Positions 1-64,000 of a stretch of 64,000 nt of DNA are shown here, piece by piece. Each line of letters opens with the position of its first letter. Position 1 is the first letter of the stretch. The notes under the pieces were generated by a model. That model was given only the letters and a program-made list of their open reading frames with translations. It made no database searches and was not told the origin of the DNA. The stretch comes from Anaeromicropila populeti (GTDB lineage Bacteria; Bacillota; Clostridia; Lachnospirales; Lachnospiraceae): positions 155,719 through 219,718 of the forward strand of contig NZ_FOYZ01000007.1 in the NCBI RefSeq assembly GCF_900112775.1, written 5' to 3'. The position numbers and the translations under genes were made by a program.

Positions 1-789
1 GCGCAAAATCATATCTACCACTTGCTTCCCATCCGGTCTTTGCAGATGCTCTCCTGTTTTAAAGTAATGCTTTATTTGCTGAAAAATCCACGGATTTCCC
101 CTTGCTCCTCGTGCAATCATAACTCCGTCACATCCTGTATGCTCTAGCATTGCCTTTGCATCCTCCGGAGTCACCACATCTCCATTTCCAATCACAGGTA
201 CTGACACCGCCTCTTTTACCGCAGCAATACTGTCCCAGTCCGCTTTTCCGCTATAGTATTGTTCCCTGGTACGTCCATGCACCCCAATTGCTTTCGCTCC
301 GCTATCCTCTAGACGCTTTGCCAAATCCACAATTTTACAGTCCTTTTCTCCAAATCCAATTCGTATTTTTACGGTAACAGGCTTTTCAATGGCTTTGGTG
401 ACAGAAGAAACAATCTTTCCAGCCAGTTGGTGGTTTTTCAAAAGTGCAGAACCTTCTCCATTGTTCACAACCTTAGGAACTGGACAGCCCATATTAATAT
501 CTAGTATATCAAAATTACGTTCTTCTATTTTTGCCGCCATAGATCCCATTATATCTGGATCTGCTCCAAAAAACTGCAATGCAACAGGTCTTTCCTTTTC
601 CTCTACCTCTAACAGCAATCCAGTATTTTTATTATTATAGTAAATCCCTTTTGCACTGACCATCTCCGTGTAAATTAAGTCAGCACCCATTTCTTTGCAT
701 AACAAACGATATGGCAGGTCTGTTACTCCTGCCATTGGTCCAAGAACTAAAGTTCCATTAATATTCACATTTCCAATCTTAAAACTCAT
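1..789 (-). CDS. dus: tRNA-dihydrouridine synthase (3' end cut by the window edge)
   Basis: FMN-dependent reductase that makes dihydrouridine in tRNA D-loops. 263 residues are visible and the frame runs open to base 1, so roughly 60 C-terminal residues are missing compared with the usual ~320. The flavin-site segment LGPMAGVTDLPYR lies near residues 16-28, and the catalytic cysteine is Cys102 in DINMGCP. VKIRIG and GVHGRTREQ follow in the expected order. Two in-frame ATGs occur at the junction with coaX. The one at 789 has AAAGG eight bases upstream, while the one at 795 overlaps the coaX stop and is too close to the ribosome site. Translation is therefore probably coupled to coaX. The motif pattern is DusB-like, but the subfamily is inferred. 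Confidence 0.93.
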   Translation of the reverse strand, partial: MSFKIGNVNINGTLVLGPMAGVTDLPYRLLCKEMGADLIYTEMVSAKGIYYNNKNTGLLLEVEEKERPVALQFFGADPDIMGSMAAKIEERNFDILDINMGCPVPKVVNNGEGSALLKNHQLAGKIVSSVTKAIEKPVTVKIRIGFGEKDCKIVDLAKRLEDSGAKAIGVHGRTREQYYSGKADWDSIAAVKEAVSVPVIGNGDVVTPEDAKAMLEHTGCDGVMIARGARGNPWIFQQIKHYFKTGEHLQRPDGKQVVDMILR

Positions 790-794
790 TGTCA

Positions 795-1562
795 TTACCT
801 TTTATTTTTATCATAAATTATTTTTAGTCCATGTAATGTTAAATCTGGGTCATAAATCTCAATTGCATCTGTTTCATCTGCAATAATTTTACCCAAACCA
901 CCTGTAGCAACTACTTTCATATATTCCAGTCCAAGCTCTTCTTTCACCTTACGGATAATATATTCTGTCTGTCCAATATAACCATATACTAATCCAGCCT
1001 GCATACTTGTTATAGTCTCCTTAGCCAAAATGGACTCTGGCTTCTTGATTTCAATCTCTGGAAGCTTTGCCGTCTCTCTCCAAAGAGCATTGGCTGATAT
1101 TTTAATTCCTGGACTGGTCACACCCGCCAAAAACGCACCATCTGCTGAAATAATATCGTAGGTGGTTGCCGTTCCATAATCAATCACTAAAATTGGTCCG
1201 CCATATATCTCATACGCAGCAACTGCATCCACAATTCTGTCTGCTCCTATTTCAGAAGGATGTGCTGTAACAATTCGAAGTCCTGTCTTTGTTCCAACCC
1301 CAACCTTTACTGGGTTTACGCCTAAATATTTTTTTATCCCACTTTCAAAGGAATACATAATATTGGGAACTACGCTGGAAATAACAACTCCTTCAACCTT
1401 TGATGTTAATCCTTTTACTTTTAAAGCTTCGCATATGAAAATTCCATATTCATCTGATGTTCTGGGTATATCTGTTGTCATACGGAATGTTCCAATCAGG
1501 TTCTCGCCTTCAAACATTCCAAACGTAATATTTGTATTCCCTATGTCAATAGTAAGTATCAT
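795..1562 (-). CDS. coaX: Type III pantothenate kinase
   Basis: Cytosolic kinase for the first step of coenzyme A synthesis (pantothenate to 4'-phosphopantothenate). The 255 residues match the usual length. Actin-fold ATP motifs are visible: DIGNTN at residues 6-11, GADRIVD at 106-112 and DYGTATT at 128-134, with VATGGLG near the C-terminus. The ATG at 1562 has GAGGATG at good spacing. The gene lies directly upstream of dus, with stop and start regions abutting, as in many Firmicutes. CoaX enzymes are known to resist feedback by CoA and to need a monovalent cation; nothing here contradicts this. Confidence 0.95.
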
Positions 1563-1610
1563 ACCATTTCATCCTCTACTTATTTCTTATCCTGATTCCA
1601 TATCTTATAT

Positions 1611-1922
1611 TTATTCATTCACTTCATAATCTACACAGGCTCTGCTTAACTTAACCTTAGCTATAAAAGCTGCAACCTCCAAGTGTTCCGGATGATTCTG
1701 ATATACCTGCAAATCATCTATGGTTTCAAAGTCACACACCAAGCATAACGTATAATTTGTAGCATCTGCCTCTCCGTCATTAATCCCTACTTCCATACGT
1801 TTCAGACAATCAATCTTATCCTTCAGTGCTAATAACTTGTCCTTTGCCTTTACTGCGTTTTCAATAGCAGATTTGCCTTCACTTTCTTTCATAAACTCAA
1901 ACAAAACCACATGTCTAACCAT
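1611..1922 (-). CDS. Dabb (stress-responsive A/B barrel) domain protein
   Basis: A 103-residue single-domain protein of the Dabb family. The N-terminal MVRHVVLFEF strand, a central helix and the later ALCLVCDFETIDDLQVYQNH-like region (strand, then a QNHPEH helix start) are the usual family signature. The domain forms a dimeric ferredoxin-like barrel. No catalytic activity can be assigned from sequence. GAGGAGAAATAAT precedes the ATG. It is the downstream partner of the small unknown gene at 1924-2277, separated by one base, so the two are co-translated. Confidence 0.8.
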   Translation of the reverse strand: MVRHVVLFEFMKESEGKSAIENAVKAKDKLLALKDKIDCLKRMEVGINDGEADATNYTLCLVCDFETIDDLQVYQNHPEHLEVAAFIAKVKLSRACVDYEVNE

Positions 1923-1923
1923 A

Positions 1924-2277
1924 TTATTTCTCCTCTCTATGGACTTCTGTAATATCTTGTTTCAAAATAAATGCTTTATAGTAAAGTTCAAGGGCTTCAA
2001 AAAATTCACTCTTTGTCCGCTGAAGTTCCTTTATCTTTAACCCACTTCCAATTTCATCATATAACAAGTCACCTTCATCTGCTGTAACAGACAAGATTAG
2101 TGTTCCCTCCGCGTCAAATTCCATGGTTAAAATCCCACCAACATCTGAAGTAAACATAACACACATTATTTTCAATTCTTCCTGTATAGCGGCAGGCAGC
2201 CCTGCATATGCTTCATTTAAATAGAATTTCTCTTCATATGCGCTGGATGCACATAATATCTTACTGTTATCACTCAT
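1924..2277 (-). CDS. Conserved small acidic protein of unknown function
   Basis: A 117-residue soluble, acidic protein without signal peptide or membrane segments. I do not recognise its family with certainty. It has an N-terminal helical part with EEKFYLNEAYAGLP, a middle with alternating hydrophobic residues suggesting beta strands (GGILTMEFDAEGTLIL), and a C-terminal helix rich in Lys and Glu. AAGGGAACC stands before the ATG at 2277. It sits between birA (upstream, 15 bases) and the Dabb gene (downstream, one base), so it is part of a small co-directional cluster. No function is proposed. Confidence 0.7.
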   Translation of the reverse strand: MSDNSKILCASSAYEEKFYLNEAYAGLPAAIQEELKIMCVMFTSDVGGILTMEFDAEGTLILSVTADEGDLLYDEIGSGLKIKELQRTKSEFFEALELYYKAFILKQDITEVHREEK

Positions 2278-2292
2278 AGCTGGTTCCCTTTC

Positions 2293-3273
2293 CTACACAT
2301 ATCCATATAATCCTCTTACGGACACTTCGCCTGACATCACTTCTGTAATCTGACCTGCTGCATCCTTTACCAAAAGCCTTCCTTCAGAATCAATTCCCAG
2401 TGCTTCCCCAGTAAATGTATGATTGCTGTCTATTATTTTAACTTCTTTTCCTCTATTGATCAATAATAAATTGTATTCTTTTACAAAATCCCTCAAATCC
2501 CCATAATTACAAAATTTTTCATAGTGTTTTTCCAAATAGAATAATATCTTTGCAGCAATCTGGTTTCTCATATAATTTTGCTTGCCTTCAAGCTTTAACG
2601 AAGTTGCCACATGACAAATATCATCTGGAAAAAAATCTGCATTTACATTAATCCCCATTCCGATTATAACATAGTGAATGTAATCAATCTCAGAACTCAT
2701 TTCTGTTAGTATCCCACATACTTTTTTTCCATTCACGACTAAATCATTGGGCCACTTAATCCTACAGTCTAAGCCTGTACAATCTTTAATTGCCTCTGCT
2801 CCAGCTAATGCACCAAGCAGAGTCAGCATGGATGCCTTCTCAGGAGCAAATTCCGGCTTTAAAATTAATGACATCCAAATTCCTGTTCCTTTAGGAGAAA
2901 CCCAATTCCTTCCACGCCTTCCTTTTCCCGCATTTTGCTGCTCAGCAAGAATAACCATGCCGTGGCTCTCATGAGCTTCAGCATGGCGTCTTGCTTCCAT
3001 GTTAGTTGAATCTATTTCATCATAAAAACGTACTTCTTTTCCAAATATTTTTGTCTGAAGTAATGATTTCACAGCCTCAGCTGTAATCAAATCCGGATAC
3101 TCTATAATTTTATAGCCTCTGTTAGGAACTGCCTCTATCTGATATCCCTCTGCCTTTAGCTGATTGATTACCTTCCAGACAGCAGTTCTCGAAACTCCCA
3201 GGCTGTCAGACAACTGTTGTCCTGATACTGATTCCTGTGTGTTGGTTAACATCTTTAGAATTTTTTCTTTCAT
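2293..3273 (-). CDS. birA: Bifunctional biotin operon repressor / biotin protein ligase
   Basis: Activates biotin to biotinyl-AMP, loads it onto acceptor carboxylase subunits, and with its N-terminal winged helix represses biotin genes. Residues 1-60 form the helix-turn-helix (SGQQLSDSLGVSRTAVWKVI). The ligase core carries the AMP-binding GKGRRGRNW loop near residue 117, then KWPNDLVV with the ligand lysine and GMGINVN. The C-terminal SH3-like domain closes the 326 residues, which is full length for the regulatory type. The start is the ATG at 3273. No biotin genes lie nearby, so its regulatory targets are elsewhere. Confidence 0.95.
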   Translation of the reverse strand: MKEKILKMLTNTQESVSGQQLSDSLGVSRTAVWKVINQLKAEGYQIEAVPNRGYKIIEYPDLITAEAVKSLLQTKIFGKEVRFYDEIDSTNMEARRHAEAHESHGMVILAEQQNAGKGRRGRNWVSPKGTGIWMSLILKPEFAPEKASMLTLLGALAGAEAIKDCTGLDCRIKWPNDLVVNGKKVCGILTEMSSEIDYIHYVIIGMGINVNADFFPDDICHVATSLKLEGKQNYMRNQIAAKILFYLEKHYEKFCNYGDLRDFVKEYNLLLINRGKEVKIIDSNHTFTGEALGIDSEGRLLVKDAAGQITEVMSGEVSVRGLYGYV

Positions 3274-3308
3274 ACGTCTTTACATAGCCTTTCCACATAA
3301 AATAGAAT

Positions 3309-4673
3309 CTATCTTTCATCTAATCCTGTATAACTCTTATGCTTTGCTACACTCTTATATCCTGGTCTGATTATTTTACCTGCATTGATTAATTCCTCTA
3401 ATCTATGGGCAGACCATCCAGAAATTCTTGCAATTGCAAAAATCGGAGTAAATAATTCTGTTGGAAGACCAAGCATATTATATACAAATCCACTATAAAA
3501 GTCTACATTTGCACTAACACCCTTATAAATCTTACGTTCCTTGGCAATGACCTCTGGTGCCAGTCTTTCTACCATAGAATAAAGTCCAAATTCCTGATCC
3601 ATTCCTTTTTCCTTTGATAGAGTTTCCACAAACTTTTTAAAAACATTTGCTCTTGGATCGGAAATAGAGTATACTGCATGACCCATGCCATAGATTAACC
3701 CTGCATGATCAAAAGCCTTTTTATTTAACAAATCGGACAGGTATTGTTTTACCTCATCTTCATCTTCCCAGTTTTTTATTGTAGTCTTCATATCTTCAAA
3801 CATCTTAACAACTTTGATATTAGCACCACCATGCTTTGGTCCTTTTAAGGAACCAAGAGATGCTGCTACAACGGAATACGTATCTGTCCCTGACGAAGAT
3901 ACCACATGAGTGGTAAAGGTTGAATTATTACCACCTCCATGCTCCGCGTGTAAAACAAGAGCTAAATCAAGAATCTTTGCCTCCAGCGGTGTAAAGCTGC
4001 TGTCAGGACGCAGCATATGAAGAATATTCTCCGCAGTGGAATACTCCTTCATTGGAGCATGAATAAACAAACTATTTCCATCGTGATAATGACTATACGC
4101 TTGATAACCATATACTGATAATAATGGAAATAATGCAATCAAATGCAGACACTGGTTCAGTACATTTTCAACACTTGTATCATCAGCGGCATCATCATAA
4201 GCATAAAGCGTCAGCACACCTCTTGCCAAAGTATTCATCATGTCCTTACTTGGTGCTTTCATAATAACATCACGCACAAAACTGGTAGGAAGCTCTTCCC
4301 GATATTCCGCCAATAATTCTTCAAAAACTGCTAATTCTTCTTTATTTGGTAATTTCCCGAAAAGCAGAAGATACGACGTTTCTTCAAATCCAAAACGATC
4401 TTCCTTTATAAATCCATCTACAATTTCTTCTATATCAATTCCATGATAGAAGAGCTTTCCTTCGCAAGGAACCACTTCACTATCTACAATTGTATAAGAA
4501 CGTATCTCAGAAATATCTGTAAGACCTGCAAGTACAGCCTTTCCATTAATATCCCGAAGTCCACGCTTTACCTCATACTTCGTATAAAGTTCTGGATCAA
4601 TATGAAATTTTGTTATACACTGTTCTGAATATTTCTTAATTAATTCTAAATTTTTTTCACTGCCATGTAACAT
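3309..4673 (-). CDS. Citrate synthase
   Basis: Condenses oxaloacetate and acetyl-CoA to citrate. At 454 residues it is of the long form common in Clostridia. The active-site histidine regions are visible: HAEHGGGNNSTF near residue 243 and GMGHAVYSISDPRA near 325, followed by the C-terminal VDFYSGFVYNMLG that carries the catalytic Asp. GGPKHGGAN-like sequence follows the first histidine. AAAGGAG lies six bases before the ATG at 4673. No other TCA gene is adjacent. In such organisms the enzyme usually feeds glutamate synthesis, which is inference here. A 2-methylcitrate activity cannot be excluded from sequence. Confidence 0.92.
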   Translation of the reverse strand: MLHGSEKNLELIKKYSEQCITKFHIDPELYTKYEVKRGLRDINGKAVLAGLTDISEIRSYTIVDSEVVPCEGKLFYHGIDIEEIVDGFIKEDRFGFEETSYLLLFGKLPNKEELAVFEELLAEYREELPTSFVRDVIMKAPSKDMMNTLARGVLTLYAYDDAADDTSVENVLNQCLHLIALFPLLSVYGYQAYSHYHDGNSLFIHAPMKEYSTAENILHMLRPDSSFTPLEAKILDLALVLHAEHGGGNNSTFTTHVVSSSGTDTYSVVAASLGSLKGPKHGGANIKVVKMFEDMKTTIKNWEDEDEVKQYLSDLLNKKAFDHAGLIYGMGHAVYSISDPRANVFKKFVETLSKEKGMDQEFGLYSMVERLAPEVIAKERKIYKGVSANVDFYSGFVYNMLGLPTELFTPIFAIARISGWSAHRLEELINAGKIIRPGYKSVAKHKSYTGLDER

Positions 4674-4763
4674 ATAGTTCTCCTTTCAAAATAGGTGATT
4701 TCCAGTTCCAAAATTACTCCCGTTCACGGATTTTTCATGGGATACACTACTCATAGCAAAAGT

Positions 4764-5699
4764 TTAATTTCCTAACGTAGCTACCATTACCGCTTTAATT
4801 GTATGCATCCGATTTTCAGCTTCGTCAAAAATCACATCTGCAAACTTCTCAAACAACTCTTCTGTAACCTCATACCCTTTTACGGCTGGCAGACAATGAA
4901 GTAAAACTGTACTTTCCTTACCAGTCATTTCAAACAACTCTTTATTTACCTGGTATGGCTTCAGCATTGCTATTCTCTCCGCTGCCTTGTCTTCTTCTCC
5001 CATGGAGCACCAGACATCTGTGTAAATAGCATCTGCATCCTTTACTGCAAGCAAATCCTTGGTTACTGTTATTTTACTATTCCACTGTAATGCATACTCT
5101 TTACATTGAGCAACTAATTCATTTGATGGCCATAATGCCTCTGGAGCAAGGATTGTAAAATCAATTCCCAGCTTGGACGCACCAATCATCAGACTGTTAG
5201 CCATGTTATTTCTTCCATCTCCTACAAAAACTAATTTCAATCCTTCTAGTTTTCCAAACTGCTCCTTAAGAGTTAGAAAATCTGCTAGAATCTGAGTAGG
5301 ATGATACTCATCTGTCAAACCATTCCACACGGGAACCTTACTGTATTTTGCAAGCTTCTCAACTGTCTCCTGCTTAAATCCTCTGAATTGTATTCCGTCA
5401 AACATTCTTCCTAGAACTCTCGCAGTATCTTCAACACTTTCCTTATGTCCTAATTGTATATCGTTGGTTCCCAGATATTCTGGATATCCTCCTTCATCTA
5501 CACAGCCAACCGTAAAAGAACATCTCGTTCTAGTGGATGGTTTTTCAAAAATTAATGCAATATTTTTCCCTTTTAAACTGTTTCCAGTAATTCCATGCTT
5601 TTTCTTATCTTTTAAATCTGCTGCCAACTCTAATAAATACCCAATCTCTTCAGATGTAAAATCCTTTAAGGTTAAAAAACTACGGCCTTTTAAATTCAT
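4764..5699 (-). CDS. argF: Ornithine carbamoyltransferase
   Basis: Makes citrulline from ornithine and carbamoyl phosphate (arginine synthesis or, in reverse, the arginine deiminase pathway). The carbamoyl-phosphate motif STRTR is at residues 55-59, HPTQ and the later HCLPA motif are present, and the total is 311 residues from the chosen start. A GTG nine bases further upstream is in frame, but AAGGAG is placed eight bases before the ATG at 5699, which I take as the start. The promoter and a candidate arginine box just upstream favour an anabolic role, as does the absence of arcA or arcC nearby. Confidence 0.95.
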
Positions 5700-5712
5700 A
5701 TATACCACTCCT

Positions 5713-5729
5713 TGTATATTTATTCAATA
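5713..5729 (-). promoter_or_regulatory. Candidate ARG box for argF
   Basis: Read on the minus strand, TATTGAATAAATATACA lies just downstream of the argF -10 region. It resembles the imperfect palindrome bound by ArgR/AhrC (TGAAT-A/T-rich-ATTCA). The right half deviates at one position. A repressor bound here would cover the transcription start. The call is from consensus resemblance only. Confidence 0.45.
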
Positions 5730-5743
5730 ATGATACTATTTAT

Positions 5744-5772
5744 ACAATACTCTGAATTTATTATTTCGTCAA
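5744..5772 (-). promoter_or_regulatory. argF promoter
   Basis: Minus-strand TTGACG (5767-5772), a 17-base spacer and TATTGT (5744-5749) form a good sigma-A promoter about 45 bases upstream of the argF start codon. Confidence 0.65.
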
Positions 5773-5821
5773 GTGAAACTAAAAAATAAGGCCCAATAAA
5801 TATTATTAAATATCTATAACA

Positions 5822-5854
5822 TAAAAGATACCTACTTCGTTAAGAGTAGGTACC
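5822..5854 (-). terminator. Rho-independent terminator after the SPFH gene
   Basis: On the minus strand GTACCTACT pairs with AGTAGGTAT across an eight-base loop and is followed by TCTTTTAT. It lies about 30 bases past the stop of the SPFH gene and separates it from argF. Confidence 0.7.
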
Positions 5855-5884
5855 TTACCTAAGCATTCTCAAGTTATGCTTACC

Positions 5885-6817
5885 TTAGTCATCCTTTCCA
5901 ACTTCAGTAAGTGACTTAACTAAACCAACCATCCCCTGAATTTCAGAAGGAATAATAATTTTGGTTGCTTTTCCATCTGCTGCCTTTGCAAATGCCTCCA
6001 AAGCTTTTAATTCTATTACACCTTTGGCTGGATTAGCATCATTCAGATAACGGATACCCTCTGCTTTTGCCTGCTGAACCTTTAAAATCGCCTCAGCTTC
6101 ACCCTCCGCCTCTCGAATCATGGCTTCTTTCTTTGCCTCTGCTCGAAGAATAGCTGCTTCTTTTTCTGCTTCTGCTTCCAAAATAGCGGATTGTTTCTTA
6201 CCCTCTGCTACCAATACGGTAGACTTTTTCTCACCTTCTGCAATCAAAATAGATTCTCTTCGTTCTCTTTCTGCCTTCATCTGCTTCTCCATTGCATCTT
6301 GAATCGCAGCTGGTGGAATAATATTTTTAAGTTCAACCCTGTTCACTTTAATTCCCCATGGATCTGTTGCTGTATCAAGAGAAACTCTCATTTTTGTATT
6401 AATAATCTCTCTGGATGTTAATGTTTCATCTAACTCTAAGTCACCAATAATATTTCTTAAAGTAGTAGCTGTCAGATTCTCAATTGCCATAATAGGATTC
6501 TCTACCCCATAGGTATAAAGCTTTGGATCCGTAATTTGAAAATAAATAACAGTATCTATTCTCATGGTTACATTATCCTTTGTAATAACTGGCTGCGGTG
6601 GAAAATCCACTACTTGCTCTTTCAATAAAACCCTTTTAGATACCCGGTCTACAAAAGGCCATTTCCAGTGAATACCCACATCCCAAGTTGCCTGATATCC
6701 TCCTAATCGCTCTAGTATATACGCGTGTGCCTGTGGCACAATCTTAACACAGGATGTAATAAGAAGTAAAATAACTACTGCAATAATAATACCTGATACT
6801 AATGCTGCTCCTGGCAT
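5885..6817 (-). CDS. SPFH/band 7 (stomatin-like) membrane protein
   Basis: Membrane-scaffold protein of the stomatin/prohibitin/QmcA type, expected to oligomerise in the cytoplasmic membrane. Residues 5-24 form one N-terminal transmembrane segment. The band 7 domain starts at about residue 28 (VPQAHAYILERLGGY) and runs to about 180. An Ala/Glu/Lys-rich coiled coil with repeated EAEAEKEAAILRAEAKKEA-type heptads occupies roughly 185-250, and a C-terminal conserved IPSEIQGMVGLVKSL tail ends the 310 residues. AAGGAGG precedes the ATG. It is the partner of the NfeD gene 18 bases upstream, a pairing known across bacteria. Confidence 0.92.
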   Translation of the reverse strand: MPGAALVSGIIIAVVILLLITSCVKIVPQAHAYILERLGGYQATWDVGIHWKWPFVDRVSKRVLLKEQVVDFPPQPVITKDNVTMRIDTVIYFQITDPKLYTYGVENPIMAIENLTATTLRNIIGDLELDETLTSREIINTKMRVSLDTATDPWGIKVNRVELKNIIPPAAIQDAMEKQMKAERERRESILIAEGEKKSTVLVAEGKKQSAILEAEAEKEAAILRAEAKKEAMIREAEGEAEAILKVQQAKAEGIRYLNDANPAKGVIELKALEAFAKAADGKATKIIIPSEIQGMVGLVKSLTEVGKDD

Positions 6818-6834
6818 ATTTTTTCCTCCTTTAT

Positions 6835-7263
6835 TTATTTTTTAACTTTTACAATTAATTTAACACCTTCTACTTTAACAACCTCAACCTTACTTCCAGT
6901 AGATATAACCTGATTTGTCTCAGAACGTGCTGTCCATTCAAGCCCATTTATCATAGCGGCACCCTTCTCAGCAAAATTGTCTATATCCTCCGTCACCTTT
7001 GCATCCTGCCCTATCAGACTCATTACATTGGTTTTTGTCCTTTTTAAATTAAACTTTCGTGCTACATAAGGTCTTACTGTTAACAGAGAAGCAAGGGAAA
7101 CAACTATAAACACCATTAGCTGTACATAAATATTACCTCCCAAAAGAGTAACAACAACTGCAGCCAATGCTCCACAGGCAAACCACACTGTTGCCAGCCC
7201 AAGTGTTGCTATTTCAACTATAATAAAGACGGCTAGTGCAATCAGCCAAATATAAAGATACAT
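6835..7263 (-). CDS. NfeD family membrane protein (short form)
   Basis: 142-residue NfeD protein without the protease domain of long NfeD. Three hydrophobic segments (about residues 2-22, 25-43 and 46-64) are followed by a soluble OB-fold domain (about 80-142, with IGQDAKVTEDI and STGSKVEVVKVEGVKLIVK). NfeD proteins act with the neighbouring SPFH protein; the role in membrane microdomains is known for the family but not shown here. GGGGTG lies before the ATG. A consensus-like promoter directly upstream makes nfeD-SPFH a two-gene operon. Confidence 0.85.
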   Translation of the reverse strand: MYLYIWLIALAVFIIVEIATLGLATVWFACGALAAVVVTLLGGNIYVQLMVFIVVSLASLLTVRPYVARKFNLKRTKTNVMSLIGQDAKVTEDIDNFAEKGAAMINGLEWTARSETNQVISTGSKVEVVKVEGVKLIVKVKK

Positions 7264-7296
7264 ATAATCACCCCATATCTTTTAAATGCTACCCTT

Positions 7297-7325
7297 ATTT
7301 TACTTCATATAATTAGTTATTACAA
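7297..7325 (-). promoter_or_regulatory. Promoter of the NfeD-SPFH operon
   Basis: Minus-strand TTGTAA (7320-7325), a 17-base spacer and TAAAAT (7297-7302), about 35 bases before the NfeD start codon. Confidence 0.55.
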
Positions 7326-7330
7326 GCAAA

Positions 7331-7990
7331 TTATTCATTTAATATTCTTACAAAAGCATGAAACAAAAAATTTTTTGTCATTTCATCTGTAGTATCTGCA
7401 TATTTTTCTTTATTGAGCAAAAAATTAGAATAGCTTATTACAATATATAATACAGCAGAGTCACTTATGAATTTATTTACAGGTTTTTGAATTAACTTTT
7501 CTGCAATTCCTGCTTCCATTACATTATCAATGATATCCTGATACGCTCCACACTCTAAAACCTGCCCTTCCAGCTCTATTTTAAATAATTTGCCAATCTC
7601 CTGGGGTTCCTTTTTTCGGTATCCGTTCTGATATGCCGCCTGAAACAGTACATATCTTTTTTCAAAGTTTTCCTTAATCCAGTTAAGTCCACAATCGATT
7701 TTATTGCGAAAAGATTCTCCATTTATAATTACTTTACGTAATTTTTCCAGACCTACAATCAAATCATATGTCAGCGCTTTAATGATAAGATCCTCTTTCG
7801 TATCAAAATACTCATAAACCGTTCCTTTTCCTACTCCTGCGGCCTGGGCAATTTCTGCAACGGTAATACTTTTTATATCCTGTCTTTTATTACACACTTC
7901 AATTACACCGTCAAATATCATAAATACTTTGGGAGGTAAATTTTGCTGCAAATTATACAGAGCATTTTCTATTTCACCTGATTTACTCAT
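7331..7990 (-). CDS. TetR family transcriptional regulator
   Basis: DNA-binding repressor of about 219 residues. The N-terminal helix-turn-helix reads TVAEIAQAAGVGKGTVYEYF near residue 45, then FDTKEDLI, the usual TetR signature. The C-terminal two thirds is the variable ligand-binding part. Two ATGs (7996 and 7990) are possible, and both lie within or next to the end of the RND gene, whose stop is at 7983. The genes overlap and must be co-transcribed. A perfect palindrome upstream of the RND gene is its likely operator, making this an autoregulated exporter operon. Confidence 0.9.
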   Translation of the reverse strand: MSKSGEIENALYNLQQNLPPKVFMIFDGVIEVCNKRQDIKSITVAEIAQAAGVGKGTVYEYFDTKEDLIIKALTYDLIVGLEKLRKVIINGESFRNKIDCGLNWIKENFEKRYVLFQAAYQNGYRKKEPQEIGKLFKIELEGQVLECGAYQDIIDNVMEAGIAEKLIQKPVNKFISDSAVLYIVISYSNFLLNKEKYADTTDEMTKNFLFHAFVRILNE

Positions 7991-10900
7991 CTTCATCCTC
8001 CAATAATACTAAATCCTGCTCACGAAGAACCTTCATCTCTTTTCTGTTTAAGATATCATATAGCACCGGAATTACAAACAATGTTGTTATTGTTCCATAA
8101 AGCAGCCCCCCTATTGTAACAATTGCAATAGGCTGCATCATGTCCGAGCCCATTCCTACACCCACAGCCATTGTAGAAAGACCTAGAATTGTAGTAAGCG
8201 CTGTCATTAGTACCGGACGCATTCGTGTTACACAAGCTTCCACAATAGCTTCTTTTTTTGTAATCCCCTCTTGTCTAAGCTGATTTGTATAATCTACTAA
8301 CACAATACCATTGTTTACAATAATACCAGAAAGCATTACGAAACCAATCATACCAATTACACTTATTTCATTTCCTGTCATCCATAAGCCCAGGAATCCG
8401 CCTGTAAATGCCAGTGGAATAGTAAATAACACAATAAAAGGTGATCCTAAGGACTGGAATTGGGCAACCATTATTAAATAAATAAAAGCAACTGCCAGCA
8501 ACAGCATTTTCCCCAGTTCTCCCAGGGAATCATTAATATTTTCGTTTTCACCATTGTACTCTATTTCATAGCCTGATGGCACTTTATAATCCTTAAATGC
8601 CTTTGTAACCTCTCTGGAAACCAGCCCCACATTATATCCTTCCGCTATTTCAGCAGAAACTGTAATATACCTCTGCTGGGAAGCCCTGTTAATTTCTGAA
8701 AATCCTACAGTATCCGTAATTTCTGCAATATCCTTTAGTTTTACCAGTTTCTTTTCTCCTTTAGCATCAGTTACTTCAAATTCATGGGTACGGATGTCGT
8801 CTCGAACCAATTCTTTTGATAAATCCGTATCTACAAGTACAGAATAGGAGTTTCCGTCAACACTCAAGGTCGTTGCTTCCGCACTATCTGCCAGCATTGT
8901 CTGGATTTCCATATATGCCTGTGCAACTGTCAAACCTTTCAACATTGCCTTTTCTTTGTTAATCACGATTCTAAGTTCTGGCGCAGGCTCCTCTAATCCA
9001 CTGCTGACATCTGCTGTTCCTTTAATAGTAGCCAGCTTTGCCGCCACATCCTCTGCAATACTACGAAGTTCGTCTAGCTCCAGACCCTTAATCTGTATCT
9101 GTATGCCAGTACCACCTAAAACACTTAAGTCCATGGAAGAACCACTTACTGTCAATTCACAATCAAAAGCTGCACATTTTTCTTCAATTTCCTTTGCAAT
9201 TTCCTGGCTGGTACGCTTTTTATTTTCCTTCAGAATCACATACATATCCACTGCATCTGTGGATGCATCGTTTACCGAAGATAGTCCTAAAGAGGAAGCC
9301 TGCCCCAATGAAAACATTGCCCCTACTACATCCACTTCCTTTATCTTTCTGATTTCTTCAATAACCGCATCGGACATCTTAACGGTATCTTCTTTTTTAC
9401 TACCTTCTGGCATCTGCATTGTTACTGTAATTTGCGTACTGTCCATATCTGGCATAAATGCAGTTCCATTACTCACTGCCCCAAAAATACTAATTATTAA
9501 CAGTCCTATAATACCAACCAATACAATCGGTTTCCATCTTAATGCAGTTCTCAGAAGCCTTTCATATCCTCCTACAAATAATTCAAAAAACTTGTGCTGT
9601 TTTTCTTTTGTACTCTTCAATAAGCTGGATGACATTGCAGGAACTAACGTTAATGCTACTATTAAGCTTGCTAATAGTGAATAGCCAATTGTTAATGCCA
9701 TATCCGTAAACAATTCTCTTGTAATTCCTTTTACAAAAACTATAGGAAGGAATACACAAACCGTTGTCAACGTAGATGCAATAATGGCTCCTCCAACCTG
9801 GGCTGCCCCATTCACCGCCGCCTTGGCTGCGGAAATTCCTTTACTCCTTAAACGGTAAATATTTTCAATAACTACTACCGAGTTATCCACTAACATTCCC
9901 ACCCCAACTGCAAGTCCTGATAGGGAAATAATATTTAATGTTACTCCTGAAAAATACATTAGTACAATGGCAAAAACCACACTAATTGGTATAGAGCAGG
10001 CAATGATAAAAGTCGGCTTTAAATCTCTTAAAAATAGAAGCAAAATAATAACAGCTAAGATACCTCCCATAATTAAATTATTTAAAACTGAATTTACTAC
10101 TAAGTCAATATACATCCCCTGATCCATTAAGTTATTTACATGAATATTTTCATTTTCATTCATTATATCTGTAAACTTTACATTAATTCTATTTGCCACT
10201 TCTGCTGTTGAATACGTCGTCTGCTTTTGCATAGAAAGAATGATACCATTATTATCATTGACTTTAGCATAAATATTTTCCAAATTATCTGACCAGAAAA
10301 CATCTGCTACATCCTGCAACGTAACTGGTTCCATATCTTCTATATCTAAATCAAACAGTATCAGGTTTTTCATTTCCTCTTCATCTTCAATTTTATTTCC
10401 AACCCGTACCATATAATCGGTTCCATCTTCTGTTACATATCCTGCTGGCATTGAAAAATTTTGCGCCTTCAAAATCTGCTGAATCATATCCGTAGTAATT
10501 TTGTCCTCTATTGTTGCCTGAGATAATGCATCTTCCTTAGTATCATCAAATTGATCTAATTGATTCGTTAATTCCTTCTCCCCAGCTTTTAATTCACTTT
10601 CAGCTGAATTCAACTCTGAAGAAACCGTACTTTTTGTTTTTGCCAACTCTTTTTCTTTCTCATCAATTTGAGTCTTGCCCTCTTCTAATTGCTCCTTTCC
10701 AGCGCTCATCTGCTGTTTCGCAGAAGCCAATGCTGCTTTTCCCTCTGCAATTTTAACCTTTCCTGATGCAATGGCCGTCTTTCCTGTTGCAATTTCTTCT
10801 TTTTTTGTTGCAATTTCTTTAAGACCAGACTCCAGCTGTGCTTTTGACTCTTGCATTGTTGTCTGAGAAGCAAGGGCATTTTCCAACCCAGTGCTCACTT

Positions 10901-11981
10901 CTGCTAACTGGCTGTTTAAGGTAAGTAGTGCCGTTTCTTTTTCTTCTATCGTTAATTGTGTACTATTTTCTGTATCCTTAATTGTTTGTTCTAAATTTGA
11001 TTTGGTTGTAGTTAATTGCTCAATTGTTTCTGTTAGTACTAATTCCTGTTCCTTAATCACATCTAAGGAATCATTCGCTTCCTTTTCATTTGCTAACAGC
11101 GTTTTTTCTCCTTCCAGCAAAGTTTTTTCCTGCTCATTTAACTCTTTTTCAGATGCAAGCAGCTCGTCTTCCTTTGCTTGTAATTCTTCTTCACTCTTAG
11201 CAAGCTCTATTTCCTTTTTTAATAACTCCAGGCGGGCATCTGTTATTCCTTGTTCACCCTGTATCATTCCTTCTTCAAATTCTGCTTTTTTCTGATTCAG
11301 TTCTTGTTTTCCTTCTGAAATTTCCACTTTAGCATCGTCCAGCTTATCTTTTCCGTCCTCTAACTGTTCTTCCACATGGTCTTTCAGTTTTTCATTAATA
11401 CTATCAATTTTATCTTGATTAATCACAACATTTAACTGCTTTTCATACATTCCCATTGGTGTCACACTTGCTACACCTGCCAATGCCTCTAGTTGAGGAA
11501 TAATTTTATCCTCTGTGTACTGGGTCACTTCCTCTGGTGTCATGTTTTCACCATCAATTGCCGTAACCATGACAGGCATCATATTGGGATTGATTTTAAT
11601 AATCATAGGTGCTCCCACAGAATCACTCCAGTAGCCTTCTATCAGATCCAGCTTTTCCCTGACATCCAGTGAAACCGAATCCATATTCGTTCCATCCGTA
11701 AACTCCAGCATTACCATAGACACGTTTTCGCTGGAGGTAGATGAAATTTCCTTGATATTGCTTACAGTAGCCATAGACTGCTCAATTGGCTTTGTCACTA
11801 CTTCTTCAATTTCCTCAGGACTTGCACCAATGTAGCTTGTCACCACCACTACATAAGGTAAATCAATGCTAGGAAGTAAATCTGTTGTCATTTCTGTAAA
11901 CGATACAAATCCTAGAATTAGTATTAATACAACAGTAACAACTACAGTATATGGCTTTTTTACACTAAACTTTGATAACAT
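7983..11981 (-). CDS. RND-family (AcrB/HAE-like) exporter with a giant coiled-coil insertion
   Basis: Proton-driven efflux permease of 1332 residues; typical family members have about 1030. The start is the ATG at 11981, with AGGAGGAG just upstream. An upstream in-frame extension of 30 residues falls in non-coding repeat sequence and is rejected. TM1 is at about 12-29. The porter domain follows, then a Lys/Glu/Ala-rich segment of about 300 residues (~198-495) with repeated GK-x-x-L/I-x-x-GK heptads that is predicted coiled coil. The normal porter sequence then resumes (QQILKAQNFSMPAGY). The TM bundle with GLAVGVGMLVDNSVVVIENI carries the family's proton-relay acidic residue, and GIVVNNGIVLVDY lies in the second half. 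No membrane-fusion or outer-membrane partner is adjacent. The tetR gene overlaps its 3' end. Confidence 0.93.
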   Translation of the reverse strand: MLSKFSVKKPYTVVVTVVLILILGFVSFTEMTTDLLPSIDLPYVVVVTSYIGASPEEIEEVVTKPIEQSMATVSNIKEISSTSSENVSMVMLEFTDGTNMDSVSLDVREKLDLIEGYWSDSVGAPMIIKINPNMMPVMVTAIDGENMTPEEVTQYTEDKIIPQLEALAGVASVTPMGMYEKQLNVVINQDKIDSINEKLKDHVEEQLEDGKDKLDDAKVEISEGKQELNQKKAEFEEGMIQGEQGITDARLELLKKEIELAKSEEELQAKEDELLASEKELNEQEKTLLEGEKTLLANEKEANDSLDVIKEQELVLTETIEQLTTTKSNLEQTIKDTENSTQLTIEEKETALLTLNSQLAEVSTGLENALASQTTMQESKAQLESGLKEIATKKEEIATGKTAIASGKVKIAEGKAALASAKQQMSAGKEQLEEGKTQIDEKEKELAKTKSTVSSELNSAESELKAGEKELTNQLDQFDDTKEDALSQATIEDKITTDMIQQILKAQNFSMPAGYVTEDGTDYMVRVGNKIEDEEEMKNLILFDLDIEDMEPVTLQDVADVFWSDNLENIYAKVNDNNGIILSMQKQTTYSTAEVANRINVKFTDIMNENENIHVNNLMDQGMYIDLVVNSVLNNLIMGGILAVIILLLFLRDLKPTFIIACSIPISVVFAIVLMYFSGVTLNIISLSGLAVGVGMLVDNSVVVIENIYRLRSKGISAAKAAVNGAAQVGGAIIASTLTTVCVFLPIVFVKGITRELFTDMALTIGYSLLASLIVALTLVPAMSSSLLKSTKEKQHKFFELFVGGYERLLRTALRWKPIVLVGIIGLLIISIFGAVSNGTAFMPDMDSTQITVTMQMPEGSKKEDTVKMSDAVIEEIRKIKEVDVVGAMFSLGQASSLGLSSVNDASTDAVDMYVILKENKKRTSQEIAKEIEEKCAAFDCELTVSGSSMDLSVLGGTGIQIQIKGLELDELRSIAEDVAAKLATIKGTADVSSGLEEPAPELRIVINKEKAMLKGLTVAQAYMEIQTMLADSAEATTLSVDGNSYSVLVDTDLSKELVRDDIRTHEFEVTDAKGEKKLVKLKDIAEITDTVGFSEINRASQQRYITVSAEIAEGYNVGLVSREVTKAFKDYKVPSGYEIEYNGENENINDSLGELGKMLLLAVAFIYLIMVAQFQSLGSPFIVLFTIPLAFTGGFLGLWMTGNEISVIGMIGFVMLSGIIVNNGIVLVDYTNQLRQEGITKKEAIVEACVTRMRPVLMTALTTILGLSTMAVGVGMGSDMMQPIAIVTIGGLLYGTITTLFVIPVLYDILNRKEMKVLREQDLVLLEDEDE

Positions 11982-11994
11982 ATTTCTCCTCCTT

Positions 11995-12020
11995 ATTATA
12001 CAGACTGACCAGTCAGTCGG
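11995..12020 (-). promoter_or_regulatory. Palindromic TetR-type operator and adjacent TATAAT of the exporter operon
   Basis: GACTGAC-CA-GTCAGTC (12003-12018) is a perfect inverted repeat with 7-base arms and a 2-base spacer. On the minus strand it is directly followed by TATAAT (12000-11995). The -10-like box is so close to the ribosome site (11986-11993) that the true start of transcription may lie further upstream. This operator shape is common for TetR/AcrR-type regulators, and a tetR gene ends the operon. Confidence 0.75.
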
Positions 12021-12033
12021 TTTTGTTTTATAA

Positions 12034-12131
12034 AAAGTGTGTGTTCCACATACTCCCGCGGTTCTAATCAACTATACGGAACACACACTTTGCCGCGCCT
12101 TTTGCTGTGGCTGTCTTTAGCCACAATATTC
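12034..12131 (+). repeat. Structured dispersed repeat, copy A
   Basis: About 98 bases, roughly 90% identical by eye to 18208-18307 and in the same orientation. AAAGTGTGTGTTCC (12034-12047) and GGAACACACACTTT (12078-12091) are perfect 14-base arms separated by 30 bases. A second hairpin has TGTGGCT (12106-12112) and AGCCACA (12119-12125). Read on the minus strand the large hairpin is followed by TTTTTAT and might also terminate the trmH transcript. No protein-coding sense is visible. Confidence 0.8.
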
Positions 12132-12139
12132 TTTACTAA

Positions 12140-12931
12140 TCAATTTTCTCTTCTTTCTTGCCGATATACCTCGTAAAGCATAACGGCGGCTGCTACTGCT
12201 GCGTTCAGAGATTCCACCTGTCCACACATAGGAATCCGAATCAGCTGATCGGCTTTTTCTGCGACGGCATCTGAAATACCTCTCGCTTCATTCCCTACTA
12301 TAAAAGCAGCTTTTTTTGCATAGTCCACGTTATCATACTCTTGATTTCCATTTAAATGAGTGGCATAAAAAATAACTCCTTCTAACTGGGCTTTCCTGAT
12401 TGTTCCTGGAAAATCATCTACGTAGACATGGGGAACCCGGAAAATAGAACCCATCGTGGATCGAACCACCTTCGGATTATATATATCTACAGATTCCTTA
12501 CTTAAAACAATTCCTGTTACACCAGTTCCCTCTGCGGTTCGAATCATCGTACCAAAATTCCCTGGATCTCTTATATCCTCTAGAAAAAGCAGTCTACATG
12601 CAGGTTTGCTAATAAACTCTTCTATGGTACAGGATTTTACAGAACAAACCCCCATAACACCCTGAGGGGTTACGGTATCGGCTATCTCCCGAAATACTTT
12701 GTCTGTCACTACCTCATAGTCCAGTTCGTTCAGTGCTTCTTTATTGACTATTTTCCATTCCTCATGCAGCTCATCTGAAAAAAATGCCTTTCTGATTAGT
12801 CCCAGTTTCCTGGCTTCCTCAAACATTTTTATGCCTTCCACCACAAAACTGCCTGTTTCTCGTCTTTCCTTTGCGCTTTTCAATAACTTATTAATATTTT
12901 TAATTTGAGCATTATTTGCACTGCTTATCAT
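12140..12931 (-). CDS. TrmH/SpoU family RNA 2'-O-methyltransferase
   Basis: SAM-dependent RNA ribose methylase of the SPOUT superfamily, 263 residues. An N-terminal substrate-binding domain (SSANNAQIKNINKLLKSAKER start) is followed by the SPOUT knot: LEDIRDPGNFGTMIRTAEGTG (motif 1, about residue 118), FIVGNEARGIS (motif 2) and IPMCGQVESLNAAVAAAV (motif 3). A TTG at 12943 is in frame, but GGAG lies six bases before the ATG at 12931, which I take as the start. The trkA stop is 12 bases upstream, so the gene is in the trk operon. Whether the target is 23S rRNA or tRNA cannot be told. Confidence 0.9.
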   Translation of the reverse strand: MISSANNAQIKNINKLLKSAKERRETGSFVVEGIKMFEEARKLGLIRKAFFSDELHEEWKIVNKEALNELDYEVVTDKVFREIADTVTPQGVMGVCSVKSCTIEEFISKPACRLLFLEDIRDPGNFGTMIRTAEGTGVTGIVLSKESVDIYNPKVVRSTMGSIFRVPHVYVDDFPGTIRKAQLEGVIFYATHLNGNQEYDNVDYAKKAAFIVGNEARGISDAVAEKADQLIRIPMCGQVESLNAAVAAAVMLYEVYRQERREN

Positions 12932-12943
12932 ACTTAACTCCAA

Positions 12944-13616
12944 TTACTTTTCCATTTTACTCTTAAAACGGTTCAGTACTTCATTTTCACCAATTACTAC
13001 TAATGTATCATTTTTAGAAATCACTTTTTCTGCTGACGGATTAATATCTAAAGTATTCCCTTTTTTCACACCTATTACATTAATTTTATACTTAGCACGT
13101 ATATTTAATTCCATTAGGTTGTGACCATCCCATTCCTCTAATGCATCTATTTCCATTAGGCTAAATGTAGAAGAAAGCTCTACCGCGTTAAAAAAGTTAC
13201 CCATTACCAAATTATGTGCAATGCGTACTCCTGTCTCCTTCTCTGGAAAAACAACTGCATCCGCGCCAACCTTCTTTAATATTTTAGCATGTAGTTCATT
13301 TTGTGCTTTAGCCAAAACGTATGGAATCCCTAACTCCTTTGCCAGAATTGTTACCATAACGCTTGCTTCTAAATTCTGTCCAATGGCAACAACTGCCCCA
13401 TCAAAATTACTAATTCCCAGACTCTCCATTGTCTCACTGTCTGTAACATCTGCTTTTACTGCATAAGTCACAATGTCTGCCATTTCTTGAATTTTTTCCT
13501 GTGTATCATCTACTACCAGCACCTCACAGCCGCTTTCCGCTAAAGTAACTGCTACGCTTCTACCAAATCTTCCAAGTCCAAATACAACAAATTCTTTCTT
13601 ACTCATCATTATCCTT
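12944..13616 (-). CDS. trkA: Trk/Ktr potassium uptake regulatory subunit (RCK protein)
   Basis: Peripheral gating subunit of a potassium transporter, about 223 residues. The RCK_N Rossmann domain begins FVVFGLGRFGRSVA with the GxGxxG nucleotide site. Strand-end acidic residues (VVDD) follow, and a C-terminal RCK_C domain covers about 140-220. This single RCK_N-RCK_C layout is of the KtrA/KtrC type. ATGs at 13619 and 13616 are both usable, and AAGG spacing favours 13616. The pore gene trkH ends 13 bases upstream, so the two subunits are made together. Confidence 0.93.
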
Positions 13617-13629
13617 CTCTCTTCCAAAA

Positions 13630-15003
13630 TTAGCCAACTATAATTCTTTCCTCTGGCAGTCTAACCATCTTAGGTTTTGACTTCTTCACATTAAATGTCA
13701 ACATCATAGTAATAGGACCAACCCTTCCTATATACATGGTAGCTATAATAATAAGCTTACCTAGCGTTGACAGCCTTCCCGTTAACCCTCTGGTCAATCC
13801 AACCGTTGCAATTGCAGAAGTTGCTTCAAAAAGAGTATCTAAGAAATCAGCCTTTTCGACAATTAACAAGAGCATAGTGGAAAGCATAAGCCATCCAATA
13901 AAAATTATAACTACAGCAAGCGCTTTACGTATATATTCTGCACGTATTTTGCGGTGAAAAATCTCTGTATCTTCCTTTCCCCTTATAATGCTCATTGCAG
14001 TAAGGAGTAAAATACCAACGGTTACTGTCTTTACACCACCAGCAGTACCAGACGGTGAACCACCTACAAACATTAAAAGCATAAATAGCAGGTTACTGGA
14101 GTTTGTAAAGTTTTCTTGCGGAATTGTTAGAAATCCTGCTGTCCTGGTTGTTACAGACTGGAACATTGCTGCCATTCCCTTTTCCCACCAAGGAAACCTT
14201 CCAATTGTATTAGGATTATTCCATTCAAAAATTAAAATAAATACAGTACCAGTTAAAATAAGAATTGCTGTAATACACAATGCCAGTTTTGAGTGTAGTT
14301 GAAACTTCCGGAGTATTCCTCTGATTCCTATTTTATCCTTCTCTTTCATCTTGAATATCCGTATTACATCCCACCAAACTGGGAACCCTATACCACCTAT
14401 TACAATCAATGCCATCGTTACTACATTAATCAAAACATTCCGACAGTATGGTACAAAACTGGATGGTCCCACCAAATCAATTCCGGCATTACAAAAAGCA
14501 GAAATTGAAGTAAAAACAGATACAGCAATTCCTTTTATAAGTCCGTGCTCTGGAATAAACTGAAAGGAATATAAAAGGGCTCCTGCTAACTGTACAATAA
14601 CTGTTCCTTTCATAACCCGCATGGTGAGCTTAACCAAGCCTCTTAAGGTATCCAGATTATACGCATCCTGAATTAATAAACGATCCTTTAAAGTAATTCT
14701 TTTCCCCATTATGAGAAACATGGACGTAGTAAAGGTTACTACACCAAGACCACCAAACTCCATTAATATAGCAATAATTATTTTTCCAAACACACTCCAA
14801 TGGTCTGCGGTTACAACTGTTGTTAATCCCGTCACACAAATAGCAGTTGTTGTTGTAAACATAGCATCAACCAAATTGGTTCCCTGCCCACTATTAGATG
14901 AAATAGGCAGCATCAGCAAAATGGTTCCTGCCAAAATTGCAACAAAAAAACCAATTGCAATGGTTTGCGTTGTCGTAAAAATACTTTTTTTCACCCGAAA
15001 CAC
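13630..15003 (-). CDS. trkH: Trk/Ktr potassium transporter pore subunit
   Basis: Integral membrane potassium transporter of 457 residues with four M1-P-M2 repeats. P-loop segments with conserved Gly are visible: TTTAICVTGLTTV, ISAFCNAGIDL, TTRTAGFLTI and TSAIATVGLTRGLT. The first hydrophobic segment starts near residue 14. A GTG start at 15003 is supported by GGAGG eight bases upstream; no ATG fits better. It is followed by its RCK subunit. KtrB-type sodium-dependent uptake is the likely mode from the partner's size. Confidence 0.93.
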   Translation of the reverse strand: MFRVKKSIFTTTQTIAIGFFVAILAGTILLMLPISSNSGQGTNLVDAMFTTTTAICVTGLTTVVTADHWSVFGKIIIAILMEFGGLGVVTFTTSMFLIMGKRITLKDRLLIQDAYNLDTLRGLVKLTMRVMKGTVIVQLAGALLYSFQFIPEHGLIKGIAVSVFTSISAFCNAGIDLVGPSSFVPYCRNVLINVVTMALIVIGGIGFPVWWDVIRIFKMKEKDKIGIRGILRKFQLHSKLALCITAILILTGTVFILIFEWNNPNTIGRFPWWEKGMAAMFQSVTTRTAGFLTIPQENFTNSSNLLFMLLMFVGGSPSGTAGGVKTVTVGILLLTAMSIIRGKEDTEIFHRKIRAEYIRKALAVVIIFIGWLMLSTMLLLIVEKADFLDTLFEATSAIATVGLTRGLTGRLSTLGKLIIIATMYIGRVGPITMMLTFNVKKSKPKMVRLPEERIIVG

Positions 15004-15025
15004 TTTTTTCTCCTCCCAACCAATA

Positions 15026-16099
15026 CTATGCTTCTTGCATTTTGCTCAGCTTAGCTGCTTGGTCTGCGGCAGTTAAGTTGTCAATTATTTCTGATAAATC
15101 GCCATTCAGAACTTCTTCCAGTCTGTGGGAAGTAAACTTGATTCTATGATCCGTTACGCGCCCTTGTGGGAAGTTGTACGTTCTTATTTTTTCAGAGCGA
15201 TCCCCTGTACCAACCTGACTCCGTCTTGCCTCTGCCTCTGCATCGTGTGCCTTCTGTTGTTCCATTTCATATAATCTGGAGCGCAATACTTTAAGTGCCT
15301 TATCTTTATTCTTAAGCTGTGACTTTTCGTCCTGGCATGAAATTACGATTCCGGTTGGAATATGAGTCAATCGTACCGCTGAATCAGTTGTATTGACACA
15401 CTGTCCTCCATTTCCAGAAGCACGGAAAACATCGAATTTACAATCATTCATGTCCAGCTGTACATCTACCTCTTCTGCCTCTGGCATAATAGCCACAGTT
15501 GCTGTTGAAGTATGAATCCTGCCGCCTGATTCCGTAACTGGAATACGCTGTACACGATGTACACCACTTTCATACTTCAGCTTAGAGTAAGCCCCTGCTC
15601 CATTGATCATAAAAATAACTTCTTTAAAACCACCAATTCCATTTTCATTTAAATTCATCATATCAACCTTCCAACGGTTGCCTTCTGCATACATGGAATA
15701 CATTCGGAACAGCTCAGCTGCAAATAAGGCAGCTTCATCTCCTCCTGCTCCACCACGTATTTCAACAATAACATTTTTTTCATCATTGGGATCCTTCGGA
15801 AGCAGCAATATTTTAATTTCCTGTTCTAAGGTAACTACTTTTTCCTTACATTCTGCAAGTTCTTCCTTCGCCAGTTCCCTTAATTCCTCGTCACTTTCCT
15901 CATTCAGCATTACCAGGCTTTCTTCAATTCCATCTTTTGCCGCTTTGTACTCCAGATATTTTTCTACAATAGGGCTTAAATCGGTCTGTTCCTTCATTAA
16001 TCTGCGAAATCGCTCCTGATCGTTAACTACTGTAGGTTCATTTAATTCATTCAAAATTTCCTGATGTCTTTGAACAATATCCTCTAATTTATCAAACAT
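15026..16099 (-). CDS. prfA: Peptide chain release factor 1
   Basis: Releases the finished peptide at UAA and UAG codons. 357 residues, usual length. The catalytic GGQ lies in [16 protein letters not shown] (about residue 233), and the nearby [19 protein letters not shown] segment is typical. The tripeptide anticodon region for RF1 (a PxT motif) falls in the region near residues 185-200. AGGAG precedes the ATG. It is directly downstream of prmC, its methyltransferase, which is the classical gene pair. Confidence 0.97.
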
Positions 16100-16121
16100 G
16101 CTAATTCTCCTCTTATTTCAT

Positions 16122-16952
16122 TTATCTCAAAAAACCAAAAACAACCCTGTCTAAGGAAGCTAAATCCCCAATGACCGAAACCCTTTCAAATCCAGACTCT
16201 TCCAATATATTTTTAACAGCCCTGCCTTGATTATAACCAATTTCAAAAAATATCATGCCGCCCTGCTTCAGATAGCCTGGTGCTTCCTTGGCTATCCTTC
16301 TATAATAATATAACCCATCTTCCTTTCCGTCAAGTGCCAACAAAGGTTCATGTTCCTTTACCTCTGGCATTAATGTGGATATCACATCTGTCTCTATATA
16401 GGGCGGATTAGCCACAATCAAGTCAAATTTTTCATCAACCGCCTGAAACAAATCACTTATTATAAATGTAACAGAAACCTGATTTTGCTCTGCATTTTTT
16501 TTTGCTGTCTCAAGTGCACCTGGAGAAATATCTACTCCTACAGCGTTTCCAATATCACCCATTTTCTTCAGGCTAATAATAATGCATCCCGATCCTGTGC
16601 ACATGTCCAAAACATGCTTTCCACGGCAATGTTTTAAAACCTCTTCCACCAAAACTTCTGTATCCTGTCTTGGAATCAGCACTTGCTCATTCACTTGAAA
16701 CACAAGTCCCATAAATTCCTGGGTACCTATGATATATTGCAGTGGAATTCTTTCCGCTCTTTTTCTTACACACTTCTGAAACTCTTTATAGTGTACCTCT
16801 TCTGCCTCTTTTTTACAATTAAGCAAATAGGTAACCCGGTTCATTTTTGTACAATAAGAAAACAGGTACCAGGCATCTAGTGCTGCCTCTTCAATTCCTG
16901 CATCTGTCAGACAGTCTGTACCTTCCTTCAAAATCTCTTCATAAATTTTCAT
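16122..16952 (-). CDS. prmC: Release factor glutamine N5-methyltransferase
   Basis: Methylates the glutamine of the GGQ motif in release factors, using SAM. 276 residues. A helical N-terminal domain is followed by VLIPRQDTEVLVEE, the SAM-binding VLDMCTGSGCI (about residue 118) and the NPPY motif (about 189), which defines N-methylases acting on planar amides. The gene sits between DUF1385 (upstream, 15 bases) and prfA (downstream, 22 bases). The ribosome site is weak, so translational coupling to the upstream gene is likely. Confidence 0.96.
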   Translation of the reverse strand: MKIYEEILKEGTDCLTDAGIEEAALDAWYLFSYCTKMNRVTYLLNCKKEAEEVHYKEFQKCVRKRAERIPLQYIIGTQEFMGLVFQVNEQVLIPRQDTEVLVEEVLKHCRGKHVLDMCTGSGCIIISLKKMGDIGNAVGVDISPGALETAKKNAEQNQVSVTFIISDLFQAVDEKFDLIVANPPYIETDVISTLMPEVKEHEPLLALDGKEDGLYYYRRIAKEAPGYLKQGGMIFFEIGYNQGRAVKNILEESGFERVSVIGDLASLDRVVFGFLR

Positions 16953-16967
16953 ACTTCATAATTCTTT

Positions 16968-18092
16968 CTATTCTTGCTTTTCAGCATCAAAAAAGCGATC
17001 CAGTGCCATCAGAATTTCGTCTTCTTCCTCTTCAATCTCATCTGGTTTTGGTTCCATGTAGCCTGCTTTTAACACTGCCTTCTTTTCTGCTTCAAGATCA
17101 CTTTTTTCATTTTTTTTATCAGCTGCTTTTTTCTTACCATGACTTATTTTCTTATTGCTTTTTGTCTTAGGAAATTCCTTTTCCAAAAAACTTTTCCAAT
17201 CAAATACACCCTCAACTGATGCTATGGCCACTTCAATCATAGAATCATCTGGTTCTCTTGTAGTAAGATTTTGCAGCCATAATCCTGGCTTACTCAAAAC
17301 AGTCATAAACTTCGACTCGTTCTTTCCTGCCAGCCGTATAAATTCATATGATACGCCTGCAATTACTGGAACTAATATAATACGCATTAAAAACCTCAGC
17401 CACATCTGCTCTACTTGAATACACGTAAAAAATATAATGCTAAAAAACATAACATATAGTAAAAAGCTAGTTCCACAACGCTTATGCTGTTTAGATTGTT
17501 TTCTTACGTTTTTAACAGTCAGCTCGTAGCCCTGTTCCAGACAGTTTATTGTTTTATGCTCTGCTCCATGATACATAAACACTCTTTTTATGTCATTCAT
17601 TCTGGATATTATTACAATATATGCAATAAAGATTGTGAGCCTCATAATTCCTTCTACTACTGCCAGAAGTAATTCTGACTGAATCTGCTTTTCTAAAATG
17701 CTGGCTATAAAAAATGGAAGAATCATAAACAACCCCACTGCAAAGCAAATAGCGATTACTATGGTAATTCCCATTATAACAGCTTCCGCTTTCTCCTTAA
17801 ACACTTTCCCCAGTGCTTTGTCCAGCTTACTTTCTTTTACTTCCTCTTCTTCAAAATAGCCTGCTGACACTGTCAACGTTTTCATCCCTACTGCCATTGA
17901 CTCAATAAATGCCACAACGCCCCTTAAAATAGGCATTCCAAGAAATTTATACTTCTTTGTGGCACTAACATACTGATTCTTCTCTACTACTATTTCGTTA
18001 TTTGGTTTTCGGATAGCAACGGCATATTCATCCTTATTTTTCATCATAACGCCTTCAATTACTGCTTGTCCCCCAATGCCAGACGGTTTCAT
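16968..18092 (-). CDS. DUF1385 integral membrane protein
   Basis: 374-residue protein of the DUF1385 family (Firmicute PrmC-associated). The conserved N-terminal GIGGQAVIEGVMMK opens the sequence. There are about four to five hydrophobic segments (about residues 110-135, 140-165, 210-240), with the conserved YHGAEHKTINC and KRCGTSFLL motifs between them. The His/Cys residues suggest metal or active-site chemistry, but no activity is established that I know of. The C-terminal 70 residues are a charged Lys/Glu tail. It heads the operon with prmC and prfA, the usual neighbourhood of this family. Confidence 0.88.
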   Translation of the reverse strand: MKPSGIGGQAVIEGVMMKNKDEYAVAIRKPNNEIVVEKNQYVSATKKYKFLGMPILRGVVAFIESMAVGMKTLTVSAGYFEEEEVKESKLDKALGKVFKEKAEAVIMGITIVIAICFAVGLFMILPFFIASILEKQIQSELLLAVVEGIMRLTIFIAYIVIISRMNDIKRVFMYHGAEHKTINCLEQGYELTVKNVRKQSKQHKRCGTSFLLYVMFFSIIFFTCIQVEQMWLRFLMRIILVPVIAGVSYEFIRLAGKNESKFMTVLSKPGLWLQNLTTREPDDSMIEVAIASVEGVFDWKSFLEKEFPKTKSNKKISHGKKKAADKKNEKSDLEAEKKAVLKAGYMEPKPDEIEEEEDEILMALDRFFDAEKQE

Positions 18093-18133
18093 TTCCTCAC
18101 CACTTTCTTAACTTCTATTGTCAGATTATCTTT

Positions 18134-18162
18134 ATCTTACCAAACTTAGCCTTACATTACAA
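18134..18162 (-). promoter_or_regulatory. Promoter of the DUF1385-prmC-prfA-trkHA-trmH operon
   Basis: Minus-strand TTGTAA (18157-18162), a 17-base spacer and TAAGAT (18134-18139) stand about 40 bases before the DUF1385 start. Confidence 0.5.
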
Positions 18163-18207
18163 TAATATCTTAATTATATCGCATCCTTTTATTCTTCGCA
18201 ACAGAAC

Positions 18208-18307
18208 AAAGTGTGTGTTCCACACACTCTCGCGATTTCAATCAACTATAAGGAACACACACTTTGCCGCGCCTTGTGGGTGTGGCTGTCCTTTAGCCAC
18301 AATATTC
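18208..18307 (+). repeat. Structured dispersed repeat, copy B (candidate ncRNA body)
   Basis: Second copy of the element at 12034-12131. The arms AAAGTGTGTGTTCC (18208-18221) and GGAACACACACTTT (18252-18265) are identical to copy A, again 30 bases apart. The hairpin TGTGGCT (18281-18287) / AGCCACA (18295-18301) is conserved. Only here, CTTGTGGG (18273-18280) pairs exactly with CCCACAAG (18312-18319), enclosing that hairpin. The 348-base interval 18093-18440 therefore holds this element, its terminator and the rpmE terminator, but no protein gene. Confidence 0.8.
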
Positions 18308-18332
18308 CTTGCCCACAAGTGCGCAGCATCCT

Positions 18333-18359
18333 GCACCCTGTTTTTTAGGGTGCTTTTTT
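18333..18359 (+). terminator. Plus-strand terminator after repeat copy B
   Basis: GCACCCT (18333-18339) pairs with AGGGTGC (18347-18353) and is followed by six T (18354-18359). The T run exists only in the plus direction. No plus-strand protein gene lies upstream, so it implies a non-coding plus-strand transcript covering copy B. Confidence 0.7.
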
Positions 18360-18395
18360 ATGTAATAGGATATGCGGAGCAATTTCCTATTACAT

Positions 18396-18428
18396 AAAAA
18401 TAGGTTGAGATTTATTAACCTCAACCTA
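18396..18428 (-). terminator. rpmE terminator
   Basis: On the minus strand TAGGTTGAG (18428-18420 complement) pairs with CTCAACCTA across a ten-base loop and is followed by TTTTT. It lies 12 bases past the rpmE stop. A second hairpin (TGTAATAGGA arms, 18361-18393) follows. Confidence 0.75.
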
Positions 18429-18440
18429 CATTTAATTCGA

Positions 18441-18650
18441 CTAATTATCCTGCTTAATTCCATATCTACGATTAAATTTATCAATAGCTCCACGCGCAGC
18501 AGCAGCTTTTTGTTGACCTGTATAGAAAGGATGGCACTTAGAACAAATTTCTACGTGAATATCTTCTTTCGTTGAACCTGTAACGTATTCATTTCCACAG
18601 TTACAAATAACCTTTGCTTGATAATAATTAGGATGGATTCCTTCTCTCAT
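18441..18650 (-). CDS. rpmE: Ribosomal protein L31
   Basis: 69-residue large-subunit protein. It begins [11 protein letters not shown] at the ATG at 18650, which has AGAGGTG upstream; an upstream in-frame extension of 11 residues is not supported. Cys16 and Cys18 (CNC) and the later CSKC pair form the zinc-binding set of the C+ type, so this is the zinc-containing paralogue. The HPFYTG motif follows. The gene has its own promoter and a structured leader, and its own terminator. Confidence 0.96.
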
Positions 18651-18672
18651 ACTTTCACCTCTTCTTATATTT

Positions 18673-18717
18673 ATCGGTTCCAACCGATCATATCATATGA
18701 TTTCTCTTGTATCATAT
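18673..18717 (-). promoter_or_regulatory. Structured 5' leader of rpmE (candidate L31 autoregulatory leader)
   Basis: The leader holds ATCGGTT-CC-AACCGAT (18673-18688), a perfect inverted repeat, and a second stem ATATGAT/ATCATAT (18695-18701 with 18711-18717). Both lie between the predicted transcription start and the start codon. L31 leaders that bind the protein are described in Firmicutes; whether this one belongs to that family is inference. Confidence 0.45.
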
Positions 18718-18730
18718 AAATAGCTTTTTA

Positions 18731-18759
18731 ATTATAGCATAGGAGAAATTTATATGCAA
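18731..18759 (-). promoter_or_regulatory. rpmE promoter
   Basis: Minus-strand TTGCAT (18754-18759), a 17-base spacer and a perfect TATAAT (18731-18736). The start of transcription is expected near 18724, giving a leader of about 75 bases. Confidence 0.8.
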
Positions 18760-18769
18760 CACCCTTTTT

Positions 18770-20371
18770 CTATATCAATTTAATTTTTTTCACCATATCA
18801 ATAAATTCATTATTATTCTTTGTTTTCACAAACAAATCTATAATTTTTTCAACCGCATCATCAGATTTCATACTATTTAATGCTTTTCGCATCAAATAAT
18901 TAGCCTCCAGTTCATTTTGGTTCAAGAGCAAATCGTCACGCCTTGTACTGGATTTTGGCAAATCAATGGCAGGAAAAATTCTTCTCTCTGATAAATTACG
19001 ATCTAGAACTAATTCCATATTTCCTGTACCCTTAAATTCCTCAAATACTACATCATCCATTCTGCTTCCTGTGTCTACCAATGCTGTTGCCAGCACAGTC
19101 AGGCTTCCACCTTCACGCATACACCGGGCAGCGCCAAAAAACTTCTTCGGCATATGAAGGGCAGCTGGATCCAAACCTCCTGACAACGTTCTTCCACTAG
19201 ACTGAACTGTCAGATTATATGCTCTTGCAAGTCTTGTTATACTATCCAGCAGAATAACCACATCCTTCTGATGCTCTACAAGACGTCTTGCTCTTTCAAT
19301 TACCATTTCAGAAACACGCTTATGATTCTCTGGAAGTTCGTCAAACGTAGAATAAATTACCTCTACATTTTTACCTTCAATAGATTCCTTCATATCTGTC
19401 ACTTCTTCTGGTCTTTCATCTATTAGTAAAATAATCAAATACATCTCTGGATGATTCGTTGTAATCGCTTTTGCTATTTGTTTCAGCAATGTGGTTTTAC
19501 CTGCCTTAGGCTGGGATACAATCATCCCTCTTTGTCCTTTTCCAATAGGGCTGATAACATCTACCATTCGAAGCCCCACACCACCGCCTGCATATTCAAG
19601 ATGTATTCTTTGATTAGGATAAATCGGCGTTAAATCTTCAAACTTTTTTCTTCTGAGAGCTTCACCAGGATGAAAACCGTTTACTGACTTCACATAAAGT
19701 AAAGCGCTGAATTTTTCATTTTGGTTTCGTATTCTTGTATTTCCCACCACAATATCACCTGTTTTCAGATTAAAGCGTCTGATTTGTGCTGGAGACACAT
19801 ACACATCATTTTCACCTGGCAGATAATTATCACAGCGTATAAATCCATATCCGTCTGGTAAAACTTCTAAAATTCCTTCTTTTGTTTCACCGCTATCTAA
19901 CTGCTCAATCTCGCTTGGCAATCCAGATGGCCTGCTATCTTCTTTTCTAAATTCATCTTTTTTAAATTCTTCTCTTCGGAAACCATCTGTTCTTTTCACA
20001 TTATCTCTCTTCGGTTCTTCCCTTTTGACCAGTTCTTCTCTTTTCACTGGTTCTTCTCTTTTGACAACCTCTCTTCTCACATCTTCTCTCTTTGCTTCTG
20101 TCACCCTGAATTTATCTTTTGGCATGTCTTGCTTTTGCCCATCAGCTTTCTCTTCTGACATGATAGTATTTTCTGTTTGTATGCTATCTTTCTTTTCAAC
20201 GTTTTGTACAGTCTGCATAGTTTCCGAAGTTTCCTTGTGTTGTCCTTCATCTAACAGCAGAAGTTTGTCTATTAATTCTTGTTTTCTCATAATACTTACA
20301 TTTTTCAAGCCATTTTCCTTAGCAATTTTTCTTAGTTCTACTAAAGAAATTCCTTCATATTTATTACTCAT
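18770..20371 (-). CDS. rho: Transcription termination factor Rho with a disordered N-terminal insertion
   Basis: Hexameric RNA-dependent ATPase that ends transcription. 533 residues against about 420 in E. coli. The N-terminal Rho_N helix bundle ([18 protein letters not shown]) is followed by about 115 residues of low-complexity Lys/Arg/Glu sequence with repeated [16 protein letters not shown] units (about 90-155). The cold-shock RNA-binding domain ([14 protein letters not shown]) comes next, and then the ATPase core with [18 protein letters not shown] (Walker A), [14 protein letters not shown] and the Q-loop/R-loop region. Length and order are normal apart from the insertion. Confidence 0.96.
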
Positions 20372-20455
20372 AAATTTAACTCCTTCTTTATGGATACTAT
20401 TGACAGATTTGTTTCAGAGCAAAGATGTTAAAAAGATACAATTATGTACACCATA

Positions 20456-20532
20456 ATTATACACTACAAATTCCATACTGAAAAGCCTCTCTTTCAAATT
20501 TTCTTGATTTACACAAATTGTAGTGTTATTAT
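20456..20532. promoter_or_regulatory. Divergent rho / malic enzyme promoters with a mirrored 9-base box
   Basis: Plus strand: TTGATT (20504-20509), 17 bases, TATTAT (20527-20532) for the malic enzyme. Minus strand: TATAAT (20461-20456) for rho with a poor -35. The 9-mer TTGTAGTGT directly precedes the plus -10 (20518-20526), and its reverse complement ACACTACAA (20461-20469) occupies the same place at the minus -10. One regulator could see both. Confidence 0.55.
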
Positions 20533-20580
20533 TAAGCATAGCTATTACAATATTCCAAATACTAGCACAGGAGGATTACT

Positions 20581-21729
20581 ATGATAAACGAAAAAGCACT
20601 TGCATTACATGAAAAATGGAACGGAAAACTAGAAACAGTTCCAAAATGTACCGTTAAATCTCGTGAAGATTTAGCTTTAGCATATACTCCAGGTGTTGCT
20701 GAGCCATGTAAGGTGATTGCAAATGAACCAGAAGCTGCTTTTAAATACACGATAAAATCAAATACTGTAGCAGTCATTTCTGATGGAAGTGCCGTTTTAG
20801 GACTTGGTAATATCGGTCCATATGCTGCTATGCCTGTTATGGAGGGCAAAGCCGTCCTATTTAAAGAATTTGGCGGTGTTAACGCATTTCCCATTTGTCT
20901 TGATACTCAAGATACAGAAGAAATTATTAAAACAATAGTAAACATAGCTCCAGCATTTGGCGGAATTAACTTAGAAGATATTTCTGCTCCCAGATGTTTT
21001 GAAGTTGAAGAACGACTTAAGAAGCTTTTAGACATCCCTGTTTTCCATGATGACCAACACGGTACTGCAATTGTTGTATTGGCTGGTACTATAAACGCTC
21101 TTAAGGTTGTTAATAAAACAAAGGAAGACTGCTCGGTGGTTGTTAATGGAGCAGGCTCTGCTGGAATTGCCATTACAAAACTACTTTTAACCTATGGTTT
21201 TAAAAACATTACAATGTGTGACAAAGTTGGTATCCTTTCCAAGGATACACCAAATCTTAACTGGATGCAAGAGGATATGATGAAAGTCACAAATTTATCT
21301 AATAAAACTGGTTTATTAAAGGATGCATTAGCAGGTGCTGATATATTTGTCGGTGTATCTGCACCAGGTATTGTGACAGAAGATATGGTAAAATCCATGA
21401 ACAAAGATGCCATTATTTTTGCAATGGCCAATCCTGTTCCTGAAATCATGCCAGAATTAGCAAGAGCAGCTGGTGCAAAGGTTGTTGGTACTGGTCGTTC
21501 TGATTTTCCAAACCAGGTAAATAATGTGGTTGCCTTTCCTGGTATCTTCAAGGGTGCACTGGAGGGACGAGCAAAACAAATTACTGAAGACATGAAACTT
21601 GCTGCTGCTCTTGCAATTGCAGGTTTGGTACCAGAAAACGAACTTAGTGAAAATAACATTCTCCCAGAAGCATTTGACCCAAGAGTTGCTGATGTAGTAA
21701 GCCAGGCCGTAAAGGAACATATTAAATGA
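20581..21729 (+). CDS. NAD(P)-dependent malic enzyme
   Basis: Oxidative decarboxylation of malate to pyruvate, supplying NAD(P)H. 382 residues, the short bacterial form without a phosphotransacetylase domain. Signatures are YTPGVAEPCK near residue 33, VFHDDQHGTAIV (metal and malate site) near 155, and VVNGAGSAGIAI (nucleotide site) near 188. A GGAGG ribosome site precedes the ATG. Its stop overlaps the start of the radical SAM gene (ATGA at 21726-21729). Cofactor preference cannot be read reliably. Confidence 0.95.
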   Translation: MINEKALALHEKWNGKLETVPKCTVKSREDLALAYTPGVAEPCKVIANEPEAAFKYTIKSNTVAVISDGSAVLGLGNIGPYAAMPVMEGKAVLFKEFGGVNAFPICLDTQDTEEIIKTIVNIAPAFGGINLEDISAPRCFEVEERLKKLLDIPVFHDDQHGTAIVVLAGTINALKVVNKTKEDCSVVVNGAGSAGIAITKLLLTYGFKNITMCDKVGILSKDTPNLNWMQEDMMKVTNLSNKTGLLKDALAGADIFVGVSAPGIVTEDMVKSMNKDAIIFAMANPVPEIMPELARAAGAKVVGTGRSDFPNQVNNVVAFPGIFKGALEGRAKQITEDMKLAAALAIAGLVPENELSENNILPEAFDPRVADVVSQAVKEHIK

Positions 21730-22661
21730 TTTTTTGGGATGAAAAACGCTATTACTCACTAGATTACTTTTTAAAACATAAATACGGCGAGAAAATATAT
21801 AAAATTTCATTAAATTGTAATATGGGCTGCCCAAACCGGGATGGAACCGTCGGAACTGGCGGCTGTATCTTTTGCAGCAGCGGTGGTTCTGGAGATTTTG
21901 CTGGCCCTGACACTGTTTCTGTATCTGCTCAGATTGAACATGCTGTTTGCAGAATCCAGTCCTCTCAGACCGGAAAATACGCAGGAACTAAATATATCGC
22001 TTATTTTCAGGCCTATACCAATACCTACGCACCCATTTCCTACCTGCGACAAGTTTTTATGGAAGCTATTATGTATCCATTTATTGTAGGACTCTCTATT
22101 TCTACTCGCCCTGACTGTCTTGAGGACGAGGTTTTAGTTCTCTTAGAGGAACTTAATAGAATAAAGCCTGTCTGGGTAGAACTAGGTCTACAGACTTCAC
22201 ATGAGATAACTGCTGCATTTATACGCCGCGGTTATCCTCGGTCTGTTTTTGAAGAAGCTGTTTTAAAGCTTTCTCAACGAAAAATCGATACGATAGTTCA
22301 TGTGATTCTTGGTCTTCCTAATGAGACCAAAGAAGACATGCTTAGAACGATACAATATATTGGTTCCTTTCCTGTACAGGGTATAAAACTTCAGCTTTTA
22401 CATGTACTAAAGGGTACTGACTTAGCAAAACATATAGACGATTTTCATATTCTGACAATGGATGAGTACGTTGACTTAGTAATTTGTTCCTTAGAGCTGC
22501 TTCCAGAAAATATAGTCATTCACAGGCTGACAGGTGATGGACCAAAGGATTTATTATTAGCACCTCTTTGGAGCCAGCGCAAGCACAAAGTACTAAATAC
22601 CATTCATCAGCAGATGAAAATTCGTGAAACCTGGCAGGGACGTTTGTATTCTCAACCTTAG
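21726..22661 (+). CDS. TIGR01212-family radical SAM protein (YhcC/YtqA-like)
   Basis: 311-residue radical SAM enzyme. The cluster cysteines are in SLNCNMGCPNRDGT and GGCIFCSSGG (residues 30-55), the extended spacing typical of the YhcC/TIGR01212 group rather than plain CxxxCxxC. The remainder shows the TIM-barrel pattern: LSISTRPDCL, VWVELGLQT and HVILGLPNET. I know of no settled substrate for this group. The four-base overlap with the malic enzyme gene suggests translational coupling, not a shared pathway. Confidence 0.9.
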   Translation: MIFWDEKRYYSLDYFLKHKYGEKIYKISLNCNMGCPNRDGTVGTGGCIFCSSGGSGDFAGPDTVSVSAQIEHAVCRIQSSQTGKYAGTKYIAYFQAYTNTYAPISYLRQVFMEAIMYPFIVGLSISTRPDCLEDEVLVLLEELNRIKPVWVELGLQTSHEITAAFIRRGYPRSVFEEAVLKLSQRKIDTIVHVILGLPNETKEDMLRTIQYIGSFPVQGIKLQLLHVLKGTDLAKHIDDFHILTMDEYVDLVICSLELLPENIVIHRLTGDGPKDLLLAPLWSQRKHKVLNTIHQQMKIRETWQGRLYSQP

Positions 22662-22676
22662 AAAGGATGAAACGAT

Positions 22677-23207
22677 TTGCAATCTGATTCACTGACACTA
22701 TATAAATTAATTATTCTTTATATTTTAAATAAAGTGGATTTTCCACTTACCAATGCTCAGATAACGAATTTTATTTTGGATAGGGAATACACAAATTATT
22801 TTACTTTGCAGCAGGCAATTTCTGAAATTAAAGATGCTGAGTTAATTATTTCTGAAACAATCCGCAATAGCTCTTATTTTAAAATTACAGATGCTGGCCG
22901 GGAAACACTTCATTTTTTTGAAGCTGATATTGCAGAAGGAATTAAATCTGACATTAATTCTTATTTAAAGGAGAATAAATATCATCTACGGCAAGAGGTC
23001 TCTATTCTTGCTGACTATTATGAAGATAAAAAAAATGAATTTTTAACCCGTTGTTTTGTAAGAGAACAAGGTAGCAAAATTGTTGAGATCAGCTTAAATG
23101 TTTCAACAGAGGAGGAAGCTTCTAAAATTTGTGACAACTGGAAAAAGAAAAGCCAGGAAATATATGCTTTTTTAATAAAAACATTATTGTTAGATGAAAA
23201 TCAATGA
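22677..23207 (+). CDS. DUF4364 family winged-helix protein
   Basis: 176-residue DUF4364 protein, common in Clostridia. The N-terminal third (LTLYKLIILYILNKVDFPLT, then AQITNFILDREYTNYFTLQQ) is a PadR/winged-helix-like DNA-binding fold, and the C-terminal half is an alpha/beta domain. The start is TTG at 22677, with AAGGATG well placed and no suitable ATG nearby. It follows the radical SAM gene by 15 bases and ends the operon at a strong terminator. A role as transcription regulator is family-level inference. Confidence 0.85.
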   Translation: MQSDSLTLYKLIILYILNKVDFPLTNAQITNFILDREYTNYFTLQQAISEIKDAELIISETIRNSSYFKITDAGRETLHFFEADIAEGIKSDINSYLKENKYHLRQEVSILADYYEDKKNEFLTRCFVREQGSKIVEISLNVSTEEEASKICDNWKKKSQEIYAFLIKTLLLDENQ

Positions 23208-23213
23208 CCGATC

Positions 23214-23257
23214 AAAAAAGCTTTCCCAGATTCCTATTTTCTGTGGAAAGCTTTTTA
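23214..23257. terminator. Bidirectional terminator between convergent operons
   Basis: AAAAAGCTTTCCCAGA (23215-23230) pairs with TCTGTGGAAAGCTTTTT (23240-23256) with one mismatch. T runs exist in both directions, ending the malic enzyme operon (plus) and the sugar transporter operon (minus). Confidence 0.85.
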
Positions 23258-23281
23258 TATATTCTGTTCTATTATTTTAAA

Positions 23282-24436
23282 TCAGGCTCTGCTTTTCTTT
23301 TTTGAAAGAACATCAAAGGTTACTGCTGCCAGTAAAACAACACCTTTAATTACTTTTTGAAGGTTATTATCAATTCCCATGATAGACATACCGTTATTAA
23401 TAACACCCATGAAAATTGCTCCAATAACAACTCCGCCAACACTACCAACGCCACCATATGCCGATGCTCCGCCAATATAACAGGCTCCGATAGCATCCAT
23501 TTCATAGTTTGTTCCTGCCGTTGGAGCCGCAGAATTAAAGCGGGCAACGCAAATCAATGCTGCAACTGCACTTAAAAACGCCATGTTTACATATGCTAGA
23601 AATAATACCTTATTTGTATTAATACCACTTAATTTTGATGCTTTTTCATTTCCACCCATTGCATATAAATAACGTCCTGGAACTGTCTTTGTAGTAAAAT
23701 ATCCATATATCACCACAATAATGGACAGTAAAATTAAAATAGTAGGAATTCCTTTATGATTTGATAAGGAAAAAGCTAATGCCATTATCACAATGGTGAT
23801 AATAATTATTTTGGTAAGTGCTGCAATTCCTGACTCTGTTGCATATCCCTTTTTTATATTTTTAGCTCTTGAAATTAATTGAATGGCAATATAAATAACA
23901 CTTACTACAATACCTAATACAATGCTTAACACATTGACTGAACCACCAAAAATGTCTGGAATAAAACTGTTAAACAGATTTAGATAGCTATTAGGAAATG
24001 GAGATACAGTAAGTCCTCCCAAAATCATTAAAGCCACACCACGCCATAGCAGCATACCTGCTAATGTTACGATGAATGCCGGAATACGTAAGTAAGCAAT
24101 CCAAAAGCCCTGTACTGCTCCAATCAAGATCCCAACTGCCAGACAAATAATGATTGCCGCCCACATATTCATGCCTTTGTTTACAATTAAAGTACCTGCC
24201 AGTGCACCAATCAGTGCAACCACTGATCCTACGGATAAATCGATGTTACCTCCTGTCAGGATACACATAAGCATACCAACCGCTAACACAACAACATATC
24301 CATTTTGCGATATTAAATTAGTTACATTTTGTGGAACAAGTAAGGTTCCACCTGTTTGTATTGCAAAAAACAAGGTTACTACAATAAGTGCAATAATCAT
24401 TGTATTTTTTTTCATTAATTCTTTTGCTCTATCCAT
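23282..24436 (-). CDS. mmsB: Monosaccharide ABC transporter permease (GguB/MmsB type)
   Basis: Membrane component of a CUT2 sugar importer, 384 residues with about ten hydrophobic segments. Recognisable features are GNIDLSVGSVVALIGALAG near residue 65 (the BPD_transp_2 signature), TKTVPGRYLYAMGGNEKAS, and ASAYGGVGSVGGVVIGA. The length is larger than RbsC (about 320) and fits the GguB/XylH group. The ATG at 24436 follows the ATPase stop with no gap. It is last in the binding protein-ATPase-permease operon. Substrate could be xylose, arabinose, galactose, glucose or fucose; sequence alone does not tell. Confidence 0.93.
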   Translation of the reverse strand: MDRAKELMKKNTMIIALIVVTLFFAIQTGGTLLVPQNVTNLISQNGYVVVLAVGMLMCILTGGNIDLSVGSVVALIGALAGTLIVNKGMNMWAAIIICLAVGILIGAVQGFWIAYLRIPAFIVTLAGMLLWRGVALMILGGLTVSPFPNSYLNLFNSFIPDIFGGSVNVLSIVLGIVVSVIYIAIQLISRAKNIKKGYATESGIAALTKIIIITIVIMALAFSLSNHKGIPTILILLSIIVVIYGYFTTKTVPGRYLYAMGGNEKASKLSGINTNKVLFLAYVNMAFLSAVAALICVARFNSAAPTAGTNYEMDAIGACYIGGASAYGGVGSVGGVVIGAIFMGVINNGMSIMGIDNNLQKVIKGVVLLAAVTFDVLSKKKSRA

Positions 24437-24438
24437 AC

Positions 24439-25977
24439 CTATACCCCTTTACTAGAATTTAATATTTGTCCCATAATAAGCTCCTGTGTTGCTTCCTCTT
24501 TCATTACCTCTCCTACTATCCTGCCTTCATTCATAACGTAAATCCGATCAGACATACCTAATAGTTCTGGTAACTCAGACGAAATCATTAATATGGTTTT
24601 TCCTTCTGCCGCCAACTGATTAATAATGCAATAAATCTCATATTTAGCACCTACATCAATTCCGCGGGTTGGTTCATCTAGAATTAATACATCTGGATCT
24701 GCAAACATCCATTTGCTTAACAGAACTTTCTGCTGGTTTCCACCACTAAGATTGCCCACTGGCTGTTCTAGGGAAGTACATTTGGTTCTTAATTTATCAA
24801 TAAACAGATTTGATGCACCTACTTCAAGATTTTTATCAATAATTCCGTGAGTACTCACCTTATCCATTTTTGCCAGAGTAGTATTGATACGAATTGGATT
24901 AGATAAAATCAATCCATCTCCCTTCCGGTCTTCTGTCACGTAAGCCAGTTTATTGTCTATAGCCTGCCGGGAGCTGTTCAAATTAACCTCTTTTCCATTT
25001 AATAATAACGTTCCAGAAATATTGGTTCCGTAACTTTTTCCAAAAATACTAAGTGCTAACTCTGTGCGCCCTGCACCCATTAATCCAGCAATCCCTACCA
25101 CTTCACCTCTTCGAATTTGTATGGATACATTGTCTACCACTTTGCGGCTGGTATCTAGCGGATGGTAAACATTCCAGTTTTTCACTTCCAAGCTGATATC
25201 GCCCGGTTTAATGTCCGTTCTCTTTGGAAAACGGTCCGTCATTGTTCTTCCAACCATCCCCTGAATAATGCGTTCCTCACTAAAGCTGTCCCTGCTTTTA
25301 TCCAACGTTTCAATGGTAGAACCATCTCGTATAACGGTAATCTTATCTGCCACATACGAAATTTCATTTAATTTGTGTGAAATAATAATCGACGTAACAC
25401 CTTTTCTTTTAAATTCCAACAGTAATTCCAGAAGCTTCTGTGAGTCAGCTTCATTTAGTGAAGCTGTGGGCTCATCTAGAATAAGAAGTTTTACATTTTT
25501 AGCAAGTGCCTTTGCAATTTCTACTAATTGCTGTTTTCCTACTCCAATATCTTTAATTAATGTTTTCGATGACTCATTCAGCCCAACCGTCTGTAGCAGC
25601 TCATTTGCCCTTGAGTAAGTAGTTTCCCAATCAATTTTAAATGTCTTTCCACGTTCATTTCCAAGAAAAATATTCTCTCCAATTGTCATATATGGTATTA
25701 ATGCTAACTCCTGGTGGATAATTACAATTCCTTTTTCTTCACTATCCTTAATTACGTTAAATTTACATTCTTCACCACGATACAGAATCTGTCCTTCGTA
25801 ACTGCCATATGGATATACCCCGCTTAATACATTCATTAGTGTTGATTTACCAGCTCCGTTTTCACCAACTAATGCATGGATTTCTCCCTCTTCGACCTTT
25901 AAGTTTACGTTGTCTAAGGCCTTCACTCCGGGGAAGCATTTGGTTATGTTTTTCATTTCTAACAATATTTCAGCCAA
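24439..25977 (-). CDS. mmsA: Monosaccharide ABC transporter ATPase (GguA/MmsA type, two domains)
   Basis: 512-residue double ATPase of CUT2 sugar importers. The N-terminal domain has Walker [10 protein letters not shown] (about residue 38), a signature-like [15 protein letters not shown] and Walker [12 protein letters not shown]. The C-terminal domain has a degenerate Walker A region ([10 protein letters not shown]), signature [14 protein letters not shown] and [14 protein letters not shown]. This asymmetry is normal for the RbsA/GguA family. An upstream stem-loop separates it from the binding-protein gene, which would allow more binding protein than ATPase to be made. Confidence 0.95.
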
Positions 25978-26035
25978 GAAAATCCCTCCTCGATCCCCCC
26001 AAGAAACATACTTGGAGAATTTCTTTGTGACGATA

Positions 26036-26069
26036 CGGGTGGTGCAGTTTTATTTTTCTGCAACACCCG
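26036..26069 (-). promoter_or_regulatory. Intercistronic stem-loop between binding protein and ATPase genes
   Basis: Minus-strand CGGGTGTTGCAG pairs with CTGCACCACCCG with one mismatch and a ten-base loop. There is no T run after it, so it is more likely an mRNA-stabilising or partial-attenuation hairpin than a full terminator. Confidence 0.6.
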
Positions 26070-26083
26070 CTTTTTATAGTTAA

Positions 26084-27169
26084 CTATTTTAATTGATCTT
26101 CTGTGTAGTATCCGGAATCAATTAATAATTCTTTATAATTTGAAGCATCTGCAAACACTGGTTCACAAAGAAATGTAGGAATAATTCCTGTTCCATTGTC
26201 ATATGTTTCTTTATCATTTACTGGAACCTCTTCGCCCTTAACAATCGCTCCTACCATTTCTACAACTTTAGCTGCTAATGTACGTGTATCTTTAAAGATT
26301 GACATAGATTGCGTTCCTGCAAGAATATTTTTTACTGATGTGATATCACAATCCTGTCCAGTTAAAACTGGAAAGTTCTCGCTTGTATATCCTGCATTTA
26401 CTAGTGCATTAGTAATTCCGATTGCACAAGAGTCATTAGAGGAAAGAACAACATCTAATTTCGTACCATTAGCATAATAAGCAGTAATAAGATTTTCCAT
26501 TCTCTTTTGCGCTTCTTCTGTTGACCAGTTTAATGTAGCAACCTCTTCAAACTTCTTCTGGCCTGAAACAACATTTAATTTACCACTTTCAATATATGGA
26601 TTTAAAACATCCATTGCACCGCCAAAGAAGAAACGGGCATTGTTATCATCTGGTGAACCAGTAAATAATTCAATGTTAAATGGTCCTGCCTGATTATCTA
26701 AATCTAGCTGTTCTACAATATATTGACCCTGAATTGTTCCAACCATGTAATTGTCAAAAGTTGCATAGTATGAAACTGCGTCTGAATCCATAATTAATCT
26801 GTCATAAGCAATTACAGGAATATTCTGGCTCTTTGCATTTGCTAATACAGTACCTAATGATCCGCCATCAATAGAAGCCACTACCAATACATCACATCCA
26901 CCTGTAATCATATTCTCAATCTGTGAAACCTGAGTTGCAATATCGTTATTTGCATATTGTAAATCAACATTGTATCCTGCTTCTTCTAAAGAAGCTTTCA
27001 TGTTAGCACCGTCTTGATTCCAACGCTGCAAATCTTTTGTCGGCATTGCCACACCAATTTTCTTTGCTCCATCTTTAGAAGAGGATGATGACGTTCCTTT
27101 TCCACAGCCAGTTAACAAGCTTGTAACTACTACCATACATACTAAAAGACTAAGTATTTTTTTCTTCAT
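26084..27169 (-). CDS. chvE: Sugar-binding lipoprotein of the monosaccharide ABC transporter (ChvE type)
   Basis: 361-residue periplasmic-binding-protein-fold lipoprotein. A 21-residue signal peptide ends in LTGC with the lipid cysteine at Cys22, followed by a Ser-rich linker. Residues 36-75 (KIGVAMPTKDLQRWNQDGANM) and the RLIMDSDAVSYYATFDNYMVG segment are typical of the ChvE/XylF group, as is LTGQDCDITSVKNILAGTQ. It catches the monosaccharide outside the membrane for mmsA/mmsB. It has its own promoter and a good GGGAGG ribosome site. Confidence 0.93.
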   Translation of the reverse strand: MKKKILSLLVCMVVVTSLLTGCGKGTSSSSSKDGAKKIGVAMPTKDLQRWNQDGANMKASLEEAGYNVDLQYANNDIATQVSQIENMITGGCDVLVVASIDGGSLGTVLANAKSQNIPVIAYDRLIMDSDAVSYYATFDNYMVGTIQGQYIVEQLDLDNQAGPFNIELFTGSPDDNNARFFFGGAMDVLNPYIESGKLNVVSGQKKFEEVATLNWSTEEAQKRMENLITAYYANGTKLDVVLSSNDSCAIGITNALVNAGYTSENFPVLTGQDCDITSVKNILAGTQSMSIFKDTRTLAAKVVEMVGAIVKGEEVPVNDKETYDNGTGIIPTFLCEPVFADASNYKELLIDSGYYTEDQLK

Positions 27170-27239
27170 AAATGAATCCTCCCATACATTTCAATCTTAA
27201 TAATCTTGCTACTATGAATACTTTCTTTGTTACAACTAG

Positions 27240-27245
27240 ATTATA
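27240..27245 (-). promoter_or_regulatory. -10 element for chvE-mmsA-mmsB
   Basis: Minus-strand TATAAT sits about 70 bases before the chvE start codon, but no convincing -35 is found 16-18 bases upstream. This suits an activator-dependent promoter, plausibly driven by the neighbouring AraC-type response regulator. Confidence 0.5.
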
Positions 27246-27331
27246 GCAGAATGGAAATAGGACTAACTTGCTATGTACTGCATTATTTTTATATCCTTCA
27301 CAAAATTGTGCGCAATAAAAAACACTACAAC

Positions 27332-27375
27332 AAAAAAATGCTAATGATAGGACAACAATATCCTATCATTAGCAT
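27332..27375 (-). terminator. Terminator of the sensory operon
   Basis: Perfect 15-base arms (27338-27352 with 27361-27375) with an eight-base loop and a seven-T tail on the minus strand, directly after the stop at 27380. The transporter genes are thus a separate transcription unit. Confidence 0.92.
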
Positions 27376-27379
27376 CATT

Positions 27380-28423
27380 TTAATTCATCAGCTCAGGAAC
27401 GTTAAGATATACATCCTCCTTTTGCTGAAAACCACCTTCAATAATTACCGAATTCATATTCTCTTTTGTTACTGCAATAGGCTCCAGCTTAACATATGGC
27501 ACATCATATGTTCCATCGTTAATAACCTCTTCTGCCTCAACTGCTTCATTATTTGCTAATTTCACCACATACTCTGCTGCACTTTTTGCTAACTTATCAA
27601 CTGGTTTATACACTGTCATTTCCTGTGTTTCCTCTACAATTCTCTGACATGCTGCCAAGTCTGCATCTTGCCCTGTTACAACTACCTTTCCAGCCAGACG
27701 ATTTTCTGAAAGTGCCCGTACCGCCTGACTAGCCAAGTCGTCATTCCCACATAGTATTCCGTTTATATCTGGATTTTCTATTAACGCTTCATTAACTGCT
27801 GCATAAGCTTCCTCTGCCTGCCAGTCATCTGCATAAGCACTATAAACCACCTTCAAATTCTTATCCTCTATATATTCATAAAATCCCTCTTCCAAAAGTG
27901 TTACATTATAATCTGTCTTAGGACCAAAAACAGTAATAATATTTCCCCCATCGGGAAGGCTGTCTGATAAAGCCTTGCCCATTAGTCTGCCTACCTCTTT
28001 ATTATCAAATGAAATATATAAATCAGCTCTGGCATCACATACCAGACGATCATATGCTACAATTTTAATTCCTTCACTCCTTGCCTTCTTTAACACATCT
28101 GTACAGGCTTTTGCGTCCACAGGAATAATTACAATGACATCTACTTTTTTATCGATCAAATACTTAATTTGTGAAATCTGCTTTTCTACATCCCCGTTAG
28201 CAATTTGGACATTCACCTCCGCACCAAGCTCGTTTGCTGTGGATACAAAAACGTCCCTGTCCCTCTGCCATCTCTCAATTACAAAGGAATCAAAGGATAG
28301 TCCAATCTGAATTTTACTTTCTTCGACATTCTGCTCCTTACTATCTTCTTTCTCTTTACTGCATCCCCCCAAAGCAATGACTGCTGTAAAAAGAATGAGG
28401 ATTGCTGCAATTTTTTTCACCAT
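27380..28423 (-). CDS. Second sugar-binding lipoprotein (sensory operon)
   Basis: 347-residue periplasmic-binding-protein-fold lipoprotein. The signal peptide ends LGGC with the lipid cysteine at Cys21. The mature part starts IQIGLSFDSFVIERWQRDRD and shows VDVIVIIPVDAKACTDVL and YDRLVCDARADLYISFDNKEVG, which closely parallels the ChvE/XylF-type protein encoded just downstream (26084-27169). It lies immediately after the response regulator and before the terminator, so it belongs with the sensor genes rather than with the transporter. It may present ligand to the anchored sensor; that is inference. Confidence 0.88.
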   Translation of the reverse strand: MVKKIAAILILFTAVIALGGCSKEKEDSKEQNVEESKIQIGLSFDSFVIERWQRDRDVFVSTANELGAEVNVQIANGDVEKQISQIKYLIDKKVDVIVIIPVDAKACTDVLKKARSEGIKIVAYDRLVCDARADLYISFDNKEVGRLMGKALSDSLPDGGNIITVFGPKTDYNVTLLEEGFYEYIEDKNLKVVYSAYADDWQAEEAYAAVNEALIENPDINGILCGNDDLASQAVRALSENRLAGKVVVTGQDADLAACQRIVEETQEMTVYKPVDKLAKSAAEYVVKLANNEAVEAEEVINDGTYDVPYVKLEPIAVTKENMNSVIIEGGFQQKEDVYLNVPELMN

Positions 28424-30012
28424 TATAATCCCCTTTCCCTATATTCTGTAGGTGTCACCCCTACTTGCTTTTTAAAAATTCGGCTAAAATAATTGGGATC
28501 GCTATACCCTGTATCCATACAGATATTTTTTATACTTAAATCAGAATTACGCAGCAGCTTCTTTGCTACTTCAATCCTGATATTAGTCAGGTACTCAATA
28601 AAATTCTCTCCTGTTTCTTCCTTAAACAATTTGCTGAAATAATACGGGCTGATATCTACGATTCTAGACACTTCATCCAGTGAAATATCCTTTTTGTAGT
28701 TTTCTTCCATGTACTCCTTCGCTTTTAATATAATACCACTGTTTTGCTCCTTCCCCTTTGAACCGATCATTTGGCAGGCCTCTGTAATCTTTTCAATATA
28801 CCACTTACGCAGCAGTTCATAATTAGCTGTCTTTGTTACCGTATCCAGATAATCCTTTCGATATCGGAAGTAGTATATCATTCCTCCGCATAAAAATGCT
28901 TTCTGCTCTGCAAACAAAACAAATTCTAATACCTTTAACTTAATATCCATTTCACAGTCAGGATAGTTATTAATCATCCAGTCAAAAAAACGATCTGCCT
29001 CTGTTCTGGTTCCATCTAAATCTCCCTTTTCAATCAGATGAAATAACCGTCTCTCGGTATCTATTGGGTAATCCTTCTCATATTCACACCCATTTTGTAG
29101 ATCACAAATATGAACTACACGTCCTTTGCTGTCATGTACTGCCTTTAAAGCTTCTTTATAAGATTCTATTACTTGATCTAGCAAGGTAACGGAACCTATT
29201 CCTATCTTAAATTGTAAATCGATTTTCTTCCTTAATTCTCTTATCAGTTTTCGAGCTTTTTCAATTAAATGAATTCTTTGGTCGTATTCCAACTGAGGGG
29301 CTGCATGGGGAAGAAATGTGACAATTTTATTAACCATAAGTGGTCCTACAATACAAGTAAATTCTTCCTTTAGACTATCCTTTATCACAGGATAAAAGGA
29401 TTGTGCCTTAACACTTACACCAACAGGATTCGTAAGGACTCCCTCTTCCAAAGAGTCACCAAATTCTATTACTAATATCATGCCATACTCTTGTCCAATT
29501 CCCAGTAAATGCGGAAAATTTGTTTTCTTTAAATCTTCTCCTGCAATTATAGCATATATAAAATCACTTTCCAAAATTGGCACTACAATTTCTAGTTTCT
29601 CACGAATCATTAAGTCATTACTCCGCTTTTTTCGTTCGTCCTCAATCAGCTTCATTGCCTTCTCAAGAGTCTTTACAATAACGGTATGATTAACTGGCTT
29701 TGTTAAATACTCCAGTACTCCCAGATTAATTGCTTCTTTTGCATAATTAAATTTATCAAAGGCAGTCATTACTATAAAGACAACTCCACTGTTTGTTTTT
29801 CTGATTTCTTTCATGGCCTCAATCCCATTGATTCCTGGCATCTGTATGTCCATAAAGGCAATATCTGGCTTGAAGTTTTCTGCCAATTCAATTACTTTTC
29901 TTCCTGTGTCAGCATGCTCAATTTCACACATTCCTGGAAAATTTTTATTAATAATAAACCGAAGGGAATCGATTACAATTCCCTCGTCATCCGCTAACAT
30001 TATCTTATACAT
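28423..30012 (-). CDS. YesN-type response regulator with AraC DNA-binding domain
   Basis: 529-residue regulator. The receiver domain (1-120) has ADDE at 7-10 and the phospho-acceptor Asp55 in FMDIQMPG, with the conserved Thr/Lys positions (VFIVMTAFD, YLTKPV). A long middle region (about 130-420) of unknown fold carries no catalytic motifs I recognise. The AraC-type double helix-turn-helix is at about 425-527 (DISLDEVSRIVDISPYYFSKLF and SIKNICMDTGYSDPNYFSRIF). It follows the histidine kinase gene by 27 bases. Likely target: the chvE promoter downstream. Confidence 0.93.
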   Translation of the reverse strand: MYKIMLADDEGIVIDSLRFIINKNFPGMCEIEHADTGRKVIELAENFKPDIAFMDIQMPGINGIEAMKEIRKTNSGVVFIVMTAFDKFNYAKEAINLGVLEYLTKPVNHTVIVKTLEKAMKLIEDERKKRSNDLMIREKLEIVVPILESDFIYAIIAGEDLKKTNFPHLLGIGQEYGMILVIEFGDSLEEGVLTNPVGVSVKAQSFYPVIKDSLKEEFTCIVGPLMVNKIVTFLPHAAPQLEYDQRIHLIEKARKLIRELRKKIDLQFKIGIGSVTLLDQVIESYKEALKAVHDSKGRVVHICDLQNGCEYEKDYPIDTERRLFHLIEKGDLDGTRTEADRFFDWMINNYPDCEMDIKLKVLEFVLFAEQKAFLCGGMIYYFRYRKDYLDTVTKTANYELLRKWYIEKITEACQMIGSKGKEQNSGIILKAKEYMEENYKKDISLDEVSRIVDISPYYFSKLFKEETGENFIEYLTNIRIEVAKKLLRNSDLSIKNICMDTGYSDPNYFSRIFKKQVGVTPTEYRERGL

Positions 30013-30039
30013 ATCTTCTCCACCTGCTAAAATACTGTT

Positions 30040-31551
30040 TTATCCTATCTTGTTTTTTGCTGTTTGGGGAACCAAAATAGTCACTTTTGTCCCCTTGTTC
30101 ATCCCTTCACTTTCTATTTGTAATATCTCCTCCCTTTCATAATACAGCCGCAGCCTGTTTATTACATTCCCAAGTCCAATCCCGTTGGAATCCTTTGTTA
30201 TATTACGTTCATTCAAGGAAGGCATTTCATTTAGTTTTACATGCATAATCTTCTCTATTGTTTCCTGCTCCATTCCCATACCGTTATCCAAAACTGCTAT
30301 ATGAATCATATTCTCCCTGCAAAACACCTGCATCCGGATTTCACCTTCATAATCAATTTCCCGTATCCCATGATTTACAGCATTTTCTACTATTGGCTGT
30401 ATAATCATACTGGGAACACGCACATCCAGCAGGGTTTCATCAATTTCCTTGTAAAAATGAATTTTCCCAGAAAAACGTACATTTAGAATATAAATATAGC
30501 TGTCTACTAATTTTATTTCATCACCTATGGTTGAATCCTGCTGAATACTTTTCATATTGAACCGGAAAAAATCCGCCATGTTCTCAATATAACTACAGGT
30601 TTTATCTGCCCCCTCCATCATTGCCAGCTGTGCTCCTGCATTTAACGTATTAAAAAGAAAATGTGGATTTATCTGAGCCTGCAAATATTTAAGCTGTGCG
30701 TCCTTTAAATGATTTGTCATAATCAGCTGCTTTTCATGCATTTTACTTTCCAGCTCCATGCTCTCCTTAATCTTTATAATATACTGATGGATACTCACTA
30801 TCATATTATTAAATGCTTTTGTTACAATCTCAATTTCGTCAGAGGAATCGGACTGCACTAAATCTACTTCAAAATTTCCTTTCGCCACCTCATGAGCTGC
30901 CCGTGTCAGCTTAGTCAGTGGTTCTGTTATACTTCGGGTAACAATAATAATTAATCCCACATTAAAGGTTGTAATAAGCAGCAGCACTGCAATGCTAATT
31001 ATTTCCAATACTCTTAATGACATCAGCAGCTGCTTATAATTCCCCGAATTATATTGAAACTGCTCATTATTTAGACTATTAATATACGTATTAATATATT
31101 GAAACACTTCTGTAGCTTTTTCATAATTAACCATGTATCTTTCTATATTCCGTCCACGCTTTGCCTTCACAGCTTCCTCTGTAATTTTCAAATATGTTTC
31201 TGACATACTTTTAATATTTTTCTGCATCATAATCATATCATTATCCATAATTTTATGATTTAGTGATTCAATGAGAACACGATAATTCTGCTGACCCAGG
31301 TAATAATTTTCAAGAGAATCTGAGCTTTTTGTATTCAGGTACTCATATACATAGTTTTGTACATCATTCAGCGAAGTTAACAACTCATTTAGACTTACAT
31401 TACTATTATATACCTGGTCAATTACCCCCATAGATCTATTAATGTTGTAATACATATACATGTTTGCCAAAAATACAATGCAAGAAGAAATGGTAAATAC
31501 CATTACCAGTCTCCTTCTTATCGTAGTTCTTTTTTTTTCTCTACGCTTCAC
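30040..31551 (-). CDS. YesM/LytS-type sensor histidine kinase
   Basis: 503-residue membrane kinase. TM1 is at about 15-35, then an extracytoplasmic helical sensor of about 140 residues, and TM2 at about 180-205. A HAMP domain with SITEPLTKLTRAAHEVAKG follows. The His_kinase domain has the phospho-acceptor region LQAQINPHFLFNTLNAG, and the ATP-binding domain has PIVENAVNHGI and GIGLGNVINRL. The start is GTG at 31551, immediately after the stop of the anchored binding protein, so translation is coupled. It pairs with the AraC-type response regulator downstream. Confidence 0.94.
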   Translation of the reverse strand: MKRREKKRTTIRRRLVMVFTISSCIVFLANMYMYYNINRSMGVIDQVYNSNVSLNELLTSLNDVQNYVYEYLNTKSSDSLENYYLGQQNYRVLIESLNHKIMDNDMIMMQKNIKSMSETYLKITEEAVKAKRGRNIERYMVNYEKATEVFQYINTYINSLNNEQFQYNSGNYKQLLMSLRVLEIISIAVLLLITTFNVGLIIIVTRSITEPLTKLTRAAHEVAKGNFEVDLVQSDSSDEIEIVTKAFNNMIVSIHQYIIKIKESMELESKMHEKQLIMTNHLKDAQLKYLQAQINPHFLFNTLNAGAQLAMMEGADKTCSYIENMADFFRFNMKSIQQDSTIGDEIKLVDSYIYILNVRFSGKIHFYKEIDETLLDVRVPSMIIQPIVENAVNHGIREIDYEGEIRMQVFCRENMIHIAVLDNGMGMEQETIEKIMHVKLNEMPSLNERNITKDSNGIGLGNVINRLRLYYEREEILQIESEGMNKGTKVTILVPQTAKNKIG

Positions 31552-32568
31552 TTATTCACCTGTATCACTTTCTAAATAGTTCTTTACATTATCTGAATCA
31601 ATAATGCTGACGTCAACAGAATAATAAACACTGACATGCTTTGTTTTATTATATTCCACCAACGCTTCCACACAATATGCCCCCATTTGCCTTGCATCAA
31701 AGGTCATCGTAGCATGTATAATATTTTTTTCAATTGCATTGATAATAATTTCAGAATTATAGTAACCAATAATTTCAATTTCTCCAACTCTATTGTAATC
31801 GACAATTGCCTGATACGCACTTAATGTATCTGATGCTGTTAGACAAACCAGGACATCTGGAGCATTTTCTGCATCCATTAATATTTTCCTGATATCCTCC
31901 TCAGAACTAAAAGTACTTTGTGTATTTATAATTTTAGAAGATACCTCCACATTCTTTTCCCTTACTGCCTCAATAATACTGGAGTAAATAACGGACTGAT
32001 TTGTATTTGAATTATCTGAACTTACCAAGACAGTTATCTTATGCTTCCCTTCCTCAATTAGTTCTAAGACCTGCTTTCCATACATTTGCCCCTGATTGTA
32101 ACTATTAATTCCAATGAAACTTTTGCGGCTGCTCTGGGGTGCATCCATTATTACTGTTATAACGGGAATTCCCGCCTTATCTGCCTCATTAATCAATTCT
32201 ACAATTCTTTCATCTTCATTTGGTTCTATTATAATACCATCTACCTGTGCAGCGATGGCTATTTTCATTAAATCATACAGCAAGTAGTCAGCAGATAAAT
32301 TACTTCCCATTTTTTCCACATAAATATTCTGAGCTTTTCCTGCTTCTAATGCACCGTTATATATGGCTTCCCAAAATAATGCATCTGCTTTTTCAGAAAT
32401 CAGTGCATAATGGTACTGATATTCTTTATAGCTGCCATTCTCTTCAATTCCAATCTCTGAAATCTTATAGTTATAGAAAGTCATTCCAATTATTATAATT
32501 ACTATCCCCGCTAAGATACTACTGACGGCTGCTAACAGAATAACCTGATTCTTTTTTTTACTAAGCAT
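31552..32568 (-). CDS. Membrane-anchored sugar-binding-fold sensor protein
   Basis: 338 residues with a periplasmic-binding-protein fold. Unlike the two lipoproteins downstream, it has no lipobox: residues 8-30 are a single uncleaved transmembrane anchor. The domain shows KIAIAAQVDGIIIEPNEDE, GIPVITVIMDAP, SFIGINSYNQGQMYGKQVLE and a C-terminal hinge segment. Its position directly before the histidine kinase matches known three-component xylose sensors (XylFII with LytS in Clostridium), in which the anchored protein binds sugar and controls the kinase. Ligand identity is unknown here. Confidence 0.87.
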   Translation of the reverse strand: MLSKKKNQVILLAAVSSILAGIVIIIIGMTFYNYKISEIGIEENGSYKEYQYHYALISEKADALFWEAIYNGALEAGKAQNIYVEKMGSNLSADYLLYDLMKIAIAAQVDGIIIEPNEDERIVELINEADKAGIPVITVIMDAPQSSRKSFIGINSYNQGQMYGKQVLELIEEGKHKITVLVSSDNSNTNQSVIYSSIIEAVREKNVEVSSKIINTQSTFSSEEDIRKILMDAENAPDVLVCLTASDTLSAYQAIVDYNRVGEIEIIGYYNSEIIINAIEKNIIHATMTFDARQMGAYCVEALVEYNKTKHVSVYYSVDVSIIDSDNVKNYLESDTGE

Positions 32569-33921
32569 CTAATCTTCCTCTATTTTCATTTCTGATTGTT
32601 GTTTGGAAAAAAGAGCTTGCTGTCCGTTACACCAGAAATAGTTTTCATTTACTCCAAAAATGTAGTACGCCAGTGGTCCTGCATTTTTACCATTAAAATA
32701 TATATATAGTGCTGGGCATAGCCCCCTGTCACTTCTATTAACGACATCATACTCATAAACCTCTTCCCCATAGAAATCTAAATATGGTATAACCACCCTG
32801 CATCCCTCTTCTGTAATAATAAGTTCCTCATCCATCTCTGGATTATACCATGTCCCTTGTAGATTTTCTCGATTAATCTCTGCAAAATCTCCTACCACTG
32901 TCCATGTCTTTAATTCTGCCTCTTCCTCTGTATCCTCATATTCCGTTTCCAACACTACAGAATCCCTGGTGACTCCATATTTCCCCTGCCCTTCTTCCTG
33001 ATAAAGCAGGCTATTTTCTTCACTCAGCTGATAGGTTACATAATAATTACTAATATCCTCTAATGCTTCTACTGTAACATTGATATGAATCAGGCCATTT
33101 TCCCTCTTTAAAAATTGAAAATCTGCTTTTCCCTCTGAGCTGTTATATTGTTCCTTAAGCTCATTATATATTTTAATAGATTCTCCAAAAGTAAAAAATT
33201 CTTGTTTGTCTATCTCCACCGCCTTATATTCATGGAATCCCTCCTGATCCACATAAAAATAGTAATTTTTTATGCTGTGCCCGGTATAAAAATCATCACC
33301 TTTTAGGCAAAGCATATCATAAGAGGAACAAAGCACTTGAAAATCTGTCCCACTGACTTTCCCAATCTCGCCTCCTGCCGTCCATACTGTTTTACAAGTT
33401 TTATCCTCCACCCCTAATAAAACAGACTGGTTCTCTGTTGCATAAGTCAAATCATAGCGAAAATATTTATGGCTGCCTAATAGTAGTGCTCCTGTCTTAT
33501 TGGGATCAATATAAGACCATTCTAAAGCTCTTACTACACCATTACTGCTTCCAAACCAGATTTCTGCATAATAATTTAAATAATCTTCCTTAGATGTTCC
33601 TTTCTCTGTAAATACATAAAAATATTCGTTGTTTGAATCCCCATCAAAATCATCTGTAAAAATTTCAACAGTATAATCTTCATATTCCTTATTTTGAGAA
33701 TAAATTTCTTGCAGCAATTTCTCTTCTGTTGGAACTTCTTCTGATTTCTGCTCTGGTTCTGGTGTTAATGTCTGCTCTGCTGCATCCTCTATCTCCTTTG
33801 TCACAGTTTCCTCTGTCACATTCTCTGTTTCTATCACACTTTTGTCTTTTGCATTCCCACAAGAAATCAGCATCCCCGAACAGGTGCATGCCAAAAATAT
33901 ATAAACTAGTAATTTTTTCAT
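32569..33921 (-). CDS. Large lipoprotein of unknown function heading the sensory operon
   Basis: 450 residues. The signal peptide ends LISC with the lipid cysteine at Cys21, then a Thr/Glu-rich linker of about 50 residues. Near residue 85 is FTDDFDGDSNNEYFY, resembling the Asp-rich calcium loop seen in FG-GAP/VCBS-type repeats. The rest is rich in Tyr, Glu and beta-strand patterns. The family is not recognised. It is joined to the sensor gene with no gap (stop 32569, next start 32568), so it shares their transcript. Function is left open; an extracellular sensing accessory is one possibility. Confidence 0.75.
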   Translation of the reverse strand: MKKLLVYIFLACTCSGMLISCGNAKDKSVIETENVTEETVTKEIEDAAEQTLTPEPEQKSEEVPTEEKLLQEIYSQNKEYEDYTVEIFTDDFDGDSNNEYFYVFTEKGTSKEDYLNYYAEIWFGSSNGVVRALEWSYIDPNKTGALLLGSHKYFRYDLTYATENQSVLLGVEDKTCKTVWTAGGEIGKVSGTDFQVLCSSYDMLCLKGDDFYTGHSIKNYYFYVDQEGFHEYKAVEIDKQEFFTFGESIKIYNELKEQYNSSEGKADFQFLKRENGLIHINVTVEALEDISNYYVTYQLSEENSLLYQEEGQGKYGVTRDSVVLETEYEDTEEEAELKTWTVVGDFAEINRENLQGTWYNPEMDEELIITEEGCRVVIPYLDFYGEEVYEYDVVNRSDRGLCPALYIYFNGKNAGPLAYYIFGVNENYFWCNGQQALFSKQQSEMKIEED

Positions 33922-34037
33922 ATCAGTCTCTCCCTTTTCTCCGTTCTTCCTTCTATTTTCTCACATTGTCTAAATCAATGCAACTCTATTTCATAGTCTA
34001 TGCAAACTGACAATCTGCTTTAGCTGAAATATAACAG

Positions 34038-34071
34038 GAAAGGGTGTAAACCTTTCGGCTTACACCCTTTC
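34038..34071 (-). terminator. Hairpin overlapping the end of the SocA-domain remnant
   Basis: Perfect 12-base arms GAAAGGGTGTAA and TTACACCCTTTC (34038-34049, 34060-34071). The last codons and stop of the remnant gene are inside the stem. The T run that follows is weak. Confidence 0.6.
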
Positions 34072-34797
34072 TAACATGATATCTTTTGCATAATCATATG
34101 AAATAATTTCTCCCTGCGCAGTTTCTTTATACCCCACCTCTTCATGTGAATAATTGGATATCTCCGCAGAACCAAAATTAACAAATCTATCATAAACACG
34201 TGTCATAACATCCATTTCCTCATGAGACAGTATACTGATAAAATCATGAGTAACTGGTGTCACATAATGCTTTTCATAACCATTTACAAAATTAATATTT
34301 ATGCTAATTATATTTTGTGCCTCCATCATTCCAAATAAGACATCATAATATTCTGGAACTGGACCAAATGGAAGATGAATATATCGAGTTCCTGTAATAG
34401 AAACACCATTTTCTTTGTAAAAAATCATATCTGAATAATTTAGCAACTTCAATAACTTAACTTTCAATAACCCCTCACATTTGTTTGCAAAAAACAATAC
34501 AGCTGCATAAAACTTTTCATAATCGAAACTTTTAAATCCATTGTCAATGCAAGGTTTCTTTTGAAAAAATACATCTAAAAACCTTTTTTCAATTCTTCTT
34601 TCCTTTACACCTTCTAATTCGTCTAGTCGTTGCAATAATTTTTCTTTTTGAACATGATTTATTCCTACCTCATTATCATTCAAATACGCACGCATATTCA
34701 CAGGCTCTCTTAAAAATATCAACATGCTGTTATGGGCTTTATCCTGCAATGAACCGTTTTCGTAACGATGTATTGTCTTATCTCCGTTACCACCCCA
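34060..34797 (-). pseudogene. 5'-truncated HTH plus SocA/Panacea (DUF4065) gene
   Basis: The long part (ending at 34060) is a DUF4065/SocA antitoxin-like domain: FDYEKFYAAVLFFA, KLLKLLNYSDMIFY and HLPFGPVPEYYD. Upstream of the first usable start (TTG at 34749) the same frame stays open and reads KTIHRYENGSLQDKAHN, the recognition-helix end of the YgiT/MqsA-type zinc-ribbon HTH domain. The frame ends at a TAA (34798-34800) inside the 3' end of the neighbouring esterase gene. The zinc ribbon and first HTH helices are gone. Full-length relatives have zinc ribbon-HTH-SocA. No good ribosome site precedes the TTG, so I regard the gene as truncated by the arrival of the adjacent segment. Confidence 0.75.
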
Positions 34798-35851
34798 TTA
34801 CTTCCTTGACTTTTTCAATCAGCTTTTTCGACATTTTATCCTGCGTTATCCAACTAGGATGCCAGTCAGCACCTATACCATCCCTTTCCTCCTGGACATC
34901 AAAAACAAGGGTATGAACTTTCTCATCCTGTGTTTCTTTTCTAAAACGGTTTACCGCATTTTCAACTGCTGGACATAAATCCTGTCCCATAGCCCCCAAT
35001 GCACAGATAATCTCCGCCTCTAAATTTTTACTTCTCACCTGCTGCAATAATTCATAATAGCCAAGTTCAAATTGTTTCACTCTGTCCTCTATTCCTTTCG
35101 TATAACTTGCATCATTGGTGCCCAGATTAATCACGATTAACTGTGGTTCAAACCTTGTATGATCCCATTCCTCATAATCAGTTTTCCCCAGCTGTCTTTC
35201 CATTCCACCATCAGTATACCTGTATAAATCAGGCATCAGCCATTCACTTGTATTTGGTTCATCCAAATCTGTCCACGAAGATATGATACCGATTCCACTC
35301 CATGAAACAAGATTAAAATCAGCATTAAAGTAACGTGCTGTCTTTGCTGCATATGCTTCCCATGCATTTTCCTGAGCTGTATGAAAAACATCCTTATTCC
35401 ATATCCCTTCCATTCCATATCCGCAGGTTATAGAATCTCCAATAAACTCTATCCGCCTTTCCTTTCCCTTTGTCGGAGTAATCTCACCAGTTCCCTCCAC
35501 AATAATTTCCTTAATACCAGCTTTCGCAAATGCCACTTCCGACATTTTTACTATTCTTATTTTAATTGTACGCTCTGTATCAGTTTCATACAATGTATAG
35601 GTATTCTCCGCTTTTTCAAGTGGAAATCTTTTCTCTGGTGTCACATTGTCATCCACAAAAACTGCTACCCAGGCCTTAAATCCTTCATCCCATTTTTCCC
35701 GATCGGTAATAAAGACTGCGCTGACACTTGTACCTGTAAATTCAAATTCAATTCCTGAACAGGAATAATTCATATAAGTTACCTGATCCATTATCTTTGT
35801 TCTTCCCAATATTCTTACATTACTCTCATTTACCTGAAAACTACGTTTCAT
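34787..35851 (-). CDS. SGNH/GDSL esterase with N-terminal beta domain (CE2-like)
   Basis: 354 residues from the ATG at 35851, which has GAGGAGG well spaced; a longer in-frame extension lacks support. The N-terminal ~130 residues are beta-rich (YMNYSCSGIEFEFTGTSVSA), as in carbohydrate esterase family 2. The SGNH hydrolase follows: FIGDSITCGYGM with the nucleophile Ser, a Gly block, VINLGTNDA with Asn, and DWHPS with the Asp/His pair. There is no signal peptide, so a cytoplasmic deacetylase for imported sugars or oligosaccharides is likely. It lies downstream of the fucose operon on the same strand, after a terminator. Confidence 0.88.
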   Translation of the reverse strand: MKRSFQVNESNVRILGRTKIMDQVTYMNYSCSGIEFEFTGTSVSAVFITDREKWDEGFKAWVAVFVDDNVTPEKRFPLEKAENTYTLYETDTERTIKIRIVKMSEVAFAKAGIKEIIVEGTGEITPTKGKERRIEFIGDSITCGYGMEGIWNKDVFHTAQENAWEAYAAKTARYFNADFNLVSWSGIGIISSWTDLDEPNTSEWLMPDLYRYTDGGMERQLGKTDYEEWDHTRFEPQLIVINLGTNDASYTKGIEDRVKQFELGYYELLQQVRSKNLEAEIICALGAMGQDLCPAVENAVNRFRKETQDEKVHTLVFDVQEERDGIGADWHPSWITQDKMSKKLIEKVKEVMGW

Positions 35852-35965
35852 TTCATATCCTCCTCGTATCTGCTCTATTATTGGCATAAAATTATATTCT
35901 CCCACCACTATTATACCTTGAACAATACGGGAAAAGCCATGTAATATACCTTCTTTTTTTTGTAG

Positions 35966-36023
35966 AAAAAAGATTTGCCCAAAAGCATTTTATCCTACTG
36001 GTTTTATACTTTACAGGCAAATC
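35966..36023 (-). terminator. Probable terminator after fucA
   Basis: Minus-strand GATTTGCC (36016-36023) pairs with GGCAAATC (35972-35979) and is followed by TTTTTT. The loop is long (36 bases), so confidence is moderate. Confidence 0.5.
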
Positions 36024-36034
36024 CTACTAATTTT

Positions 36035-36724
36035 TTAGTTCTCTTCTTTTCGATACCTTTTAAATCCTGGATGCTTTCCTGTCACACCATAATTTTTTCT
36101 CATATCAATCAGTCGATCTACATTATCCTTTGAGATTTCTTTTTCTCCACCCAGAAGATGCGCCGTTAAACTGATTTTTGCATATAGCTCCAGCGTTTCC
36201 ATTCTATAATAAGCTGTAATAATATCTGCACCTACTGATAAAGCCCCGTGGTTGGCTAACAGCAGCACATCATGTTCCTGCAAATATGGTGCAATTGCCT
36301 CTGGTACTTCATAGGTTGATGGGGTGCCATATGGTGTAACAGGTACAGAGCCAATAGCGATTACCGTTTCAATCATAGTATACCGATCCAAATCCACATG
36401 TGCAACCGCGTAACCCGTTGCCGTTGGAGGATGCGCATGCACTACTGCCCCTACATCCTCCCGTTCTTTATAACAGCGCAGATGCATTTTTATTTCAGAA
36501 GAGGGCTTATAACCTTCCAAACCATCTATTACATTTCCCTCATTATCAATCTGAACCAGCTTTTCAGGCGTAATAAAACTCTTACTGATACCTGTGGGAG
36601 TAGCAAGAAAAGTACCATCCTCCAATCTTACAGACACATTTCCATCATTCGCTGCCACCCATCCTAGCTGCCACATTTTATGACATACATCACACATCTG
36701 CTCTCTGACTTCTAAATACTTCAT
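36035..36724 (-). CDS. fucA: L-fuculose-phosphate aldolase
   Basis: Class II aldolase/adducin-family enzyme of 229 residues that splits L-fuculose-1-phosphate into dihydroxyacetone phosphate and L-lactaldehyde. The zinc ligands are in VVHAHPPTATGYAV (His-x-His, about residues 94-96) and LLANHGAL (about 155), with the acidic catalytic residue in the SSEIKMHLRCY region. GGAGG precedes the ATG at 36724. The order fucI-kinase-fucA on one strand supports the fucose assignment over rhamnulose- or ribulose-phosphate aldolases. Confidence 0.9.
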   Translation of the reverse strand: MKYLEVREQMCDVCHKMWQLGWVAANDGNVSVRLEDGTFLATPTGISKSFITPEKLVQIDNEGNVIDGLEGYKPSSEIKMHLRCYKEREDVGAVVHAHPPTATGYAVAHVDLDRYTMIETVIAIGSVPVTPYGTPSTYEVPEAIAPYLQEHDVLLLANHGALSVGADIITAYYRMETLELYAKISLTAHLLGGEKEISKDNVDRLIDMRKNYGVTGKHPGFKRYRKEEN

Positions 36725-36748
36725 GTATTAAATCCTCCTAAATTTTAG

Positions 36749-38227
36749 TTACATAGCTTGTATTACCTGTACATACCTTTTATAGGCCTGGTCAGCCTCA
36801 TCCATTTGTATATTTTCATATCGTATCACTTTGGAAGAATCCCTAATTACTTTTCTCAGTTCTTCCAAACTTCTGATTTCCATTAGAGTAAGCAGCTGCA
36901 ATCCAACATTTCCAAGTGCTGTTGCTTCTGCTGGGCCTGCATGAACTGGGCAGCCACAGGCATTTGCCGTCAACTGACATAACAGTCTGCTGTTGGTCCC
37001 TCCACCCATCATGTATATTTTCTCATACTTCTTGTTGGTACACTGTTCAATTTGTTCCAGTGCAATGCGATATTTAAAAGCAATACTTTCATTAATACAC
37101 CGGACAATCTCACCTTCCGTTTCAGGCACTTCCTGGTTTGTCCGAATACAGTACTGCCGAATCCGTTCTGGTATATTGCCTGCTGGCACAAATTCTGGTG
37201 CATCTGGATCAATAAAACACTTAAATGGGGTAGATTTTTCAGCCATCTGCTCCAGCTGGGAAAATGTAAACATCTTTCCTTCCCGCTCCCATTGCCGCTT
37301 ACTCTCCTGTACCAGCCAAAGACCTATAATATTTTTTAAGAAAGAAGCTTTTCTCCCATAGCCGCCTTCATTTGATAACTCACACTGCTCTGCTGTCTTT
37401 GTCAAAACAGGTTGGTCCAGCTCTGTTCCAAAAAGCGACCATGTTCCACAGCTTATAAAAATAAAATCCTTTTCTTCTGCTGGTACCGCCGCCATTGCAC
37501 ATTGGGTATCATGCCCTGCTACCGCAATTACTGGCACCCTTTTCACTCCCAACATTTCACTAACACGTTCCGAAAGTTCACCCACAACCGAACCAGTTGG
37601 TATAATGTCTGTAAAAATATGCTTTGGAATCTGAAAGCAATCTATGATTTTTTCAGACCAGACTCCTCTTTTGGCATCCAGCAATTGGGTTGTTGTTGCA
37701 ATGGAGTATTCTGTTTTTTGAATTCCAGTCAGCATATAATTAAGCAAATCCGGCATAAGAAGAATTTTATCTGCACGCTGTAACACATCTGCTCTCTCTT
37801 CAACATAAGACAATAACTGAAAAGCCGTATTAATTTCCATAAACTGATTACCAGTAATTCCATACAATTCTTCCCGTGTCATTCTTTCCAATGCCCTTTT
37901 TAACATACCCTTTGTACGGCTATCTCTATAATGAACAGGATTTTCTATCAGCTTTCCTGATTGATCTAAAATCCCAAAATCTACACCCCATGTATCCACA
38001 GCAATGCTATCAAAGTTATAACTGTTTTTTGCTTTTAAAATTCCCTGCTGAAGCTCATAAAACAATCTCAGTACATCCCAATATAAAGTTCCATTTACCT
38101 CCACAGGATCATTGGAAAAACGATGGATTTCTTCTAAACTGATTTTCTTCCCATCAAAGCTTCCAATCATTGCTCTTCCACTAGAACCGCCTAAATCAAA
38201 TGCCAACACTTGCTTTTTTTTCTTCAT
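36749..38227 (-). CDS. FGGY sugar kinase (rhamnulokinase family, probably L-fuculokinase by context)
   Basis: 492 residues from the ATG at 38227; the in-frame upstream 29 residues cover the intergenic gap. The N-terminal phosphate-1 motif is LAFDLGGSSGRAMIG. AVDTWGVDFGILD and VAGHDTQCAMAAVP follow, and the C-terminal MMGGGTNSRLLCQLTANAC is the adenosine-binding block. By sequence pattern it is close to RhaB, but it stands between fucose isomerase and fuculose-phosphate aldolase, so phosphorylation of L-fuculose is the likely task. Many Clostridia use a RhaB-like kinase here; activity on rhamnulose as well is possible. Confidence 0.88.
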   Translation of the reverse strand: MKKKKQVLAFDLGGSSGRAMIGSFDGKKISLEEIHRFSNDPVEVNGTLYWDVLRLFYELQQGILKAKNSYNFDSIAVDTWGVDFGILDQSGKLIENPVHYRDSRTKGMLKRALERMTREELYGITGNQFMEINTAFQLLSYVEERADVLQRADKILLMPDLLNYMLTGIQKTEYSIATTTQLLDAKRGVWSEKIIDCFQIPKHIFTDIIPTGSVVGELSERVSEMLGVKRVPVIAVAGHDTQCAMAAVPAEEKDFIFISCGTWSLFGTELDQPVLTKTAEQCELSNEGGYGRKASFLKNIIGLWLVQESKRQWEREGKMFTFSQLEQMAEKSTPFKCFIDPDAPEFVPAGNIPERIRQYCIRTNQEVPETEGEIVRCINESIAFKYRIALEQIEQCTNKKYEKIYMMGGGTNSRLLCQLTANACGCPVHAGPAEATALGNVGLQLLTLMEIRSLEELRKVIRDSSKVIRYENIQMDEADQAYKRYVQVIQAM

Positions 38228-38243
38228 GCGCACCACCCGTCTG

Positions 38244-40037
38244 CTATTTATACAATGGACCATAAGTCTGACAGGCTCTGTAATCCTGACCTTCTTTATC
38301 CATACCAAATGCATTCCATGCCGCTGGGCGGAATATTTTTTCCTCTGGAATATTGTGCATGCAGACAGGTATCCTTAAAATAGAGCAAAGGGTAATTAAA
38401 TCTGCACCAATATGACCATAGCTGATGGCACCATGATTTGCCCCCCAGTTATTCATTACATCATATGCAGAGGTAAACGCACCTTTTCCCGTTAATCTTG
38501 GTGCAAACCAGGTACAAGGCCATGTATAGTCTGTTCTTTTCCACAAAATATCAGATATCTCATCTGGCAGATTCACCGTATATCCTTCTACCAACTGCAT
38601 CACTGGTCCTAATCCCTTTACAATATTTAAACGTACCATGGTAACAGGCATTTCACTTCTTGTTAAAAATCTAGAAGAAAAACCTCCCCCACGAAAATAG
38701 CCGCTGTCTGCTGCATTCCATGTAGTTGCTTCTAAACATGCCCTTTGATTTTCCTCTGTCATTTCCCAGAAAGGCTTAATTACTCCGTTTCCTTTTTCAT
38801 CCTTTACCTCTCCACAGGCATCAATACAGGCAGCACCTGAATTAATTAAATGAATAATTCCGTTTGACTCCTTCGCAACACCCTCCAATTCATATCCAGT
38901 TGCTTTTTTTACAGCCTCTGGACTCCAATAGGTACGGACATCTGCAAAAATTTGAGCTGTATTCGATAAAAGCTTCATAAACAGCATCCCAACACCATTT
39001 AGTGTATCATTTTCTGTCGCCAGTATATAAGGCTCTCTTGCACCATTCCAGTCAAAAGAAGAATTCATCATAGCTTCTGGAAAGTCACAATTTGGATAAA
39101 AGTCTGTCCATTGTCTTTGCCCCTGAAAGCCACCTGCTATTGCATTATGTCCCAGCATTTCTTCTTCACAACCAGCTGGAAGCTTGGAATTCCCATTATA
39201 CAAGTCCTTAATAATACACATCATTTTAACAAGAAACTCCCAGTCCTTTTCCTTCTCCTCCTTGGACTTTTGTGCATGTTCTGGATTTTTATCAAACCCT
39301 TCCTTACAATATTCTTTTGTCCAGGCAAGTGCTTTCTCATATTCCTCATGATCATAAATTTCTTCCGTCATTCTGCGGATGATTTCTACTTCATCTACTG
39401 ATTCTACTCGCATCCCCAAATATTCTTCAAAAAACTCAGAATCTATAATGGAACCTGCTATACCCATACAAATAGATCCAATTTGTAAATAGGACTTTCC
39501 CCGCATTGTTGCTGCTGCAACTGCTGCTCTTCCAAATCTTAATAATTTCTCCTCCACGTCCTTTGGTATTTCCGTTTCCTCCGCATTCTGCACGTCACGT
39601 CCATAAATACCAAACGCAGGAAGCCCCTTCTGCGCATGTCCAGCTAACACTGCTGCTAAGTATACCGCACCTGGTCTTTCTGTACCGTTAAACCCCCATA
39701 CTCCTTTAATTGTCATAGGATCCATGTCCATGGTTTCTGAACCATAGCACCAGCAAGGAGTTACCGTCAGGGTAATATCTACACCCTCTTTTCTAAATTT
39801 CTCTGCACACGCTGCTGCCTCTGGAACACGCCCAATGGTGCTATCTGCAATTACTACTTTGACAGGCTCGCCATTGGAGTACTTCAAATTCTCTGTAAAT
39901 AAGTCTGCTGCTGCCTTAGCCATATTCATGGTTTGTTCTTCTAAAGATTCTCTTACCTTTAACATACCTCTTCTTCCGTCAATTGTAGGACGGATTCCAA
40001 TAACAGGATATTCCCCTATTAATCTGTTTTTAGCCAT
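38244..40037 (-). CDS. fucI: L-fucose isomerase
   Basis: Manganese-dependent isomerase converting L-fucose to L-fuculose; 597 residues, the usual size. It starts [20 protein letters not shown] at the ATG at 40037, with GGAGG upstream. Family segments include [20 protein letters not shown], the metal-site acidic residues (the DAC and E/D positions in the middle domain), and [20 protein letters not shown]. It is first in the fuc operon. D-arabinose isomerisation is a common side activity of the family. Confidence 0.94.
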
Positions 40038-40070
40038 TTCCCATACCTCCAACACATAATTTGTACTATA

Positions 40071-40076
40071 ATTATA
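40071..40076 (-). promoter_or_regulatory. -10 element of the fuc operon
   Basis: Minus-strand TATAAT about 35 bases before fucI. No good -35 sits at 17 bases; TTGCACAAG lies at about 23 bases. This suggests activator control, for which the AraC gene at 41232 is a candidate. Confidence 0.45.
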
Positions 40077-40141
40077 CTATTAACTATTTGTGAATTCTTG
40101 TGCAATAATAACAAAAAGTATAAGGATATTCACCTTATGGC

Positions 40142-40177
40142 AAAAAAATAGCTTCACCAGATTACTCTGGTGAAGCT
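40142..40177 (-). terminator. Terminator of the phospholipase gene
   Basis: Perfect 12-base arms AGCTTCACCAGA / TCTGGTGAAGCT with a four-base loop and a seven-T tail on the minus strand. Confidence 0.93.
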
Positions 40178-40189
40178 GACATAACTTAC

Positions 40190-41059
40190 TTACTGATAAA
40201 TCCCCACTTCCACACCAAACTTATAAAAATATTGCGTTACATTTAAAATAGCATGTTTTACGCAAAGATTGCCTGCTGCGTAATATGTACTGTTATTTTG
40301 TGCCAGATTAGCAAGTGACTTAGAATACACAGCACCTGCATGGAGTAAATCTCCTACTGCCACTGCCTTAGCTTCTGTATATGCAGAGGCAGGCAATGTA
40401 TTTCCTGGTATGATAAACGAGGTTCTGTTAGCATCTACATATTCTTCAAATTCTGTATGATTACTGTTTATTGCTGTTAAATTGGATGCGTGATGGGGTT
40501 CATTTATATCAGATACATAATGACTTCCAATTCCAATATACTGGAAAGCTAACGAAATATTTCCACTTCTATATGCGGTAACCGCTTTGTTATAGTAGGA
40601 TACTCCACGCGTTTTAGCAGTTGGTGACTTTTGTCCAAGCCAGTTCTTTCCTGTACTTGGATCGTAAAAATGTCCTGCGAAGGTAAGGTAATCTGTTTCA
40701 TTTCCTATCACATCAGGCCAGTCTGTATAATTCCTTAAAATCGTAAGATATTGTGTTTCATTAAATTTTGAAGTTCCTTGATCCTTTGCCAGAATTAAAA
40801 CTGCCGAATTCACTATGTACTGGTGGGTATGATTAGGACCATCACTGCAAAACAAAAGTTCAATTTCCTGGCTGTCCACCTCATCTAAACTTAGACTAAA
40901 TGCTTGTTCTGCCGCAGCCTTAACCACTGCATTTTCCAGCAACACCTTTACATCCGTTGTTTCACCTTTTTCCTTTGCTGACACCATCATACTATTGGCC
41001 AGCAATAAACTTAAGCATAAAATCATACTCAGTATTTTACATACATTTACCTTTCTCAT
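40190..41059 (-). CDS. Secreted zinc-dependent phospholipase C family protein
   Basis: 289 residues with a Sec signal peptide (about 1-28, positive start, hydrophobic core, AXA-like VSA). The mature part is the all-helical zinc-dependent phospholipase C fold. Visible metal-ligand candidates are His77/His79 (PNHTHQ), Asp113 (YTDWPD), His130 and Asp133 (GHFYDPSTGKNW), His170 and Asp174 (GSHYVSDINEPHH), and His191/Glu195 (HTEFEEYV). There is no C-terminal PLAT/C2 domain as in alpha-toxin. The N-terminal Trp used as zinc ligand in clostridial and Bacillus enzymes is not evident. Its substrate is therefore uncertain: phospholipid or a phosphodiester nutrient. Confidence 0.87.
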   Translation of the reverse strand: MRKVNVCKILSMILCLSLLLANSMMVSAKEKGETTDVKVLLENAVVKAAAEQAFSLSLDEVDSQEIELLFCSDGPNHTHQYIVNSAVLILAKDQGTSKFNETQYLTILRNYTDWPDVIGNETDYLTFAGHFYDPSTGKNWLGQKSPTAKTRGVSYYNKAVTAYRSGNISLAFQYIGIGSHYVSDINEPHHASNLTAINSNHTEFEEYVDANRTSFIIPGNTLPASAYTEAKAVAVGDLLHAGAVYSKSLANLAQNNSTYYAAGNLCVKHAILNVTQYFYKFGVEVGIYQ

Positions 41060-41097
41060 AACTTCCTCCTTCTTTGTCCTTTCCTTGTTACCCTTAT

Positions 41098-41125
41098 ATT
41101 ATACAATATCCTTTTATATTTTCAA
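41098..41125 (-). promoter_or_regulatory. Phospholipase gene promoter
   Basis: Minus-strand TTGAAA (41120-41125), 16 bases, TATAAT (41098-41103). Confidence 0.65.
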
Positions 41126-41174
41126 TTATATTTGCAAAATTTTACATAGAACTCCATTAAATTTTACATTTCTA

Positions 41175-41204
41175 TTGTGAATACAAAATATTTTATGTTA
41201 TAAT
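41175..41204 (+). promoter_or_regulatory. AraC regulator gene promoter
   Basis: Plus-strand TTGTGA (41175-41180), 18 bases, TATAAT (41199-41204), about 27 bases before the start codon; the region is shared with the divergent phospholipase promoter. Confidence 0.6.
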
Positions 41205-41231
41205 TAACAAAATAATAATCAGGAGGCAGCT

Positions 41232-42104
41232 ATGCAGTTTTTAGACTATAACGAATGCCGGCAGCGAGGTACCTTTGATTTCCCTATTGAATATCACTAT
41301 GTAGACAGCACACATCCTCAGTATACTATGCCTTATCACTGGCATATTGAATATGAAATTATTCGTATTTTAGAGGGTACTTTTATGATTACCTTAGATG
41401 AAAAAGAAATGACTGCTGAACAAGGCGATATTCTTTTGATAAAAGATGGCGTTCTCCATGGCGGAGTACCCAACAACTGCTGCTATGAATGTATTGTATT
41501 CGATATGAAGATGTTAGTAAAAGAAAATGATATCTGTAGTCAATTTATTCACCAGATTACAGAACACCAGACTTTACTACACTCTTGTTTTAAAAACTCT
41601 GCTGCAAATAAGAATCTGCATTTCTTTGCAGACATAATATTTCATTCCATAAGCCAGAAGCCACCAGGGTATCAGCTGCTTGCCAAATCAGGCCTTTATG
41701 GTTTTATAGGATTTCTATTTCAAAACAAACTGTATGATCAGAATACTTATGCAGGTATGACAAAGCAAAACCAGATTAATGCATTAAAAAAAGCACTTAC
41801 CTTAATTGAACAATCTTACTCGAGTACACTTACACTAGAAGCGCTGTCAAAAGCAGCTAATATGTCACCAAAGTATTTTTGCCGCTTTTTTAAAGCAATG
41901 ACACATAAAACTCCTATCGACTATTTAAATTACTACCGCATAGAGCGAGCGGCTTATTTAATTGCCACCTCTGACCTTCCTATCACTACCGTATCCTATA
42001 TTTGTGGATTCAATGATTTGAGTTATTTTATTAAACTCTTTAAACGCTATAAAGGAAGCACACCAAAGAAATATGCTACCCATTCTATGAATATGCTTCC
42101 CTGA
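41232..42104 (+). CDS. AraC family transcriptional regulator with cupin domain
   Basis: 290-residue regulator, one of few plus-strand genes. An N-terminal cupin-like effector domain (YHWHIEYEIIRILEG, then AEQGDILLIKDGVLHGG) covers about residues 30-90. The C-terminal AraC HTH pair is at about 190-285 (LEALSKAANMSPKYFCRFFKAM and ITTVSYICGFNDLSYFIKLFKRY). AGGAGG precedes the ATG. It is divergent from the phospholipase gene and close to the fuc operon, so either could be its target; sugar-responsive control of fuc genes is the commoner pattern. Confidence 0.9.
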   Translation: MQFLDYNECRQRGTFDFPIEYHYVDSTHPQYTMPYHWHIEYEIIRILEGTFMITLDEKEMTAEQGDILLIKDGVLHGGVPNNCCYECIVFDMKMLVKENDICSQFIHQITEHQTLLHSCFKNSAANKNLHFFADIIFHSISQKPPGYQLLAKSGLYGFIGFLFQNKLYDQNTYAGMTKQNQINALKKALTLIEQSYSSTLTLEALSKAANMSPKYFCRFFKAMTHKTPIDYLNYYRIERAAYLIATSDLPITTVSYICGFNDLSYFIKLFKRYKGSTPKKYATHSMNMLP

Positions 42105-42127
42105 TAGTTATTTAATTTTCTGCCTCT

Positions 42128-44179
42128 TTACAACATTTTTTCTAGCTGGCTGCTATCCGTAATCGGCTCACGGCAGACATATTTTTCACAAATATATGCT
42201 GTTGGTTTTCCCTCAACTGATTTATAATTTGAAATAAACGGAATTAAATCACATATATCATCCTGTTGTCCCGTCACTACAACACAACTGCTAAATGGGC
42301 TGAATTTCACCTGAACCTTACTTATCATTTTTTGTAATTCTTTCTCGCCTTCCTGTCCTGCAATTATAATTTCTTTTCCCTCAGACTGCATATACAAAAT
42401 GGCCATAAGTGAAAATGCATATCCCTTCGGATAGCTTTCGATCCTGTTTCCAAATACATTCAACAACTGGTATGCCTTTCCCTCCAGCTCCTGCTGCCCT
42501 GTTATCCTGGCCAGACGCAAAAAATTTAACGCCGCAACAGAATTACCTGATGGTATAGCCCCATCATAAATTTCCTTTGGTCTAATAATTAACTTCTCTC
42601 CATCACTTCCATAGATAAATAAACCGCCCTTTTCATTATCCCAGAAAAGTGAAATTAAGTCTCCATTCAACTTTAATGCTTTTTCCAGATAATTTGACTT
42701 AAATGTTGTTTCATAAAGTTCTATCAGCCCCCATATATAAAATGCGTAGTCATCTGCATATGCTAAAAATGCAGCTTCTCCATCACGATATCTTGCCAGC
42801 AGCCTGCCATCCTCACGAAATAGCCTGTTTTCCAAAAATTCCACTGCCTTTTCAGCTGCTGATGTATATTTTTTATCTCCAAGAACTCGTCCGCCAATTG
42901 CCAGTGCCGCAATCATCAAGCCATTCCATGCGGTTAATACTTTGTCATCCTTGTGAGGAAACACTCTTTCCAATCGTTTTTGAAACAGCTTTTCCCGGCT
43001 TTTTATAATAAACTCTGATTCCATTATATTTAATGGTGTTTTCATTAAATTAGGGATATTTTTTCCTTCAAAATTCCCTTTTTCCGTAATATCAAAATAC
43101 TCGCAGAATTTAATACCTTCTTCTTTTCCCAAAACCTCAATGATTTCATCCATTGTCCACAAGTAAAATTTTCCTTCTTCACCTTCTGAGTCAGCATCCT
43201 CGGCAGAATAAAAACCACCTTCCTCTGAAGTCATATCCCTTAATACATAACAAAAAATTTGCTTTGCAATCTCCGCATATCTATTTTCCTTCTTAATCTG
43301 ATAGAGTTCTAAATACGCGATAGCAAGTAATGCATTATCATATAACATTTTTTCAAAATGAGGTACCAGCCATTTTCTATCTGTGGAATACCGGCTAAAA
43401 CCAAATCCAATATGATCAAAGATTCCACCTTGATACATAGCATCTAATGTTTTTTCCACCATATCCAATGCCTGTTGGTTTTTTGAGTGATACCAATATC
43501 TTGTGAGAAAATATAGATTATGTGGAGATGGAAATTTAGGTGCACTTCCAAAACCTCCAAAAATAGAATCAAAATCATTTCTATACTGCTTAAAAGCCTG
43601 ATCTACTATATTTTGCTCAATTTCTTTTTTTATAAGCAGCTGTGTCTGTTGTAGCACATTCAAAATCTTTTTACTAGATTCCATCAGATATTCGGGGTTA
43701 TTATCCCATGCACTTCTGACCCCTTCCAGTATTGATAAAAAACCTGCCATTCCCATTCTGCTTTTCTTAGGAATATAAGTTCCAGCAAAAAAAGGCTCCT
43801 TGTCTGGAGTTAAAAAAAGCGAAAGAGGCCATCCCCCACTTCCAGTTAGAGTTTGACACACTTCCATATAAATATGATCAATATCTGGTCTTTCTTCTCG
43901 ATCAACCTTTATAGAAATAAAATGTTGATTTAAAAATTCTGCAACCTCTAAATCCTCAAAGCTTTCCTTTTCCATAACATGACACCAATGACATGTACAT
44001 AAAAAGAACCAACGTCAGCTATACCCAATAGATAAGAAAATCGGTTTATTATCGTTTTTCGCTTTTGTAAAAGCCTCTTCACTCCACGGATACCAGTTTA
44101 CAGGATTATAGGCATGCTGTAGCAAATAAGGAGACTTTTCATCCGCTAATCTATTGGGCATTATTTTTGTTCGGTTCAT
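42128..44179 (-). pseudogene. Thioredoxin-domain/N-acylglucosamine-epimerase-like (YyaL, SSP411) gene with in-frame TGA
   Basis: The family (about 680 residues) joins an N-terminal thioredoxin-like domain (DUF255) to an alpha/alpha barrel. Here [18 protein letters not shown] starts at 44179 and runs to IFLSIGYS, where TGA (44015-44017) stops the frame. The same frame resumes with CTCHWCHVMEKESFED and reaches 42128 without further breaks. The interruption is a 21-base segment (TGA plus six codons) between GYS and the TCHWC redox motif, which are normally adjacent. Restart at the ATG at 43975 would lack the CHWC motif. I annotate the whole as one damaged gene; the remaining coding sequence looks intact, so the damage is recent. 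Confidence 0.8.
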
Positions 44180-44282
44180 AGCATCACTTCCTTTCAAAGT
44201 AGCATTTGTATTTATTATAACTACAATAACCACAAATATACATAATGACAGAAGGTAATACAACTAACATAAACAAAATTCT

Positions 44283-44744
44283 TTATAATGCTATTGTTTG
44301 ATCTCCCACCTCAACAATCTCTCCATCTTCTATTCTTACTGCCAAACCGGCATCAATATCCCAGGTACATTCAAAAATAAATCCTATTTCCTGAGTATCT
44401 TTCATTTTAAGAATTACAATTTCAATTGGAGTTACCAATGGTTTCATATCAAGAGAGCTTTCTACATAAGGTGCCAGTTCGTCGGCTTCATCCTCCAGCA
44501 TATCTCTATACTCATCCACAACTGATAAATAAAATTCATAAATAGCTTTTTCAATTTCTTGCACTATTTTATCTTTATTCGCTAAATAATTCTTATAAGC
44601 ATCTCTTTGCGTTTCAAGAATTTCTTTACCTTCGCTTCCTGAAACCACTAGTGTCACTTCACTTTCACTTCCCCATATGTTAAATACTTCTTTTCGTCTC
44701 CAGCCATACTGAAATGCTAATTCACCAAAAACTTTATCGTTCAT
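44283..44744 (-). CDS. Immunity-like protein downstream of the HNH toxin remnant
   Basis: 153-residue acidic soluble protein starting MNDKVFGELAFQYGW. The pattern (short beta N-terminus, a helix rich in Lys/Glu with an AYKNYLANK segment, a C-terminal beta part ending with GLAVRIEDGEIVEVG) resembles small DUF-type immunity proteins of polymorphic toxin systems, such as the DUF6985/DUF2004 kind, but I cannot name the family surely. It lies four bases after the toxin fragment, which is the usual toxin-immunity order. GGATG precedes the ATG. Confidence 0.6.
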   Translation of the reverse strand: MNDKVFGELAFQYGWRRKEVFNIWGSESEVTLVVSGSEGKEILETQRDAYKNYLANKDKIVQEIEKAIYEFYLSVVDEYRDMLEDEADELAPYVESSLDMKPLVTPIEIVILKMKDTQEIGFIFECTWDIDAGLAVRIEDGEIVEVGDQTIAL

Positions 44745-44748
44745 AAAA

Positions 44749-45359
44749 TCATCCTTTCCTTTTTATATTACATTCCCCAACTCCACCCAAATGCATAAAT
44801 ATTGGTGTATTGATAATACTAGGTACTAATTGCATAGTTTTTGTATCATTCAGTTCATGCCAGATATACTTATTATCCTGTCTCCATTGTTCTATGTCAT
44901 CTTTTGTCCAATCTTTTCCATCTTTTTTTTCATCCGTCCATTGCTGAGCTAATTTCTCATCCGCCTGATAAAAATTAGAAGACCTGCTGCTTGTCATATT
45001 ATCAATCTCAACCTCACCAACTGTAAATTGTGAAAAATCAGGCATTCCATTTTTATACTCTATTCCATTTACCCCTTTTTCCTCTAGTAATTTTTTTACC
45101 CTTGGATCTCTGAAACAAACGTAGAATCTCCTCTTTCTCCCGTCCAAACTCCGTTATCGCTTAGTTTTGCTGGTGTCCTCTTAACTCTTTGATCTAATGT
45201 ACTATTTTTAGGTGTTACCATATATCCCTTTGTAAACTTAGTACTCTTTTTCTCATTATTAGTTCTTTTATTCATTAACCCCATTTTTGCTAATGTTTTA
45301 TCTTTGTCATCTTTCGTATTTACTTTTCCAACCTTACCACCAATCGTAACTTTCCCCAT
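44749..45359 (-). pseudogene. Frameshifted HNH/Endo VII-type nuclease toxin
   Basis: Two overlapping frames together make one toxin. The first (start 45359) reads through RTPAKLSDNGVWTGERGDST and then ends in SEIQG. The second continues with FRDPRVKKLLEEKGVNGIEY, YKNGMPDFSQF and the nuclease motif IWHELNDTKTMQLVP with a later HLGG (stop at 44749). The NG-x-W-x-GERG-x-S lead-in and the WHE...LVP...H-x-GG core are typical of toxin domains of the HNH/Endo VII class in polymorphic toxins. A one-base deletion near 45108-45118 would explain the shift. The N-terminal part is short (about 85 residues) and lacks a delivery domain. Confidence 0.72.
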
Positions 45360-45474
45360 ATGAAATCACTATTCCTTTCCCTCTTTCAATCAATTGGTCT
45401 TGTTACTTACATTGTATATTTATTTGGAATGTTTTTCAATTATATTTTTACGCAACTCTTAAAAATTAATATAT

Positions 45475-45515
45475 AAAAATCCTGTTTTCCACGAAAGGAT
45501 AAAACAGGATTTTTA
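45475..45515. terminator. Terminator after engB (bidirectional)
   Basis: CCTGTTTT (45481-45488) pairs with AAAACAGG (45501-45508), extended by A/T pairs. On the minus strand it ends the tig-clpP-clpX-lon-engB region. Confidence 0.75.
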
Positions 45516-45521
45516 TAAGTT

Positions 45522-46142
45522 CTAATTTTCATTGCCATGAATGCTTTCCTCCGAAAAGGCCTCTAAGGAAGCTTGAATATATTCATATATTTCATCCCTT
45601 CCGTCTTTACTCAGCGCTGAAAAAGGAATGATTGGTGTTCCTTCTATTACATTTAATTTTTTTCTTATCACTGCCATTTGTTTCTGCCTTTGAGACCTGC
45701 TGATTTTATCTGACTTTGTGGCAATGATAATCGGATTAAATCCATACCGCACTGCCCAGTCATACATATTTTTATCATTTTCAGATGGTTCATGCCTGAT
45801 ATCTACCAACAAAAAAATCAACCGCAGCATTTCTGATTTCATTAAGTACCGGTCAATCATCTTTCCCCATTTTTGCTTCGTTTCCAAAGAAACCTTGGCA
45901 TATCCATACCCTGGCAAGTCCACAAAGTACAATTCACTATTAATATTGTAGAAATTGATTGTCTGTGTTTTCCCAGGCTGTTGGGACGTTCTTGCATAAG
46001 ACTTTCGGTTCATTAATGCGTTAATCAAAGATGACTTTCCCACATTAGATTTCCCTGCAAAAGCCACTTCCATCTTATCATTTTTAGGCAAATCACTTGT
46101 AATTCCGATTACTGTTTCCAAATTCACATTTTTTATATGCAT
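45522..46142 (-). CDS. engB: Ribosome biogenesis GTPase YsxC/YihA
   Basis: 206-residue GTPase needed for large-subunit assembly. G1 is FAGKSNVGKSSLI (about residue 30), G3 is VDLPGYGYA, and G4 is ATKSDKIS. The YDWAVRYGFNPIIIATK stretch is typical. AAGGAG lies before the ATG at 46142. It follows lon by 21 bases; the lon-engB pair is common in Firmicutes. Confidence 0.95.
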   Translation of the reverse strand: MHIKNVNLETVIGITSDLPKNDKMEVAFAGKSNVGKSSLINALMNRKSYARTSQQPGKTQTINFYNINSELYFVDLPGYGYAKVSLETKQKWGKMIDRYLMKSEMLRLIFLLVDIRHEPSENDKNMYDWAVRYGFNPIIIATKSDKISRSQRQKQMAVIRKKLNVIEGTPIIPFSALSKDGRDEIYEYIQASLEAFSEESIHGNEN

Positions 46143-46163
46143 TTTGATGACATCTCCTTATAG

Positions 46164-48482
46164 CTATTGAATCATTACAGAGGAAATCACCTGATCCATA
46201 GTTTCCACGTATTTTATCTGTATGTTCTCCAAAATTTCCTCTTCTAATTCTTCAACATCCTTCTTGTTCTTAGCTGGCACCAAAACCGTATTAATTTTTG
46301 CAGCCTTAGCAGCTAGTATTTTTTCTTTTAAGCCTCCAATAGGGAGCACCCGGCCCCTTAAAGTAATCTCTCCTGTCATTGCAACATCTGCTTTTACCTT
46401 TGCATTGGTAATTGCAGACAACATGGCAGTTGCCATAGTAATTCCAGCAGAAGGTCCATCCTTTGGTACAGCACCCTCTGGTATATGAACATGCATGTCA
46501 TGCTTTTCAAAAAACTCTGGCTGAATGCTAAAGCGATCACTGACAGAGCGAATGTAACTAATACCTGCTTTTGCAGACTCCTTCATTACATCCCCCAGCT
46601 GTCCCGTCAACTCCATTTTCCCCTTACCAGGCATTATGTTCACTTCTATTTGCAGTGTATCACCACCTACACTAGTCCATGCCAGGCCTCGGGCAATACC
46701 TACTTCATCCACTTCATTAGCAAAATCAACCGTATACTTTACATTTCCCAAATATTTGTTCAGGTTATTCTCATTAATTCGAATCTGCTTTTTATCTTCT
46801 TCAATAATCTCTCTGGCAGCCTTTCTGCATATTTCTCCGATTCTTCGTTCCAGATTACGTACACCAGCTTCTTTTGTATAACCCAAAATAATTTGTTCCA
46901 ATGCTTTAGACGAAATACTCATTTGCTTTCTGCTCAAGCCATTTCGTTTAATTTGTTTTGGCACAAGATGTTCTTTTGCAATATGCAGCTTCTCATTCTC
47001 TGTATAGCTGGATACCTGAATTACTTCCATACGATCCAATAAAGGCTTTGGTATTGTTTCAACTGAATTGGCAGTTGCAAAAAACAAAACCTCTGATAAA
47101 TCAACTGGTACCTCTACATAATGATCCACAAATTTGCTATTTTGCTCGCCATCCAGCACTTCCAGCAAGGCAGATGAGGTATCCCCTTTATAGTCGGAAC
47201 TTACCTTATCTATTTCATCTAACAGCATTAATGGATTTTTTACCCCAGCTGACTTTAGTGCTGTTACAATTCTTCCAGGCATGGCACCTACATACGTTTT
47301 TCTATGTCCACGTATCTCTGCTTCATCACGAACTCCACCCAGACTTATTCTAGTGTATTCCTTATTCAGTGCGTTAGCAACGGACTTTGCAATAGAGGTT
47401 TTTCCAGTTCCAGGAGGTCCCACTAGACAAATAATAGGACTGTCACCCTTTCCTGTTAAAGAACGTACTGCAAGAAAATCTAAAATTCTGTCCTTAACCT
47501 TAGTCAACCCATAATGCTCTGAATTCATAATTTTTTTTGCATTCTTTAAATCATTACTGTCTCTTTTGGATTTATCCCATGGCAGATCCAGTAATGTCTC
47601 GATATATCCCCGGGATACTGCACTTTCTGCTGAACTAGATGCTATCGACTTAAATCGGTTGATTTCCTGCTTGATTTTATCCTTCACTTCATCTGATGCC
47701 TTTAGCTTCTTAGCACGCTCCAAATACTCTTCTGCCTCACTTAGCGTATTGGTTTCTCCAAGCTCTTCCCTTATTACCTTCAATTGCTCACGCAGTAAAT
47801 ACTCCTTTTGATTCTTATCAACCTTTTCCTTTACCTTGCTTTGAATCTCCTTACGGTATTTAAATAGCTCAATTTCCTCCGTAATTAAAATACAAATAAA
47901 CTCAAATCGATCCGCAGCATAAATTAAATTCATAATTTTATGCTGATCCTTATAATCCATCAATATATTAATGGCAACCTCGTCAACTAACTTGGTCAGG
48001 TTTTGTATCTCCGTTATTTTCTTTAAGATTTTCGTTTCAGATTTATTTGTTTCAATACAATAAAGCTGGAATAACTCCTTTAAATGAGCCATCATCGCTT
48101 TTTTTTCAAGTTCTGACAAAACATCTAAACTGTCATCCTGTAAGCATTGAACCTGACCATTAATATATTCTACGTCTTCAATATATTCTAATAACTGGGC
48201 TCTTTCTACACCTACAACCATTACTCTCAGTACACCATCAGACAGCCGAATTACCTGCTTAACCAGCGAAATAGTTCCCATCTCTTCTAATTCATCTTTC
48301 TTAGGTAATTCAATATCTTCATCCTTCTGAGTCACAGCAAAAACCATTTGATCCCCCAGCATTGCCGCTTCTACTGCTTTTATGGTAATGTCCCTATTAA
48401 TATCCAAATGAATCATCATACCTGGAAGAACTGTCAAATTTCGCAATGCCACCACTGGTATGTTTCTTTTGAAATTTTCCAT
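46164..48482 (-). CDS. lon: ATP-dependent protease Lon
   Basis: 772-residue LonA serine protease for damaged and regulatory proteins. The N-terminal substrate domain ([20 protein letters not shown]) is followed by a coiled-coil region ([20 protein letters not shown]). The AAA+ module has Walker [11 protein letters not shown] (about residue 353) and Walker [10 protein letters not shown]. The C-terminal protease has the catalytic Ser in [13 protein letters not shown] (about 678) and the Lys in [13 protein letters not shown]. Full length. It is downstream of clpX, separated by a hairpin, so it may be partly independent. Confidence 0.97.
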
Positions 48483-48528
48483 TTATTATCCTCTTTTCTA
48501 AACTTACCTATCCCATACGATAAAATAC

Positions 48529-48578
48529 AAAATCCCTCCTCTAACTTATAATAAAACTTACGTTAGAACAGGGATTTT
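48529..48578 (-). terminator. Hairpin between clpX and lon
   Basis: Minus-strand AAAATCCCTGTTCTAAC pairs imperfectly with GTTAGAGGAGGGATTTT, followed by a T-rich stretch (TGTATTTTATC). It could end or attenuate the clp transcript before lon. Confidence 0.6.
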
Positions 48579-48598
48579 CTACCAGCCTCATGGCTGTA

Positions 48599-49894
48599 CT
48601 ATGCTATCTCATCACCGTTTCGTCTTTTTGTTGATTTCTTCCCAATCGCTTTCTTAACGACTTCATCTTCAGACAAAACAAGCTTTGGTTCTTCCTTACC
48701 ATCTACTGATGCCTTTGTAATAATGCACCTTGCAACACTCTCATTCGATGGTATTTTGAACATAGAATCCATCATAACCGATTCCATAATTGCTCTCAAT
48801 CCTCTGGCTCCTGTCTTACGTTCAAAAGAGTGTTTTGCAATTTCACGAATTGCTTCATTCTCAAATTCCAAGGCAACTCCATCTAACTCAAACAGCTTTT
48901 GGTACTGCTTCACAATTGCGTTTTTTGGTTCTGTTAAAATTCTATATAGAGCTTCTTCATCTAATAAATCTAAACCAACACTTACCGGAACACGGCCAAC
49001 AAACTCAGGTATCAACCCAAATTTCACAAAATCCTGTGGAAGAACCTGCTTAAACATTTCACCCACATTTTCCTGATGCTGATGACCTAACTCAGCATTG
49101 AATCCAATTGATTTTTTACCAATTCTGGCTTCAATAATCTTTTCCAGTCCATCAAATGCACCACCACAAATAAATAATATATTAGTAGTATCAATTTGAA
49201 TAAATTCCTGATGAGGATGCTTTCTGCCACCTTGTGGTGGAACATTAGCAACCGTTCCCTCAAGAATCTTCAATAATGCCTGTTGCACCCCTTCACCGGA
49301 TACATCTCTTGTAATAGACGTATTTTCAGATTTTCTCGTAATTTTATCTATTTCATCAATATAAATAATACCATATTCGGCACGTTCAACATCATAATCT
49401 GCGGCTTGAATAATCTTTAATAAAATATTTTCTACATCTTCACCTACATAACCAGCCTCAGTTAGTGCAGTTGCATCAGCAATAGCAAATGGAACATTAA
49501 GTAATTTTGCTAAGGTTTGTGCCAAATAGGTTTTACCAGAACCAGTCGGTCCTACCATGATAATATTACTCTTTTGTAACTCGACATCTAAATTCTTTCC
49601 TGCCAAAACACGTTTATAGTGATTATAAACTGAAACCGACAAAACCTTCTTTGCTTCGTCCTGACCAATTACATATTGATCTAGAAAATCCTTGATTTCC
49701 TGTGGTTTCAACAAGTTAATATCACTTTCCGTTTCAGCACTTTCAAATTCTTCCTCAATAATCTCCGAACACAATTCAATACACTCATCACAGATATACA
49801 CATTTGGCCCTGCAATCAGCTTCCTAACTTGATCCTGTGTTTTATTACAGAAAGAACATCTTAATTGCTTCCTGTCGTCAGTTCTATTTGCCAT
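48599..49894 (-). CDS. clpX: ClpXP protease ATPase subunit ClpX
   Basis: 431-residue unfoldase that feeds ClpP. The N-terminal zinc domain has CSFC at residues 13-16 and CDEC at about 35-38. AAA+ motifs are [13 protein letters not shown] (Walker A, about residue 114) and [10 protein letters not shown] (Walker B). The pore loop GYVGEDVE and the ClpP-binding IGF loop ([10 protein letters not shown]) are present, so it can dock to ClpP. It follows clpP by about 40 bases. Confidence 0.97.
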
Positions 49895-49934
49895 GAATAT
49901 ATAACTCCTTTATACATTAGCTTAATCGGATCAC

Positions 49935-50519
49935 TTAACTACGATTCGTAATAATACTATCTACAATTCCATATTCCACTGCTTCCTGGGCAGTCATATA
50001 GTTATCTCTGTCTGTATCAACTTCAATAACTTCAAGAGGTTTCCCTGTATTTGCAGCTAAAATCTCATTTAATTTTCTTTTTGTTTTCAAGATTTTGTCT
50101 GCAACTATTTTAATATCTGTAGCCTGACCCTTTGCACCACCTGATGGCTGATGGATCATAATATCTGCATTTGGAAGGGCAAACCTTTTACCTTTTGCAC
50201 CACCTGCAAGAAGGAATGCTCCCATACTTGCAGCCATACCGATACAAATAGTTGATACATCACATTTGATATAGTTCATTGTATCGTAAATTGCCATACC
50301 CGCCGTTACTGACCCGCCAGGACTATTGATATATAAATGAATATCTTTTCCTGGATCTTCTGATTCCAGAAATAATAACTGTGCTACAATTACACTTGCT
50401 GATACGTCAGATACTTCCTCTCCTAAAAAAATAATTCTTTCCTTTAAAAGTCTGGAATAAATATCGTAAGAACGCTCTCCTCTGCTCGTTTGCTCAATGA
50501 CATAAGGTACTAAACTCAT
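49935..50519 (-). CDS. clpP: ATP-dependent Clp protease proteolytic subunit ClpP
   Basis: 194-residue serine peptidase forming the tetradecameric barrel. The catalytic triad is Ser98 ([10 protein letters not shown]), His123 (MIHQPSGGA) and an Asp near 172 (VDTDRDNYM). The N-terminal [22 protein letters not shown] is canonical. Its order tig-clpP-clpX is the classical protein-quality operon. Confidence 0.98.
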
Positions 50520-50544
50520 TTTAATTCCTCCTCACTTGCAATTT

Positions 50545-51831
50545 TTATTTTTCAACTGCTGCATCTGTCAAAAAATCTACTGCTTTCTGAACAGCTAAAT
50601 CCATTACAAGAATTTCTTTCTGCTGATCATCCATAAGCTCTTTCACTTTTTCAAGCTCCATTTTATACATAGCTGCCATATTTTCCATTTCTTTATCTAC
50701 TTCTTCATCGGAAACAGTAATATTTTCAGCCTTTACAACCGCTTCTAAAACTAATCTGCTTTGAATACGTTTCATTGCCTGTGGTTTAATCTGATCCAAA
50801 AATTGAGATGGATTCATTCCTGTAAACTGGAAGTACTGTTCCAATGTCAATCCTTGGTTTTGAATTCTTCTTGCAAAATCATCTGCCATTTCTCTTACTT
50901 GGGTTTTCACCATTGCTTCTGGAATTTCCATTGTTGCATTTTCAATTACCTTATCAACAACAGCTTCCTCTTTTGCACTTTTTGCTGCTTCTGTTTTGCG
51001 GTTCAAAATATTTTTCTTAATGTCTTCTTTGTACTCATCTAATGTGTCAAACTCAGAAACATCTTGAGCAAATTCATCATCTAACTCAGGAAGTTCTTTG
51101 GATTTGATTTCGTTAATTTTCACTTTAAATAATGCAGGCTTTCCTGCTAATTGTTCAGCCTGATAATCTTCTGGGAATGTAACATTTACTTCTACTTCTT
51201 CCCCTGTAGTTTTTCCAATTAGTTGATCCTCAAATGTATCAATAAAAGAATGAGAACCAATTGTTAATGAGAAATCAGTTGCACTTCCGCCTTCAAATGC
51301 TTCGCCATCTACAAATCCTTCAAAATCAATTACTGCTATATCTCCGTCCTGTACAGCTCTGTCTTCGACAGAAATTGTTCTTGAGTTTTGCTCTCTCACT
51401 TTATCTAATTCAGCAGTTAACTCTTCCTCTGTTACGTCAACTTCTGCTTTCTCAACTTCTAATCCCTTATATTCTCCTAAAGTTACCTCTGGCTTAACTG
51501 CTACTAATGCTGTAAAAATAAAAGGCTGGCCCTTTTCAATCTGAACAATATCTATTTCAGGCTGTGAAACAATTTCTAATCCACTCTCTTTTGCTGCTGA
51601 TTCATATGCACCTGGGATAAGTTCATTTGCTGCGTCTTCATAGAAAACGCCTGCTCCATACATTTTTTCAATTATCGCACGAGGAGCTTTCCCTTTACGA
51701 AAACCCTGCACAGAAATTTTTCCTCTATTTTTTAAATATGCTGTATTTATAGCAGCACTTAATTCCTCTGCACTTGCCTCAATTGTAAGTTTCACCATGT
51801 TTTTCTCTAACTTTTCTACTTGTAGACTCAT
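50545..51831 (-). CDS. tig: Trigger factor
   Basis: Ribosome-bound chaperone and prolyl isomerase, 428 residues from the ATG at 51831, which has AAGGAGG upstream (an in-frame extension of 20 residues precedes it and is rejected). The N-terminal ribosome-binding domain has the signature GFRKGKAPRAIIEKMYG (about residues 43-59). The FKBP-like domain (GDIAVIDFEGFVDGEAFEGG) is in the middle, and the C-terminal helical arms complete the protein. First gene of the tig-clpP-clpX group. Confidence 0.97.
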   Translation of the reverse strand: MSLQVEKLEKNMVKLTIEASAEELSAAINTAYLKNRGKISVQGFRKGKAPRAIIEKMYGAGVFYEDAANELIPGAYESAAKESGLEIVSQPEIDIVQIEKGQPFIFTALVAVKPEVTLGEYKGLEVEKAEVDVTEEELTAELDKVREQNSRTISVEDRAVQDGDIAVIDFEGFVDGEAFEGGSATDFSLTIGSHSFIDTFEDQLIGKTTGEEVEVNVTFPEDYQAEQLAGKPALFKVKINEIKSKELPELDDEFAQDVSEFDTLDEYKEDIKKNILNRKTEAAKSAKEEAVVDKVIENATMEIPEAMVKTQVREMADDFARRIQNQGLTLEQYFQFTGMNPSQFLDQIKPQAMKRIQSRLVLEAVVKAENITVSDEEVDKEMENMAAMYKMELEKVKELMDDQQKEILVMDLAVQKAVDFLTDAAVEK

Positions 51832-51953
51832 TGAAATTTCCTCCTTAATATTGCATGAAAACAGACACTCACCCATTCTCAATCTAAGCATTAGTATATT
51901 ATAACATCTTAATTTTGTAAATAGTTTTATGATCCGTATTCCTGCGTACTACT

Positions 51954-53300
51954 CTATTGTTTTTCATGTCCTTGCTCTTTTAATGCATCAACTACAATAT
52001 TAACATATTTTTTACACAATTCATCATTTTCTGCTTCTACCATAACTCTTATCACTGGTTCAGTTCCACTTTCACGAAGTAATAATCTGCCGCTGTCTCC
52101 TAGTTCTTCTTCAACACGTTTTGCAGCTGCAATCACAGCGGCATCCTCCCTGGCAGCTTTCTTATCTTTTACTCGTACATTTTGGAGAAGCTGAGGATAA
52201 ATTATAATTTCCTTTAGCAAATGTGATACAGGTTCCTTTTTTTCCAGCATGACCTCCATAATCATCAAGGAAGTTAAAATGCCATCTCCTGTTGCTGCAT
52301 ATTTACTAAAAATAATATGACCAGACTGTTCACCACCTAAAATATGACCATTCTTCATCATATTTTCATAAACATATTTATCTCCAACGGCCGTTTTTTC
52401 ATAAGAAATCCCTTTTTCATCAAAGGCTTTATAGAGTCCCATGTTTGACATAATCGTGGTCACAACCGTATTATTTTCTAGTTCTCCTCGATTTTTCAAA
52501 TATGTTCCGCAAAGAAATAGAATCTTATCTCCATCAATAATATTCCCCTTCTCATCAACAGCTAAACAACGATCTGCATCTCCATCATATGCAAAGCCTA
52601 CATCCAGGCCATTTTCAATAACATATTTCTGCAAATCCTCCATATGTGTTGAACCACAATTCTTATTAATATTAATACCATTGGGTTCATTGTGAATGAC
52701 AAACGTCTTTGCTCCTAATGCGTCAAAAACAGATTTTGCTACCTGAGATGCTGAACCATTAGAACAATCCAGTCCTACTCTCATATTTTTAAAGGAACGC
52801 TTTGCTAATGATATAAGAAAAGCAATATAACGATGCCTTCCCATTGAGTAATCCACCGTCATACCAATATTTTCTCTTAAAGCAAATGGTAAAGTATCTT
52901 CTGCACTATCTAAATATTCCTCAATCTTTCTTTCGACATCCGCTTCTAATTTATGCCCTTCACCGTTAATTATCTTAATTCCGTTATCATAAAACGGATT
53001 GTGGCTAGCTGATATCATAATCCCACAATCAAAATTTTCACTTCTGACCACATAAGAAACGCTTGGTGTTGTTGTCACATGCAGCAAATAAGTATCCGCT
53101 CCACTGGCTGTCAAGCCAGCTGATAAAGCATCCTCAAACATATAACTTGATCTTCTTGTATCTTTTCCGATTACAATTCTTGCCTTATGATCCTTGCCAT
53201 AGTAATCTCCCAGGAATCTTCCTACTTTAAATGCTTGCGTAACATTCAGGGTAACATTAGCTTCACCGCGGAAACCATCTGTACCAAAATACTTTCCCAT
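51954..53300 (-). CDS. glmM: Phosphoglucosamine mutase
   Basis: 448 residues. Interconverts glucosamine-6-phosphate and glucosamine-1-phosphate for peptidoglycan precursors. The phospho-serine is Ser99 in ISASHNPFYDNG, and the magnesium loop is AYDGDADRCLAVD (about 238-250). EQSGHIIF (sugar-binding) and the C-terminal RESGTEPVIRVMVE phosphate loop follow. The start MGKYFGTDGFRG is canonical, with AAGGAG upstream. Confidence 0.96.
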   Translation of the reverse strand: MGKYFGTDGFRGEANVTLNVTQAFKVGRFLGDYYGKDHKARIVIGKDTRRSSYMFEDALSAGLTASGADTYLLHVTTTPSVSYVVRSENFDCGIMISASHNPFYDNGIKIINGEGHKLEADVERKIEEYLDSAEDTLPFALRENIGMTVDYSMGRHRYIAFLISLAKRSFKNMRVGLDCSNGSASQVAKSVFDALGAKTFVIHNEPNGININKNCGSTHMEDLQKYVIENGLDVGFAYDGDADRCLAVDEKGNIIDGDKILFLCGTYLKNRGELENNTVVTTIMSNMGLYKAFDEKGISYEKTAVGDKYVYENMMKNGHILGGEQSGHIIFSKYAATGDGILTSLMIMEVMLEKKEPVSHLLKEIIIYPQLLQNVRVKDKKAAREDAAVIAAAKRVEEELGDSGRLLLRESGTEPVIRVMVEAENDELCKKYVNIVVDALKEQGHEKQ

Positions 53301-53385
53301 AGAATTTCTCCTTCAAACTTTATTATCCGACTTTTGATTTTTCATCTGTTAAAATATTGTATGTTCAATATATACGCAATAACAT

Positions 53386-53414
53386 ATTTTATCATAATAC
53401 CGCTCTGATTGCAA
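53386..53414 (-). promoter_or_regulatory. glmM promoter
   Basis: Minus-strand TTGCAA (53409-53414), 17 bases, TAAAAT (53386-53391); it overlaps the tail of the SASP terminator region. Confidence 0.55.
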
Positions 53415-53420
53415 TAACAT

Positions 53421-53485
53421 AAAAAGCATCATCTTGCATGCATTATGAGTATAACCCCATATCCGCAATGCAAGATGATGCTTTT
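53421..53485 (-). terminator. SASP gene terminator
   Basis: 18-base arms (53422-53439 with 53468-53485) pair perfectly across a 28-base loop, and the minus strand continues TTTTTATG. Confidence 0.8.
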
Positions 53486-53518
53486 ATATTAATAAAATAC
53501 TACTACTTAAGAAGTTCA

Positions 53519-53746
53519 CTATTGATTAGTTGGTGTCTGACCTGACATCTGCTGTTCCTGGTTTCTAATCATCTGTCTAACCATTTCACCACCAACAGAA
53601 CCATTCTGAGCACTAGTTAAGTCTCCGTTGTAACCTTGTTTTAAAGGTACTCCAATTTCTGAAGCAACTTCCATCTTAAAACGATCCATAGCCTCTCTCG
53701 CTTGAGGTACTTCCATTCTGTTTGAGCCACTGTAATTACTTGACAT
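53519..53746 (-). CDS. Alpha/beta-type small acid-soluble spore protein
   Basis: 75 residues from the ATG at 53746 (GGAGG eight bases upstream; a GTG nine bases earlier overlaps the ribosome site). SASPs coat and protect spore DNA and are degraded by GPR at germination. The GPR-type site is in FKMEVASEIGVPL, and the second conserved block is NGDLTSAQNGSVGGEMVRQMI. Its presence shows that the organism makes endospores. A sigma-G promoter is expected, but none stands out clearly in the upstream 100 bases. Confidence 0.95.
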   Translation of the reverse strand: MSSNYSGSNRMEVPQAREAMDRFKMEVASEIGVPLKQGYNGDLTSAQNGSVGGEMVRQMIRNQEQQMSGQTPTNQ

Positions 53747-53755
53747 TCTATTCAC

Positions 53756-54089
53756 CTCCGTGAGTTTTTAGTTTCTGCTGACTAATCCATACTGATCTTC
53801 AGCTGTATCGATAAGCAACTACTTCACGTCACTTATCGAGGTAACAACTTCTCTATTAATAAATAATAACCCATATCTATTATTTACTTCATAAATAATT
53901 GTATTTATCACATTGCGGATGCATATCTGCAACCGGATTGTGTCTCCTGTATAAGATGTGTTTTTCATCGCTTATCTTGTTATTATTGTTACACATATTT
54001 AAATTTTTATGTTGGTAATTTGTGGTCTTCTGGTTCTTAATTTCTTTTTTTATTTATATACTATAATAATAAAAATCAAGGTGTTGCAG
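53756..54089. other. 334-base intergenic region with two stem-loops, no gene seen
   Basis: Between the divergent SASP and symporter genes. TCGATAAG (53808-53815) pairs with CTTATCGA (53832-53839). TTGCGGAT (53913-53920) pairs with ATCTGCAA (53925-53932). A third, bulged stem lies near 53961-53985. A TATAAT at 54062-54067 is the probable -10 for the symporter, without a good -35. I recognise no riboswitch. Confidence 0.5.
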
Positions 54090-55406
54090 ATGCTGACTAT
54101 TCTAAAATCTCTAAACCAGTTTATCTGGAGTTTTCCAATGCTTATTGTACTTTTGGGAACTCACATTTACTTTACATTGCACTTAAAATTTCCTCAAAAA
54201 AAAATTTTATCCGCAATTAAATTTTCTGTAATGCCTGATCCCAATGCATTACAAAACAAATTTAAAAATAATAAAAAAAGCATCTCCAGCTTTGCAGCTT
54301 TGTCCACAACCTTAGCTGCTACTTTAGGAACAGGTAATATTGTTGGTGTTTCAACTGCCATTGCACTAGGTGGTCCAGGTGCTGTTTTCTGGTGCTGGCT
54401 AACCGGAATATTAGGTATGGCAACCTCTTATGCAGAATGCTATTTAAGCTTTCTTTACCGTATTCCCCAACCAGACGGCGGATATATCGGTGGACCTATG
54501 TATGTACTCAAAAACGGCTTGAAGAGAAAAAAACTTTCAATCTTTTATGCTCTTTGTACCATATGTGCGGCTTTTGGTGTTGGCTGTACTACACAATCAA
54601 ATGCCATTACACAGACAACTACTGCCCTATGGAATATATCTCCATCTATTGTAGGAATTACTGTCTCCATATTATGTGGCTTTGTAATTATTGGTGGTAT
54701 TCGGTCTATCGGGAATATTTGCAGTAAACTTGTTCCTATTATGGGGGCATTCTATATTATTTGCTGCTTGCTGCTATTATGTATAAATCATTCCTTTCTT
54801 ATTCTGGCAATCCAGTATATTGTTAAAAATGCATTTTGTTCAAGCGCTGCTTTTGGCGGTTTTATTGGAAGTTCATTTCAACTGGCAGCACGCTATGGTA
54901 TTGCCAGAGGATTATTTACAAATGAGGCAGGACTCGGCTCAGCTGCCATTGCCAGTTCTGAAGCAGACACAAAAAATCCCAAAAGGCAGGCATTTATCCA
55001 AATGACCGCAACCTTTTGGGATACTGTTTTCATGTGTGCAATTACTGGCTTGGTTATCGTATCTAATATTTTAAAAAATCCTTCTTCCATTCAAGGCTAT
55101 AGCCATGCAAATCTTACAACCGCAGCCTTCCAATGCCTTCCATATGGAGATACGCTGTTAGCGGTCTCATTAATTGCTTTTGCATTGGCTACATTAATTG
55201 GCTGGTGCTTTTTTGGCGAACGGGCAACTTACTTCCTATTCGGCGAAAAAGGAAAAAAACAATATCAAACCATTTATCTTTTTATGATTTATTTAGGTGC
55301 TATTATGTCCCTTGACTTAGCTTGGGAACTAACTGACCTGATTAATGCCTGCATGGTAATTCCAAATATAATCGCATTATTCTGCCTTCGTAAGCAAATA
55401 AAGTAG
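54090..55406 (+). CDS. AGCS family sodium:alanine/glycine symporter
   Basis: 438 residues from the ATG at 54090 (AAGGTG upstream; an in-frame 27-residue extension is hydrophobic leader-like sequence before the -10 and is rejected). It has about ten to eleven hydrophobic segments. Family motifs include ATLGTGNIVGVSTAIALGGPGAVFWCW with the substrate/sodium-site TGNI, GGPMYVLKNGL, and GIARGLFTNEAGLGSAAIA. It imports alanine or glycine with sodium. In spore formers alanine and glycine are also germinants; any link to the neighbouring SASP gene is speculative. Confidence 0.94.
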   Translation: MLTILKSLNQFIWSFPMLIVLLGTHIYFTLHLKFPQKKILSAIKFSVMPDPNALQNKFKNNKKSISSFAALSTTLAATLGTGNIVGVSTAIALGGPGAVFWCWLTGILGMATSYAECYLSFLYRIPQPDGGYIGGPMYVLKNGLKRKKLSIFYALCTICAAFGVGCTTQSNAITQTTTALWNISPSIVGITVSILCGFVIIGGIRSIGNICSKLVPIMGAFYIICCLLLLCINHSFLILAIQYIVKNAFCSSAAFGGFIGSSFQLAARYGIARGLFTNEAGLGSAAIASSEADTKNPKRQAFIQMTATFWDTVFMCAITGLVIVSNILKNPSSIQGYSHANLTTAAFQCLPYGDTLLAVSLIAFALATLIGWCFFGERATYFLFGEKGKKQYQTIYLFMIYLGAIMSLDLAWELTDLINACMVIPNIIALFCLRKQIK

Positions 55407-55409
55407 GCA

Positions 55410-55955
55410 TCAATAGATAATAGCTTCTAGTATTTTTTGAGCAGCTTCTTTTCCCTTAAACTGCTCCACTATTTTTGCTGCAAACTCAATAGAAGCTCCC
55501 ATACCTCTTGCCGTTATTATATTTCCATCTTGTACCACTTTTTCAAAAACAACATCAGCACCCAGCAGCTTTTCTTCAAAGCCTGGATAACAAACAGCTG
55601 TTTTTCCCTCTAAGACACCATTAGCTCCTAAAATACTAGGGGCTGCGCATATTGCTGCAAACATCTTATCTTCCCGAACAAATTTCTTAATCTTTGTTCT
55701 TAAACCTTCGTGGCGAAACAGATTTGTTGTTCCAGGCATCCCACCAGGAAGCACTATCATGTCTGCACCATCAATATCTGCATTGTCGAATAAAACATCC
55801 ATTTGAACTGGTATATTATGTGAACCTGTCACCAAAAGTTCTTTCTCCACCGAAACCATTTCTGTATCAATTTCAGCTCTCCGTAAAATGTCCACCACTG
55901 TCAGCCCCTCAATTTCCTCAAAACCATTTGCAAAAAAAACACAAACCTTTGCCAT
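55410..55955 (-). CDS. DJ-1/PfpI family protein
   Basis: 181 residues. The class I glutamine-amidotransferase-like fold carries the nucleophile-elbow cysteine in FAAICAAPSILG (about residue 103), with GFEEIEGLTVVDILRRA at the N-terminus giving the conserved Glu. YajL/ThiJ-like members are described as chaperones or glyoxalase/deglycase-type enzymes, so the exact activity is open. Convergent with the symporter gene, three bases between stops. Confidence 0.9.
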   Translation of the reverse strand: MAKVCVFFANGFEEIEGLTVVDILRRAEIDTEMVSVEKELLVTGSHNIPVQMDVLFDNADIDGADMIVLPGGMPGTTNLFRHEGLRTKIKKFVREDKMFAAICAAPSILGANGVLEGKTAVCYPGFEEKLLGADVVFEKVVQDGNIITARGMGASIEFAAKIVEQFKGKEAAQKILEAIIY

Positions 55956-55990
55956 TATTTCATCACTCCATTTCTTAATTTTATAATAAA

Positions 55991-56659
55991 CTAATCAATT
56001 AGCTGTATTCTACCATAATGCTCCAGTGGAAACTTTTCATTATATTCTATACTATCAAATATTGGTGAAAATACTTCCTTAAACTTTAGAAGTAGCGGAA
56101 TTGTAACCTGCTGCATTTGTGGATGCGCTGATTCATGGCAGCGAAGCTTAAAAAAATGTCTCCATTCTCTAAAATTATATGTTACTGCAATTTCTGTTTT
56201 CAAAGAATTAGGAAGTATTGCTCTGGCCTCCTGAGGAGAACTAATTTCCAAAAGCTGAATATATGCTTCTTCAATTGTTTTACAAGTATCTTTCCACTTA
56301 TTATATTTATGCGAATCTTCTATATAATAGAACGGCTCAATTACTGTTATCTCATTCCCAAACTTATCCCCACTATAATTACAATATCTTGTAGATTCCT
56401 GACTGTAACTTCCCACTCTGTGTCTTACAATTTCATGTGTAACTCCCCTGTCTACTACAAAATAAACTGTTACTTTCTCATGTTCTAATACAGACTCATG
56501 CTGTCTTGTAATAATATTACTCAAAAACTTTTCATTTGGTTCATCTGTCATTTTGCCCTCTGACTTATAGCATAGTCTGGCTGCATACTCTATATTTAGT
56601 AGTTTTGATTTATCCATTTCTCCCTTACGTATATATGCATATGGTTGTATTACATTCAT
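55991..56659 (-). CDS. thyX: Flavin-dependent thymidylate synthase
   Basis: 222 residues. Makes dTMP from dUMP with FAD, NADPH and methylene-tetrahydrofolate. The diagnostic RHRVGSYSQESTRY motif is present (about residues 80-93), as are the FAD-binding HESVLEHEKVTVYFVV and the C-terminal RCHESAHPQMQQVTIPLL. No thyA is seen here. Confidence 0.97.
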   Translation of the reverse strand: MNVIQPYAYIRKGEMDKSKLLNIEYAARLCYKSEGKMTDEPNEKFLSNIITRQHESVLEHEKVTVYFVVDRGVTHEIVRHRVGSYSQESTRYCNYSGDKFGNEITVIEPFYYIEDSHKYNKWKDTCKTIEEAYIQLLEISSPQEARAILPNSLKTEIAVTYNFREWRHFFKLRCHESAHPQMQQVTIPLLLKFKEVFSPIFDSIEYNEKFPLEHYGRIQLID

Positions 56660-56739
56660 GTGTCAATTCCTCTTTCCCAAATCATTCTTTTTCTATTGTA
56701 ACAATTTTTCATAAAATAATCTATACATTTTTGACATGC

Positions 56740-56783
56740 AAAAAAAGTTTCTATTAAATAGCATCTGCTACTAATAGAAACTT
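56740..56783 (-). terminator. Terminator of tRNA cluster 1
   Basis: Minus-strand AAGTTTCTATTA pairs with TAATAGAAACTT (56772-56783 and 56745-56756), followed by seven T. Confidence 0.88.
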
Positions 56784-56787
56784 CAAG

Positions 56788-56862
56788 TCGGGGTGACAGG
56801 ATTCGAACCTGCGACCTCTTGATCCCAAATCAAGCGCTCTAGCCAAGCTGAGCCACACCCCG
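56788..56862 (-). tRNA. tRNA-Pro(TGG), copy 2
   Basis: 75 bases, anticodon loop TTTGGGA, CCA end not encoded. Identical to 57594-57668. Last tRNA of the cluster. Confidence 0.96.
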
Positions 56863-56944
56863 TAATTACTATGTATCTTGTATCCGCTAATACCGATACA
56901 AACTCTTCTGTGCAAAAAAACACTGCAAGTACTACAAGGTTTAA

Positions 56945-57024
56945 TGCGGATGACAGGAATTGAACCTGCACGGTCTCCCACTAGATCCTAAGTCTAGCGC
57001 GTCTGCCAGTTCCGCCACATCCGC
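56945..57024 (-). tRNA. tRNA-Leu(TAG)
   Basis: 80 bases with a short class II variable arm. Anticodon stem CTAGA/TCTAG with loop CTTAGGA. Confidence 0.94.
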
Positions 57025-57050
57025 ATTCATTACTTTCTAAAGAAAGTAAA

Positions 57051-57123
57051 TGAGACATCGGGGATTCGAACCCCGGACAACTTGATTAAAAGTCAAGTGC
57101 TCTACCGACTGAGCTAATATCCC
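57051..57123 (-). tRNA. tRNA-Lys(TTT)
   Basis: 73 bases, anticodon loop CTTTTAA; the acceptor stem GGGATAT/ATGTCTC has two G-T pairs. Confidence 0.94.
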
Positions 57124-57143
57124 TTACCAGCCTTACGGCCAAA

Positions 57144-57215
57144 CTGGGCTAGCTGGATTCGAACCAGCGACTGCAGCAGTCAAAGTGCTGTGCCTTACCG
57201 CTTGGCGATAGCCCA
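57144..57215 (-). tRNA. tRNA-Gln(TTG)
   Basis: 72 bases, anticodon stem CAGCA/TGCTG with loop CTTTGAC; discriminator G. Confidence 0.94.
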
Positions 57216-57258
57216 TCATAAAATACTTTACACAAAAGTATTACTACCTTGTAGATAA

Positions 57259-57333
57259 GGTGGATAAAGGGATTCGAACCCTTGGCCTCCAGAGCCACAA
57301 TCTGGCGCGCTAACCAACTGCGCTATACCCACC
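57259..57333 (-). tRNA. tRNA-His(GTG)
   Basis: 75 bases with the extra G at position -1 opposite C73, the histidine identity pair. Anticodon loop TTGTGGC. Confidence 0.95.
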
Positions 57334-57381
57334 ACAAGTTTCCACCTATGATACTAACAATATAATATTTTGTAGATGAAA

Positions 57382-57455
57382 CGTGCCAGAAGGGATTCGA
57401 ACCCCCGACAACCGGCTTAGAAGGCCGATGCTCTATCCAGCTGAGCTACTAGCAC
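57382..57455 (-). tRNA. tRNA-Arg(TCT)
   Basis: 74 bases, anticodon loop TTCTAAG; discriminator G. Confidence 0.94.
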
Positions 57456-57489
57456 ATCCACATTCTCCAAAGATTTTTCAGAAAATGCA

Positions 57490-57560
57490 AGCGGGTGATG
57501 GGAATCGAACCCACGTATCTAGCTTGGAAGGCTAGTGTTCTACCATTGAACTACACCCGC
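57490..57560 (-). tRNA. tRNA-Gly(TCC)
   Basis: 71 bases, anticodon stem CTAGC/GCTAG with loop CTTCCAA. Confidence 0.95.
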
Positions 57561-57593
57561 AAAATCATTTATTCAAACAAACTTTGATACAAA

Positions 57594-57668
57594 TCGGGGT
57601 GACAGGATTCGAACCTGCGACCTCTTGATCCCAAATCAAGCGCTCTAGCCAAGCTGAGCCACACCCCG
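57594..57668 (-). tRNA. tRNA-Pro(TGG), copy 1
   Basis: 75 bases, identical to 56788-56862. First tRNA behind the cluster promoter. Confidence 0.96.
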
Positions 57669-57711
57669 TTTGATGTTTGTTTTTCGCCGTCATCGCTGCG
57701 ACGCAAGACAT

Positions 57712-57740
57712 ATTATAGTATATGAAAATAGAAATGTCAA
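57712..57740 (-). promoter_or_regulatory. Promoter of tRNA cluster 1
   Basis: Perfect consensus on the minus strand: TTGACA (57735-57740), 17 bases, TATAAT (57712-57717). Confidence 0.93.
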
Positions 57741-57783
57741 CACCTTTTTAATATTTTTTTTAAAAAACAAAAAATTGTCGAAG

Positions 57784-58263
57784 TCACAGATAATTGATGC
57801 TAAAATGCATCTCACCAAATCGATCCAGTTCCATTATAATATAGCTCGGCTGACGCCCTGGCTGCCTTGGTAAGGATATACTTCCTGGGTTAACTGCAAT
57901 GATATCAGAAGATTGATCAATTACAGGTATATGTGTATGACCAAACATAACAATATCTGCATTTCTGCTTCTAGCTGCCTCTTTCAATGTAGTCAGGTCA
58001 AAATGCACACCATAGCGGTGTCCATGAGTAAGAAATACCGTATATTTTCCAATTGTCATTAATCTTTCCTGAGGAATATCCGTAAAAAAATCATTGTTTC
58101 CAGAAATTATTTCTTTCCTGCCTTCTACAAATGCATCTATAAAGTCTTCACTGCCTTCCAGGTCGCCTAAATGAATAAACATATCAATAGTTCCTACCTT
58201 ATCCAGAACTTTTGCTAAATTTGCATTTTTGCCATGTGAGTCACTAATTACAAGTATTTTCAT
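57784..58263 (-). CDS. YfcE/MJ0936-type metallophosphoesterase
   Basis: 159-residue calcineurin-like phosphodiesterase. Metal-ligand motifs are ISDSHG (residues 6-11), HLGDLEG, ISGNNDF, TLTHGHRYG and FGHTHIP, in canonical order. It has no added domain. Members cleave phosphodiesters, some of them cyclic nucleotides. The gene follows rdgB by about 38 bases; the pair rdgB-yfcE is common in Firmicutes. Confidence 0.92.
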   Translation of the reverse strand: MKILVISDSHGKNANLAKVLDKVGTIDMFIHLGDLEGSEDFIDAFVEGRKEIISGNNDFFTDIPQERLMTIGKYTVFLTHGHRYGVHFDLTTLKEAARSRNADIVMFGHTHIPVIDQSSDIIAVNPGSISLPRQPGRQPSYIIMELDRFGEMHFSINYL

Positions 58264-58301
58264 AATTTCCTCTTTCTATTCATCCACCTTGACTGAATCC
58301 A

Positions 58302-58901
58302 TTATCCTAATATTTTCTCTCTTATCACACTTTTCATGCTACTTAAAGCCCTTCCTCGGTGACTAATTTCATTTTTCTTTTCAGGTGTAAACTCCGCTGT
58401 TGTGCATCCAAATTCCGGAAGGTAGAAAATTGGGTCATACCCAAAACCGTTTTGTCCCTTTTCTTCATAACCAATCATCCCCTCTATGGTTCCGCGGGTG
58501 GTAAATATTTCACCTGATGGACAAACGCAGGCAATGGCACATACAAATCTTGCACTTCTTTCATCCCCTTCTGCCTTTTCCAACTGGTCAATAATATACT
58601 GATTTTTCACACTATACGGTGTATCCTCTCCTAAAAAACGTGCTGAATAAATTCCTGGTGCCTTATCTAAATAATCTACTTCCAGCCCTGAATCATCTGC
58701 AAGAACAACTTCATTTAGCATTTCAGAAATTGCTTTTGCTTTTATGATTGCATTTTCTTCAAAGGTTGTTCCGTCCTCAACAATATCCACATCAATGCCT
58801 GCTTCCTTTAGCGATTTTATCTCAATTCCTAAATCCTCCATAATCATACGAACTTCTTTCATTTTCCCTTCATTTCCCGTTGCAAAAACAATACGTTTCA
58901 T
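58302..58901 (-). CDS. rdgB: RdgB/HAM1 XTP/dITP pyrophosphatase
   Basis: 199 residues. Removes dITP, XTP and other deaminated purine nucleotides. Motifs: FATGNEGKMKEV at the N-terminus, LADDSGLEVDYLDKAPGIYSARF and GFGYDPIFY, and the C-terminal SHRGRALSSM. It lies five bases after the amidase gene. Confidence 0.96.
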   Translation of the reverse strand: MKRIVFATGNEGKMKEVRMIMEDLGIEIKSLKEAGIDVDIVEDGTTFEENAIIKAKAISEMLNEVVLADDSGLEVDYLDKAPGIYSARFLGEDTPYSVKNQYIIDQLEKAEGDERSARFVCAIACVCPSGEIFTTRGTIEGMIGYEEKGQNGFGYDPIFYLPEFGCTTAEFTPEKKNEISHRGRALSSMKSVIREKILG

Positions 58902-58906
58902 AAAAA

Positions 58907-59668
58907 CTACCTCTCTTCTAATGTTCTTATAATTCCGTTGAATAAACCCATTGCTATTTTCTGTTGGTTTCCTTCATCCAACAAAAACTTCAGTTCCTCC
59001 CTATTTGACATAAAACCAACTTCAACTAATGCAATTGGTACCTTTGAGCGACTTATTATGTAAATATTATCACCTGCTAACAAACCTCTGTCATTCTGAT
59101 GGGTTATACTTAAAATCTCTTTCTTCAAAATATCTGAAAACTCTTTTGATGTCAACTCCTGTTTTCTTTCCTCATTGCTGGAATACAACACCTCTACTCC
59201 ATTGGCATCTTTATTTTTCCCATAGTTACAATGTATACTAACAACTAAATCAGCCTTAACATTATTAATAAATTCAACTCTCTCCTCTGGTTCCATTTTT
59301 TTATCTGTCAACCTGGTATAATAAACTTTTATCCCACATTCATCCAGCAGTTCTTTCATATACCCTACAATTTTTAAATTAATATTCTTTTCCAAATACT
59401 TTTCATCCTTAGAACATGTCCCAGAGTCCATCCCCCCATGTCCAGCATCCACCACTACAATTTTATTTGACCCCAATATATTTCTTTCATTGGATTCTAA
59501 TAAAATCTGTTCCTCTTCATAAAGAGACTGAAGCTTCATTTCATAACCTGCTGCATTAGAAACTATACATTTATTTTGACGGTTTGTACTGAAAAAGGAA
59601 AAAAACACTACCCAACATAATATGATTCCAAGATATGCTAGCAGTCTATTTATTAGTTTCTGCTCCAT
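58907..59668 (-). CDS. N-acetylmuramoyl-L-alanine amidase (Amidase_3), membrane-anchored
   Basis: 253 residues. A TM anchor at about 8-27 is followed by an ~45-residue linker and the zinc amidase domain. Zinc and catalytic motifs: VVDAGHGGMDSG, the Glu in YLEKNINLKIV, DLVVSIHCNYG and ALVEVGFMSNREE. It cleaves the glycan-peptide bond of peptidoglycan. CwlD-like architecture suggests a role in spore cortex or cell separation, which is inference. AAGGCTGA precedes the ATG. Confidence 0.93.
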   Translation of the reverse strand: MEQKLINRLLAYLGIILCWVVFFSFFSTNRQNKCIVSNAAGYEMKLQSLYEEEQILLESNERNILGSNKIVVVDAGHGGMDSGTCSKDEKYLEKNINLKIVGYMKELLDECGIKVYYTRLTDKKMEPEERVEFINNVKADLVVSIHCNYGKNKDANGVEVLYSSNEERKQELTSKEFSDILKKEILSITHQNDRGLLAGDNIYIISRSKVPIALVEVGFMSNREELKFLLDEGNQQKIAMGLFNGIIRTLEER

Positions 59669-59749
59669 TCAGCCTTAGCTCCTTCGTATTTATTGCAATT
59701 TTGCAGCATTGCAGAATTGGTTAATCATACAATACTGCAAACATTTTAT

Positions 59750-60898
59750 TTATTCGCGTGCCCTTGGAGGTTTTGGTCCCATAAACTGATAAAAATACGT
59801 TTTCATCATTCCATTATAAATTTTTCTGTTTTTGGTAGCTTTCTTCCCAATATATTTTTGAGCATCTTCATAACCAGAAATTATAAAACAAGACCACGTC
59901 TCCATATTTTTCAGCACTTCACCAATTTCACCATATAACTCTGGCATATACTCTTTTTCAGAAAGCCTTTCTCCATATGGTGGATTTGTAATAATAAACC
60001 CATATTTCTTAGGATGTTTCAGGTCTTTAACTGCCCTTTGCTGAAAGTGAATTAGTTGATCTACCTCTGCACGCTGTGCATTTTCTCTTGCCGCCTTTAC
60101 CATATCATCACTGATATCGTATCCCTGAATATTCATAATAACATCTCTGTTTATCCTTGCATATGCTTCTTCTATTGCACTATACCATTCTTTTTTAGGT
60201 ACAATATTAGTCCAACTCTCTGCTATAAAAGAACGATTCATTCCTGGCGCAATTTTTGCACCAATCATAGCTGCTTCTATCGGAATGGTTCCACTTCCAC
60301 AAAAAGGATCAACCAGTGGTCTGTCTTTATTCCATGGAGAAATTAGAATGAGTGCTGCTGCCAAAGTTTCCTTTATCGGTGCCTTTGCAGTAGCCTTTCG
60401 ATACCCTCTTTTATGAAGACCCAAACCTGTCGTATCTAATCCAACCACAACCTCATCCTTTAAAAGAGTAACCCGAATCGGATATTCTGCACCTGTCTCA
60501 TCTAAAGACTCTGTTTTATAAGCCACTTTCATTCTATCAACAATGGCTTTTTTCATTATAGACTGAATATCTGGTGTACTTTTTAAATCACTCTTTACTG
60601 TAGTAGCTTTTGTAACCCAGAACTTGGCGTTTTTAGGGAGATATCTTTCCCATTCAATTGCTTTCGTATTTTCAAATAATTCATCAAATGTCTTTGCCTG
60701 AAATTTTCCTACTTTAAGCAGGATTCTCTCAGCTGTTCTTAAAAAAATATTTGCTCTTGCAATTGCTTCTGATTCTCCAGAAAATGTAATCTTACCATCT
60801 TCTACTTCTACAATCTCATAGCCTAAATCTTGTATTTCCCTCTTTAGCACTGCTTCTATTCCAAAATGACAGGGTGCCACATATTCAAACTTACTCAT
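59750..60898 (-). CDS. THUMP-domain class I RNA methyltransferase (YpsC/RlmL N-terminal type)
   Basis: 382 residues. The N-terminal ferredoxin-like plus THUMP region (to about 160) binds RNA. The methylase core has VDPFCGSGTIPIEAAMIG (SAM site and START), YDISDDMV, and the N-methylase motif FIITNPPYGERL. This resembles the RlmL N-terminal half (23S rRNA m2G2445) and B. subtilis YpsC. Target inferred, not proven. AAAGGAG lies upstream of the ATG. Confidence 0.92.
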   Translation of the reverse strand: MSKFEYVAPCHFGIEAVLKREIQDLGYEIVEVEDGKITFSGESEAIARANIFLRTAERILLKVGKFQAKTFDELFENTKAIEWERYLPKNAKFWVTKATTVKSDLKSTPDIQSIMKKAIVDRMKVAYKTESLDETGAEYPIRVTLLKDEVVVGLDTTGLGLHKRGYRKATAKAPIKETLAAALILISPWNKDRPLVDPFCGSGTIPIEAAMIGAKIAPGMNRSFIAESWTNIVPKKEWYSAIEEAYARINRDVIMNIQGYDISDDMVKAARENAQRAEVDQLIHFQQRAVKDLKHPKKYGFIITNPPYGERLSEKEYMPELYGEIGEVLKNMETWSCFIISGYEDAQKYIGKKATKNRKIYNGMMKTYFYQFMGPKPPRARE

Positions 60899-60946
60899 TC
60901 TTTTGTTCTCCTTTTTCCTAATATCTATATTATGGCTAACTTTTTA

Positions 60947-61255
60947 TTATCCGTCAACGGATATTTTTCCTCTGTAAGCATGAAAACCTCCGTAGACATT
61001 AATTATTTTGTAGCCTTGCCTTGTTAATACCCTTGCAAGCTGTAGGCTGAGCCCTCCACGCTCGCAATATACAATATAATAATAGCCTGCTACCAAACAA
61101 ATCTGATTATTTTCAAATGCTTCAAATGGGATATTTATAGCAGATGGGATATGCCCACGCAAGTAATCTTCTTTATTCCTTAAATCAATTATCTTACAAT
61201 CCGCTCTTCCTATATATTGGAATATATCTTTTGCAGGAATCGACGTAACATTCAT
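60947..61255 (-). CDS. Small rhodanese-domain protein
   Basis: 102 residues forming one rhodanese domain. CKIIDLRNKEDYLRGHIPSAINIP is the CH2A-like start, and the active loop YCERGGLSLQLA retains the cysteine. These proteins carry persulfide sulfur. The loop CERGGLS is six residues, as in sulfur-handling rhodaneses rather than phosphatases. Stand-alone gene. Confidence 0.88.
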   Translation of the reverse strand: MNVTSIPAKDIFQYIGRADCKIIDLRNKEDYLRGHIPSAINIPFEAFENNQICLVAGYYYIVYCERGGLSLQLARVLTRQGYKIINVYGGFHAYRGKISVDG

Positions 61256-61313
61256 GCTATCACCACCAATCCTATTATAATATATTCGAAAAATAGAATT
61301 TTGTGTAAGAATA

Positions 61314-61352
61314 CAAAAAATAACCTGAGAATATTTAATCTCAGGTTATTTT
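61314..61352 (-). terminator. Terminator of the Asn/Ser-rich gene
   Basis: TAACCTGAGA (61321-61330) pairs with TCTCAGGTTA (61339-61348); a T run follows on the minus strand. Confidence 0.85.
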
Positions 61353-61403
61353 CTAGTTATAAATGATTAACTCAAGAACATTTCAAAATCAGAGCGATTA
61401 GAA

Positions 61404-61688
61404 TTAATATTTGTCTGAAGTGTTGTTTGTACTATTTGAATAATTTGAGGTTGTACCACCTGTTGAATTTTTTGATGTGCTGGATGTTGTATTTTTAGAG
61501 CTGTTTTTTGAAGCATTTCTTGCGTTACTTGTATTACCTGTGTTACTTGCATTATTTGCATTACTTGTGCTGCTTGTTCCACTATAGCTGTTTGCATTGC
61601 TGTAATTATTCTGTGAAGAACAATCCTGATATGCATTATTACTCCTGTTAGTATCCTGTGTGCTATTATTACTATAATTTTTAGCCAT
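61404..61688 (-). CDS. Asn/Ser/Thr-rich low-complexity small protein
   Basis: 94 residues beginning MAKNYSNNSTQDTNRSNNAY; more than half are Asn, Ser or Thr, with a lone Cys. There are no folded-domain or membrane signs. GGAGGC is well placed before the ATG, and a strong terminator follows, so it is a real gene. Another frame across the same bases is also open, which is a by-product of the repeats. Small N/S/Q-rich proteins occur among spore or surface proteins of Clostridia; no function can be assigned. Confidence 0.7.
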   Translation of the reverse strand: MAKNYSNNSTQDTNRSNNAYQDCSSQNNYSNANSYSGTSSTSNANNASNTGNTSNARNASKNSSKNTTSSTSKNSTGGTTSNYSNSTNNTSDKY

Positions 61689-61799
61689 AATATTGCCTCC
61701 TATAATATATTTAAATTACAAAATTATTATCTGCTTTTTATTTTTTTTTATTCACATTTCTGAAAATTAAGAAAAATGTTGAAATCAATCTTTTTCCAG

Positions 61800-61828
61800 T
61801 TGATTTTTAAATGTAAATGTACTATAAT
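61800..61828 (+). promoter_or_regulatory. Promoter of the candidate small RNA
   Basis: Plus-strand TTGATT (61800-61805), 17 bases, TATAAT (61823-61828). No open reading frame of any size follows with a ribosome site. Confidence 0.75.
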
Positions 61829-61834
61829 GAGTTT

Positions 61835-61953
61835 GTGTTAAGAGTTCACCCCTTAAATGAACTCTGATTCGCACACTATATAACCCCTTATTAATTATTT
61901 ATACTCCCCTCATCGAAACACCGCCATGGCTCCCCCTTGGCGGTGTTTCATTT
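61835..61953 (+). ncRNA. Candidate small RNA with C-rich loops
   Basis: About 115-120 bases, from the expected start near 61835 to the terminator hairpin GAAACACCGCCA / TGGCGGTGTTTC (61915-61926 and 61938-61949), which is followed by ATTTGT. An 8-base hairpin AGAGTTCA/TGAACTCT (61841-61848, 61858-61865) lies at its 5' end. ACCCCTTA occurs twice (61848-61855 partly in the loop, 61883-61890 unpaired), TCCCCTCA near 61905, and CTCCCCCTT in the terminator loop. C-rich unpaired segments are typical of Firmicute small RNAs that pair with Shine-Dalgarno sequences. The region 61689-62248 has no other clear gene on this strand. Confidence 0.65.
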
Positions 61954-61975
61954 GTAAAAATATATTCTTTGATAT

Positions 61976-62134
61976 TTACCTAATACTTTTAAGGATTACT
62001 CCACTAATTACATTATCATTATAATATGCCACTACTTTATTAGAATCTTTATAAGCGCAATCATTACTTTGTAGAAAATTAAACCAATCTTTTTTGCAAC
62101 TCTGAACTCTAATTGTAATGTCCCCATTGTCCAT
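61976..62134 (-). CDS. Possible 52-residue ORF or gene remnant
   Basis: MDNGDITIRVQSCKKDWFNF begins at the ATG at 62134 and ends at TAA (61976-61978). The composition is protein-like, but the ribosome site is poor (GATGGG) and it lies after the DUF1700 terminator with no promoter seen. It may be the tail of a deleted gene. Confidence 0.3.
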   Translation of the reverse strand: MDNGDITIRVQSCKKDWFNFLQSNDCAYKDSNKVVAYYNDNVISGVILKSIR

Positions 62135-62179
62135 TATTAGCCCATCTTAAATGCCCAAATTGAAAACAGAATGAATATC

Positions 62180-62217
62180 AAAAAAACCCTGCAAGCATAA
62201 CATTAGCCTGCAAAGTT
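62180..62217 (-). terminator. Terminator of the DUF1700 gene
   Basis: Minus-strand AACTTTGCAGG pairs (with three wobbles) with CTTGCAGGGTT, followed by seven T. Confidence 0.8.
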
Positions 62218-62248
62218 TCTAGTTTCACACCCTATACATACTCCGTTT

Positions 62249-62758
62249 CTATCTGCGCTTCCATACGCCTAAAAATACCTTTATAAGCAGATAAATTAAT
62301 ATAATAGGCAGGATAACCGAAAATAGTAATTGAACAGCAAATTTAATCACAATTACTAATACTAAAATAAAAGCAACATACGTAATAATTCTTCTCATTC
62401 GCTCAAAAAATCTATTCTTATTTATTTCGCTTCCTCCCTTGGCTCTAGGTTTACTGCTTCTTCCTGTACCCTCTTCACCTTCATACTCTTCGTATTTTAC
62501 CTCTTCATAGGCATTATTTCTATTCTGCTTCCATCCGCCATATTTATATCTCCCTGACATCTTATAAGTATCGATAATTGTTTTTGCTATCAGCCTGGGG
62601 TCTCCTATTTGATTCACTATATTTTCTTCTGATTCTTGCTTCATTTTGCAAGATTCAATATAATCACTATAATATTTTATATGCCCATCTACAATATGAC
62701 TTGGCATTTCATCCTGCAATGTTTCTCTTAATTGTTTCAGAAACTCTTCTTTATTCAT
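62249..62758 (-). CDS. DUF1700 family membrane protein
   Basis: 169 residues from the ATG at 62758 (AGGAG six bases upstream; the ATG six bases earlier is too close). The N-terminal NKEEFLKQLRETLQDEMPSH and YYSDYIE, plus GDPRLIAKTIIDTY, are the DUF1700 helical domain; a charged linker follows. Two hydrophobic segments at about 127-165 end the protein. DUF1700 genes often accompany PadR regulators and DUF4097 adhesin-like proteins, neither of which is present here. Confidence 0.85.
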   Translation of the reverse strand: MNKEEFLKQLRETLQDEMPSHIVDGHIKYYSDYIESCKMKQESEENIVNQIGDPRLIAKTIIDTYKMSGRYKYGGWKQNRNNAYEEVKYEEYEGEEGTGRSSKPRAKGGSEINKNRFFERMRRIITYVAFILVLVIVIKFAVQLLFSVILPIILIYLLIKVFLGVWKRR

Positions 62759-62802
62759 TAGCATCTCCTTTTATTCATATAAATAATTCTACTAATGATT
62801 CT

Positions 62803-62831
62803 ATTCTATCATAAATATAAAAACAGGTAAA
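62803..62831 (-). promoter_or_regulatory. DUF1700 gene promoter
   Basis: Minus-strand TTTACC (62826-62831), 17 bases, TAGAAT (62803-62808). Confidence 0.45.
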
Positions 62832-62843
62832 ATACTTTTATGT

Positions 62844-62876
62844 AAAAAAATAAAGCCCAATTTTTATTTGGGCTTT
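62844..62876 (-). terminator. Terminator of the rRNA-tRNA operon
   Basis: Minus-strand AAAGCCCAA pairs with TTGGGCTTT (62868-62876 and 62852-62860), followed by ATTTTTTT. It ends the transcript three bases after tRNA-Arg. Confidence 0.93.
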
Positions 62877-62878
62877 AA

Positions 62879-62952
62879 CGTGCGTGAGAAGATTCGAACT
62901 CCCGACACCTTGGTCCGTAGCCAAGTGCTCTATCCAGCTGAGCTACACACAC
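62879..62952 (-). tRNA. tRNA-Arg(ACG)
   Basis: 74 bases, anticodon loop CTACGGA; acceptor GTGTGTG/CACGCAC. A34 is expected to become inosine. Confidence 0.94.
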
Positions 62953-62964
62953 ATATAATTTTAA

Positions 62965-63050
62965 TGCCGGCGACCGGAATCGAACCGGTACGGGAGATTA
63001 GTCCCGCAGGATTTTAAGTCCTGTGCGTCTGCCAGTTCCGCCACGCCGGC
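62965..63050 (-). tRNA. tRNA-Leu(TAA)
   Basis: 86 bases with a long class II variable arm; anticodon loop CTTAAAA. Confidence 0.95.
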
Positions 63051-63055
63051 ATCAA

Positions 63056-63128
63056 TGGGACCTACAGGGCTCGAACCTGTGACCCTCTGCTTGTAAGGCA
63101 GATGCTCTCCCAGCTGAGCTAAGATCCC
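63056..63128 (-). tRNA. tRNA-Val(TAC)
   Basis: 73 bases, anticodon loop CTTACAA; discriminator A. Confidence 0.95.
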
Positions 63129-63161
63129 ACATTTCATTGATGACAAAATTTAGTTGTAAAA

Positions 63162-63235
63162 CGACCCAGAAGGGACTCGAACCCTCGACCTCCGCCGTGA
63201 CAGGGCGGCGCTCTAACCAACTGAGCCACTAGGCC
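63162..63235 (-). tRNA. tRNA-Asp(GTC)
   Basis: 74 bases, anticodon stem CCGCC/GGCGG with loop CTGTCAC; discriminator G. Confidence 0.95.
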
Positions 63236-63239
63236 TTAA

Positions 63240-63312
63240 AGCCGACGATCGGACTTGAACCGATAACCTGCTGATTACAAGTCAGCTGCTCTGCCAATTG
63301 AGCCACGTCGGC
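63240..63312 (-). tRNA. tRNA-Thr(TGT)
   Basis: 73 bases, anticodon stem GCTGA/TCAGC with loop CTTGTAA. Confidence 0.95.
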
Positions 63313-63384
63313 ATATTCAATTGTAACTATAATACTTATTATATTATAATCAGTCTGGTATATCTCCCTCTGAAAATAACATAG

Positions 63385-63458
63385 TGGACCTTCGGGGACT
63401 CGAACCCAGGACCGATCGGTTATGAGCCGATTGCTCTAACCAGCTGAGCTAAAGGTCC
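63385..63458 (-). tRNA. tRNA-Met(CAT), probably elongator
   Basis: 74 bases, anticodon loop CTCATAA. A fully paired first acceptor base (G1-C72) excludes the initiator. A lysidine-modified Ile tRNA cannot be fully ruled out. Confidence 0.88.
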
Positions 63459-63485
63459 AAATACATAAATATATTTATGTATTAA

Positions 63486-63557
63486 TGACTCCAAGGGGAT
63501 TTGAACCCCTGTTACCGCCGTGAAAGGGCGGTGTCTTAACCGCTTGACCATGGAGCC
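63486..63557 (-). tRNA. tRNA-Glu(TTC)
   Basis: 72 bases, anticodon stem CCGCC/GGCGG with loop CTTTCAC. Confidence 0.95.
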
Positions 63558-63561
63558 ATAA

Positions 63562-63633
63562 CTCCCCGAGTTGGGCTCGAACCAACAACCCCACGGTTAA
63601 CAGCCGTGTGCTCTACCATTGAGCTATCGAGGA
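63562..63633 (-). tRNA. tRNA-Asn(GTT)
   Basis: 72 bases, anticodon stem CACGG/CCGTG with loop CTGTTAA. It is the first tRNA after the 23S gene, only about 80 bases away. Confidence 0.95.
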
Positions 63634-63713
63634 AAACTTCTCTGCTTCTTATAAATCCTTTAAAGATATTTTCATACCTTCAAAACTACACACTGTATTC
63701 ATCCAAACTTTTT

Positions 63714-64000
<287 letters not shown>

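Follow-up and report, generated by a model that had tools for sequence, protein, structure and literature searches.

Between two likely flanking genes, both on the minus strand, the Anaeromicropila populeti DNA that we analyzed (the whole stretch of 64,000 nucleotides, hereafter the window) carries a promoter-like sequence followed by two potential hairpins, which raises the question of whether a small RNA (sRNA) is made here and, if so, what it does. We predict an sRNA gene at window positions 61835 to 61955 on the plus strand, the product of which is likely a noncoding RNA of about 120 nucleotides (nt). The promoter (61800 to 61828) has a -35 element, TTGATT, at 61800 to 61805, a 17-nt spacer, and a -10 element, TATAAT, at 61823 to 61828, and its position predicts a start at G61835 on the plus strand. 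The predicted RNA opens with a 5' hairpin (61835 to 61874) built on an 8-bp stem, AGAGTTCA/TGAACTCT (61841 to 61848 paired with 61858 to 61865), with outer GTGT/GCAC pairs and a C-rich loop, CCCCTTAAA, that includes CCCC. The motif ACCCCTTA occurs twice in the RNA, at 61848 to 61855 and 61883 to 61890, and TCCCCTCA is found at 61905 to 61912. A 31-nt core with two C-tracts (61882 to 61912, plus strand; AACCCCTTATTAATTATTTATACTCCCCTCA, or AACCCCUUAUUAAUUAUUUAUACUCCCCUCA in RNA form) is predicted to be single stranded and contains the 13-mer TTTATACTCCCCT (61898 to 61910, plus strand). The core is followed by a terminator hairpin (61915 to 61949) with perfect 12-base arms (61915 to 61926 and 61938 to 61949) and an 11-nt loop, TGGCTCCCCCT, that exposes CTCCCCC. 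The tail, ATTTGT (61950 to 61955), is the probable 3' end and is U poor, which is weak for an intrinsic terminator. The promoter, the 8-base 5' hairpin, the repeated motif, the terminator with 12-base arms, and its C-rich loop had all been named in the initial annotation, and all are present.

The fold of the 126-nt RNA was markedly stable (-36.3 kcal/mol; z = -7.9), and none of 200 shuffled sequences was equally stable. No open reading frame (ORF) of 40 or more amino acids lies inside the RNA, in line with the initial annotation, and the frames that overlap it are 21, 29, and 32 amino acids long. Coding potential was rejected for want of such a frame and because insertion of a single base recurs in the core. 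The hairpin is missing from the output of a terminator scan, which admits loops of up to 8 nt, whereas this loop has 11 nt and the tail is T poor. The 1-kb stretch around the locus held 6 promoter-like sites versus 5.9 expected from shuffles, which is no excess; this promoter rises above chance because it is conserved in relatives. Rfam includes an LhrC family and an RsaE/RoxS family. On the plus strand of the locus, no Rfam 15 family matched at gathering scores or at a permissive E value, and the permissive search returned weak matches to the minus strand only. Rfam 15 likewise gave no match at gathering scores at the core in 18 relatives. The match to a known RNA family that, according to the initial annotation, would have refuted the gene was thus not found in Rfam.

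The upstream flank holds a divergent gene for a rhodanese-domain protein (60947 to 61255, minus strand; PF00581) and, beyond it, a gene for an RlmL-type methyltransferase (59750 to 60898; PF22020, PF02926, and PF01170). Downstream is a convergent HAAS-like gene (62249 to 62764, minus strand; PF22564, E = 8.9e-6, with 26.4 bits against a cutoff of 27). Because the likely flanking genes lie on the minus strand, the RNA is not the leader of a neighbor in the window. This orientation is not general: among 151 loci flanked by an ORF on either side, 55 had the two ORFs on the opposite strand, and in 50 the downstream ORF was on the strand of the RNA. Of 172 distinct core loci, 98 have an rlmL, rhodanese, or Ham1-type gene no more than three ORFs upstream, and 29 combine this with a HAAS-like gene downstream. 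The Asn/Ser-rich small gene that had been noted beside the RNA does adjoin it here, as a divergent ORF of 94 amino acids without a Pfam match (61404 to 61688, minus strand), but it is not among the 15 largest clusters of neighbors.

We surveyed 200 genomes of the family, one per genus, with the 13-mer only, a choice made to lessen selection bias, and then read the loci that were found. The sRNA was present in 95 of these genomes, of which 20 were counted from loci read before and one (G031) from a BLAST match alone. The automatic rule also let through four loci, three reading as coding sequence and one (L270) linked to a tRNA, that were moved by hand to the 24 other places. Most carriers (91 of 95) have one copy, three genomes have two, and one has four. 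A BLAST search of 98 genomes gave matches below an E value of 1e-5 in 32, the source genome included (28 of 60 from the same family and 4 of 38 from other families); the remaining matches, with E values up to 1, were mostly short and look like chance. Outside its own family, the sRNA is found in a few more families within the order. Three genomes of another such family (G188, G128, and G246) each carry three paralogues (L179, L180, and L188 to L194) whose hairpins differ and whose core is the same. A 19-mer taken from the core was matched exactly by at least 119 stretches in genomes of named species. The carriers among the matches listed (80 titles) include Blautia, Mediterraneibacter, Dorea, Agathobacter, Anaerostipes, Enterocloster, Herbinix, and Lachnotalea, all of which we take to be Lachnospirales, and many other titles among the matches listed name only Lachnospiraceae, Clostridiales, Clostridia, Bacillota, or bacterium.

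A covariance model of the RNA, used with strict filters, matched 46 genomes in a sample of 295 from the order and 9 in a sample of 391 from the class. Six of the nine are family members; the other three matches are weak and were put down to chance, since one has a core with 3 mismatches and two have no core at up to 5 mismatches. The source genome has a second weak match to the model (G000:C22:275775-275882; E = 0.005), which is likely chance and has no recognizable core at up to 5 mismatches (L187 and L206).

The core is the best-kept part of the RNA. About 20 nt are nearly invariant in carriers, and in an alignment of 48 sequences, a diverse set that was selected on the core (51 were chosen and 3 left out), the core columns were invariant or nearly so and the hairpins were not. 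Among the 79 newly read family loci, which were selected on the 13-mer only, the 10 nt preceding the 13-mer were unchanged in 63 and had three or fewer changes in 75. From 150 loci we extracted 139 distinct copies, with 8 dropped as too near an end. Over these 139 RNAs, the core was predicted to be unpaired with a median probability of 0.94, and the value exceeded 0.9 in 95 of them. A 34-nt segment spanning the core had no G in 85 copies, one in 49, and two in 5.

The terminator stem behaves differently, in that its letters drift and its pairing is maintained. In 20 aligned relatives, 92.2% of the stem cells pair, and 39 cells had changed on both sides, versus 12.1 in shuffles. The covariation score was 0.655, compared with 0.247 in shuffles and 0.245 for the best slid version, and none of 500 shuffles scored as high. 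The number of pairs with two-sided changes, 7 of 8, taken alone was reached by 61 of the 500 shuffles. The predicted terminator loop is exactly CTCCC in 88 of the 139 copies. CCC anywhere in the terminator was found in 106 (76%), hardly above the 73% of shuffles, and was missing from 33. In the 5' part, CCC was present in 77 copies versus 34% of shuffles, leaving 62 without it. This 5' part was more stable than shuffles at a z of less than -2 in 129 of 139 relatives, with 65 different 7-nt stem starts. In these models, the C-rich motifs of the core and of the CTCCC loop are conserved at positions predicted to be unpaired.

The promoter is kept as well. Of 130 relatives, 115 have the pattern TTG-N3-(16..18)-TAT[AT][AC]T ahead of the core, versus 2.6% of shuffles, a count that omits 9 of the 139 copies with short upstream sequence and uses a TTG rule picked after the relatives had been seen. 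The spacer was 17 in 109 relatives, and the commonest -35 elements were TTGCTT and TTGCAT. The first rule, based on TTGACA, did worse (48 of 139 versus 12.6% in shuffles). In a wider set, the pattern was missing from 32 of 167 copies, two of which were cut by a contig end. The copies without it include seven from g119, the multicopy genus of the three-paralogue genomes above (G107 included); lacking this -35/-10 pattern, these seven may be controlled differently. Also without it are three extra copies with a Blautia-type core variant (L050, L056, and L125), one of which, L056, has no terminator by eye. The conservation of the hairpins and the core C-motifs in relatives, the covariation, and the promoter conservation strongly support the original proposal of an unannotated sRNA gene with two hairpins and exposed C-rich segments, so that the lack of conservation named there as a refutation did not come about, and its sequence marks the RNA as a putative separate gene with its own promoter and terminator.

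What such an RNA would do is suggested by LhrC of Listeria monocytogenes, which has CU-rich sites in loop A, in a single-stranded stretch, and in the terminator loop and blocks an SD (Shine-Dalgarno) sequence, with Hfq dispensable (PMC4132741). All three sites are described there as able to bind lapB mRNA, the single-stranded site much more weakly than the loops, and RsaE and FsrA are described as binding their targets through UCCC, which pairs with SD sequences (PMC4132741). The RNA in the window shares with LhrC the order of a 5' hairpin, a single-stranded stretch, and a terminator hairpin, and it is similarly G poor. It also has C-rich sites in loop A, the single strand, and the terminator loop, although the loop motifs are not universal among the copies. 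Like LhrC it can be multicopy, with up to four copies per genome, but 91 of 95 carriers have one. Unlike LhrC, it has no Rfam covariance match. It is best conserved in a long single-stranded core, the middle of which is AU rich; in LhrC, by contrast, the single-stranded site binds more weakly than the loops. Exposed UCCC motifs, as described in the same source, liken it to the RsaE/FsrA class, and it differs from RsaE/RoxS in lacking a covariance match on the plus strand.

RoxS belongs with the C-rich sRNAs RsaE and FsrA, whose hairpin arrangement differs from that of the window RNA. The csRNAs of streptococci have two hairpins and use an unpaired stretch to bind SD regions, and unlike them, the window RNA has no Rfam match. 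Searches of the literature on sRNAs of Lachnospiraceae or Clostridia and on structured RNAs gave no title or abstract opening that describes such an RNA, although a candidate motif could sit in the supplementary tables of PMC8040213.

An Hfq-dependent sRNA would need Hfq in its host. Hfq (PF17209) was found in none of 60 family genomes, the source genome included, some of which are incomplete, but in 22 of the 38 genomes from elsewhere in the order, which points to an apparent family-wide loss of Hfq. We therefore rejected the AU-rich core as an Hfq-binding site for the family and do not place the RNA in the Hfq-dependent class; an Hfq-independent route would be needed there. Four sRNA carriers outside the family (G062, G079, G092, and G093) do have Hfq, and so its absence from the family does not settle which partner the RNA uses. 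KhpA/KhpB-type KH proteins were matched in 60 of the 61 genomes searched, twice in the source genome.

We favor, with a probability of about 0.58, the reading that this is a conserved sRNA gene whose noncoding RNA of about 120 nt acts in trans to repress several mRNAs, its C-rich segments pairing with G-rich SD sequences, likely without Hfq. An Hfq-independent anti-SD sRNA is favored because the plan resembles that of LhrC and Hfq was not found in the family. In this scheme, transcription would start at G61835, the 5' hairpin would cap the end of the RNA, and the core would be unpaired inside the cell. ACCCC, ACUCCCCUC, and the CUCCC of the terminator loop would then serve as redundant anti-SD contacts, as in Listeria LhrC, and mRNAs once bound would not be translated. 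The C-tracts sit in loops and in the single strand, the places that an anti-SD sRNA would use.

Searches for targets gave no conserved long antisense partner. The 14-mer GAGGGGAGTATAAA, allowing up to 2 mismatches, matched 31 places in the source genome, the sRNA itself included, versus 51 for the backward control. We read 30 of the 31 (one is the sRNA), and three, L226, L229, and L237, have a start codon and an ORF of at least 40 amino acids at SD distance; with no excess over the control, a single long-complement target in this genome was rejected. Exact AGGGGAGTATAAA occurred outside the sRNA genes 24 times in 200 genomes versus 38 backward-control matches. The pattern AGGGGAGTAT-N(1-6)-ATG occurred at 114 places and its backward control at 83, but genuine pairs of an SD sequence and a start codon could by themselves produce this excess (the 38, 114, and 83 are our own tallies from the search tables). 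Among 110 of these places that we read, 70 of them with an ORF of at least 40 amino acids, there was no convincing recurrent orthologue; of the others, three were known already (L301, L321, and L327) and one, in G004, was left out.

The one recurrent cluster, seven near-identical genes from seven genera, AraC-like by eye and carrying AGGGGAGTATTTCATG (L370 to L372 and L377 to L380), was rejected as a target because its DNA hardly differs between genera and looks recently transferred, because the frame is open for 50 codons upstream, making the start doubtful, and because one of the seven genomes, G025, has no 13-mer match; blastp had joined an eighth, unlike place to this cluster. Pairing with 23S rRNA was also rejected as chance, since the 9-nt perfect complement that the core has there was equaled by 29% and 27.5% of 200 shuffled cores in the two 23S sequences tested. 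Because long complements are not enriched, pairing, if any, would go through short seeds invisible to these searches. The claim of the initial annotation that the RNA represses in trans mRNAs with GGGG or GAGG sites is plausible by analogy with the LhrC-class architecture, and the conserved long antisense partners that would bear it out were not found in these searches.

The core also appears in phages. At an E value of 1e-5, no homologue of the whole RNA was found in plasmid or phage records. The exact 19-mer of the core had seven matches in viral contigs, and in four of them (L457, L460, L461, and L463) a hairpin follows the core, which lies among genes matching PHROGs families (holin and endolysin; a recombination directionality factor; a DNA helicase and a phrog_36 regulator; a RusA-like resolvase). 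We discarded the other three by eye: L462 looks like coding sequence, L458 is the same around the core as the bacterial paralogue L192, and L459 looks bacterial. In L461, a tRNA-Thr gene ends about 20 nt before the core, and in L460, a tRNA-like gene (an odd tRNA call) lies at a similar distance of about 20 nt. In the family genome G815, L270 has the 13-mer and a hairpin just downstream of a tRNA-Met gene. L460, L461, and L270 are possible tRNA-trailer-borne copies of the sRNA core. A looser viral pattern gave 13 further loci, which we regard as chance, with no tRNA found and no flanking hairpin module by eye. With the phage-borne copies, the idea that phages imitate a host regulatory RNA becomes open to test.

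These observations bear on three other explanations of the locus. The roughly 20 nearly unchanged letters exceed what short seeds need, and because they include the AU-rich middle, the conserved core suggests a second role, for example, as a protein site. Taken further, the core could be mainly the binding site of a protein other than Hfq, with the C-tracts part of that site and the RNA acting as a sponge or guide. The almost letter-perfect conservation of an AU-rich part that has no SD complement, the lack of enrichment of long mRNA complements, and the near-ubiquity of KhpA/KhpB-type proteins alongside the missing Hfq all speak for this reading. However, C-tracts recur in loops besides the core, which fits redundant pairing sites, and with Hfq present in the four carriers outside the family, its absence elsewhere does not identify a different partner. 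We consider a core serving mainly as a protein site somewhat unlikely, with a real chance of being right. Repression by C-rich pairing, our preferred reading, leaves room for a protein contact at the core as a second role.

The tRNA-linked copies and the three Blautia-type variants without a promoter pattern would also fit a view in which the core and terminator hairpin can be joined to different transcripts as a 3'-end module, whether it serves processing or stability or yields a 3'-derived sRNA, the stand-alone gene being one use of it. Against this, the promoter pattern recurs at a fixed spacing and the 5' part is stable in most relatives, so that the usual form is a separate gene; moreover, the stretch from the tRNA to the terminator in L461 is no more structured than shuffles (z = -0.33). 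We judge the module improbable. A conserved DNA element or a chance AT-rich sequence that makes no RNA would agree with the unremarkable number of promoter-like sites in the surrounding 1 kb, but the compensatory pairing in the terminator stem, the conserved promoter, and the preservation of the hairpins flanking the core indicate selection at the RNA level, which makes such an element very hard to credit.

Lachnospiraceae are among the commonest gut bacteria. An Hfq-free regulon might extend across the family, in which the core of about 20 nt is an RNA "address" read by a protein or ribosome partner and phages copy the address onto tRNA tails or small RNAs, either to seize control of the regulon or to jam it; we offer this as an unlikely, speculative reading. 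With no Hfq found in the sampled genomes of this family, a single RNA that about half of the sampled genera preserve with hardly a changed letter would provide a direct handle on chaperone-free posttranscriptional control.
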